IMG/VR virus record: IMGVR_UViG_3300040806_001388
Location: 1 to 24,688 of that record
Source of the DNA: a virus
Length of the DNA: 24,688 nt
Direction: 5' to 3' (one strand)
The notes under the pieces are model-generated. The model worked only from the letters and a program-made list of their open reading frames with translations. It had not been told where the DNA came from and did no database searches. Both the position numbers and the translations under genes were made by a program. Every line of letters begins with the position of its first letter. The first letter of the stretch is position 1. Below are positions 1-24,688 of this stretch, in pieces.

Positions 1-1
1 T

Positions 2-124
2 CTTGCTAACGTAGAGGTAATACTAGAAGAGACTGAGGATACTTACGTTAGGGACATCCAGCCCCGCCTTCTTGCTATTTTCGGAAACCAGAAAGAAGAA
101 GACGACGGAGTGTACCGTGATTAG
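2..124 (+). CDS. C-terminal fragment of an unidentified protein
   Basis: An open frame enters from the left edge and stops at TAG 122-124, giving the last 40 residues of a protein. The fragment is acidic and ends QKEEDDGVYRD. No family is recognisable from so short a piece. It lies on the same strand as the small genes that follow and is probably the last part of another small accessory gene. Confidence 0.5.
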   Translation, partial: LANVEVILEETEDTYVRDIQPRLLAIFGNQKEEDDGVYRD

Positions 125-170
125 TGTAAATGTAGAAATCGAAGTTACTGAACTGAAAAAGGAGAACTAA
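117..170 (+). CDS. Possible 17-residue peptide with a GTG start
   Basis: A GTG at 117 follows a GGAG (107-110) by six bases and opens a 17-codon frame, MISVNVEIEVTELKKEN, ending at TAA 168-170. It overlaps the end of the upstream gene by eight bases, and its stop lies one base before the next ATG. The good ribosome-binding site is the only support; the frame could be chance. Confidence 0.25.
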   Translation: MISVNVEIEVTELKKEN

Positions 171-171
171 A

Positions 172-582
172 ATGGGACTAGACATGACTCTGTATGTTGT
201 TGAGGATCCTGAGCTTGACCTCAACGAAGAAAAGGCCTGTGTTTCTTACGAGATTCTAGATTCTTATTCCTGGCGCAAGGCCAACCAGATCCACAAGTGG
301 TTTGTAGAGAACATTCAGGATGGTGAGGATGATTGTGGTATTTACGAGGTAGAGTTTGACAAGCTGATGGATCTACAGGGTATTGTGGAGACTGTGGCTT
401 CCAACCCTCAAAAGTGGGGACCGAAGCTGCTTCCTACTCGGAAAGGTTTCTTTTTTGGGAATACTGAGTATAACCAATGGTATGAGGAAGACATCCAGAT
501 TACCAAGAAGCATTTGAATGATATTGAAAGGAATTATTACGCCAAACCTGAGACTCGATTCTATTACTCTTCTAGCTGGTAA
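172..582 (+). CDS. Conserved phage hypothetical protein, 136 aa
   Basis: The ATG is preceded by GGAG with a seven-base spacer (AAAAGGAGAACTAAA). The protein begins MGLDMTLYVVEDP and contains a block RKANQIHKWFVENIQDGEDDCG followed by LLPTRKGFFFG and a Trp/Tyr-rich stretch. This pattern is familiar from an uncharacterised protein carried by many unrelated phages. No catalytic motif, membrane segment or signal peptide is visible, and its function is unknown. It heads a run of short plus-strand genes, each close to the next. Confidence 0.75.
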   Translation: MGLDMTLYVVEDPELDLNEEKACVSYEILDSYSWRKANQIHKWFVENIQDGEDDCGIYEVEFDKLMDLQGIVETVASNPQKWGPKLLPTRKGFFFGNTEYNQWYEEDIQITKKHLNDIERNYYAKPETRFYYSSSW

Positions 583-598
583 TACAAAAAAATCAAAT
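582..598 (+). repeat. AAAAAGTCAAAT-family motif, copy 1 (start-codon-associated)
   Basis: ATACAAAAAAATCAAAT sits immediately before the ATG at 599 of a gene with no Shine-Dalgarno. It is the most divergent copy, with A for G in the core. Confidence 0.55.
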
Positions 599-1363
599 AT
601 GAACAAGCAAACAACGATTGATGTAATGGATAGTGATTACGACTTCGGATACGGGAATGGTCCTGTTCCTGCTCATCGCCACAAGAACCCCGATGGGTCT
701 ATTGGTGGTTGGGTTGCCGATAGTGCTACTGTAGACGCTACTGCCTACATCGAGAAAAACGCCAGGGTGTATGGAAACGCTAAGGTGTATCAATGCGCTC
801 AGGTGTTTGGAAACGCTCAGGTGTTTGGAAACGCTTGGGTTCACGGAAACGCTCAGGTGTATGATAACGCTGTGGTATTCGGAAATGCTCAGGTGTTAGG
901 AAACGCTGTGGTATTCGGAAATGCTCAGGTGTTTGATGACGCTAGGGTATCTGGGAACGCTTGGGTATCTGGAAAAGCTTTTGTGTATGGGGACGCTTTT
1001 GTGTATGAAGACACTAAGGTGTTTGGGAACGCTCAGGTGTATGGAAAAGCTATGGTGTATGGAACCTCTGTGGTATCTGGAAACGCTTCGGTGTATGGAA
1101 CTATGAATGAAGAAACTATGAAGAAAGAAGACGCAGTAAACTCACCCAGCCACTACACTCAGGGTCTGGAAGTGATTGAGGTATTGGAGAGTAAGATGTC
1201 TCCAGAGGATTTCCAGGCTTATTGTACGGGCAATGTGTTCAAGTATTTGTTCCGCGCAAAATACAAAGGCAAGGAACTAGAAGACAACAAGAAAGCATTG
1301 TGGTATCTCGACCGCAAAATCAAATCAATGGAGAAGCAAAATGAACGTGCAGGAACTGATTGA
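599..1363 (+). CDS. Hexapeptide-repeat beta-helix fused to a DUF3310 domain, 254 aa
   Basis: Residues about 50-170 are some 18 tandem six-residue units of the type G-N-A-x-V-x (for example GNAQVF, GNAWVH, GDAFVY). This pattern folds as a left-handed beta-helix in hexapeptide-repeat proteins such as the YdcK type. Residues about 180-250 (VNSPSHYTQGLEVIEVLE, then GNVFKYLFRAKYKG and LEDNKKALWYLDR) match DUF3310, the domain of T7 gene 1.7, which has nucleotide kinase activity. The fusion is unusual. I chose the ATG at 599 because an upstream start at 518 would overlap the preceding gene by 65 bases. The ATG has no Shine-Dalgarno and sits directly behind an AAAAAAATCAAAT motif repeated elsewhere in this region. 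Internal ATGs just after the repeats could also start the DUF3310 part alone. The 18-bp DNA repeats could expand or contract. Confidence 0.8.
   Translation: MNKQTTIDVMDSDYDFGYGNGPVPAHRHKNPDGSIGGWVADSATVDATAYIEKNARVYGNAKVYQCAQVFGNAQVFGNAWVHGNAQVYDNAVVFGNAQVLGNAVVFGNAQVFDDARVSGNAWVSGKAFVYGDAFVYEDTKVFGNAQVYGKAMVYGTSVVSGNASVYGTMNEETMKKEDAVNSPSHYTQGLEVIEVLESKMSPEDFQAYCTGNVFKYLFRAKYKGKELEDNKKALWYLDRKIKSMEKQNERAGTD
755..1104 (+). repeat. Tandem 18-bp coding repeats
   Basis: About eighteen in-frame copies of a degenerate 18-bp unit, typified by GGAAACGCTCAGGTGTTT, encode the GNAxVx beta-helix turns. Adjacent units around 800-840 and 885-935 are nearly identical, suggesting recent slippage or unequal recombination. 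Confidence 0.8.
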
Positions 1364-1547
1364 GAAGCTAGAACAATACCCAGAAGACCTAGAAGTAGAA
1401 GTACATTACCAGTATTCGTATCCGCTAAGAGGATACATCACACGCATCTCAGAACAAGACAACAAACTCTACATAGCAATGGAGCAATGTAGGACAGAAC
1501 CATACGGAAGCAGGAAGGCATGGGGAGAGGAATATGATGACTACTAA
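1341..1547 (+). CDS. Small phage protein, 68 aa
   Basis: It starts inside the end of the DUF3310 gene (23-base overlap) and has a good GGAG ribosome-binding site seven bases before ATG. It begins MNVQELIEKLEQYPEDLEVEV, a helix-then-strand opening seen in many short uncharacterised phage proteins of the form VxELIxxLxxxPxDLEV. The rest is polar and Tyr-rich. Function unknown. Confidence 0.7.
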   Translation: MNVQELIEKLEQYPEDLEVEVHYQYSYPLRGYITRISEQDNKLYIAMEQCRTEPYGSRKAWGEEYDDY

Positions 1548-1668
1548 TAAAGATTTGAAGAGTTTGTTCTTAACAATCCTACTAGGACCACCTATTATAA
1601 GTGTGTTCGTCATGGTAGTAATGCTATGCACAAAGGTATTAGTATCTTTCTATGACGCAATTTTTTAA
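1534..1668 (+). CDS. Small membrane protein, 44 aa
   Basis: It begins MMTTNKDLKSLFLTILLG. A hydrophobic stretch from about residue 10 to 38 is long enough for one membrane span, or a hairpin broken by the Pro-Pro near residue 19. GGAG lies six bases before the first ATG. It overlaps the preceding gene by 14 bases and stops 11 bases before the next ATG, so it sits in an operon-like chain. It could be an accessory membrane peptide such as a lysis or superinfection-exclusion factor, but nothing in the sequence decides this. Confidence 0.55.
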   Translation: MMTTNKDLKSLFLTILLGPPIISVFVMVVMLCTKVLVSFYDAIF

Positions 1669-1679
1669 AGGAGAAAACA

Positions 1680-1901
1680 ATGACACTACCCGATCAAGAA
1701 CCACGCGATATTGGTTACTGGCTACTGGAACTATACAAGTCCGAAGTAGATTCAGGAGCAACATCCCTACCAACAGCACTAGAATCATTTGGTAATGATG
1801 TGGAAGCTCTATACGATAGCATGACTGGATCAACACAAATAAGTACAAGAGCAGTCCCCGCACTCATATTTAAAATGTGGCAAGCTGGTATGATTGTGTA
1901 A
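1680..1901 (+). CDS. Small hypothetical protein, 73 aa
   Basis: A strong ribosome-binding site (AAAGGAG, six-base spacer) precedes the ATG. The protein is soluble-looking and mildly acidic (MTLPDQEPRDIGYWLLELYK at the N-terminus). No family recognised. It is tightly placed after the 44-aa membrane protein. Confidence 0.65.
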   Translation: MTLPDQEPRDIGYWLLELYKSEVDSGATSLPTALESFGNDVEALYDSMTGSTQISTRAVPALIFKMWQAGMIV

Positions 1902-1917
1902 CGAAGAAGTAACACAC

Positions 1918-1935
1918 ATAACAAAAAAGTCAAAT
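1918..1935 (+). repeat. AAAAAGTCAAAT-family motif, copy 2 (start-codon-associated)
   Basis: ATAACAAAAAAGTCAAAT overlaps the ATG at 1934. The downstream gene again lacks a Shine-Dalgarno. Confidence 0.65.
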
Positions 1936-2116
1936 GGAAAATTACTACAAAGATATAGTCGAACTAGAAGAAGCAATCGAAATCCTAGTAAGAGTAATGA
2001 AGAGACACGAATCCTTTTCAGCCCCAGAACAGATGAAGATAGTTCAACCAATACTAAATGCACTAGACCTACTAGCAGATACAGTTGATATACTAGAAGA
2101 CTATGAGGAGAAATAA
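1934..2116 (+). CDS. Small helical hypothetical protein, 60 aa
   Basis: Predicted to be almost entirely helical and acidic (ENYYKDIVELEEAIEILV at the start, LLADTVDILEDYEEK at the end). There is no Shine-Dalgarno: the start codon lies at the 3' end of the repeated motif, whose last two bases are the AT of the ATG. The same motif-to-start arrangement occurs at the DUF3310 gene. Another frame starting at 1894 overlaps it but has poor composition. Function unknown. Confidence 0.6.
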   Translation: MENYYKDIVELEEAIEILVRVMKRHESFSAPEQMKIVQPILNALDLLADTVDILEDYEEK

Positions 2117-2118
2117 CA

Positions 2119-2268
2119 ATGGGAGTATTTACTGATCTACTAATCTATCTCTGCTCCTTAGAGAATGAAAGGAAAGCACAACAGCTAATAGAAGAACAAG
2201 AAAGAACAAACAACCTATTAGAAGAACAAAATAGATTACTAGAACTAGAACAAAAAGAAGAGGAATAA
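2119..2268 (+). CDS. Small coiled-coil protein, 49 aa
   Basis: ATG at 2119 follows GGAG by eight bases, two bases after the preceding stop. Residues 1-15 are hydrophobic (MGVFTDLLIYLCSL). The rest is a Glu/Gln/Leu-rich heptad-like helix ending in EQKEEE. This may be a membrane-anchored or oligomeric coiled coil. It is the last plus-strand gene before the convergent non-coding stretch. Confidence 0.55.
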   Translation: MGVFTDLLIYLCSLENERKAQQLIEEQERTNNLLEEQNRLLELEQKEEE

Positions 2269-2287
2269 AAGGTAAAGAAAAGGGAAA

Positions 2288-2598
2288 ATACCCAAAAAGT
2301 CAAATTGAGATATATACGTTACGAAATAGAAACAAAATATACAAGTAAATAATATATCTCAATCATTGATAATATATACCTAAAACATATAACCAAAAAG
2401 TCAAATTGAGTATGGGGGGTGTGAACTTGATGTGAATTAAGTTAAAATTTGGTTTTTGCTAGACCCATAAATAACCCAACGCAAACCAATTAACTCTGAA
2501 TTAAATACCAAAAAAGTCAAATCACCCCAACAGAAACCAAAAAGCAGTTCTGAATTAACTATAAAAATATTTAAATACCCACACCCAAAAAGTCAAAT
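2288..2598 (+). repeat. Cluster of four AAAAAGTCAAAT motifs
   Basis: Four exact copies of AAAAAGTCAAAT occur in non-coding DNA. With their ATA-C upstream part they are ATACCCAAAAAGTCAAAT (2288-2305), ATAACCAAAAAGTCAAAT (2389-2406), ATACCAAAAAAGTCAAAT (2505-2522) and a copy at 2587-2598. Spacing is roughly 80-115 bp. Copies 3 and 4 are followed by TTGAG. An 11-bp inverted repeat, ATTGAGATATA/TATATCTCAAT (2304-2314 and 2353-2363), overlaps the end of copy 3 and could form a stem. The motifs may be binding sites, or fossil gene starts left after gene loss. Confidence 0.7.
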
Positions 2599-2639
2599 CA
2601 GAACTATAATATAGTCCAAAGCTACGTTTCTACCTATAG

Positions 2640-2683
2640 AAAAACCTCCTCTGAATTAGGTTTCAGGGAGGTTTTTCTTTTTT
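2640..2683 (+). terminator. Strong intrinsic terminator
   Basis: A perfect 10-bp stem, AAAAACCTCC (2640-2649) with GGAGGTTTTT (2667-2676), encloses a 17-base loop and is followed by a T-rich tail (CTTTTTT). The A-tract on the left arm makes it potentially bidirectional. It would end transcription of the plus-strand small-gene cluster. Confidence 0.85.
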
Positions 2684-2856
2684 CGTATCAAAACAATACT
2701 CAAAACTAAATAAACTCAAAACTCAAAATGAAGAATGAAAAAGCAAAAAACCGCATTCTTGATAGCGTGAATTCATTTCGCTCCGAGGGCTGAACTCAAT
2801 TTTGAGGAAAATCCAAAAAAGTGCAAAACAACCCTCAAAACTGAAATTTAGTTTTT

Positions 2857-2945
2857 TGATAATGGATTCTCAATAACATTTTTTCTGCTAATGATAATGC
2901 ATTCTCAATAAGAAAATTGCTCTAATGATAATGCATTCTCAATAA
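2857..2945 (+). repeat. Three 20-bp direct repeats (iteron-like)
   Basis: TGATAATGCATTCTCAATAA occurs at 2892-2911 and 2926-2945 exactly, and at 2857-2876 with one change (GG for GC). Start-to-start spacings are 35 and 34 bp, about three helical turns. An inverted partial copy (TTGAGAATGC) lies at 2971-2980. Phased repeats in AT-rich DNA suggest a protein-binding array. Confidence 0.7.
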
Positions 2946-3017
2946 CTCGATTCTCATCTAGGTGCTCTAATTGAGAATGCAATTGAGACTCAATCTCAAA
3001 ATTGCCGAGCAGCGCAC

Positions 3018-3046
3018 GCTAAACCCTTACCCCACAAGGACTTAGC
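3018..3046 (-). terminator. Terminal hairpin of the minus-strand array
   Basis: In minus-strand RNA, GCUAAGUCCUU pairs with AAGGGUUUAGC in an 11-bp stem that uses one G-U and one U-G wobble. On the plus strand these are mismatches, so the hairpin is meant for minus-strand RNA. It follows the last minus-strand gene and shares its stem with the repeated cassette-boundary elements. Confidence 0.6.
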
Positions 3047-3075
3047 GCAATGAGAAAATTCAGATTTTGAGGAGA

Positions 3076-3276
3076 TTATTCTTGTTTCATCTCCTCAATG
3101 TGAAAGGAATCCCAATCGGTATTTATTTCATAAAGCTTATGTGAAGGATCGGGTAGAGCGTCAATCGCCCAATCCTCGACCCAATCCAATTCTTCCTCTT
3201 TAGAAAGGTTGTCAGGAATCTCAATCTCAGCGGAATAGTTGTGGAACTCGGTCCAAAAAACTTTTACTTTCTTCAT
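3076..3276 (-). CDS. Small acidic hypothetical protein, 66 aa
   Basis: Begins MKKVKVFWTEFHNYSAEIEI and is acidic and Trp-rich (WVEDWAIDALPDP). It starts six bases after the stop of the Cys-rich gene, with no Shine-Dalgarno or promoter of its own, so translational coupling is likely. Its opening (short basic strand, then Glu/Trp-rich helix) resembles other small proteins in the array, but the family is not recognised. It is the last gene of the minus-strand array. Confidence 0.65.
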   Translation of the reverse strand: MKKVKVFWTEFHNYSAEIEIPDNLSKEEELDWVEDWAIDALPDPSHKLYEINTDWDSFHIEEMKQE

Positions 3277-3282
3277 TTTAGT

Positions 3283-3951
3283 TTAGTGTGAAAGGAATCG
3301 AACAGTCTTTTGAGTTGTCCAGCACAAGCCACAATCGGCGCAGGACTTTACTTTTCCAGTTTGCTCGGGGCAAGTAAAAGAGGAACCCTCGAAAGATTCT
3401 TCCGCAGCATACGATTGGAATGAATCCATCTTATCATAAGATTCATTCTTCGATAGACGGATATTACATCGGTCTGCGAATCGCATATTGAGAAGGCGAA
3501 TCTCATTATAGATGTTTCCCTTGCTCCGCGCAGTATAACCGAATAGCGCAAGCTTGTCTCCCCACTTGATCATTTGATCCGCCCAAAAGCGAACATAGGG
3601 GACGGAATAGAAATCACCTAGAACGTGCAATCGAATTAGAATGCCTTGCTTATGCTTTTTCATTAGCAATTCGATTTGCTTATTCAGGTTGTGCATTAGA
3701 TTGCGCGTATCGTATCGAAGCGCAAACGGCATGTTATCCCCATAGCAATCGTTCCAATGGTGGCACGATTTAGGGCACGTTGCGCGCTCTTGAAGCGAGA
3801 TAGAATAGATGCGCTTACCCTTATGCTTAGATGCCGTGATAACGTATCCGAGTTTGGCATTGTTCGATCCTGGTTTCAGGACCGAAAGATCGGAAGGCTT
3901 GACGGATTTGCGGTAGCGTGTGTGCGCGGGGCGCTTCAAGGTCTGATTCAT
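3283..3951 (-). CDS. GP88-like cysteine-rich phage protein, 222 aa
   Basis: The arrangement NAKLGYVITASKHKGKRIYS, then TCPKSC...CYGDN, then ILIRLHVLGDFYSVPYVRFW and a C-terminal CADCGLC cluster matches the phage 'gene product 88' family as I know it. That family is typified by a mycobacteriophage protein with conserved CP-x-x-C and HxxGDF motifs. The Cys clusters suggest a bound metal or iron-sulphur centre; the biochemical role is unknown. It is the longest gene of the minus array and the first of its cassette. Its start is fixed by a leaderless-type promoter (TATAAT, six bases, ATG). Confidence 0.7.
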   Translation of the reverse strand: MNQTLKRPAHTRYRKSVKPSDLSVLKPGSNNAKLGYVITASKHKGKRIYSISLQERATCPKSCHHWNDCYGDNMPFALRYDTRNLMHNLNKQIELLMKKHKQGILIRLHVLGDFYSVPYVRFWADQMIKWGDKLALFGYTARSKGNIYNEIRLLNMRFADRCNIRLSKNESYDKMDSFQSYAAEESFEGSSFTCPEQTGKVKSCADCGLCWTTQKTVRFLSH

Positions 3952-3957
3952 GCGTGT

Positions 3958-3985
3958 ATTATATCACACTCCGCCGAGTTTTCAA
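3958..3985 (-). promoter_or_regulatory. Leaderless promoter of the GP88-like gene
   Basis: TTGAAA, 16-base spacer, TATAAT, then six bases to the ATG at 3951, so the expected transcription start is the A of ATG. It lies just downstream of a cassette-boundary hairpin element. Confidence 0.75.
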
Positions 3986-4000
3986 GGAGAAAGTGGAGGA

Positions 4001-4110
4001 AAATAAAAAAAAGATTTTGCTTGACACGACGTAAACCCTTGTGAAATAAGGACTTAGCGCGGAGCCGCCGCCCGCTCCGCTTATAAAGCCCCGTAGAACC
4101 CCAACTTACG
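4001..4110 (-). terminator. Cassette-boundary element (tandem hairpins)
   Basis: Reading the minus strand: a GC hairpin (GCGGAGC/GCTCCGC), then TAAGTCCTT/AAGGGTTTA pairing with two wobbles, then a T-rich stretch (CTTTTTTTTATTTT), then the next promoter. It separates the tmRNA-like RNA from the GP88-like cassette and probably terminates transcription. Confidence 0.65.
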
Positions 4111-4137
4111 TCGGGCAAATTTTCTTGAGAATTGTTT

Positions 4138-4220
4138 TGGTGGAGGTGGAGGGATTCGAACCCTCGTCCGAGAAGGTTCCCGCTTTGGGCTTTCCAACTC
4201 GTCAAAACCAGTACACCCCC
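4138..4220 (-). ncRNA. Miniature tmRNA-like RNA (tRNA-like domain only, 83 nt)
   Basis: The 5' end GGGGGUGUACUGGUUUUGAC matches the tmRNA 5' consensus (GGGG..G....GGUUUCGAC), and its last 32 bases, GGACGAGGGUUCGAAUCCCUC then CACCUCCACCA, match the tmRNA 3' end. The acceptor stem is a full 7 bp with G3-U70, the alanyl-tRNA synthetase identity pair; CCA is encoded. The T arm is perfect (GAGGG/CCCUC, loop UUCGAAU). As in tmRNA there is no D stem. The hundreds of bases of tag-coding and pseudoknot RNA that a true tmRNA carries are replaced by about 30, which may form a CGGGA-ACCU-UCUCG hairpin. It is not a normal tRNA: no five-pair anticodon stem with U33 can be drawn. It follows a 78-aa gene with no promoter of its own, and a boundary element follows it. 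It may be charged with alanine or bind SmpB, or it may be a remnant. Confidence 0.75.
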
Positions 4221-4228
4221 GAAGGGTG

Positions 4229-4252
4229 GGGGAGAGGTCGAAACCCCTCCCC
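4229..4252 (-). other. GC-rich hairpin just upstream of the tmRNA-like RNA
   Basis: In minus-strand RNA GGGGAGGGG pairs with CCUCUCCCC (one G-U wobble) around a UUUCGA loop. It lies between the stop of the 78-aa gene and the RNA's 5' end. It may direct processing, protect the RNA or attenuate read-through. Confidence 0.6.
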
Positions 4253-4258
4253 GATCAT

Positions 4259-4495
4259 CTAGCGACTACCGCCGCCTTGAGTGGCAGCGTGAGCAGCCTG
4301 ACGACCAACATGGCGACCGCCAGCATACTCGCGAGGAAGTAGACGGCGCAGAGACTTGTATGCCTCTAGCGCGTTATCGACATCAGCCGAGCTAGCCTCG
4401 GGGTTGTGATAGATGTCTGCGAAAAGTTCACCTGCCTGGACAGAGAGACCTTGAATTTTCGCCGCGAGGGCGTTGCTGTAAAAGTTATCGTTCAT
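4259..4495 (-). CDS. Small hypothetical protein, 78 aa
   Basis: MNDNFYSNALAAKIQGLSVQ begins a mainly helical protein whose last 25 residues are Arg/Gly/His/Gln-rich (REYAGGRHVGRQAAHAATQ), suggesting an unstructured nucleic-acid-binding tail. A leaderless promoter fixes the start. The tmRNA-like RNA lies 38 bases past its stop and appears co-transcribed with it. The basic tail makes an RNA-related role conceivable, but no family is recognised. Confidence 0.7.
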   Translation of the reverse strand: MNDNFYSNALAAKIQGLSVQAGELFADIYHNPEASSADVDNALEAYKSLRRLLPREYAGGRHVGRQAAHAATQGGGSR

Positions 4496-4501
4496 GTGGG
4501 T

Positions 4502-4530
4502 ATTATACCTCAGAAGAGAAGAGAAGTAAA
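4502..4530 (-). promoter_or_regulatory. Leaderless promoter of the 78-aa gene and tmRNA-like RNA
   Basis: TTTACT, 17-base spacer, TATAAT, six bases to the ATG at 4495. No Shine-Dalgarno lies between the box and the start. Confidence 0.7.
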
Positions 4531-4548
4531 GAGAAAAGTGGGAGAAAT

Positions 4549-4773
4549 TTACCAGTCGCAGCCGAAGTCGTTTTCACACTCGAATTGCTCCTCATAGAAG
4601 CTATCGAGGAAGGCATCCTCAGCGTACCCGTAGGACTCATCCATGCCCATACCCGCAGAGGTGAAGGCGGATTCATCATCCCAGTCGAGAACATCATCGT
4701 CGAAGTCCTCGTCGGGTTGGGTGTAGCAGAAATCGAAGTCCTCTTCGTTATCGTAGTCGTTCATGTTTTCCAT
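4549..4773 (-). CDS. Extremely acidic small protein, 74 aa (DNA-mimic candidate)
   Basis: Counting residues gives 17 Asp and 11 Glu out of 74, with no Lys, Arg or His. It also has many Phe, Tyr and Trp (DEDFDDDVLDWDDE is typical). This composition is that of phage DNA-mimic proteins such as T7 Ocr or some anti-restriction and anti-CRISPR proteins, although I recognise no homology to any. The start at 4773 is set by a leaderless promoter; an upstream in-frame ATG at 4986 would place the promoter inside the gene. It has its own promoter within a four-gene cassette. Confidence 0.7.
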   Translation of the reverse strand: MENMNDYDNEEDFDFCYTQPDEDFDDDVLDWDDESAFTSAGMGMDESYGYAEDAFLDSFYEEQFECENDFGCDW

Positions 4774-4779
4774 GTGTGT

Positions 4780-4808
4780 ATTATACCCTAGAGAGAGGTG
4801 AAAGGCAA
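4780..4808 (-). promoter_or_regulatory. Leaderless promoter of the acidic protein gene
   Basis: TTGCCT, 17-base spacer containing CTCTCTCTAG, TATAAT, six bases to the ATG at 4773. Confidence 0.75.
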
Positions 4809-4814
4809 GAGAAA

Positions 4815-5051
4815 TCAGAGAGAAATGAGGTGGCGGATAGCCGAAAAGGGAAGCTCGCAACCCTCGCTCTCCCAGCGGTTTACGATTGCTTGAATGTGAT
4901 AGTGAGCGAGCGAGTCGGGCATATCCAACCCGTGGACGCTGTAGTCCGCGCAGGCATCCCGATAGGGTGCCCAGCTCAACCCGCAAGCGGAGTCGTCAAT
5001 GGCAAGGAGAAGAGCAGCGAGCTTGCTGGGCATATGAGGTGTTTGCTTCAT
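4815..5051 (-). CDS. Small hypothetical protein, 78 aa
   Basis: MKQTPHMPSKLAALLLAIDD begins a soluble-looking protein with a YRDACADYSVHGLDMPD segment. An ATG at 5060 is also in frame, but it is part of the -10 box itself (TATAATGG), so the real start must be the ATG at 5051, seven bases past the box. Family not recognised. Confidence 0.65.
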   Translation of the reverse strand: MKQTPHMPSKLAALLLAIDDSACGLSWAPYRDACADYSVHGLDMPDSLAHYHIQAIVNRWESEGCELPFSAIRHLISL

Positions 5052-5058
5052 GTGTTCC

Positions 5059-5086
5059 ATTATAACCTATTATCGGCAGAATGCAA
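5059..5086 (-). promoter_or_regulatory. Leaderless promoter of the 78-aa gene at 5051
   Basis: TTGCAT, 16-base spacer, TATAAT, seven bases to ATG. The spacer (TCTGCCGATAATAGG) is nearly identical to that of the promoter at 6694-6721, so the two promoters are copies of one another. Confidence 0.7.
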
Positions 5087-5105
5087 GGGTAAACTTTAGG
5101 AAATC

Positions 5106-5201
5106 CTAGAGAATCGCGCAGAGTTGGAAGAGAACTCCGAACGCGAGGAAGATACCGACGATCTGAATGATGTGGAGCAGGTTCACTAGTCTAACTTTCA
5201 T
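5106..5201 (-). CDS. Single-span membrane peptide, 31 aa
   Basis: MKVRLVNLLHIIQIVGIFLA continues hydrophobic to the end (FGVLFQLCAIL), giving one transmembrane helix with a short basic N-terminus. Although tiny, it has its own promoter placed exactly as for its neighbours (TATAAT, six bases, ATG) and is the first gene after a boundary element. Other cassettes also carry very short hydrophobic peptides. Confidence 0.65.
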   Translation of the reverse strand: MKVRLVNLLHIIQIVGIFLAFGVLFQLCAIL

Positions 5202-5207
5202 GCCCCC

Positions 5208-5235
5208 ATTATACCACACTTTGGCGAGAATGCAA
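5208..5235 (-). promoter_or_regulatory. Leaderless promoter of the 31-aa membrane peptide
   Basis: TTGCAT, 16-base spacer TCTCGCCAAAGTGTGG, TATAAT, six bases (GGGGGC) to the ATG at 5201. Confidence 0.75.
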
Positions 5236-5239
5236 GGGG

Positions 5240-5349
5240 AAAAGAAGAAAAAGATTTTGCTTGACAGGTCATAAACCCTTGTCAAATAAGGACTTAGCGC
5301 GGAGCCGCCGCCCGCTCCGCTTATAAAGCCCTGTAGAACAAGGACTTAG
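5240..5349 (-). terminator. Cassette-boundary element (tandem hairpins)
   Basis: Same architecture as at 4001-4110. A TAAGTCCTTG arm, the GCGGAGC/GCTCCGC hairpin, the TAAGTCCTT/AAGGGTTTA hairpin (loop ATTTGAC) and an alternative TTGACAAGG/CCTGTCAA stem are followed by CTTTTTCTTCTTTTCCCC and then the next promoter. Confidence 0.65.
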
Positions 5350-5392
5350 GAAGAAAAGTTTTTTGAAGAAAATAGAAGCTGGAGCCAAGTTC

Positions 5393-5530
5393 CCCAGCAT
5401 ATAACTATTATTGCACTCTCGACTTGGCACCCGTATGCATCCGAACGCGAGAGGTGGGGAGCGACCCCGTGCTAACCCTCCCATAAGGGAGGCGCTTTGA
5501 GCTTAATAACCTATTTATACTCGCTCAAAC
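5393..5530 (-). other. Highly structured unrecognised stretch at a cassette end
   Basis: Several perfect hairpins follow each other on the minus strand: CTCG/CGAG (5520-5533), CCTCCC-TTAT-GGGAGG, GGGG-TCGCT-CCCC, CTCTCG/CGAGAG around a 27-base loop, and GCTGGGG/CTCCAGC around a seven-base loop. No cloverleaf or known RNA family fits, and the one long frame through it has no ribosome-binding site or promoter. It occupies the cassette-end position taken by the tmRNA-like RNA elsewhere, so it may be another small RNA. Confidence 0.4.
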
Positions 5531-5537
5531 GAGTTGA

Positions 5538-5762
5538 CTACGCTTGCGTCATATATCGGTGATTCACACCGTTACCGCTAGTCCATTGCCGCGAGTTGCG
5601 ATAATGACGGTTCCACGCTTTCTTAGTAGCGTTGAGCGTACCTTGGTAGGTATAGCTTTGAGTTCGCAGATCGAAGATACGATAAGTGATGTTCCCATCA
5701 AGTTCGATGCGGGTCATGACTGCGTTCTGGTTCGAGCGGACAATGTTAGTGAAAATGTTCAT
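5538..5762 (-). CDS. Small hypothetical protein, 74 aa
   Basis: Begins MNIFTNIVRSNQNAVMTRIE and is basic and Asn/Tyr/Arg-rich (KKAWNRHYRNSRQW), with a strand-like centre (NITYRIFDLRTQSYTYQG). Unlike most of the array it has a Shine-Dalgarno (AAAGGA, 10 bases before ATG) and no adjacent -10 box, so it is probably read from the upstream gene's transcript. It is the last protein gene of its cassette. Confidence 0.65.
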   Translation of the reverse strand: MNIFTNIVRSNQNAVMTRIELDGNITYRIFDLRTQSYTYQGTLNATKKAWNRHYRNSRQWTSGNGVNHRYMTQA

Positions 5763-5858
5763 GTGTTTAGTTTCCTTTTGAGGGTGTAGTTAGTTAGTGT
5801 TTGGGCATCACACCCAATCGTAGGTTTCGAGGGATAACCTATAACCCTTTCTCTTATA

Positions 5859-6212
5859 CTAGGCTTTCGCTTCGATAGCCTTGTTCAGTTTGGTTTCGAT
5901 ATCCTCTTTGATAGCGTTCTGCTCATCGAGAATGTATTGAGCGTTACGCTCTTCTTGGTCGATCTTTTCGATCCAAGCGTAGTGCTTGGCACGACGAGCT
6001 TCAGCAGACTGAGGACCGCTTCCGAGAATCTTCTTGGCAGCGATAATGCTCTTCTTGATCTCACCCAGCTCTTCGACGAGCGGGGCAAGTTCGGGATCGT
6101 TTGCCGCATCGGCTTTCAGTTGCTTCATGCGAAGCCGTTCAAGCTTGGCTTCGTGCTCGGCAATAAGTTCAGCGGGAGTGCGTTGAGTGCGTTTCTTAGT
6201 GGTGTTTTCCAT
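5859..6212 (-). CDS. Coiled-coil hypothetical protein, 117 aa
   Basis: After a basic N-terminus (MENTTKKRTQRTPAELIAEH), residues about 15-65 and 75-117 form two long charged helices with heptad-like Leu/Ile spacing, consistent with a coiled coil. No enzymatic motif is present. A leaderless promoter fixes the ATG at 6212. About 95 bases separate it from the next gene, more than elsewhere in the array. Confidence 0.7.
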   Translation of the reverse strand: MENTTKKRTQRTPAELIAEHEAKLERLRMKQLKADAANDPELAPLVEELGEIKKSIIAAKKILGSGPQSAEARRAKHYAWIEKIDQEERNAQYILDEQNAIKEDIETKLNKAIEAKA

Positions 6213-6219
6213 GTGTGTT

Positions 6220-6248
6220 ATTATACCTTAGAGGGTAGCGTTTGTCAA
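6220..6248 (-). promoter_or_regulatory. Leaderless promoter of the coiled-coil gene
   Basis: Consensus TTGACA, 17-base spacer, consensus TATAAT, seven bases to the ATG at 6212. It is one of the two best sigma70 matches in the array. Confidence 0.8.
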
Positions 6249-6267
6249 TAGGAAAGTGGAGAAATTT

Positions 6268-6483
6268 CTAGAAGTATCCTTCGTCGTAGAGTTCAGCGAA
6301 CATGGGGTCATCATCGGCCCATGCATCGCAGCAGTCGGTGAACGCTTCAACGGGCGAGAAGCCGTTAGCGAACAGGTCGTGAATCATCGTCAGATCAGGC
6401 ATATCTTCGTGCCCGAAGCCGAACGTGGCAAGGCAAAGGGAATCGAGTTGGTTGTACCAGTCTTCGTAGGTCATCTTGTTCAT
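6268..6483 (-). CDS. Small acidic phage protein, 71 aa
   Basis: MNKMTYEDWYNQLDSLCLAT begins an acidic, helix-rich protein with a FANGFSPVEAFTDCCDAW block and a DDDPMF turn. The pattern looks like a conserved small phage protein, but I cannot attach a family name. A leaderless promoter sets the start, and its -35 box lies within the 3' end of the preceding gene. Confidence 0.7.
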   Translation of the reverse strand: MNKMTYEDWYNQLDSLCLATFGFGHEDMPDLTMIHDLFANGFSPVEAFTDCCDAWADDDPMFAELYDEGYF

Positions 6484-6489
6484 GCGTGT

Positions 6490-6518
6490 ATTATACCCTA
6501 TTGGTTAGAGGTTGTCAA
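6490..6518 (-). promoter_or_regulatory. Leaderless promoter of the 71-aa gene
   Basis: TTGACA, 17-base spacer, TATAAT, six bases to ATG. The -35 overlaps the last codons of the upstream gene. Confidence 0.8.
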
Positions 6519-6687
6519 GCGTCTTTTGGAGATTTTGCTTCATCTTTCGACGAACATACCTGCGGTCAAGGGGCTTCGCCTTGCTCGGCTTCACGCGCCA
6601 CAGGTTACAGCACTTACATCCGAATCCGCCGATGCCGTGGCGAGCGCGGAGAGCGCGGTCTGTGTTCGTGTCGTTCATCGTCTTCAT
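6505..6687 (-). CDS. Small basic protein with a CxxCC-like motif, 60 aa
   Basis: MKTMNDTNTDRALRARHGIG is followed by GFGCKCCNLW and a strongly basic tail (KPSKAKPLDRRYVRRKMKQN). Three closely spaced Cys and many Arg/Lys suggest metal or nucleic-acid binding. It is first in its cassette, with a leaderless promoter after a boundary element. Confidence 0.65.
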   Translation of the reverse strand: MKTMNDTNTDRALRARHGIGGFGCKCCNLWRVKPSKAKPLDRRYVRRKMKQNLQKTLDNL

Positions 6688-6693
6688 GCCCCC

Positions 6694-6721
6694 ATTATAC
6701 CCTATTATCGGCAGAAAGCAA
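6694..6721 (-). promoter_or_regulatory. Leaderless promoter of the 60-aa gene
   Basis: TTGCTT, 16-base spacer, TATAAT, six bases (GGGGGC) to ATG. Confidence 0.75.
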
Positions 6722-6740
6722 GGAGCAACTGAAGGAAATA

Positions 6741-6820
6741 AAATCTTTTTTTCTTCTTGACAGGTCGTAAGTGCTTGTCAAATAAGGACTTAGCGCGGAG
6801 CCGCCGCCCGCTCCGCTTAT
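6741..6820 (-). terminator. Cassette-boundary element (tandem hairpins)
   Basis: The GC hairpin is followed by TAAGTCCTT/AAGCACTTA (one C-C mismatch) and a perfect TTGACA/TGTCAA inverted repeat. Here the tract beyond is A-rich on the minus strand, so simple intrinsic termination is less convincing than at the other copies. Confidence 0.55.
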
Positions 6821-6847
6821 AGAAGCAAGAACTTTCTTGGATTTATT

Positions 6848-6898
6848 TTAGAGTTCGTAGAGTACGAACAGCAGGATAAGAAGACCCCAGACAGCCAT
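6848..6898 (-). CDS. Possible 16-aa hydrophobic peptide
   Basis: MAVWGLLILLFVLYEL starts on the stop of the preceding gene (TAATG overlap), a classic coupling signal, and is almost wholly hydrophobic. It ends its cassette just before a boundary element, like the 21-aa peptide at 7529-7594. Its size limits certainty. Confidence 0.4.
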   Translation of the reverse strand: MAVWGLLILLFVLYEL

Positions 6899-7161
6899 TA
6901 CTCGTTCCTAGTGTGATGATCCCGCAGGAATCCATACTCTTGGTTCGACCGCTGGAGTCGAGCAAGATAATCATCGTAGTTCTCACGAACCTTGATGATA
7001 GCGTCCGTGTGAGACGGAGCAGAGACTCGGATGAGGTTTCCCTTGTTTCCAAGGTGAAGATTGAACCACTTGGTAACTCCATCATCACGAAGGTTAGCGG
7101 AGAGGAAGAGAGCGTCGATGGTCGTGCCATCGGTAAGATCGAGGTTGTTCATCTTGTTCAT
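6898..7161 (-). CDS. Small hypothetical protein, 87 aa
   Basis: MNKMNNLDLTDGTTIDALFL begins a mixed strand/helix protein (VTKWFNLHLGNKGNLIRVSA, then a charged helix). The pattern suggests a small alpha/beta fold like others in the array. The start is fixed by a leaderless promoter. Family not recognised. Confidence 0.7.
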   Translation of the reverse strand: MNKMNNLDLTDGTTIDALFLSANLRDDGVTKWFNLHLGNKGNLIRVSAPSHTDAIIKVRENYDDYLARLQRSNQEYGFLRDHHTRNE

Positions 7162-7167
7162 GCGTGT

Positions 7168-7196
7168 ATTATACCAGAGTTAGGGGAGAAGGTCAA
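7168..7196 (-). promoter_or_regulatory. Leaderless promoter of the 87-aa gene
   Basis: TTGACC, 17-base spacer, TATAAT, six bases to ATG. It overlaps the end of the upstream gene. Confidence 0.8.
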
Positions 7197-7374
7197 GGGT
7201 TTTGTAGGTATTTTTCTTTTCGATGTGAACTTCTTTGTGCTCGAACCCGAGATCCTCTACCAGATGATAGAGACGCTTTCCCGCGCTCTCTTCGTCAAGG
7301 TGGACCGTATCAACGTACTGCTGAGAGTTGAGCGTCATGAGGACCAACCAAACCGAGTTCTGTTCTTTCTTCAT
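7180..7374 (-). CDS. Small protein, 64 aa, paralogue of the gene at 8121-8315
   Basis: MKKEQNSVWLVLMTLNSQQY then a charged helix and LVEDLGFEHKEVHIE. It aligns along its whole length with the 64-aa protein at 8121-8315: a hydrophobic strand, a D-[ST]-[IV]-H segment, ES, a basic helix, LV-[ED]-D-x-GF, then EV-x-IE. Both are first genes of their cassettes. The fold is probably strand-helix-strand; function unknown. Confidence 0.7.
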   Translation of the reverse strand: MKKEQNSVWLVLMTLNSQQYVDTVHLDEESAGKRLYHLVEDLGFEHKEVHIEKKNTYKTLDLLP

Positions 7375-7380
7375 GCGTGT

Positions 7381-7408
7381 ATTATACCACACTCTGGCGA
7401 GAATGCAA
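7381..7408 (-). promoter_or_regulatory. Leaderless promoter of the 64-aa gene at 7374
   Basis: TTGCAT, 16-base spacer TCTCGCCAGAGTGTGG, TATAAT, six bases to ATG. It is almost identical to the promoter at 5208-5235. Confidence 0.8.
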
Positions 7409-7414
7409 GGGGAA

Positions 7415-7497
7415 AACAAAAAAAAGAATTTGCTTGACACGACCTAAGTGTCTGTCAAATAAGGACTTAGCGCGGAGCCGCCGCCCGCTCCGCTTAT
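7415..7497 (-). terminator. Cassette-boundary element (tandem hairpins)
   Basis: The GC hairpin is followed by a perfect TTGACA/TGTCAA inverted repeat and CTTTTTTTTGTTTTCCCC on the minus strand, then the next promoter. Confidence 0.65.
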
Positions 7498-7528
7498 CGG
7501 AGCAAGGGAATTCCGAGAAAACTTTGCC

Positions 7529-7594
7529 CTACCCTACTAGCGCATAGAGCACAAGCCCCAGCACTAGTAGAGCGAGAACGCGCTTATGAATCAT
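7529..7594 (-). CDS. Small membrane peptide, 21 aa
   Basis: MIHKRVLALLVLGLVLYALV has a basic N-terminus and a single hydrophobic span. Its ATG overlaps the preceding stop as ATGA, indicating translational coupling. It is the last gene of its cassette. Confidence 0.5.
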   Translation of the reverse strand: MIHKRVLALLVLGLVLYALVG

Positions 7595-7896
7595 GCGCCT
7601 GCCTCGAAGTGATTAGGAGTTCCGCTTTGGTTTTTGATTGACCAAGCATCATAAAGACTAATAGCTCCAGCTCGAACGGCAGGACGCTCATTACTTGCCA
7701 CGAATTCGAATTGACGACGCAAGAGTTTTGCTTCATCTTCCGTGAGGGCAATGTCTACCTCATCCTTATCGCTATTCTTCCTGTAAATGCTGACCAGGAC
7801 TGAGAAGATAGGCGTAGCATCTTCATAACACTCTGCGAGCATCATTCCAATCGTAGCCTCAAGCTTTTCCATTTTCATGTTTTGGTAACGAATCAT
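7591..7896 (-). CDS. Hypothetical protein, 101 aa
   Basis: Mostly helical, with the segments EATIGMMLAECYEDATPIFS and ALTEDEAKLLRRQFEFVASN. It starts one base past the preceding stop with a good GGAG (seven-base spacer) and no promoter of its own, so it is expressed with the 63-aa gene. Family not recognised. Confidence 0.7.
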   Translation of the reverse strand: MIRYQNMKMEKLEATIGMMLAECYEDATPIFSVLVSIYRKNSDKDEVDIALTEDEAKLLRRQFEFVASNERPAVRAGAISLYDAWSIKNQSGTPNHFEAGA

Positions 7897-7897
7897 T

Positions 7898-8089
7898 CTA
7901 GTTCTCCATTTGGTGGTAGTAGAGAGAAGGGCTTTCCTCGAACTGTTCGATAACTTGATCGAAGGGCTTATCGAGGTAGATGGACTTGATCACGTTGTCT
8001 CCATCGAAGAGACTCACCATAGTCGAGTCGCCAGCAGAGGTAAAGAGTAGCGCGGAGTACTTGTCCATGATGTAGCGTTTGATCTTCAT
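7898..8089 (-). CDS. Small hypothetical protein, 63 aa
   Basis: MKIKRYIMDKYSALLFTSAG starts at a leaderless promoter. The pattern is strands (ALLFTSAGDSTMVSLFDG) followed by an acidic helix. The stop precedes the next gene by one base, giving a two-gene operon. Confidence 0.7.
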   Translation of the reverse strand: MKIKRYIMDKYSALLFTSAGDSTMVSLFDGDNVIKSIYLDKPFDQVIEQFEESPSLYYHQMEN

Positions 8090-8095
8090 GTGTGT

Positions 8096-8124
8096 ATTAT
8101 ACCTTAGAGAGAGGAGAAGGTCAA
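8096..8124 (-). promoter_or_regulatory. Leaderless promoter of the 63-aa gene
   Basis: TTGACC, 17-base spacer with CTCTCTCTAAGG, TATAAT, six bases to ATG. Confidence 0.8.
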
Positions 8125-8315
8125 GAAGAAAGTTGAGAAAGAGAGCAGATAGGACGAGGTTCGATCTCGACCTCACCTTCTGGGAATCCACAATCGTCTA
8201 CGAGGTACTTCTTCCGCCTTTCGGATGACTCCCTCGAATCATGGATGGAGTCGAGGCACTCATAGTTATCAGCGGCGAGGAGGACGACGTACAAGGTGAG
8301 AGGGGTGTCTTTCAT
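8121..8315 (-). CDS. Small protein, 64 aa, paralogue of the gene at 7180-7374
   Basis: MKDTPLTLYVVLLAADNYEC then a charged helix and LVDDCGFPEGEVEIE. It aligns without gaps with the 64-aa protein at 7180-7374. Both are first in their cassettes with closely related promoters, so gene and promoter may have duplicated together. Confidence 0.7.
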   Translation of the reverse strand: MKDTPLTLYVVLLAADNYECLDSIHDSRESSERRKKYLVDDCGFPEGEVEIEPRPICSLSQLSS

Positions 8316-8321
8316 GCCCCT

Positions 8322-8349
8322 ATTATAACACACTCTCGAAGGATTGCAA
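8322..8349 (-). promoter_or_regulatory. Leaderless promoter of the 64-aa gene at 8315
   Basis: TTGCAA, 16-base spacer TCCTTCGAGAGTGTGT, TATAAT, six bases to ATG. Confidence 0.75.
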
Positions 8350-8352
8350 GAG

Positions 8353-8452
8353 GAAAAAAGAAAAAGATGTGAACGTAAGTGCTTGCTAGATAAGGACTTA
8401 GCGCGTAGCCGCCGCCCGCTCCGCTTATAAAGCCCTGTAGAACAAGGACTTA
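8353..8452 (-). terminator. Cassette-boundary element (tandem hairpins)
   Basis: It has the TAAGTCCTTG arm, a GC hairpin with one changed base (GCTACGC) that weakens one pair, TAAGTCCTT/AAGCACTTA, then CTTTTTCTTTTTTCC on the minus strand. The TTGACA/TGTCAA part is lost. Confidence 0.6.
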
Positions 8453-8468
8453 TAAGCGAAAAGATTTT

Positions 8469-8762
8469 CTAGTTTGTGCTTGCTTCCCTAGGGAGATTCC
8501 AAGGGTAGAGCGTCAGGTATAGATCAGAAATAGTTTCGAATTGGCTACCGTAAAAGTAGCCCAATTCAGAGACGAGACCGTGAACCATTCCAAACATCTC
8601 GATCTCGCCATCGGGACGCTCTTCGATCTCGTAGATCTCCCAAGCCCATCCTGACGTACTGTGGAAGACTTCCCCAAGGGGTTTCTTCGGCTTTTCGCCA
8701 TCAGTCGAGCCGATAGGCGTCTTCGCCATCTGGGCGAGTTCTTTCAGTTCGTTCATTTCCAT
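8469..8762 (-). CDS. Small acidic hypothetical protein, 97 aa
   Basis: MEMNELKELAQMAKTPIGST leads into a strand-rich middle (GWAWEIYEIEERPDGEIEMF) and ends with an aromatic segment. It starts two bases after the preceding stop with AAGGAG seven bases before ATG and no own promoter. Family not recognised. Confidence 0.7.
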   Translation of the reverse strand: MEMNELKELAQMAKTPIGSTDGEKPKKPLGEVFHSTSGWAWEIYEIEERPDGEIEMFGMVHGLVSELGYFYGSQFETISDLYLTLYPWNLPREASTN

Positions 8763-8764
8763 AA

Positions 8765-8968
8765 CTACTCTCCTTGAGTGTTAGCGTAGAAGAATTTGGC
8801 AATGTCGTCATCCGTGAGTCCATCGCCCATGTGATCGTACATATCCTGCTCACAAGCGAGGCAGTATGCCCCAGGCTCGTAGTGGGAGGTCGTGCAAGCC
8901 TTGCAAGCCTTTTCGGCAACGGATTCGAAGAGGTCGTTCATCATTTCGAGGTATTCGATTTTCTTCAT
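8765..8968 (-). CDS. Small zinc-ribbon-like protein, 67 aa
   Basis: MKKIEYLEMMNDLFESVAEK is followed by CKACTTSHYEPGAYCLAC, two CxxC pairs ten residues apart, the spacing of a small zinc ribbon. An acidic helix follows (GDGLTDDDIAKFF). The start is set by a leaderless promoter; a longer frame from 9127 would run through that promoter. A DNA- or RNA-binding or adaptor role is possible. Confidence 0.7.
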   Translation of the reverse strand: MKKIEYLEMMNDLFESVAEKACKACTTSHYEPGAYCLACEQDMYDHMGDGLTDDDIAKFFYANTQGE

Positions 8969-8974
8969 GCGTGT

Positions 8975-9003
8975 ATTATACCCTAGAGAGAGGTTCGGGT
9001 CAA
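8975..9003 (-). promoter_or_regulatory. Leaderless promoter of the zinc-ribbon-like gene
   Basis: TTGACC, 17-base spacer with CTCTCTCTAGGG, TATAAT, six bases to ATG. Confidence 0.8.
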
Positions 9004-9203
9004 GAGAATTCGGGAAGAAGTTCTTCGATGTAGATGGAGAGAGGACCATCAGGGTCTTCGACTGAGAGAAGGTCGGTGAGGTCCTCTTTGATGTCGAGGG
9101 CCTCTTGCTTGGTCGCGCACCTGGCATAGGGCCAGGAGACGAGCTTGTCGTCGTTGTGAATGCGGACTTGCCAATAATGGGTAGTGATCGGGGTCAACTT
9201 CAT
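9000..9203 (-). CDS. Small hypothetical protein, 67 aa
   Basis: MKLTPITTHYWQVRIHNDDK then a helix (TKQEALDIKEDLTDLLSV) and a final strand (LSIYIEELLPEFS), similar in layout to the 64-aa paralogue pair though sequence similarity is weak. It is first in its cassette with a leaderless promoter. Confidence 0.65.
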   Translation of the reverse strand: MKLTPITTHYWQVRIHNDDKLVSWPYARCATKQEALDIKEDLTDLLSVEDPDGPLSIYIEELLPEFS

Positions 9204-9209
9204 GCGTGT

Positions 9210-9237
9210 ATTATACCATGTCCTGGTGAGAAAGCAA
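9210..9237 (-). promoter_or_regulatory. Leaderless promoter of the 67-aa gene at 9203
   Basis: TTGCTT, 16-base spacer TCTCACCAGGACATGG, TATAAT, six bases to ATG. Confidence 0.75.
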
Positions 9238-9240
9238 GGG

Positions 9241-9350
9241 GAAAAAAGAAAAAAGATTTTGCTTGACGAGTCGTAAGTGCTTGCTACATAAGGACTTAGC
9301 GCGGAGCCGCCGCCCGCTCCGCTTATAAAGCCCTGTAGAACAAGGACTTA
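9241..9350 (-). terminator. Cassette-boundary element (tandem hairpins)
   Basis: Full-length copy with the TAAGTCCTTG arm, GCGGAGC/GCTCCGC, TAAGTCCTT/AAGCACTTA and CTTTTTTCTTTTTTCCCC on the minus strand. Confidence 0.65.
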
Positions 9351-9359
9351 GAGCGTCAA

Positions 9360-9641
9360 TTATTTTTCGTATTGAACACGGTATTCGTCAGCACGATACC
9401 AACGGTCGCCACAGCACTCACAGTCCAGACCGCTCTCGATGCCTTGGAAGTAGATGCCAGCGTATTTCTGGACAAGCTCGTCAGCCTCATCGGTAGACTC
9501 AGCCATGACCCAAACATCGACCTGCTGGTCTTGCCAATCGTAGGCAGCGAACACACCACCGAGGTCAGCGGGACCAGTCCACTCGGGGTAGTCATAGCTA
9601 CCGCCGCTGCTGTTCTGAGTGTAGTAGAACTTCTTTTTCAT
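9360..9641 (-). CDS. Conserved phage protein with a CECCGDRWY motif, 93 aa
   Basis: MKKKFYYTQNSSGGSYDYPE, a WVMAESTDEADELVQKYAGI helix, then YFQGIESGLDCECCGDRWY. The combination of a Tyr-rich start, 'ADEA' helix, GIYF and D-C-x-C-C-G-D-R-W matches an uncharacterised small protein family I associate with many large phages. The Cys triplet could bind metal. The start is set by a leaderless promoter. Confidence 0.7.
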   Translation of the reverse strand: MKKKFYYTQNSSGGSYDYPEWTGPADLGGVFAAYDWQDQQVDVWVMAESTDEADELVQKYAGIYFQGIESGLDCECCGDRWYRADEYRVQYEK

Positions 9642-9647
9642 GCGTGT

Positions 9648-9676
9648 ATTATATCAGGCGACCTTGGTGCGGACAA
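9648..9676 (-). promoter_or_regulatory. Leaderless promoter of the 93-aa gene
   Basis: TTGTCC, 17-base spacer, TATAAT, six bases to ATG. The upstream gene's stop abuts the -10 box, so the -35 lies inside that gene. Confidence 0.7.
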
Positions 9677-9833
9677 GGTTTTTATTGGATTTTTTGTACT
9701 CTCGAACGAGTCGAGTGATGTACTTACCAACGCCCTTGTGGGTCTTGGTGCTACCGTCCTCGAAGGTGACGGTGAGGGAGTAGTAAGCCCCGAAGCCGAG
9801 GAGACGTTGTTCGTGGAGGTGGGTAACTTTCAT
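9654..9833 (-). CDS. Small basic hypothetical protein, 59 aa
   Basis: MKVTHLHEQRLLGFGAYYSL, strands (LTVTFEDGSTKTHKGVG) and a basic C-terminal helix (KYITRLVREYKKSNKNLVRT). It is the first gene of the whole minus-strand array, with a leaderless promoter. Basic charge suggests nucleic-acid contact, but this is a guess. Confidence 0.65.
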   Translation of the reverse strand: MKVTHLHEQRLLGFGAYYSLTVTFEDGSTKTHKGVGKYITRLVREYKKSNKNLVRTKVA

Positions 9834-9839
9834 GCGTGT

Positions 9840-9867
9840 ATTATACCATGCCGAGACGAGAATGCAA
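9840..9867 (-). promoter_or_regulatory. Leaderless promoter of the 59-aa gene
   Basis: TTGCAT, 16-base spacer TCTCGTCTCGGCATGG, TATAAT, six bases to ATG. Confidence 0.75.
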
Positions 9868-9878
9868 GTGGAAAATTG

Positions 9879-9927
9879 AGAAGAATTTCCTCGTTGACGT
9901 AAGTGCGCGTGTACCAAGGACTTACGA
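9879..9927 (-). terminator. Reduced cassette-boundary hairpin
   Basis: On the minus strand CGTAAGT pairs with ACTTACG (7 bp) around a 16-base loop. This is the TAAGT/ACTTA hairpin without the GC hairpin or a long T-tract. It marks the upstream limit of the minus-strand array. Confidence 0.45.
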
Positions 9928-9933
9928 GAATTC

Positions 9934-10114
9934 ACCGGAAAATATTGCGTCGATGGTCCCATATGCGGGACAGCCAGCAGCCATAGATACAAGGGACTCC
10001 TATTACTTTAAGTCCAAAAAATAAAAAAAATTATAAAATAAATTTAGGGACTCCTAGAACTTTATTTAGAACTTACTCTGAAAAAACTTCTATATAGATT
10101 GGGAGATATTTATT
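9934..10114. other. Divergent intergenic region
   Basis: It separates the minus-strand array from the plus-strand structural genes. It contains an 18-bp imperfect direct repeat, GGGACTCCTATTACTTTA (9993-10010) and GGGACTCCTAGAACTTTA (10047-10064, 16 of 18 identical). The AT-rich TTATAAAATAAATTTA between them faintly resembles a T4 late promoter. A plus-strand promoter is expected but not clearly identified. Confidence 0.45.
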
Positions 10115-10594
10115 ATGTTTGAATCTAATCAAGGAATGCGTGTATTTAGTTATGCTGTATCTGGATTTGTGTCGGAGGAGGTTTCAGGGTTCCCATTTTT
10201 GGATAGTGCGGGAAACAACATAAAGTGTAATTACTTCAAGGCGCATATTCACTATGACGGTAAGAAGGATGAGAACCATGTTGTAGCGTGGATTGAGCCT
10301 AGTGGATTATCATTAGGTAGTATCACAACTAATCCGACTGAGCATTACGGGGCTGATGATTTTCTAGCGGGGGAGGTCTCAGGTAGTTTGGGATTTTGTA
10401 TAGCTGCTGATGCTGCTAACGATGGTGAGGTTATATGGAAGGCTAGTAATGGTCAGGGTACGAAGGGAGTTAATATTAAAGTTGATGAGTATGTTGGTTC
10501 TGGTAATGCTGGTGATATATATGTAATATTAACTTATGGTAATATCTTACCATTTAATCCATTAAGGATAAATAATTATGATTTTGGTGCATAG
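10115..10594 (+). CDS. Putative virion protein, 159 aa, paralogue of the 135-aa protein at 17433
   Basis: A GGGAG ribosome-binding site precedes the ATG by nine bases. The protein is strand-rich, acidic and Cys-poor. It shares with the protein at 17433-17840 a D-x-x-GN-x-x-x-CNY motif near residues 30-40 and the C-terminal pattern YGxI...NPLRxNxxxxGA. Such duplicated small beta proteins next to head genes could be capsid decoration or fibre-attachment proteins, but no family is recognised. It is the first gene of the plus-strand block. Confidence 0.65.
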   Translation: MFESNQGMRVFSYAVSGFVSEEVSGFPFLDSAGNNIKCNYFKAHIHYDGKKDENHVVAWIEPSGLSLGSITTNPTEHYGADDFLAGEVSGSLGFCIAADAANDGEVIWKASNGQGTKGVNIKVDEYVGSGNAGDIYVILTYGNILPFNPLRINNYDFGA

Positions 10595-10624
10595 GGCGCA
10601 CTATATAAGTTAGGAGTTTTAATT

Positions 10625-11221
10625 ATGAGTCAATCAGTAGAAGAATCAGTATTTAATGTTTATCGCAACTTGGCTTTGTGTTTTTTATCAGAATCAAAGG
10701 CTTCACATGAGAGGGCACAAAGAGTTGCAAAGAACCTAGATCCAGAGGAGGCTGCTAAGGTTAAAGATAAAGCTTTCAATCAAGAAGTAGAGAGAGCAGA
10801 CCGAGTTAGAAGAAAGAGAGAGGCAGAGGCTAGAAGAAAGGCTGAAGAAGAGGGTATAGAATACACACCAAAGCCCACCGCTACTGAAAGAATGAAAAAA
10901 CGTATAAGAACACCTAAAACAAATGGTCAAGGAAGTTTTTTAAGAATGAGTCAATCAGTAAAAGAATCAGTATTTAATACTTATCGCAATCTAGCTTATT
11001 GTTTATTAGAAAATGAAGTTGAACTAAAGGGTCCATATTGGAACACCAGCAAGCTTTCTCCAGAGGAAAGAGCTGACCGCGCTGGGGAGGATACTCAGCG
11101 GAATTTTCAAAACGATGTAAGAGGAAAAAAGCACGTTAAAAGGCGTGAGAAGCGGCTCGCTAGGAGGTCTGAACTAGCTAGAGAAGCAGAGGCTAGAGCA
11201 AAGGATAAGAACAAAAAATAA
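10625..11221 (+). CDS. Internally duplicated basic protein, 198 aa
   Basis: Residues 1-21 (MSQSVEESVFNVYRNLALCF) recur at residues 108-128 (MSQSVKESVFNTYRNLAYCL). Each copy is followed by a long Arg/Lys/Glu-rich helical region (RADRVRRKREAEARRKAEEE; RREKRLARRSELAREAEARA). The second copy keeps an in-frame ATG at 10946 preceded by GGAAGTTTTTTAAGA, which resembles the leader of the first (AGGAGTTTTAATT). So this looks like a tandem gene duplication whose first stop codon was lost. Function unknown; the charge suggests nucleic-acid or virion-core association. GGAG lies eight bases before the first ATG. Confidence 0.7.
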   Translation: MSQSVEESVFNVYRNLALCFLSESKASHERAQRVAKNLDPEEAAKVKDKAFNQEVERADRVRRKREAEARRKAEEEGIEYTPKPTATERMKKRIRTPKTNGQGSFLRMSQSVKESVFNTYRNLAYCLLENEVELKGPYWNTSKLSPEERADRAGEDTQRNFQNDVRGKKHVKRREKRLARRSELAREAEARAKDKNKK

Positions 11222-11395
11222 GTGAACAGAAAAAATAAAGGGTTTCGTAATAAAGACCCTAGATATTTTGATAAACTTAGAGATCAGAAGCGAAGTTTAC
11301 GCAATTTCTTCACTAAGGAATCAGTAAAAAAATTAGGAAAAACACTAAAATGGACATTAGAGAAAGAAATAGACAAAGGGCTGAAGCGAGATTAG
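11222..11395 (+). CDS. Small basic protein, 57 aa, GTG start
   Basis: A GTG directly after the preceding TAA opens a 57-codon frame (VNRKNKGFRNKDPRYFDKLR at the start), rich in Lys, Arg and Phe like its neighbours. It fills the 128-base gap and overlaps the next gene by 46 bases in another frame. There is no clear Shine-Dalgarno, so coupling to the upstream gene would be needed. Confidence 0.45.
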   Translation: MNRKNKGFRNKDPRYFDKLRDQKRSLRNFFTKESVKKLGKTLKWTLEKEIDKGLKRD

Positions 11396-11565
11396 CTAGA
11401 TTACCAAAAAATTCTGGTCATGCACGAATTCTTCGAGGTAAACTTGGAATTTCCGACACTCCTGCTCCTGTAGTTGAGGAAGTTAAAGAGGTTGTCGAAG
11501 AAATTGTCGAAGCAATCGAAGAACCAACACCCAAAAAGAAGAAGAAAAAGAAGAAACTCTTCTAA
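11350..11565 (+). CDS. Small protein with acidic helix and poly-lysine tail, 71 aa
   Basis: The N-terminus is basic (MDIRERNRQRAEARLARLPK), the middle is a Val/Glu-rich helix (VVEEVKEVVEEIVEAIEEPT), and the end is eight consecutive Lys followed by LF. An AGGA lies about 11 bases before ATG, a weak site. It ends two bases before the convergent glycosyltransferase gene. Function unknown. Confidence 0.55.
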   Translation: MDIRERNRQRAEARLARLPKNSGHARILRGKLGISDTPAPVVEEVKEVVEEIVEAIEEPTPKKKKKKKKLF

Positions 11566-11567
11566 TT

Positions 11568-12260
11568 TTACTCTTTTAACTCAATAGGGAGGTCGTTATT
11601 AGCTATAAACGCCTCTCTATTTTTGTGCCATGACTCACGCCCCACCAATTCACCTCTGGAATTGTGTAAAATGTTCAAATCTATGACCTGATTTGAGTAT
11701 CCTTTGAGGTGAGCTTGGGTTGTGTAATGAATATCGTAGAAATCCCACTCTCCTTCAAAAAATTCGGGGCGGGAAAGGCCAACATCTTCGATTACTTTGG
11801 GTTTTGCTGCCAAAAATAGCCCATCAAGACAAACTACTTCACCTGGGGCACCATAAGGTGAGACATATTCCTTATTAAGTTTGTCAAGGTGCGTCACACG
11901 CCCTCTGTGCTTGCCTGCCTGCCAGTTCTCAATGTTCCACCATACTGCATCGGGTCCGAGACAGGTCGTTCCAGCGGGGCCTACAAAGCCCACAGCGGAG
12001 AACTCAAGAGCATCTATTAGTTTCTTCTTGAAAACTTCGGGATCTTCTCTGATCTCAATATCATCATGGCAGAAAATGATAATATCCTCTGGATTTGGGT
12101 TTATCATCTTGTATGCTCTCTCATAAGAAGAGAAAAGGGACTTAGTATCAGCAAGTAGAAATACTTTTATCCCACACTTAGCTAAATAAGTAAGTAAGGT
12201 ATTTGTAGTTTGTGTTACTTGTTCCCTAGATCGGGTACAGATGATAGCGTATATATCCAT
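11568..12260 (-). CDS. StrF-type (GT-A) glycosyltransferase, 230 aa
   Basis: MDIYAIICTRSREQVTQTTN is a GT-A start strand. IIIFCHDDIEIREDP (about residues 60-74) carries the HDD metal/sugar-nucleotide motif, and FFEGEWDFYDIHYTTQAHLKGY with a later LHNSRGE matches the C-terminal half of the family Pfam calls Glyco_tranf_2_5 (StrF-like). It would transfer a sugar from a nucleotide donor, perhaps onto virion protein, phage DNA or host surface glycan; the acceptor is unknown. It is a minus-strand island in the structural block. It has a -10 box five bases before its ATG, as in the accessory array. Confidence 0.75.
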   Translation of the reverse strand: MDIYAIICTRSREQVTQTTNTLLTYLAKCGIKVFLLADTKSLFSSYERAYKMINPNPEDIIIFCHDDIEIREDPEVFKKKLIDALEFSAVGFVGPAGTTCLGPDAVWWNIENWQAGKHRGRVTHLDKLNKEYVSPYGAPGEVVCLDGLFLAAKPKVIEDVGLSRPEFFEGEWDFYDIHYTTQAHLKGYSNQVIDLNILHNSRGELVGRESWHKNREAFIANNDLPIELKE

Positions 12261-12292
12261 GTACTATTATAATACGGAAGAGTAGATAATTT
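12258..12292. promoter_or_regulatory. Overlapping divergent -10 boxes between glycosyltransferase and terminase
   Basis: The sequence ACTATTATAATACGG contains TATAAT in both directions. On the minus strand TATAAT ends five bases before the glycosyltransferase ATG (12260), giving a leaderless message. On the plus strand TATAAT (12268-12273) could serve terminase. Neither side has a good -35. Confidence 0.5.
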
Positions 12293-13834
12293 ATGACAAA
12301 AGAAGAATTAATAGAAGAATTTCAAAAATGTAAAGAGAATCCTGAGTATTTTATTAGTAAGTACATCAAAGTTACTCACCCCGTTAGAGGGTTAGTCCCA
12401 TTCCATCTGTATCCATTCCAGAAAAGGATCCTACAAGAGCTAGGGGATCATAGATTCAATATTCTTCGTAAGTTCCGTCAGGCAGGTTGTACGACTATTG
12501 CTGCTGGTTGGAGTTTGTGGACCATTATCTTCCAAAAGCACAAGTCCGTTGTTATTCTCTCAAAAGGTGATGCTGAATCTACTGAGGTTCTAGAAAGAAT
12601 TAAACTAATGTATGACGAGTTACCAGAGTTCTTAAAACCTGGGATTATTGAGGATAACAAACACACCCTGAAACTTAAAACTCATTCAGTAATTAAATCA
12701 AGACCATCAGGTAAGCAATCAGGACGTTCTCTTGCTGGTTCTTTGCTAATTATTGACGAGGCTGCTTTCATCGAAAATATTGATACCATCTGGGCTGCTG
12801 TGTATCCTATTATCTCAACTGGTGGTAAAGCGTTCGTATTGTCTACTGTAAATGGTATTGGTAACTGGTATCATGATGTTTATCAAAATGCTATTGACGG
12901 AAATAACTCATTCCATCCTATTGATATTAGATGGCAAGAGCATCCTGAATATTACTACAATAAAGATTTTGATTACCTCTACGGTCCTATGATGGAGAAG
13001 GGTATTGATATTCATAAGTGGGAAGAAACTACAAGAGCCAATATGCCTCTCAAGCAATGGTTACAAGAATATGAATGTTCTTTCTTAGGAACTGGTGATA
13101 CTTACATCGAAGGAGAGATTCTAAAAGATATTGCTTCCCAGACTAGCGAGGAGTATTATACAAAATACAATAACCGAATGAGAGTTTGGCAAGACCCACA
13201 ACCGCATTATTCCTACCTCATTGCTTGTGATACTTCCTTGGGTAGAGATAGGGATTACTCGGCTTTCCATGTGATTAATATGTACAATGGACAGCAAGTT
13301 GCTGAGTTTTATTCAAATAGAACACCAATAAATGATTTTGCTCAAATTATTGCTAGTGAAGGTATGCTATATAATGTAGCGCACGTTGTTTGTGAACGAA
13401 ACACTATTGGAAATAACCTAATTGATTGGCTCTATAATATTTATGAGTACGAGAATCTTTGGGCTGATGAAAAAGGTGATATTGGTTTCCAAGTAACAGC
13501 ACGAAATAGAGAGGTTATTCTAGCACAACTAGAAGAAGCAATCAGAACTGATATGGTGAAGATTAATTCAACTAGAACCTGTGATGAGCTTATGACCTTT
13601 ATTATAAATGATAGTGGAAAAGTAGAAGCGGAAAAAGGACATCACGACGATCTTATTATGAGTTTAGCATTAGCAATACATGGATTTAAATATCTATTAG
13701 ATAGTTCTCCAATGGAGTTCGCAATAAATCGTCCTGCTGAGGCTCCTCCTATGCCTGCTGTACTAAATAAAGTAAAGATACGAAATTCCCACGGGACTAT
13801 GACTGAGGAAGATTACACATGGCTGATGAAGTAA
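12293..13834 (+). CDS. 17: Terminase large subunit (gp17-like), 513 aa
   Basis: This motor packages DNA into the prohead and cuts the concatemer. The ATPase half has a P-loop-like FRQAGCTT (residues 61-68), Walker B LLIIDEAAF (151-159, with D155/E156) and the coupling motif STVNG (184-188). The nuclease half has the RNase-H-like acidic set: D313 in IACDTSLGRDRDYSAF, E368 in VVCERN and D452/D453 in HHDD. Length and layout fit the T4 gp17 family, slightly shorter than T4's. The P-loop has Cys66 where Lys is usual. The ATG has no clear Shine-Dalgarno and lies about 20 bases past a plus-strand TATAAT. The gene overlaps the portal gene by 16 bases. Confidence 0.95.
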   Translation: MTKEELIEEFQKCKENPEYFISKYIKVTHPVRGLVPFHLYPFQKRILQELGDHRFNILRKFRQAGCTTIAAGWSLWTIIFQKHKSVVILSKGDAESTEVLERIKLMYDELPEFLKPGIIEDNKHTLKLKTHSVIKSRPSGKQSGRSLAGSLLIIDEAAFIENIDTIWAAVYPIISTGGKAFVLSTVNGIGNWYHDVYQNAIDGNNSFHPIDIRWQEHPEYYYNKDFDYLYGPMMEKGIDIHKWEETTRANMPLKQWLQEYECSFLGTGDTYIEGEILKDIASQTSEEYYTKYNNRMRVWQDPQPHYSYLIACDTSLGRDRDYSAFHVINMYNGQQVAEFYSNRTPINDFAQIIASEGMLYNVAHVVCERNTIGNNLIDWLYNIYEYENLWADEKGDIGFQVTARNREVILAQLEEAIRTDMVKINSTRTCDELMTFIINDSGKVEAEKGHHDDLIMSLALAIHGFKYLLDSSPMEFAINRPAEAPPMPAVLNKVKIRNSHGTMTEEDYTWLMK

Positions 13835-15654
13835 AGAACAATCAAATTAATGAGAGTGGCTATACTACTTTCGGGGGAACAGCAAGTAGAAGTGGTTCAT
13901 TTTACACTCCTACTGGGCCAATAGGAAGATTCTTCGCTAAGTTCTTTGCTACCAAGGCACAAGGAGAAGCTCAGAGGGAAATTGATAAAGGTCAGGTTCG
14001 CCCAGAAACGGGAGATACAATTGTCAATACAGATATTATCAAAGATGCTAGTATTGATAATGCTCCCGCAGTAGGTGGAGTTTCAAGAAACCCAATCCTT
14101 CCTCAACTAGAACTTAATAGAAAGAGACGCTATCTTGAGTATGAAGAGATGGACGAGTATCCTGAGATTGGATCAGCATTTGATATCTACGCTGATGATA
14201 CTACTCAGAAAGGTACAAAGCAAGAGCGATGGGTAGTTAAATCTGAAAGTTCAATGGTCGTTGATGAGGTTGAGAGATTATTCACAACACTTCGTCTTGA
14301 TAAGCTTCTTTGGGATATTATTAGAAATACCGTTAAGTATGGAGATTGCTTTACAGAGCTTATCCTAGACGTTAATAAACCAGAAGAAGGTTTAAAAAAA
14401 ATAAAAATTCTAAATCCAAACTGGATTCTTAGAGTCGAGAACGAGTATGGATATTTAAAGAAGTTCCTACAAGAAATACCTAATCATGAGAATATGCAGT
14501 ATTCAGAAGTTGGTAGTTCATTAGGACAACAGCGACCAGTAAAATATATCGAACTTGACAAGAATCAAATTGTTCACTTCCGTCTGCACACTTCTGACCC
14601 AATGTTCTATCCTTATGGTAAGTCCATTGCTGCTTTATGTCACAGGATTTTTAGATCCTTAAAGATGATGGAAGATGCTATGATGATTTATCGTCTATCA
14701 AGAGCACCTGAGCGTAGAATCTTTTATGTCGATACAGGCAATCTTCCTACAAGTAAGGCAGAGATGTTTATCGAGCGTATCAAGCAAAAGTTCAAAAAAG
14801 AAAAGTTCTATAACACTAGTCAGGGTGGAGTTGATTCTAGATTTAATCCAATGTCTATGGATGAGGACTTCTTTGTTCCTACTAAGAACGGTAGAGGTAC
14901 TAAGATCGAAACACTTCCTGGGGCAACAAACCTGGGTGAGATTGAGGACGTAAGATACTACAGAGATAAACTTCTTGCTGCGTTAAAGATTCCCAAGGAT
15001 TATATCGTAGAAAAGGATCAAAGTCCAGAAAGAAAAGCAAACCTTTCTCAACTAGATGTTAAGTTTGCTAGAACTATTCAAAGAGTTCAAGTAGACGTAG
15101 AAACTGGTTTGGAAAATATTGCGAAACGCCACTTACAACTAAAAGGGTTTCCTGCTACTTATATTAGAGATATTAGAATAGCTTTACCAGAACCTTCTGA
15201 TATGTCAGCCAAGCGTAAGCTAGATATTGATGAGCAGAAGACAAGAGTTATTCAGGCAGTACAAGGTTTAGGTCTTATCTCTAAGGATCAGATCTATAGA
15301 GAATACTTCGATATGACAGATAATGAAATTGAGAAGATGAGAGAAGAGCTTAAAGCTGATCAGGAAGAAATGATGGAACAGCAGCAAGCAGGAATGGAAG
15401 CCCAAGCTCCTCCTATGGGTGGAGGCGCACCTATGGGGGCTCCTCCTGGGGGAGAGGCAGGATATGGGGAAGCAGGAGGTCAAGAGCCCGCTGAAAATAT
15501 CCCACCAACCGCAGAGGAAACTATAAGAAATATTGGTTTCTTACAACAATTGGTTCTAGAAGATAATAAAAAAGAGGTACTTTCTAGGATTATTCAAAAG
15601 CAACAGCAAAAATCTAGCATATATAAGATAGAGCCTCAAGAAAAACGGAGATAA
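13819..15654 (+). CDS. 20: Portal protein (gp20-like), 611 aa
   Basis: This is the dodecameric ring at the capsid vertex through which DNA enters and leaves, and the docking site of the terminase. Diagnostic T4 gp20-type blocks are RRYLEYEEMDEYPEIGSAFD, RLSRAPERRIFYVDTGNLPT, FNPMSMDEDFFVPTKNGRGT and ETLPGATNLGEIEDVRYYRD. The C-terminal 80 residues are Gln/Gly/Pro-rich (QQQAGMEAQAPPMGGGAPMG), a flexible addition. AGGA precedes the ATG by nine bases inside the terminase gene. Genes 18 and 19 (sheath and tube), which lie between 17 and 20 in T4, are absent here. Confidence 0.95.
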   Translation: MADEVKNNQINESGYTTFGGTASRSGSFYTPTGPIGRFFAKFFATKAQGEAQREIDKGQVRPETGDTIVNTDIIKDASIDNAPAVGGVSRNPILPQLELNRKRRYLEYEEMDEYPEIGSAFDIYADDTTQKGTKQERWVVKSESSMVVDEVERLFTTLRLDKLLWDIIRNTVKYGDCFTELILDVNKPEEGLKKIKILNPNWILRVENEYGYLKKFLQEIPNHENMQYSEVGSSLGQQRPVKYIELDKNQIVHFRLHTSDPMFYPYGKSIAALCHRIFRSLKMMEDAMMIYRLSRAPERRIFYVDTGNLPTSKAEMFIERIKQKFKKEKFYNTSQGGVDSRFNPMSMDEDFFVPTKNGRGTKIETLPGATNLGEIEDVRYYRDKLLAALKIPKDYIVEKDQSPERKANLSQLDVKFARTIQRVQVDVETGLENIAKRHLQLKGFPATYIRDIRIALPEPSDMSAKRKLDIDEQKTRVIQAVQGLGLISKDQIYREYFDMTDNEIEKMREELKADQEEMMEQQQAGMEAQAPPMGGGAPMGAPPGGEAGYGEAGGQEPAENIPPTAEETIRNIGFLQQLVLEDNKKEVLSRIIQKQQQKSSIYKIEPQEKRR

Positions 15655-15656
15655 CT

Positions 15657-17423
15657 ATGTTTTCTAAATTATTTGAACAAAGAGATAAAACAATATCGGT
15701 ACTAGTCAAGTTAGGTGATTGCCTTGCTAGATCTTTACGGGAGAATGTATCACTATTCTCCATTGACAGCAATAACACTTATGTTACTTACCTTACGGAG
15801 AGTAATAAAGTTATTAGCGGTCACTACTCAATTGATAAGGATGTAAAACTTACCAAAATTAGAATACAAGAGTCCTCTGTATTTGAAGATGGTACTGAGT
15901 TTGATACTTTTGTTAATGAAAAGATTAATAACTTTATCGAGAATATCCACTACGGAGAGTACTCCTCTGCTGATGATTCTTTTTCGGATATCCTTTCTCT
16001 TTGGGAAAGTAGAGTAAAGTTAGGGTCCGTTCAGAAAAAGCTTCATGAAAAAACAGAGCGACTTCAATCAGTAGAGAAGATTGTTGAGTCCTCAGAGTTC
16101 CAGAAACTTATTGAAGTTACTCCACAGGTTCTTACTTTCCTTAAAGAAAACTTCCAAAAGATTAGTTCTGTTCCTGAGATTCGTAATGCTGTAAACCTCT
16201 CAAACTCCGTATCACAGGCATTTGATTTCAGAAGAATGTCTTATGAGGAACTAGAAGAAGGCAAAACTTATATCCTCAAGGATGGTGTTAGTTCATCCAT
16301 CTATGAAATGATTTGCCGTCAAGAGCTTGTTAAGAAAGAACTACTAGAGTCCAAGAAGTCCTTTGAGGCAGTTTGGGCATCTAACGCTTCTATTAAGAAG
16401 CTCGCTGGTATGATCTTCGAGAGCGATGAAAAGGTAATTGAGGCACTAGGAGAAGCTTTCCAAGATGTTCCATATCTTGCTCTTGCCTCTAAGAAGAGCT
16501 TGTTCGAGACTTTTAGTAATTGCCTAGCACAAGTAGATGGTATTGGAGTTTCCGATAAGGATATTCAGAAATACGCCTCAGAAATCTTTGAGGTAAAGAA
16601 AGAAGTTAAGGAAGCATTTATTAATGCTATCAACGAGAAGTATGGAGTAAATATCCAAAACCTCCAAGAGCCTGCTTCATTCAAGAGCCTAGCAAATACC
16701 CAAGTGGTTATTTTTGAAGCTCTCTCACGCCTAGCTCCAAAGGGTAGTGTTATTAAGCAAGTTCTTTCGGAAGCGGGGGATTGTCTTAAAACTAAATCAG
16801 GAGTAGAATGCATTGATGTTAACGATTACCTTTACGAGATGTTCTTGGAAGCAGGTTATGATAATGTGCTAGAAGAGGGTTTTAGCGCAGGAAAATATAC
16901 TAAGGTAGATTTCAAGAGAGTCGCTGCTGATCTAGCTTCTGTCTCTGAACTTATTGGTGCTCTTCAGGATACCGCAGAGATGGATGCTGAATACCCAGCA
17001 GATGAAACTGTAGATCAAGAAGCTCTTGCTGCTAAAGAAGAAATGCCTCCAGAGGAAGCTCCTATGGACACAGGCGAAGATAATGATTATGATGGTGATG
17101 GTAAATTAGATCCTCATGAGATGGATCATGACAGCGAGGAAGGTCTTCATAATACTGTTGATAGAGATGGTGACGGTGATCATGATATGGAAGATCATGC
17201 AGCAGAAGAAATGCCTCCAGAGGAAGAACTAGAAGCTCCAGAGGCAGAAGCACCTAGTTCACAAGAAGAAATCCTAGATGGTCTATCTAATCTTGAGCAA
17301 ATGATTGCTAACATTACCTCTGAACTTGGTCTTGGTGGAGAAGAAGAGCCAGAAGAAGAAGATGAAGAGGAAGAAGAAGAAGATGAAGAAGAAGGCATTA
17401 AACCAGAGGAAGAAACTCAATAA
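15657..17423 (+). CDS. Head-region protein with acidic, EF-hand-like C-terminus, 588 aa
   Basis: It starts three bases after the portal stop with GGAG six bases before ATG. The N-terminal half is mixed (FSKLFEQRDKTISVLVKLGD; then helices). The last 110 residues are very acidic, with two Ca2+-loop-like sequences: DYDGDGKLDPHE (residues 477-488), a perfect EF-hand loop consensus, and DRDGDGDHDMED (502-513). The tail ends in poly-Glu. In T4-like phages the genes after the portal encode prohead core, scaffold and protease. This protein sits in that place, and its acidic helical tail would suit a scaffold, but I see no protease motif and cannot name it. Calcium binding is inferred from motif only. 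Confidence 0.7.
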   Translation: MFSKLFEQRDKTISVLVKLGDCLARSLRENVSLFSIDSNNTYVTYLTESNKVISGHYSIDKDVKLTKIRIQESSVFEDGTEFDTFVNEKINNFIENIHYGEYSSADDSFSDILSLWESRVKLGSVQKKLHEKTERLQSVEKIVESSEFQKLIEVTPQVLTFLKENFQKISSVPEIRNAVNLSNSVSQAFDFRRMSYEELEEGKTYILKDGVSSSIYEMICRQELVKKELLESKKSFEAVWASNASIKKLAGMIFESDEKVIEALGEAFQDVPYLALASKKSLFETFSNCLAQVDGIGVSDKDIQKYASEIFEVKKEVKEAFINAINEKYGVNIQNLQEPASFKSLANTQVVIFEALSRLAPKGSVIKQVLSEAGDCLKTKSGVECIDVNDYLYEMFLEAGYDNVLEEGFSAGKYTKVDFKRVAADLASVSELIGALQDTAEMDAEYPADETVDQEALAAKEEMPPEEAPMDTGEDNDYDGDGKLDPHEMDHDSEEGLHNTVDRDGDGDHDMEDHAAEEMPPEEELEAPEAEAPSSQEEILDGLSNLEQMIANITSELGLGGEEEPEEEDEEEEEEDEEEGIKPEEETQ

Positions 17424-17432
17424 GGAAATAAT

Positions 17433-17840
17433 ATGCGCCAAACAATAAAATCATATTGTAAAATTGAAGATTTTGGAGCAGACGCTTCGGGAATTATAGA
17501 ACTAACTGATACTGATGGTAATTTACTTGAATGTAATTATTTATCTGTTGAATCAAATAGTACTTTGGCTACAACAGGATATATTCATATTATTCCAAGC
17601 TCTGTATATTTAAACGACGTAGACTTATCAGCTACTTCTGGTGCTGGTGATCTTGCTGCTGCTGGTGGAGTAGTATTCCAAACAGGAGGAGGCCCTATTG
17701 AGATAAGCTCTGCTGATGCTCATAGATTTAAAGCAATAAAAGTTGTTTGTTATGATAGTGCCGCTAATTTAATTTTTAACTATGGGGTTATTCAACATGG
17801 TAATCCGTTAAGAGATAATCAAAGACCTATTGGAGCTTAA
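17433..17840 (+). CDS. Putative virion protein, 135 aa, paralogue of the 159-aa protein at 10115
   Basis: Strand-rich and Ala/Gly/Ser-rich. It shares a TDTDGNLLECNYL block and the C-terminal YGVIQHGNPLRDNQRPIGA with the 10115-10594 protein. AGGA lies six bases before ATG. Its position just after the head-region protein and before the fibre suggests a structural role. Confidence 0.65.
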   Translation: MRQTIKSYCKIEDFGADASGIIELTDTDGNLLECNYLSVESNSTLATTGYIHIIPSSVYLNDVDLSATSGAGDLAAAGGVVFQTGGGPIEISSADAHRFKAIKVVCYDSAANLIFNYGVIQHGNPLRDNQRPIGA

Positions 17841-17842
17841 TT

Positions 17843-18277
17843 TTGTTAAATAAACTTGGATTTCAAGGAAGGACTCTTAGGCTTCCTAGAGGATCTACTA
17901 GAAGAGGTAGAATACCTTCTAGTAGAATTACTCAATATACAAGAAGAGTCGTATTGGATCCAAAAAAAGCTGAATTTTTAGCATCTGGTGGTGGTGAAGG
18001 AGCAACTTTTTCTAGTGTTTTAGGACTTGGTGATAATTTTAGAGTAGCAATTACCAAAGGTAGGGTAGATGGTAGATTTAAATGGTCTATTGCAGTTTGG
18101 GATAATAGAGGAAATGAAGTATTTTCTACTATAAACGAAGGAACTCTGGCACTAGCAATAACCTCTGCTAGTAATTCAGCAAATCTTTCAGGATTCTTAG
18201 ATATAACCCTTGCTAGTGGAGTTACAGATGTAGTTTATAGTAGTAGTCTTACTTACGCAAGAGCAACGATAGTATAA
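17843..18277 (+). CDS. Putative structural protein, 144 aa, TTG start
   Basis: A TTG at 17843, two bases after the preceding TAA, has GGAG with a seven-base spacer, so a TTG start is credible. The first 35 residues are Arg-rich (GRTLRLPRGSTRRGRIPSSR), and the rest is a beta-rich Gly/Ser/Thr region. The same pattern of small beta proteins precedes fibre genes in many phages. Family not recognised. Confidence 0.6.
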   Translation: MLNKLGFQGRTLRLPRGSTRRGRIPSSRITQYTRRVVLDPKKAEFLASGGGEGATFSSVLGLGDNFRVAITKGRVDGRFKWSIAVWDNRGNEVFSTINEGTLALAITSASNSANLSGFLDITLASGVTDVVYSSSLTYARATIV

Positions 18278-18279
18278 TT

Positions 18280-21252
18280 ATGGCTGAATCTAGAGATAAA
18301 CTCGTATATATAGTCCTTGATGAGTTAAATCGTCCAATATCTCTTGGAGGTATGGAGGATGGAGATTTTGTATCTGATAGTGTGCTTCCAGAAGGCGTGC
18401 GAGATGTTTGCTCAGTAGTAATAGATACTAGTGGTGATTGGACTTCAGTGTATACTACAGTAGAAGCAGCAAGTGGTATTTGGGATATTGGAGGAGGTAC
18501 TCCAATTGATATTGCTGATTGGGAGCAAGTTTCTACTGTTGTTGTTGATTCTAGTGGTGATTGGGATAATACATTTACTAAGGTAGATGCTGCCTCTGGA
18601 GATTGGGACGGAGCATATGCTAGTGCATTAACCGCTAGTGCTGTAATTAGCGATAACCGACTCGTTTGGGAGTCTGGAGGATCTCCATCAGCAACAGGTT
18701 TTGAAGATTGGAATAATGCTTTTAATAAAGTAGATTCAACTAGTGATGGGTGGGACGGTACTTATACCTCCGTAAATGGTGCTAGTGGAACTTGGGACGG
18801 TACTTATACCTCCGTAAATGGTGCTAGTGGAACTTGGGACGGAGTATATGCTTCTGTAAACCCTGTTAGTGGAACTTGGGATGAAGCAGCAACGATACTG
18901 GACACAAGCGATGCTAACTTCCTTGGAGGATTAACTCCTACTCTTTCCAATGATTTAACTATAAATGATGGAATACAGATAGAAGGTCTAGGAGTTCTTT
19001 CTTTAAGTTCTCAAGGAAATCTTTCTTTAAGTTCTGGGGGTTCCATATTTGTTAGTTCTACAAATAAGATAGATATAAACCCAAACGCTAATGTAAACTT
19101 AATTCCTACTACTGGAAATGTTAGGTTAGTTCCAGATGTTGGAAATATACAAATAAAATCAGTTGATTCTGTATTCCTTTCTGGAGTAGGTGTTAGTTGT
19201 ATTTCTAATGATGGAAACTTTACAATTGGAACTAATGCGGATAATCAAGAATTTGCTTTAAAAGATACTCTAAACGACGCTATTTCAACCAAATCTACAG
19301 TAGACGCCAATAGTGCTAACTGGATTAATGCCTTTACTAAGGTAGATTCCGCTAGTGATGGATGGGACGGTACTTATACCTCCGTAAATGGTGCTAGTGG
19401 AACTTGGGATAATGCCTTTACTAAAGTAAATTCCGCTAGTGATGGATGGGACGGTACTTATACCTCCGTAAATGGTGCTAGTGGAACTTGGGATAATGCC
19501 TTTACTAAGGTAGATTCCGCTAGTGATGGATGGGACGGTACTTATACCTCCGTAAATGGTGCTAGTGGAACTTGGGACGGTACTTATACCTCCGTAAATG
19601 GTGCTAGTGGAACTTGGGATGCTGCTTATTCTAGCGATTTATTCCCATCAGCAGCAGGTTTTGATGGTTGGAATAGTACAAAATCTACTGTAGATGCCGA
19701 TAGTGCAAACTGGGATGCTGCTTATACTGCTATAAACGATAACGCTGATACTTGGACTTCAACATTTAACACTACTTTAAATACAAGTGCTACTTGGGCA
19801 TCTAGTGTAGCAAGCTCTATTGGGTGCTATATAGGATCTTCTGTTGCTATTTCTGGATTTGGAGATGGAGATACTGATTTTACACCAGGAAATAATCAGT
19901 ATCTTGCTCTTAATACTAAGGAAGAGAGGATGACTTGGAGATATCCTAGATTTATCCAAAGTGCAAATCAATTATTAGTAGAAACAATACCAGAAGTAGA
20001 GGACTTACCTAATGTAGAATCATTAGGTATGGATGTTGGTTTATCGTTAAGTGGTTGGTTCCAACAAACAGAATATGATATTACAACAACTCTTGGTCTT
20101 CCCGATAATTATAGTATAGATATTGATTTTGATCAATCTCAACAACAAACAGCAAATCTAACAGCAGTATCCGCTAATGGATCTACTTTGGGACTTAACT
20201 TCAGTAATATAGCCCCAGGAAGAAGAGTAAACTTAACATTAATTAATCCAACATATACTATAACTACTATCCCACTAACCGCTGGAGCTACTTGGATGAC
20301 CACTCCTCTAAGTAAGATGGGAATTGGAGAAGTTGTAGAAGTTATAATTTATTCTAGGGGATCTACTGCTTCTGATTTATACTTGTACTCTACACAAATA
20401 GAATCAGATGAAGTAGTTAATGAATCTGGTGTTGCTGGTGCTACTGTTACGGATGCATTAGATCAACTTAGTTCCGATATTGTAACAGATCACGGTGCTC
20501 TTACTGGTTTATCAGACGACGATCACCCACAATACGTTCTGAATTCCACCAACCTTGAACTAAGCTCTGCTTTTGAGAGTGTATCCTCTACTGTTTTTGA
20601 TAACTCTGGGTCTTGGGGAGGTGGAGGAGGAGTAACAGATCACGGTGCTCTTACTGGTTTATCGGACGACGATCATACTCAATACCATAATGATACAAGA
20701 GCAGATACTTGGCTTGCTACCAAAGGTTCTGATAATTTAGATAATGATTCTGGTGTTGCTGGTGCTACTGTTACAGCAGCTTTAGACCAACTAGATTCAG
20801 ACATAGCAGCAAAGAGAGATGCAGCATCATACATAGCTAGGCAAAACTCCGCTACTCAAGACCTAAACGGAACTAATGTTGCAGCAAATTGGGGCCAAGC
20901 AGTAGCATCTAACGGTTCAGATTTATCGTGGGACGTAGCCAATCCTAGTAGAATCAGTATAGCAACAACTGGTGACTATAGAGTTACATTCAACTTAGCA
21001 GCTACTAGTACAGCAGTAAGATCAAACATTATCGCTAGATTACGAGTAAATGGAACTACATTTAGAGGCCCAATAGGTTCTAGTGGTTATATTAGAAGCA
21101 GTAGTTCTCATGATAATGCTAGTGTTCATGCTGCTTTTATTCATCCATTTACTGCTGGTGATTACATAGAGATAGTAGCAAACCGAGAAGCTGCCGCTGG
21201 AAACTGGACTACGGTAAATGGGGCTTGTTCTATTTCATTAGAAAAGTTATAG
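18280..21252 (+). CDS. Repeat-rich tail fibre with C1q-like tip, 990 aa
   Basis: Residues about 45-220 and 348-445 are built of 14-residue units starting with Trp, of two types: WDGTYTSVNGASGT and WDNAFTKVDSASDG. They alternate like a fibrous shaft. DHGALTGLSDDDH, a motif common in phage tail fibres, occurs at about residues 737 and 787, each near a copy of SGVAGATVTxALDQL. The last 145 residues (SYIARQNSATQDLNG onward, with GDYRVTFNLAATST and GDYIEIVANRE) have the jelly-roll pattern of a C1q/TNF-like trimer, probably the receptor-binding tip. It starts two bases after the previous gene with no obvious Shine-Dalgarno. Confidence 0.8.
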   Translation: MAESRDKLVYIVLDELNRPISLGGMEDGDFVSDSVLPEGVRDVCSVVIDTSGDWTSVYTTVEAASGIWDIGGGTPIDIADWEQVSTVVVDSSGDWDNTFTKVDAASGDWDGAYASALTASAVISDNRLVWESGGSPSATGFEDWNNAFNKVDSTSDGWDGTYTSVNGASGTWDGTYTSVNGASGTWDGVYASVNPVSGTWDEAATILDTSDANFLGGLTPTLSNDLTINDGIQIEGLGVLSLSSQGNLSLSSGGSIFVSSTNKIDINPNANVNLIPTTGNVRLVPDVGNIQIKSVDSVFLSGVGVSCISNDGNFTIGTNADNQEFALKDTLNDAISTKSTVDANSANWINAFTKVDSASDGWDGTYTSVNGASGTWDNAFTKVNSASDGWDGTYTSVNGASGTWDNAFTKVDSASDGWDGTYTSVNGASGTWDGTYTSVNGASGTWDAAYSSDLFPSAAGFDGWNSTKSTVDADSANWDAAYTAINDNADTWTSTFNTTLNTSATWASSVASSIGCYIGSSVAISGFGDGDTDFTPGNNQYLALNTKEERMTWRYPRFIQSANQLLVETIPEVEDLPNVESLGMDVGLSLSGWFQQTEYDITTTLGLPDNYSIDIDFDQSQQQTANLTAVSANGSTLGLNFSNIAPGRRVNLTLINPTYTITTIPLTAGATWMTTPLSKMGIGEVVEVIIYSRGSTASDLYLYSTQIESDEVVNESGVAGATVTDALDQLSSDIVTDHGALTGLSDDDHPQYVLNSTNLELSSAFESVSSTVFDNSGSWGGGGGVTDHGALTGLSDDDHTQYHNDTRADTWLATKGSDNLDNDSGVAGATVTAALDQLDSDIAAKRDAASYIARQNSATQDLNGTNVAANWGQAVASNGSDLSWDVANPSRISIATTGDYRVTFNLAATSTAVRSNIIARLRVNGTTFRGPIGSSGYIRSSSSHDNASVHAAFIHPFTAGDYIEIVANREAAAGNWTTVNGACSISLEKL
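18709..18876 (+). repeat. 42-bp tandem repeats in the fibre gene, array 1
   Basis: Four 42-bp units begin with TGG at 18709, 18751, 18793 and 18835. Units 2 and 3 are identical, and the flanking units are diverged versions. Confidence 0.85.
19321..19614 (+). repeat. 42/84-bp tandem repeats in the fibre gene, array 2
   Basis: Seven 42-bp units begin at 19321, 19363, 19405, 19447, 19489, 19531 and 19573. They form three nearly identical 84-bp pairs (type A then type B) plus one extra B. B units are identical to those of array 1, which implies recent copying between the arrays. Confidence 0.85.
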
Positions 21253-21339
21253 AATACTTAAAAAAGAGAGAAAAGTATCTAGTAAAATAGGTATATATTT
21301 AGGAATACGCTTTTGTGAGTATTAAAAAAGGATTATAAC

Positions 21340-21738
21340 ATGGATCTCAATGATATAGAAAAAGAGATTATGCAAATTAGAAAAAAAAATCACACAATAT
21401 CTAATTTACTTGTATCTCATGAAGCTCAATTTGAAGAGCTAAATAAAATGAAATCTGATATTTCAGATATAAAAGGTACTATGCATTTAATTATGGATAG
21501 TTTATCTGGTGGTCTGAAAGGGGCAGGGATCATAAATAGAGTTGAGATTTTAGAAGAAAAGAATGCAAGAATTTCCTATTGGTTAGGAGTTATTGCAGCA
21601 ACTGTACTAGGACTTGCTTTAAAACAAGGATATTCTTTCGTATTTCAAGAAAAACCTACTTATAAATCAGAACAAGCACTAGTACGGGTAGATACCGATC
21701 TTAAGATAGAATCCAAGGAAGAAGATAAAAAACTCTAA
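21340..21738 (+). CDS. Coiled-coil plus membrane-span protein, XhlA/holin-like, 132 aa
   Basis: Residues about 1-75 form a charged helix with heptad spacing (DLNDIEKEIMQIRKKNHTIS). About 79-101 is a single transmembrane segment (YWLGVIAATVLGLALKQGYS), and the tail is charged. This layout matches the haemolysin XhlA type of phage lysis proteins. A role in lysis or membrane anchoring is therefore plausible but unproven. AGGA lies seven bases before ATG. It overlaps the convergent UvsW.1-like gene by four bases. Confidence 0.55.
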   Translation: MDLNDIEKEIMQIRKKNHTISNLLVSHEAQFEELNKMKSDISDIKGTMHLIMDSLSGGLKGAGIINRVEILEEKNARISYWLGVIAATVLGLALKQGYSFVFQEKPTYKSEQALVRVDTDLKIESKEEDKKL

Positions 21739-21962
21739 TCTATCATATGATTTTGTTTTGCAGAGTTAATAATTCTCCACATATAATTCTCTCTAATTGA
21801 TTGTAATGTAGTAATAACATTACTCAATTTACGCAGAGTCTCCTCATTTATCTTCTTATTTATAACTAATTGGTTAATATCTTCTATAAGAGCTTTGATA
21901 TTCTTAATATCCTGCTCATGCATTTCCGCTGCTTCCTTTTTTATACTTTTAGCGTCTTTCAT
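21735..21962 (-). CDS. uvsW.1: UvsW.1-like small helical protein, 75 aa
   Basis: Its ATG overlaps the uvsW stop as ATGA, so it is translated with the helicase. It is a wholly helical, charged protein (KDAKSIKKEAAEMHEQDIKN onward). In T4 a 76-residue helical protein, UvsW.1, follows uvsW in the same way. The call rests on position, size and helical composition, not on clear residue identity. Confidence 0.6.
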   Translation of the reverse strand: MKDAKSIKKEAAEMHEQDIKNIKALIEDINQLVINKKINEETLRKLSNVITTLQSIRENYMWRIINSAKQNHMID

Positions 21963-23341
21963 AGTATTCTTACTTCGTGGCCTTCTCTTTTATAGTGCCT
22001 TTTCCTGGCAATGGCGTGATCTCGTAGGTATTTCTCTTTATCCATAAAATCATAAATATATACCTCTGATTTTGATTCATGCCGTCTCAATGCTCGTCCT
22101 AACGCTTGTAGAGTTGCTATTTCGGACTTCATACCCCGAGCATTGATCATGTGTGTTATTTCTTCAATGTTAACACCTGTTTGGAGGATTTTAGTACCAA
22201 TGAGTACGCTAGATCCCTTATGTCCTCTGAATCGAGATATACTCTCATACCGTTCTCCGATTGAGTTTGCACCCTCAAGAAATTCGCATTGTCCTCCAAG
22301 AAGGTCTTCCAAGGCTCTTCCATGCTCAAGTGATTTGGTAAGAATAAGTATACGGGCTCCGTCGTTGTTTTTTCTAATGTCATTTACAATCTCCTTTATG
22401 ATGTTATTCCGTGATTCGTTTTCGACTATGTACTTATCATAGACATCCAAGTATCCCATGTCTTCGTCTATTCCGCTCGCAGTATAAGGTCTATCTATTA
22501 ACTGAATAATAGGTTTGGTTAGTTTGCCATCTTCTACTAGCGCAGCGGTATCTACTGCCTGTATGACGGCTCCTAGCGCCCCTTCTAGGTTGTATCGGGG
22601 GATAGGGTCTCTCGGTGGTGTAGCGGTGAATCCGAGGCGATACACGGCATTTGGGAAGCTCTGAATGGCAGGTAGGGTATTTTTACCATTAGCAAACTCA
22701 TGACACTCATCAATCATTAGGACTTCTGCTTCTTCGAGGTGGGTGTCGAGGATCCTTTCGATACTTTGGATAGTGCATAGCATAATGTCACCACTAATAA
22801 AACCCTCGCCATAACAAATACCAATGCCGTCCATCCCACAAGCTTTAGTAAGAAACTCATAAGTTTGTTTGAGTAGTTGTTTAGCGTTGAAGAGGATCAC
22901 CATCTTTTTTCCCTCTAACGCCTTGACAATCCCAGCCATAATCAAAGTTTTACCTGAACCTGTAGGGGACTGGATGATACCTCTTTTATTATTCAGCCCT
23001 GCCCAGATAAGTTCTTCTTGATAGTCGTAATAGGAAAAACCTTTTATTTTAGGAGGACTTAGAGGAGTTCTAGAGATGTCGCATTCAGTTCCGTCTTCTC
23101 CTACTATCTCTGGCTCACAGTCAATTTTATTTAAATCCGCAAGTACCCTAGATAATAGACCAGTACGAAAAGAACCATTACGAGCGATAAACCTCTGCTT
23201 ACCATCCCAATGTCGGCGTTTGTAAGCAGACGAATACTCAGCCCCAGGAACCTTAAAAGAATAAAGGTCACAAAGGGCTTTTAGAAGTTCAGGATTATCA
23301 GTTTCAATCCTTGAATTTTGAGTACCAACATAGATTTTCAT
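21959..23341 (-). CDS. uvsW: UvsW-like DNA/RNA helicase, 460 aa
   Basis: This superfamily 2 helicase, in T4, unwinds R-loops and branched DNA, so switching replication from origin- to recombination-dependent and rescuing forks. Motif I is SPTGSGKT (residues 125-132), motif II DECH (211-214), motif III GFTATPP (237-243) and motif VI QALGRALRR (412-420). The 100-residue N-terminal region with YKRRHWDGKQRFIARNGSFRTG matches the UvsW substrate-binding domain. Length is close to T4 UvsW. It lies on the opposite strand to the structural genes around it, with a -10 box six bases before its ATG (leaderless). Confidence 0.9.
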   Translation of the reverse strand: MKIYVGTQNSRIETDNPELLKALCDLYSFKVPGAEYSSAYKRRHWDGKQRFIARNGSFRTGLLSRVLADLNKIDCEPEIVGEDGTECDISRTPLSPPKIKGFSYYDYQEELIWAGLNNKRGIIQSPTGSGKTLIMAGIVKALEGKKMVILFNAKQLLKQTYEFLTKACGMDGIGICYGEGFISGDIMLCTIQSIERILDTHLEEAEVLMIDECHEFANGKNTLPAIQSFPNAVYRLGFTATPPRDPIPRYNLEGALGAVIQAVDTAALVEDGKLTKPIIQLIDRPYTASGIDEDMGYLDVYDKYIVENESRNNIIKEIVNDIRKNNDGARILILTKSLEHGRALEDLLGGQCEFLEGANSIGERYESISRFRGHKGSSVLIGTKILQTGVNIEEITHMINARGMKSEIATLQALGRALRRHESKSEVYIYDFMDKEKYLRDHAIARKRHYKREGHEVRIL

Positions 23342-23378
23342 TACACTATTATAGTGTATAATCTATAAGGAGATTTAT
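23342..23378. promoter_or_regulatory. Divergent promoter region between uvsW and the gp26-like gene
   Basis: A perfect palindrome ACACTATTATAGTGT (23343-23357) contains the minus-strand -10 box (TATAAT, six bases before the uvsW ATG). A plus-strand TATAAT overlaps its edge (23357-23362), ahead of GGAG (six bases before the gp26-like ATG). The two directions would compete for polymerase, and the palindrome could be an operator. Confidence 0.6.
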
Positions 23379-24125
23379 ATGATAGAACCAAATCAACAAA
23401 ATATTGAAGCACAACAAGAAATTATTAATGCTATTCTTAATGATGTTCCAGAAGATACAGCAGTAGAAATTGCACTCCCATCAGAGTGCAGAATTTATAC
23501 ATTACCTGATCCAGAAGGCCCCATAACTATACGTCCTATGACCTTTGAAGATGAGAGAATTATGCTTAGTTCAAAAGGAAATGACGATCCTATTAATTTA
23601 ATTTTACAAAAATGTGTTACAAATTTAAATATTCAAGAAATCCTTTCAGCAGATAAATTATATCTGATTATGAAATTAAGAGAATTATCGTATGGAGATG
23701 ATTATCATACAACTATAATTTGTCCTTCTTGTAAAAAGGATAATAATGTTATAATTAAACTTTCTGATTTAGCTGTTAAGGGTGCCGACGACTCTTTGGT
23801 TGAACCTAAAGAAATAACTTTACCTATATTAAATAAAAAAGTAAAAATAAATTTTCCAAGAGTAAAACATGAGAAATATTTTTCAGATCCAGAACAAGGA
23901 CTAACTCATCTTTGGAGATTTATTCCTGAGATAGATGGACATACAGATAAAGCTATTATCGCAAAAGTTTTACAAAAATTACCTCTTAAAGACGTAAAAA
24001 CAATCCTAAAACAGCTTAAAACTGATTTTGGATTAAATACTAAAATTAAATTTGTCTGTTCTGACTGCGGAGGGGCTTCTTTACAAGAATTGCCAATTAA
24101 TGCAAGTTTTTTCGACGTGAACTAG
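23379..24125 (+). CDS. 26: Baseplate hub subunit (gp26-like, T4_baseplate family), 248 aa
   Basis: The pattern SECRIYTLPDPEGPITIRPM, FEDERIM, then LRELSYGDDYHTTIICPSCK and a C-terminal CSDCGG matches the T4 baseplate protein family of gp26, a component of the baseplate hub. Two CxxC pairs (C115/C118 and C227/C230) probably bind zinc. A good ribosome-binding site (AAGGAG, six bases) precedes ATG. The frame ends at TAG 24123, ten bases past a T TTT TTC heptamer where a -1 shift would extend the protein. Confidence 0.8.
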   Translation: MIEPNQQNIEAQQEIINAILNDVPEDTAVEIALPSECRIYTLPDPEGPITIRPMTFEDERIMLSSKGNDDPINLILQKCVTNLNIQEILSADKLYLIMKLRELSYGDDYHTTIICPSCKKDNNVIIKLSDLAVKGADDSLVEPKEITLPILNKKVKINFPRVKHEKYFSDPEQGLTHLWRFIPEIDGHTDKAIIAKVLQKLPLKDVKTILKQLKTDFGLNTKIKFVCSDCGGASLQELPINASFFDVN

Positions 24126-24295
24126 AAGAAGTAATTGATACTGATTCCCTTCTTCTAGAAGCCTATATACTAGTGAAAAGAGCAAACTTTACATATTCTG
24201 ATGTAAAGACAATGACTCGTTCTGAACGAACAGTATTTCTAAAGATACTAAAAGATGAGGTAGAAAGAGAAAATAATGCAAGTAAACACCACTAA
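24101..24295 (+). CDS. Start-less downstream frame, probably a -1 extension of the gp26-like protein
   Basis: This frame opens right after an in-frame TAA (24098-24100). It has no ATG before 24212 and no GTG before 24173, and neither has a ribosome-binding site. Yet it encodes a normal-looking helical sequence: RRELEEVIDTDSLLLEAYIL, then KRANFTYSDVKTMTRSERTV and FLKILKDEVEREN. Translation by -1 frameshifting at 24107-24113 would add 60 residues to 245 residues of the hub protein, giving about 305 aa. This resembles the G/GT arrangement of tail-assembly chaperones. An independent initiation at GTG 24173 is possible but unsupported. Confidence 0.65.
   Translation, partial: CKFFRRELEEVIDTDSLLLEAYILVKRANFTYSDVKTMTRSERTVFLKILKDEVERENNASKHH
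24107..24113 (+). promoter_or_regulatory. Candidate -1 ribosomal frameshift site
   Basis: The heptamer T TTT TTC lies in the correct phase of the gp26-like frame (AGT TTT TTC GAC). Slipping back one base gives TTT TTT CGA CGT GAA, entering an open frame that runs to 24295. A strong downstream stem is not obvious. Confidence 0.65.
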
Positions 24296-24688
24296 TGTAG
24301 TTGATAGACACAATAGACCCACAGTACTACAGAAAGTAGCACTAAGAACTTTCTTTATTAACGATGGAGAATACTATGACCCTTACGATATTAGTGGGGT
24401 TACGGTGTTTACTAAGTATGCAAATACTTCACCTAGTTCTATCTTATCAAATAACTTAGTAGCATCCTCAGTACCTGAGAGCACTATCCTAATGCATTTT
24501 ACTGCTTCTGCTAATGATGCTGGAGCTGCTCTTGATCCTACTAGCTACAACCCTGCTACAGATCCAGCCTGTTTGAGTGGTATTTACCGTATGGCTCAAG
24601 GAGAATACGTTTGTATTCTAGACGGAACACAAGATATTAGCGGAGTTTATAACTTACATGGATCTTCTCTTACGGTTGCTAATGGAGC
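24276..24688 (+). CDS. Putative virion protein, N-terminal part (runs off the window)
   Basis: ATG at 24276 overlaps the end of the frameshift frame by 20 bases. The 137 visible residues (MQVNTTNVVDRHNRPTVLQK, then YDPYDISGVTVFTKYAN and GIYRMAQGEYVCILDG) look like a beta-rich structural protein. They follow the hub gene directly, so a baseplate or tail role is likely. No family recognised. Confidence 0.65.
   Translation, partial: MQVNTTNVVDRHNRPTVLQKVALRTFFINDGEYYDPYDISGVTVFTKYANTSPSSILSNNLVASSVPESTILMHFTASANDAGAALDPTSYNPATDPACLSGIYRMAQGEYVCILDGTQDISGVYNLHGSSLTVANG

Follow-up and report, generated by a model that had tools for sequence, protein, structure and literature searches.

Leaderless initiation has mostly been studied gene by gene, as in lambda cI, or as a host-wide habit. 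The genes of the promoter-early stem-loop (PeSL) cassettes of phage T4 are leadered, with a Shine-Dalgarno (SD) sequence. PeSL cassettes of T4-like myoviruses were reportedly described by Arbiol in 2010 and Comeau in 2014. The available sections of PMC4503421 and PMC3950731 describe dense arrays of small genes in which a repeated host-type promoter with a stem-loop close by separates the genes, promoters recur in front of unrelated genes and gene turnover is high. The locus described here is alike in the density of small genes, the reuse of promoters and the gene turnover, and partly in the stem-loops, which lie near 6 of its 16 promoters; however, its promoter is fused to the start codon and its mRNAs are predicted to be leaderless. 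Most left-side ORFs of the haloarchaeal virus HGTV-1 lie behind a TATA-like box and an inverted repeat motif that the accessible part of PMC3950731 likens to PeSLs, although the promoter system is archaeal. Cluster O mycobacteriophages (Corndog group) have sigma-70-type promoters whose +1 is predicted to coincide with the initial base of the start codon; in the sections available (PMC4351075) this concerns three of 8-9 promoters (PL1, PR2 and PL2), whereas the present T4-like lineage, which is unrelated, has 16 such promoters within 6 kb and a separate small gene behind each. Bacterial TA-led leaderless genes (Zheng 2011, PMC3160421, available part) likewise have a TATAAT-like box about 12 bp 5' of the start codon and no SD, but they are cellular and commonest in certain phyla, whereas the array described here is that of a phage and also has a -35 box and a conserved ACACGC-type spacer. 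Leaders in Lactococcus cremoris are bimodal according to the accessible portion of PMC10986495 (<5 nt or about 40 nt, with no case found between 4 and 14 nt); these are measured starts in a bacterium, whereas the distances given below are predicted and concern phages. The open-access literature searched contained, in its available text, no description of a comparable leaderless gene array, a coverage that excludes subscription papers.

The window, that is, the whole stretch of 24,688 nucleotides analyzed (IMG/VR record IMGVR_UViG_3300040806_001388), is from a T4-like phage. PHROG matches of the corresponding function were obtained for its terminase, portal, UvsW-type helicase and baseplate hub, and tblastn with the terminase and portal found T4-like phages. 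Among the matches listed, terminase identity to isolates does not exceed about 33%, and the one Kyanoviridae record among 20 terminase matches listed is no closer than other T4-like phages. A psbA-type match was absent from 11 phage records and from the phage contig of the single-cell genome (SAG) discussed below.

The minus strand carries 14 copies of TATAAT-N6-ATG and two of TATAAT-N7-ATG between 3949 and 9845, in agreement with the 16 genes counted in the initial annotation. Within 3900-9950, every one of the 16 minus-strand TATAAT boxes sits N6 or N7 5' of an ATG that opens a frame, and the plus strand of this region contains no TATAAT. First-order Markov sequences (n = 2000) yielded a mean of 0.026 such sites and a maximum of 2, compared with the 16 observed, and shuffles of the whole window (n = 100) gave 0.45 N6 matches, with none reaching 15. 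The -35-like box reported 16-17 bp further upstream is present at all 16 promoters, with a 16-bp spacer in eight and a 17-bp spacer in eight; the hexamer is of the TTG type in 15 and TTT in one, and an ACACGC-type spacer is conserved in the array promoters.

The promoters with a 17-bp spacer share 4-6 positions with TTGACA. Their predicted leaderless genes, all on the minus strand and given with the extent of promoter plus gene, the -35 hexamer and the TATAAT and ATG positions, encode proteins of 93 aa with DUF7296 (9360-9676; TTGTCC; 9653, 9641), 67 aa (8765-9003; TTGACC; 8980, 8968), followed by an SD-led gene at 8469-8762, 63 aa (7898-8124; TTGACC; 8101, 8089), followed by an SD-led gene at 7591-7896, 87 aa (6898-7196; TTGACC; 7173, 7161), 71 aa with a phrog_519 assignment (6268-6518; TTGACA; 6495, 6483), 117 aa (5859-6248; TTGACA; 6225, N7, 6212), 74 aa (4549-4808; TTGCCT; 4785, 4773) and 78 aa (4259-4530; TTTACT; 4507, 4495). 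The promoters with a 16-bp spacer have a poorer -35 match, mostly TTGC.., and usually TG or GG directly 5' of the -10 box. They precede minus-strand genes, likewise predicted to be leaderless, for 59 aa (9654-9867; TTGCAT at 9867; 9845, 9833), 67 aa (9000-9237; TTGCTT; 9215, 9203), 64 aa (8121-8349; TTGCAA; 8327, 8315), 64 aa (7180-7408; TTGCAT; 7386, 7374), 60 aa with homologues (6505-6721; TTGCTT; 6699, 6687), 31 aa (5106-5235; TTGCAT; 5213, 5201), 78 aa (4815-5086; TTGCAT; 5064, N7, 5051) and 222 aa with a phrog_2554 assignment (3283-3985; TTGAAA; 3963, 3951). The description of these genes as tiny fits 15 of the 16 but not the remaining one, sizes ranging from 31 to 222 aa. At 5051-5060, an alternative ATG overlaps the end of the -10 box as had been pointed out, and it is the downstream ATG with which homologues from two relatives (L011 and L036) are aligned.

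Genes without the box had been said to have an SD or to overlap the previous gene. SD-like sites do occur at 8762, 7896 and 5762, the last being a weak one (AAAAGGAAAC) before a 74-aa gene (5538-5762, minus strand) downstream of the leaderless gene at 6212, and the tiny frames at 6898 and 7591 overlap the preceding stop, but 3276 has neither feature. Predicted anti-SD pairing of the array genes has a median of -1.1 kcal/mol, versus -5.2 kcal/mol for 22 other genes of the window (p = 0.004), although the contrast is not significant over the wider interval from -20 to -3 (p = 0.055). SD-like sites are present at most structural genes of the window. With GG at -14/-13, AGGG or TGG would remain near -15 if transcription began further upstream, which counts against leaderless starts. 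All 16 promoters have a C at -1, directly before the ATG, the expected initiator if transcription begins on the A of the ATG.

The arrangement is conserved among related marine T4-like phages. In 80 loci fetched by terminase, with promoters picked blind to any ATG, 91 promoters were found: 69 have an ORF start at N6-7, 1 has it at N8-25 and 9 have it at N26-90. A -10-like box about 12 bp 5' of the start, a feature of TA-led genes, is found in these 69 of 91 and in 16 of 16 in the window. SD-like sites accompany only 2 of these 69 starts, and the -1 base in the terminase-fetched relatives is C in 67 of 72 cases and T in 5. The larger set, which includes pattern-fetched contigs (n = 199 promoters), has 165 starts at N6-7, 3 at N8-25 and 21 at N26-90; SD-like sites accompany 3 starts of the N6-7 class and 14 of the N26-90 class. 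All 9 terminase loci that extend 6 kb or more upstream have sites (2-13 each, all on the minus strand), as do 3 of the 12 with 4.1-6 kb. Orthologous families begin at the leaderless ATG, the largest and most widespread in the array, that of the 117-aa protein, having 13 members; some spurious clusters (terminase-internal sites; a 230-aa N7 TATATT group) were given no weight. Homologues of window genes in other arrays have a leaderless start in 34 of 45 cases, and in 5 of the 11 that are not leaderless by the criterion used the same promoter lies about 60 nt 5' of an SD-led start. The -35/-10 and -10/ATG spacings, the C at -1, the lack of an SD, the bimodal distance and the ATG shared by orthologues strongly support, at the sequence level, array mRNAs that would be self-promoted and leaderless, as the initial annotation had proposed.

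Gene turnover in the array is high. Of the array relatives examined, G007 is the closest (87% terminase identity), and it has homologues of only 6 of the 16 window genes. Near-identical promoters precede unrelated genes within the window (89%) and within single related genomes (97% over 66 nt in G005, 91% in G007). Promoters of unrelated genes in the same genome resemble one another as much as those of orthologues across genomes do (likeness 0.574 and 0.576, respectively; 0.522 for unrelated genes across genomes).

In a strict promoter-plus-N6 scan of viral contigs (80 loci among the matches listed), an ORF of 30 aa or more follows 60 of the 86 N6 sites. Since 57 of these 80 loci have 1-4 qualifying genes, the present clade is not alone in having leaderless phage genes. 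None of the same 80 loci reaches the density of leaderless genes in the window. Ten comparator phages, mostly T4-like or top terminase matches, contain 39 N6 matches versus 29 control matches. Of the eight N6 sites of T4, the five compared with the annotation include no annotated start.

A repeated stem-loop element (GCGGAGC..GCTCCGC plus TAAGTCCTT..AAGCACTTA) lies on the minus strand at 9272-9350, 8374-8452, 7443-7521, 6766-6844, 5270-5348 and 4030-4108, 5' of the promoters at 9215, 8327, 7386, 6699, 5213 and 3963, respectively. Unlike in PeSL regions, it thus precedes only 6 of the 16 promoters, and a terminator role is putative: the element is absent from the list of terminator-like (intrinsic) sites, and the two copies folded have stability z-scores of -3.8 (unusually stable) and -0.8. 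Exact copies were not found in other viral contigs; several relatives have comparable elements in genome-specific versions. The array also contains a Pistol ribozyme (5471-5534, minus strand; 65.5 bits, gathering threshold 34.5) and, after the gene starting at 4495, an 83-nt mini-tmRNA without ORF that consists of the tRNA-like domain only (4138-4220, minus strand).

The reading that we consider probable is that nearly every gene of this shuffled small-gene region of a T4-like lineage carries a module that unites a host-type sigma-70 promoter with the start codon. The +1 of each promoter would be the A of the ATG, each module gene would yield its own leaderless mRNA, and translation would proceed by recognition of the 5'-terminal AUG without an SD. 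With the starts of transcription and translation combined in one unit of 40-50 bp, genes could enter, leave or change places in the array and still keep their expression signals. Some promoters lie behind a repeated stem-loop element, as in PeSL cassettes, and SD-led starts are kept for second genes, genes outside the array and homologues that the same promoter precedes by about 60 nt. Comparison between genomes suggests that exchange may take place at the promoter seam. The weak -35 boxes of the 16-bp-spacer promoters count against such leaderless modules, as do the 11 homologues that are not leaderless and the stem-loop element, which precedes 6 of the 16 promoters and is not listed as an intrinsic terminator. 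The region is most likely an early (host-takeover) one, judging from its sigma-70 sites, which are not on the strand of the terminase-portal block but on the other; the T4 late sigma gp55 family (phrog_234), which would help to tell early from late, had no match in 9 records and none in the controls either, and is thus uninformative.

Leaderless starts might instead be selected for translation itself, with early mRNAs loading 70S ribosomes directly or evading a shut-off of SD-led mRNAs, in an early-leaderless/late-SD program. The split between leaderless array genes and structural genes with SD-like sites agrees with this, as do the ORF-less mini-tmRNA in the same array and the ability of leaderless mRNA to bind 70S particles (PMC9031893, available part). 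However, some relatives have SD-led homologues behind the same promoter, which indicates that leaderlessness is not essential for those genes, and S21 had no match in 11 phage records or the SAG phage contig; we consider this explanation unlikely. An extension with two translational programs seems rather doubtful: small takeover proteins would be made immediately from leaderless mRNAs without SD pairing, SD-led structural genes would replace them later, and the conserved ORF-less mini-tmRNA and the Pistol ribozyme would contribute to the change, for instance through a block of ribosome rescue or the processing of transcripts from the array.

A host that habitually produces leaderless mRNAs, with the array simply following it, is likewise unlikely to be the explanation. 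The only host lead is one Prochlorococcus single-cell genome, SAG AG-409-P03, a search of the genus around it having returned nothing beyond the SAG itself. In 256 kb of its about 1.4 Mb, none of the 220 ORFs with a length of 100 aa or more has a TATAAT N6-7 before it, and outside the phage contig there are 7 N6 matches versus 7 for a reversed-pattern control that covers the whole record. No clear motif emerged from a late-promoter search of the SAG contig. Since these phages also use SD-led starts elsewhere, even for homologues of some array genes, and the 256 kb of the candidate host have no such sites, the part of the initial annotation that had a host or infected state favoring leaderless translation is not supported.

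Sigma-70 start-site choice varies by a few bases. The promoters could accordingly be real with starts scattered from -3 to +3, so that many mRNAs would have leaders of 1-3 nt or lose the AUG and the 6-nt spacing would reflect promoter shape more than leaderless translation. The two N7 sites among the 16 fit such scatter, but the C at -1 at all 16 promoters of the window and at 67 of 72 sites in relatives places a pyrimidine-purine initiator exactly at the ATG, and the N8-25 class is nearly missing (1 of 91), which makes this account distinctly improbable. Coincidence or annotation artefact, with ATGs that are not starts or mRNAs coming from promoters further upstream, is extremely improbable: 8 of the 16 frames do have possible upstream in-frame starts, but the other 8 have none, orthologues share the same start ATG, and the number of sites is far above the Markov mean.

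Start calling in such phages is directly affected, as at 5051-5060, where the start of the longest ORF falls within the -10 box. A clade that mixes leaderless and SD-led homologues behind the same promoter would offer a natural experiment on what is gained from leaderlessness. The arrangement also points to the fusion of promoter and start codon as a possible plug-in module for gene exchange.

On the minus strand of the small-gene block at 3.0-10.0 kb of the window, all 16 TATAAT hexamers lie six (14 sites) or seven (two sites) bases before an open-frame ATG (N6 or N7), behind a TTG-type -35 element at 16 bp (eight promoters) or 17 bp (eight promoters) from the -10 box. The expected number of such sites is far lower (mean 0.026, maximum two in 2000 first-order Markov sequences). 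The 16 sites of the initial annotation, with a -35-like box 16-17 bases upstream, are confirmed. At every one of the 16 sites a C directly precedes the ATG.

The window, a virus record of 24,688 bases, belongs to a T4-like phage: its predicted proteins match PHROGs of like function for terminase, portal, UvsW-type helicase and baseplate hub, and terminase and portal searches found T4-like phages at about 25-36% identity. G+C per kb is about 45-53% in the array (3001-10000) versus 32-42% in the structural part. At 518-1363, a 281-aa frame resembles phrog_5070 (unknown function, apparently repeat-rich) in its middle and a nucleotide-kinase PHROG in its last part, and is possibly a fusion. A conserved palindromic CTATAATAGTGT-type box (23339-23353, minus strand) stands at N6 before the UvsW-type helicase gene without a TTGACA box; it recurs before this gene in the related phage sequences L030, L036, L038, L051, L072 and L087 and is perhaps another promoter class.

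A terminase search of IMG/VR yielded 80 relatives, a set unbiased with respect to the motif, and a TATAATACACGCATG scan yielded 95 stretches, biased to that motif. In the 80 loci, promoters were chosen only by a -35 match of at least 4/6, TATAAT and a G at -13/-14, ignoring the ATG. The initial annotation had proposed counting the pattern in relatives, and it recurs there: of 91 promoters, 69 have their first ORF start at N6-7, the remainder falling at N8-25 (1), N26-90 (9), N91-160 (4) and N2 (1), with no ORF start within range for seven. The N6-7 cases come from 13 of the 80 loci, most others being short contigs that end before the array; the nine loci that extend 6 kb or more on the upstream side of the terminase all carry sites, always on the minus strand. 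Position -1 is C in 67 and T in five of 72 unbiased sites. With the pattern-fetched contigs added, N6-7 accounts for 165 of 199 promoters, N8-25 for three and N26-90 for 21 (14 with a Shine-Dalgarno (SD)-like site), and the picture read from these sequences is the same.

Eight of the 16 array frames lack an alternative in-frame start upstream, and orthologous proteins in relatives start at an ATG that shares this promoter context, among them 13 members of the 117-aa family of gene 6212 (12 contigs, one counted twice), 11 of the family of gene 4495 (78 aa) and eight of that of the 222-aa gene 3951 (phrog_2554). Predicted anti-SD pairing between -14 and -4 is weaker for array genes than for 22 other window genes (median -1.1 versus -5.2 kcal/mol; p 0.004). 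A wider window taking in the GG before the -10 box gives p 0.055, so the claim depends on both position and strength.

Comparison of the window array genes with 22 other array sequences gave 45 homologue cases, of which 34 are leaderless and 11 are not. A like promoter stands about 60-70 nt 5' of an ATG led by an SD in the homologues of gene 4495 from two relatives (G008, G016) and from the phage contig of a Prochlorococcus single-cell genome (SAG), and in those of gene 6212 from G016 and G021; the promoter is therefore a genuine unit in its own right, whether or not an ATG adjoins it. The homologue of gene 3951 in L023 retains a degenerate -10 box at N7; the rest of the 11 lie behind another gene or are unclear. 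Leaders of array genes are thus predicted to be either absent or long.

The array also holds an 83-nt mini-tmRNA (4138-4220, minus strand; 71.3 bits) with a complete tRNA-like domain and encoded CCA and without a tag reading frame, located between leaderless genes 4495 and 3951; the matches in L011 and L036 lie between homologues of the same genes. Forms of about 80-84 nt also occur in L038, L044, L087 and L185, as in L011 and L036, and a 112-nt form in L130. A G3-U70 pair, the identity mark of alanine tmRNA and tRNA, is readable in the window sequence. A Pistol ribozyme (5471-5534, minus strand; 65.5 bits) directly 3' of gene 5538-5762 is conserved in the clade (L011, L036, L038, L069, L087, L094, L097, L107, L130, L177, L185). 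In one set of nine loci (two on one contig), five have a tmRNA match and all nine Pistol; in a second set of 11, each occurs in two.

A relative was found in just one cellular genome, Prochlorococcus SAG AG-409-P03, whose 130,604-base phage contig encodes a terminase 67% identical and carries the array at both ends, on one strand, together with mini-tmRNA and Pistol. This contig has the same G+C contrast (about 0.51 at the ends versus 0.37-0.41 over the rest of its length). In 256 kb of AG-409-P03's own contigs, TATAAT at N6-7 precedes none of the 220 ORFs that encode 100 aa or more, and an SD-like site precedes 14% of ORFs, versus 40% in the phage contig. This one single-cell genome hints at Prochlorococcus as host; the only phage-collection matches of the 222-aa gene are six records, from alphaproteobacterial phages.

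No report of a comparable array was found in the open-access papers searched. The nearest likeness in organisation is the promoter-early stem-loop cassettes of T4-like phages, as described in citing papers (PMC4503421, PMC3950731), and in leaderlessness three promoters predicted for Cluster O mycobacteriophages (PMC4351075).

Some promoters, both in the window (3020-9350, minus strand) and in relatives, lie downstream of genome-specific GC-rich stem-loop repeats that adjoin an imperfect palindrome, TAAGTCCTT-n7-AAGCACTTA; the element is a possible terminator, operator or recombination site. Tandem 12/18-nt repeats occur in the array region of L036 (5402-6008) and L087 (1-455, 3852-4439).

Near-identical promoters precede unrelated genes within one genome (97% over 66 nt in relative G005, 91% in G007, 89% in the window). 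Core promoters of unrelated genes in one genome resemble each other as closely (0.574) as those of orthologues in different genomes do (0.576), against 0.522 for unrelated genes in different genomes. G007, with a terminase 87% identical, has homologues of just six of the 16 window array genes. A 79-nt repeat with a GC-rich hairpin precedes six of the eight promoters with 16-bp spacing and is absent before all eight with 17-bp spacing, and several relatives carry their own repeated element 5' of promoters, some sharing the TAAGTCCTT...AAGCACTTA core. Promoter likeness, gene turnover and repeated elements together suggest that genes are exchanged as modules, each promoter probably moving together with its start codon as one unit.

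Follow-up and report, generated by a model that had tools for sequence, protein, structure and literature searches.

By its sequence, an 83-nt RNA encoded by a T4-like phage is a stand-alone tRNA-like domain (TLD) of transfer-messenger RNA (tmRNA), which lacks the mRNA-like domain and is here called mini-tmRNA. It lies on the minus strand at 4138..4220 of the window, the whole 24,688-nt stretch of viral DNA that was analysed. As judged from contigs and isolate genomes, RNAs of this kind are carried by many bacterial viruses, and their shared architecture bears compensatory base changes and an alanine identity pair found in every aligned member.

Identity and parts of the mini-tmRNA

The RNA (window 4220..4138, RNA positions 1-83) reads GGGGGUGUACUGGUUUUGACGAGUUGGAAAGCCCAAAGCGGGAACCUUCUCGGACGAGGGUUCGAAUCCCUCCACCUCCACCA and holds both ends of a tmRNA, namely a G3.U70 acceptor, a D-like loop, a T arm and an encoded CCA. 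An earlier note, made from the DNA letters, had placed both ends at 4138-4220, and these coordinates proved exact. The covariance-model check that it proposed gave a match of 71.3 bits to the Rfam tmRNA model RF00023 (E=3.7e-26; gathering cut-off 47), with an alignment that spans model positions 1-374 with the middle deleted, and the tmRNA model is the top match within its Rfam clan. In addition, model R1, a covariance model built from 28 other viral sequences with the window excluded, matched the window at 69.9 bits (E=1.9e-17). The acceptor GGGGGUG/CACCUCC, which had been described as perfect, pairs at 7/7 positions with G3.U70 included and is followed by A73 and the encoded CCA. The D-like region is CUGGUUUUGAC, and the 3' half carries GGAC and then the T arm GAGGG-UUCGAAU-CCCUC. 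Between GAC and GGAC stands a folded insert in place of the resume codon, tag template and pseudoknots; the earlier estimate of about 30 bases compares with a measured 31 nt. In tmRNA, the D-like loop and the T loop together form the SmpB-binding elbow. The parts are as follows.

4138..4220, minus strand: mini-tmRNA, complete TLD without mRNA-like domain or pseudoknots (RF00023, R1, covariation)
4214..4220, minus strand: acceptor stem 5' strand GGGGGUG, with G3 of the G3.U70 alanine identity pair (sequence)
4201..4209, minus strand: D-like loop GGUUUUGAC, tmRNA-type (sequence, Rfam alignment)
4194..4200, minus strand: P2 stem 5' strand GAGUUGG (fold, covariation)
4177..4193, minus strand: apical motif AAAG-CCC-AAAGC-GGG-AA, replacing the pseudoknots and tag template (fold, R1, family motif count)
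4170..4176, minus strand: P2 stem 3' strand CCUUCUC (fold, covariation)
4166-4169, minus strand: GGAC preceding the T arm (sequence)
4149..4165, minus strand: T arm GAGGG-UUCGAAU-CCCUC (sequence, Rfam alignment)
4138..4148, minus strand: acceptor 3' strand CACCUCC, discriminator A73 and encoded CCA (sequence)

The minimum-free-energy fold contains the expected acceptor, P2 and T arms; P2 in the window RNA has five standard pairs, and its two remaining positions are U-U. Folding energy was ordinary against shuffles (z -1.0) and is uninformative alone; the case for the mini-tmRNA is built on homology and covariation.

Measured against a full tmRNA, the TLD is present (G3.U70 acceptor, tmRNA D loop, T arm, CCA) and the mRNA-like domain (resume codon, tag frame, stop) is absent, the insert consisting of a paired stem and a small hairpin. 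Pseudoknots PK1-PK4 are likewise absent from the 31-nt insert, which is too short for them. A frame running from an alanine codon to a stop is inconsistent across the family, and any such frame occurs in only 22 of 80 inserts; a tiny hidden tag (Ala-Ala from GCC GCA in the apical motif) was rejected, as it has no consistent in-frame stop. The features of a TLD-only tmRNA of the type described from mycobacteriophage DS6A, namely contiguous tmRNA ends, no coding region and location in a phage genome, are all found. Identification as tRNA-Ala was rejected, since the RNA has no anticodon arm or D stem and the tmRNA model fits best; ARAGORN reported neither a tRNA nor a tmRNA in the window RNA.

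Conservation and covariation

Eighty loci carry a terminase at least 76% identical to that of the window. In seven relatives the sequence extends 9 kb or more upstream of the terminase, and six of these carry the mini-tmRNA; in L208, whose upstream flank is sufficient, it is absent. The syntenic copies lie on the strand opposite the terminase at distances of 4.5 to 8.4 kb upstream of it, compared with 8 kb in the window, and all six encode CCA. Their P2 stems differ from that of the window and mostly still pair, and acceptor pair 6-67 changes from U-A in the window to C-G in L175 and L183. Conservation in related phages with compensatory stem changes, which had been suggested as a check, was thus found, in P2 and the acceptor.

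Across the wider family, compensatory changes are numerous in an alignment of 54 representatives, for which RNAalifold predicted P2 and the T arm. Among 28 sequences with 5' parts of equal length, the paired fraction of cells was 97.2%, compared with 40-56% when partners were slid, and covariation scored 0.707 as opposed to 0.12 at most. An alignment of 81 model matches, which include three low-scoring extras, at least two of them tRNA-Ala, gave 97.3% paired cells against 42-58% in slid controls and a covariation score of 0.708 against about 0.1; this alignment was fitted to the model, whereas those of 54 and 28 sequences are independent (MAFFT). Compensatory changes affect all seven P2 pairs as well as the variable acceptor and T-stem pairs. 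Acceptor pairs 4-69, 5-68 and 6-67 vary freely between pair types, whereas G1-C72, G2-C71 and G3.U70 are constant, the last in 80 of 80 aligned rows. G3.U70 together with A73 is the identity signal for alanyl-tRNA synthetase (AlaRS) (PMC3968760). The typical family apical motif is AAAG-CCG-CACG-CGG-A; an A-rich/CC motif is present in 64 of 80 members and an inner hairpin in 73 of 80.

Extent of the family

Viral contigs were scanned with a pattern combining the tmRNA D-loop and T-arm motifs with 15 to 45 free bases between them, leaving acceptor and insert open. At least 120 stretches matched, and among the matches listed 85 distinct sequences were extracted. Within these listed sequences, the acceptor pairs at 7/7 positions in 81 of 85, G3.U70 is present in 81 of 85 and A73 in 84 of 85; the acceptor lay outside the search pattern. 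Although the span between D loop and T arm was free to vary by 30 bases, it measures 56-60 nt in 74 of the 85 listed sequences. A sub-scan confined to one T-stem type yielded 27 stretches, and 19 had already been found, which puts the rough total of contigs matching the strict pattern at about 170; a scan for a T-stem-GA variant gave no further members. Among the matches listed, about 80 distinct TLD-only forms compare with nine in the curated database (PMC11915505).

In bacterial and archaeal genomes, 257 Gb in all, the same pattern matched 24 stretches, of which five are true mini-tmRNAs (L126, L135, L138, L142 and L145), four of them on contigs of metagenome-assembled genomes and L145 on a Parafrankia contig. 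The remaining 19 are mostly 3' parts of normal tmRNAs, together with one tRNA-Arg and one unrelated sequence. With five true members in 257 Gb of cellular DNA, the family is therefore essentially viral. Chance matches were rejected as the whole explanation: a background exists, but the acceptor and G3.U70 checks separate the true members. The viral matches failing these checks were L006, L036, L049 and L114; L006 is tRNA-like, and L049 fits model R1 with a shifted 5' end at 82.8 bits. L016 carries a small deletion, and ARAGORN long-tmRNA calls that overlap the mini-tmRNA in L054 and L094 look spurious.

Cultured phages and genomic context

Unannotated mini-tmRNAs lie amid dense tRNA genes in the Streptomyces phages LuckySocke, BRock, pSt2308, Alone3 and Shaeky, and GiJojo has the identical RNA. 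In LuckySocke, BRock and pSt2308 an RNA ligase is encoded nearby, and the phage tRNA arrays are nearly complete. Stenotrophomonas virus Jojan60 has one unannotated mini-tmRNA. The family thus spans phages of Actinomycetota and Pseudomonadota as well as uncultured T4-like phages. Isolates growing on Streptomyces lividans make the mini-tmRNA directly testable.

Exactly one tmRNA match over the cut-off, the mini-tmRNA itself, was found in 35 of 35 mini-tmRNA records. No SmpB was detected in the sequence of the same 35 records, with bacterial controls positive, so that the mini-tmRNA would have to use host SmpB. Streptomyces phage Lululemon carries a full-length tmRNA and a separate, diverged mini-tmRNA; the latter, at 86069-86148 (L239 1478-1554), has lost GGAC, and the other site is at 96322-96590 of the same record.

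Comparison with known systems

The earlier note knew of no stand-alone TLD of this kind; this part of it did not hold, as the TLD-only tmRNA of DS6A and those of some mitochondria and plastids precede the present RNA. The DS6A RNA (tmID 11587; Mao et al. 2009) is cited in PMC4131195 and PMC11915505. According to PMC4131195, citing Mao 2009, a DS6A-like TLD-only RNA strongly inhibits E. coli tmRNA whether chargeable or not, perhaps through titration of SmpB. Like it, the mini-tmRNA is phage-encoded and contains little beyond the TLD; DS6A, compared here by description only, was reported as a single case, whereas the present family is broad. tmRNAs without a coding sequence also occur in jakobid mitochondria and Mallomonadaceae plastids (PMC11915505). 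These are similarly reduced to the TLD with no tag reading frame, but they are organellar, endogenous and reductive rather than mobile or phage genes. The tmRNA database holds 97,179 unique sequences, nine of them classed as 'standard, no CDS' (PMC11915505).

The mini-tmRNA shares with the standard tmRNA (RF00023) the G3.U70 acceptor, the D-like loop, GGAC with the T arm and the base of P2, but has no resume codon, tag frame, H5 or pseudoknots and measures about 80 nt rather than 230-400. Phage-borne full-length or permuted tmRNAs (Mycobacterium Bxz1-type, Streptomyces BE phages, Melnitz) are likewise often found among tRNAs; they keep the tag template, which the mini-tmRNA does not. Its closure of the TLD by a short hairpin resembles engineered TLDs (the 2CZJ TLD-SmpB crystal, the 4ABR ribosome complex, and Shimizu and Ueda 2006), although these are artificial and the phage RNA is natural, with a longer conserved P2 and an apical motif. 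As described in PMC3929946, PMC3968760 and PMC2481249, engineered TLD constructs work with SmpB and no template. Ribosome entry and peptidyl transfer need only TLD and SmpB (PMC2481249, PMC3929946), and crystals of alanyl-TLD.SmpB.EF-Tu on a stalled ribosome have been obtained (PMC3968760). Furthermore, accounts citing Shimizu and Ueda 2006 describe mRNA-free polyalanine synthesis by an engineered TLD with SmpB, the chain being handed from TLD to TLD (PMC2481249, PMC3929946). No description of a broad phage family of TLD-only tmRNAs was found in the openly licensed literature. The principle is known from DS6A and organelles; what appears new is the breadth, the conserved architecture and the tractable isolates.

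Proposed action and alternative explanations

The preferred reading, given a probability of about 0.55, is that the mini-tmRNA is charged with alanine and, with SmpB and EF-Tu taken from the host, gains access to stalled ribosomes and prevents tagging. Its 5' end would be matured by host enzymes; CCA, encoded in the window RNA, would be added by the host in most relatives; and host AlaRS would charge it through G3.U70/A73. The charged RNA would bind host SmpB and EF-Tu.GTP and enter stalled ribosomes with an mRNA-less A site, or might merely tie up SmpB, and host tmRNA would thereby be displaced, pre-empted or outcompeted. If accommodated, it would take the nascent chain and add alanine, and with no template no degradation (SsrA) tag would follow. 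After that the ribosome may stay blocked, alanine may be added repeatedly, or a different rescue factor may take over. The net effect would be host trans-translation suppressed or short-circuited during infection. We infer expression, charging, SmpB binding, the effect on tagging and the benefit to the phage.

A decoy role is plausible given the DS6A-like precedent. Since DS6A-like inhibition is reported to be independent of charging, a pure decoy would need no invariant G3.U70, which counts against it; the invariance suggests more than passive titration, and the mini-tmRNA probably undergoes charging and ribosome entry. A decoy would also have to be highly expressed, because host tmRNA is usually present in abundance, a further point against. 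Lululemon, with its full tmRNA and diverged mini, fits poorly with simple antagonism, and L208, which lacks the mini-tmRNA, counts against the proposed action.

Template-free rescue or tailing is a less probable alternative, in which the mini-tmRNA and SmpB enter stalled ribosomes, add one or more untemplated alanines and free the ribosomes without tagging phage proteins, passing them to ArfA/ArfB-like factors or peptidyl-tRNA hydrolase. The invariant G3.U70 and A73 argue that charging matters, carriage among phage tRNAs would suit a translation supplement, and polyalanine synthesis with an engineered TLD is reported in PMC2481249; however, that synthesis came from an artificial in vitro system, and the inhibition reported for the DS6A-like RNA in E. 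coli points to net antagonism. A more specific form, in which alanyl-mini-tmRNA with host SmpB and EF-Tu repeatedly enters mRNA-less A sites as a natural tailing RNA, is doubtful. RqcH alanine tails belong to bacterial ribosome quality control. If it acted in this way, the RNA would extend stalled phage and host proteins with untemplated alanines and form an RNA-based counterpart of RqcH tails, phage-encoded across several host phyla. An RNA-processing or end-protecting element, whose tRNA-like fold serves as a cleavage signal that trims and protects the upstream small-ORF transcript, would agree with the position of the mini-tmRNA behind a 78-aa ORF downstream of one candidate promoter and with a leader hairpin common to some relatives, but it leaves the invariant G3.U70, A73 and tmRNA-type D loop unexplained, as well as occurrence in tRNA arrays with other neighbours, and is improbable.

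Very improbable is a decayed tmRNA or attP relic of integration or recombination with host ssrA, as the earlier note had also argued. The gene ssrA is a common integration site (PMC11915505), and of 44 records two, L052 (G019) and L069 (G027), have a tyrosine integrase gene about 1 kb away from the mini-tmRNA; both are possibly temperate carriers with the mini-tmRNA linked to an ssrA integration site. Integration, however, leaves the 3' part only, whereas here both ends are intact with an acceptor of 7/7 pairs. Purifying selection is shown by the compensatory changes together with the near-fixed insert length, and the covariation contradicts a relic. Moreover, a tyrosine integrase was found in four of 44 records and gave no match in the other 40, many records being fragments, and isolate BRock is described as virulent (PMC7453282). 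Least probable of all is half of a split or permuted tmRNA whose template half would be encoded at another site of the phage genome. The window covers a 24.7-kb fragment, and two-piece phage tmRNAs exist (PMC9004378; also seen in the control searches), but here P2 connects the 5' half of the TLD to the 3' half, which is not the arrangement of permuted genes, and the complete LuckySocke, BRock, Shaeky and Jojan60 records hold no second tmRNA match over the cut-off. The permuted two-piece model (RF04321) scored 23.1 bits against a cut-off of 47, and the gene order is standard. A hidden mRNA-like segment or permuted partner, a finding that the earlier note had named as a refutation of its reading, was looked for; neither a second half nor a full tmRNA is present within the 24.7-kb record, a partial phage genome, and no such partner occurs in complete phage genomes such as BRock.

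Retention by phages of only the part that binds AlaRS, EF-Tu and SmpB suggests ribosome rescue as a target during infection, and mini-tmRNAs would be naturally occurring candidate inhibitors of a pathway that is being pursued as a drug target.

Surroundings in the window

The window belongs to a tailed, T4-like phage with a terminase, gp20 portal, UvsW helicase and T4-type baseplate protein; among the matches listed, its portal is less than 40% identical to that of every named phage. The neighbours of the mini-tmRNA are the following.

4502..4530, minus strand: sigma-70-like promoter TTTACT-17-TATAAT (consensus match only)
4259..4495, minus strand: 78-aa ORF, immediately upstream of the mini-tmRNA
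4221..4252, minus strand: leader with hairpin GGGGAGGGG-UUUCGA-CCUCUCCCC (listed at 4229-4252), then CACCC-UUC
4030..4108, minus strand: GC-rich hairpin repeat (family D5), downstream of the mini-tmRNA

The candidate promoter could drive both the 78-aa ORF and the mini-tmRNA, which probably share one transcript; Pfam and PHROG searches with the ORF gave no match. The leader hairpin lies directly 5' of the mini-tmRNA and is partly kept in L150 and L183, that is, in some relatives only, and its CACCC-UUC could pair with the acceptor 5' strand. The GC-rich hairpin repeat, GCGGAGCGGGCGGCGGCTCCGC, has six window copies between small genes (4030-4108, 5270-5348, 6766-6844, 7443-7521, 8374-8452 and 9272-9350) and is possibly a terminator or processing element.

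The motif TATAAT-N6-ATG occurs 15 times in the window against 0.45 expected, with 14 occurrences on the minus strand within 3949-9845. At these 14 promoters 6 nt separate the -10 box from the start codon, a spacing that suggests leaderless mRNAs for this block of small genes. A Pistol ribozyme lies at 5471-5534 on the minus strand (65.5 bits); in L150, L175, L177 and L226 one is found at a distance of about 1 to 3 kb from the mini-tmRNA, and L208 has the ribozyme and lacks the mini-tmRNA. On the plus strand, the ORF at 518-1363 encodes a beta-solenoid repeat of YdcK type with an 18-nt period and, after it, a DUF3310 domain, and a 990-aa ORF at 18280-21252, possibly a tail fibre, contains 42-nt (14-aa) repeats.

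Follow-up and report, generated by a model that had tools for sequence, protein, structure and literature searches.

A very probable programmed -1 frameshift joins a gp26-like gene to a gp51-like extension in an IMG/VR virus

The shift site of the gpG/gpGT tail assembly chaperone gene in phage lambda is G GGA AAG. This one gene is described as yielding a short and a long chaperone through a low-level -1 shift near its 3′ end, a layout that the gp26-like locus described here very probably shares; gp26 is unlike lambda gpG, however, in having an extra Zn-ribbon-like part. T4 gp26 belongs to the same Pfam family as the gene at our locus and the C-terminus of T4 gp51 resembles our extension, but T4 encodes them in two distinct genes, one on each strand. 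The frameshift is reportedly conserved in several T4-like groups. As relayed by the papers that cite it, the study of Vladimirov, Gautam & Davidson 2022 (Virology 566:9-15) describes poly-T slippery sequences in TAC-N of T4-like phages, together with separate short and long genes in some of these phages; the TAC-N/TAC-NC pair, as portrayed there, is like our locus in both family and arrangement. For Pseudomonas phage Adele (Vandenendeviridae / Andersonviridae), the published account (PMC12846349) reports a -1 shift with a GTTTTT motif near the TAC-N 3′ end and a -1 frame without stops in all alleles. That arrangement is like ours, whereas in Adele the tape measure gene lies directly next and the phage family is different. 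The Atkins review states that the gene pair uses -1, -2 or +1 shifts in different phages and lists T4 as an exception. The frameshifted chaperone class is already in print for T4-like phages, and the present locus is a fresh example of it, not a novel type.

The DNA analyzed was a viral stretch of 24,688 nucleotides (IMG/VR record IMGVR_UViG_3300040806_001388, positions 1 to 24,688), referred to throughout as the window. The features at the end of its gp26-like gene are as follows:

23379-24125, plus strand: gp26-like gene in the zero frame (putative TAC-N), 248 aa, matching PF12322 and phrog_150
24107-24113, plus strand: slippery heptamer T TTT TTC, in phase (AGT TTT TTC), read directly from the letters
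24123-24125, plus strand: zero-frame stop TAG, 9 bases past the last base of the heptamer
24101-24295, plus strand: open -1 frame; its post-slip part, 24113-24292, encodes 60 residues (putative TAC-C, gp51-like) and is followed by TAA at 24293-24295
24276-24688, plus strand: next gene, beginning within the 3′ end of the extension and running off the window

The gp26-like gene ends with the codons GCA AGT TTT TTC GAC GTG AAC TAG. The -1 frame opens at TGC (24101), directly 3′ of a TAA at 24098-24100, and its possible starts are limited to a GTG and an ATG that lie well downstream. A shifted product would combine 245 zero-frame residues with the 60 of the extension, giving 305 aa, and the peptide ANFTYSDVK is present in the predicted extension. 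The initial annotation had described a start-less -1 frame of good coding quality beside the end of the gene, a T TTT TTC in the right phase just before the stop, and a shifted product of about 305 aa that would carry a 60-residue helical extension; each of these is borne out by the coordinates above and by the substitution pattern and four-helix model reported below. The IMG/VR contig L001 matches the window with no difference across the 1310 bases compared. The next gene, which reaches 315 aa in L001, was not recognized as a tape measure protein, and no obvious tape measure gene was seen within the 3.5 kb that follow in L001.

The gp26-like gene matches PF12322 at 69.9 bits (gathering cut-off 24.5) and the baseplate hub family phrog_150 at E 1.3e-23. 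An AlphaFold2 model of its product (mean pLDDT 89) suggests a TAC-like N half and a Zn-ribbon-like part within residues 106-244. Residues 25-105 of the model align with the HK97 tail assembly chaperone (2OB9) at Z 5.8 (rmsd 3.4, 73 aligned), a modest match that is the sole row of Z 5 or more among 336 chains and lies below the Z 8 advised by the tool. A Foldseek search of pdb with this model returned nothing at E up to 0.001, and neither gp26 nor the extension had a trustworthy sequence-level match to solved structures. Two CxxC pairs, C115/C118 and C227/C230, are conserved in gp26 (23379-24125). Comparison of the profile of the window-type gp26 set (39 rows) with T4 gp26 alone gave a weak match (9.5%). 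The gene order in LIS04 and immuto is sheath, tube, gp26, extension and annotated tape measure, and SP-15 has a putative tail protein at the tape measure place after its gp26 extension; this tube/gp26/tape measure order, typical but not universal, was unseen in the window, L001 and several jumbo phages. Together with published work, the evidence here points to the gp26 family as the tail assembly chaperone of T4-like phages, ‘baseplate hub’ being an older label. The best reading of the gp26-like gene is TAC-N, with TAC-NC as its shifted product, the two together being the T4-like G/GT pair. The initial annotation had seen the logic of such pairs copied in a baseplate protein: the G/GT-type pair stands, whereas the copying into an unrelated protein does not, since the evidence indicates that the gp26 family is itself the chaperone, and the surprise expressed there is therefore mostly already explained.

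Comparison of homologues, which the initial annotation had proposed, shows that both the heptamer and the frame are kept. Scanning IMG/VR with an alignment of four sequences yielded 80 loci, of which L031, whose contig ends at residue 213, was removed; the remaining 79 window-type loci, including one identical to the window (L030), represent 60 distinct extension proteins. All 79 retain an in-phase TTTTTTC or, in about a third of them, TTTTTTT, as well as a -1 frame that runs on for 50 codons or more beyond the zero-frame stop. Among the cyanophage-type relatives, collected with S-RIM8 gp26 as query, TTTTTTC is present in 80/80 and the open -1 frame in 79/80, the exception (L131) retaining the heptamer on a contig cut 40 bases past the stop of the gene. 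The same heptamer and -1 frame occur in Aeromonas 65.2, S-RIM8, RaK2, GAP32, BF, Munch, PA5oct and others. After removal of L104 and L109, which have indels, the six T are invariant in all 58 distinct gap-free sequences (from the 60), although TTC also codes for Phe. We also assembled a mixed panel of 24 genes, which includes the window and omits T4 (L010) and the named duplicates L001, L002, L009, L012 and L014. The T6 heptamer is found at 17 of the 24 gene ends and in phase at none of the other 6028 codons, and the 17 genes that have it are exactly those that continue in the -1 frame.

An open -1 frame in a single sequence is too weak as evidence: a frame this long past the stop was also found in 44 of 179 control ORFs (other ORFs of at least 120 aa at the loci of 60 relatives). 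Such frames are common among the controls because genes overlap in these compact genomes. In contrast, an in-phase T6 heptamer at most 25 codons from the stop was found in none of the 179 control ORFs, versus all 79 window-type relatives. Conservation among relatives, rather than the single sequence, settles that the signal is more than chance. We consider it very probable, and far ahead of the alternatives, that T TTT TTC is the site of a programmed -1 frameshift yielding short and long chaperone forms.

The extension is a conserved coding sequence. Across 123 pairs of related extensions, substitutions past the zero-frame stop fall on -1 codon positions 1, 2 and 3 in the ratio 1029:633:2264. 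Its predicted structure comprises four helices (mean pLDDT 89.6), and a structural neighbour is Gp51 of P-HM1, with a probability of 0.98 but an E value of 0.26; no solved match of Z 2 or more was present among 15 chains. In the alignment of 36 extensions, hand-picked like that of gp26 from the 60 distinct window-type loci, 25 have a match to the gp51 family phrog_634 (‘baseplate hub assembly catalyst’) with E no higher than 0.1, the best at 7.3e-5 and the window's own weakly at 0.032. T4 gp51, a separate gene of 249 aa, ends in a segment with the pattern of the extension (residues 208-244), weakly matched by hhalign at 33.6% with the cyanophage set and 2.2% with the window set. These comparisons suggest that the extension corresponds to gp51.

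Transcriptional slippage can occur on runs of T, and slippage of this kind, rather than of the ribosome, might give the -1 product. The loci with TTTTTTT would suit it. Most loci, however, have just six T followed by C, phased with the codons exactly as tandem tRNA slippage requires (T TTT TTC), and lambda-type chaperones are described as shifting ribosomally. We therefore regard a transcriptional origin as very unlikely.

Less likely again is that the downstream frame is a separate small gp51-like gene with a start of its own, either through coupling to the TAG or from an internal GTG or ATG. It is annotated as such in S-RIM8 (3232-3369) and GAP32 (3298-3474), an ATG overlaps or adjoins the zero-frame stop in L013 and in the 595-kb uncultured phage L003, and T4 gp51 stands alone as a gene. 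The S-RIM8 ‘baseplate hub assembly catalyst’ (gp51) is, however, the 3′ part of the -1 frame, and it and the small hypothetical gene of GAP32 are internal-start fragments of that frame. Conserved coding begins already at the heptamer (FFRREL...), and almost all of the possible starts lie further downstream. No start is conserved: those in the first 30 codons are scattered over eight positions among the 60 distinct extensions, the commonest at codons 21 and 22 (12 and 18 sequences) lying inside the second predicted helix, and the -1 frames of L103 and L106 (two of the 79 window-type loci) and of phages PA5oct and SRB7757 contain no ATG, GTG or TTG at all. A separate gene would also leave the fixation of the in-phase T6 without a reason.

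The idea that one continuous gene was split by a sequencing or assembly mistake in the T run is refuted for the family and has a negligible chance: error-prone as T runs are, every one of the 159 contigs in the two large sets keeps the run, L001 is identical to the window, and the split recurs in all 79 window-type contigs, in every cyanophage-type contig with full coverage and in isolated phages with finished genomes.

Under the programmed frameshift, most ribosomes would read on in the zero frame and produce the short form of 248 aa (TAC-N, known as gp26). A minority would slip by -1 on T TTT TTC, the two Phe tRNAs re-pairing on TTT TTT, and so bypass the TAG to produce the 305-aa long form (TAC-NC) with its 60-residue helical C-terminal domain, the putative counterpart of gp51. 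On the model of lambda gpG/gpGT, the tape measure protein would be coated by the common N part, while recruitment of the tail tube protein would fall to the rare C domain.

Two further elements lie 3′ of the heptamer:

24122-24158, plus strand: possible hairpin with perfect 10-bp arms (24122-24131 and 24149-24158), with an 8-base spacer to the heptamer; not conserved
24158-24169, plus strand: GAA GCC TAT ATA (E-A-Y-I in the -1 frame), that is GAAGCCTATATA, under unusually strong synonymous constraint

We rejected the hairpin as a conserved stimulator: its fold z is -3.42 for a 55-nt stretch but modest in longer ones (-1.49 for 24114-24193; -0.72 for 24060-24200), and no pair was predicted in the consensus fold of 23 relatives. 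Many relatives carry a GGAGGG approximately 36-39 nt upstream of the heptamer, too far for the usual SD-like spacing. Among columns in which more than 80% of sequences share one residue, the codon-constraint scan of the 58 sequences flagged only the slippery site, Leu codon 5, three of the four codons of GAAGCCTATATA and one codon overlapping the start of the next gene. GAAGCCTATATA lies approximately 50 bases 3′ of the heptamer, and its codons are nearly invariant: GAA in 49 of 49 sequences with E, GCC in 54 of 56 with A, TAT in 54 of 58 with Y and ATA in 56 of 56 with I. A promoter reading of CCTATATA was rejected: the window contains 8 copies of CTATATA where 5.05 are expected, and the enrichment of TATAAATA, one mismatch allowed, is only mild. 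The constraint on GAAGCCTATATA is explained neither by a conserved hairpin nor by a clear promoter, and in the -1 clade the element may serve as an additional cis signal.

The window has repetitive features elsewhere. On the minus strand at 4478-9852 is a repeated cassette with 11 copies of a 37-nt unit (family D4), approximately GGTATAATACACGCATGAA as read on that strand, in which a TATAAT box ends a few bases short of the ATG that opens each small ORF in a series; these cassettes look like repeated promoters for leaderless or nearly leaderless small genes. A 990-aa ORF (18280-21252), with tandem 42/84-nt repeats coding for WDGTYTSVNGASGT units, is probably a fibre or adhesin-like structural protein. 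Within the 281-aa ORF at 518-1363, tandem repeats of 18/36/72 nt (756-1100) encode GNAQVFGNA-type hexapeptide repeats, which we take to be like those of left-handed beta-helix proteins.

The seven panel genes without the T6 heptamer (SP-15, LIS04, GXN1, Mel-JY01, Slickus01, immuto and a 484-kb phage) have their extension in the +1 frame. A +1 extension is likewise seen in 78 of 80 IMG/VR loci of the Flavobacterium-phage type (immuto-type), L249 and one more being cut or ambiguous. Six of the seven panel members have a Pro or NCC codon at the gene end (CCT GAC, CCT AAG, CCT ACC, CCC CGA, GCC CGA and ACC CGA), which, from the aligned gene ends, is likely the +1 shift site; Slickus01 differs from the other six at this candidate site. 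The +1 frame could be reached by either a +1 or a -2 movement. The N parts of the -1 and +1 sets are clearly homologous (hhalign 98.7%). The comparison of their C parts is suggestive only (23.0% and 28.8%), and the case for a shared origin of the two C-domains rests chiefly on the homology of the N part, on where the C-domains lie and on the motif pattern they have in common.

We give even weight to the proposal, and to its opposite, that a homologous chaperone gene changed its recoding mode repeatedly, between -1, +1 and separate genes, with GAAGCCTATATA as a possible further cis signal of the -1 clade. On that reading, -1 shifting on T TTT TT[C/T] would be the mode of the window's clade, cyanophages, Aeromonas 65.2 and many jumbo phages; the C-domain would be in the +1 frame in Bacillus/Listeria/Streptococcus, Flavobacterium, Microcystis and Alishewanella phages; and T4 would have separate genes. 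The +1 arrangement is possibly less known than the -1 class.

These findings correct the annotation of many T4-like phages, in which the ‘baseplate hub’ gp26 and a missing or mis-started ‘gp51’ would be one recoded chaperone gene. Database annotation usually misses the link between the gp26-like gene and its extension, as pipelines omit the extension or begin it at an internal codon. Switching between -1, +1 and split arrangements within one family, if true, would provide a natural series for the gain and replacement of recoding signals at a preserved protein ratio.
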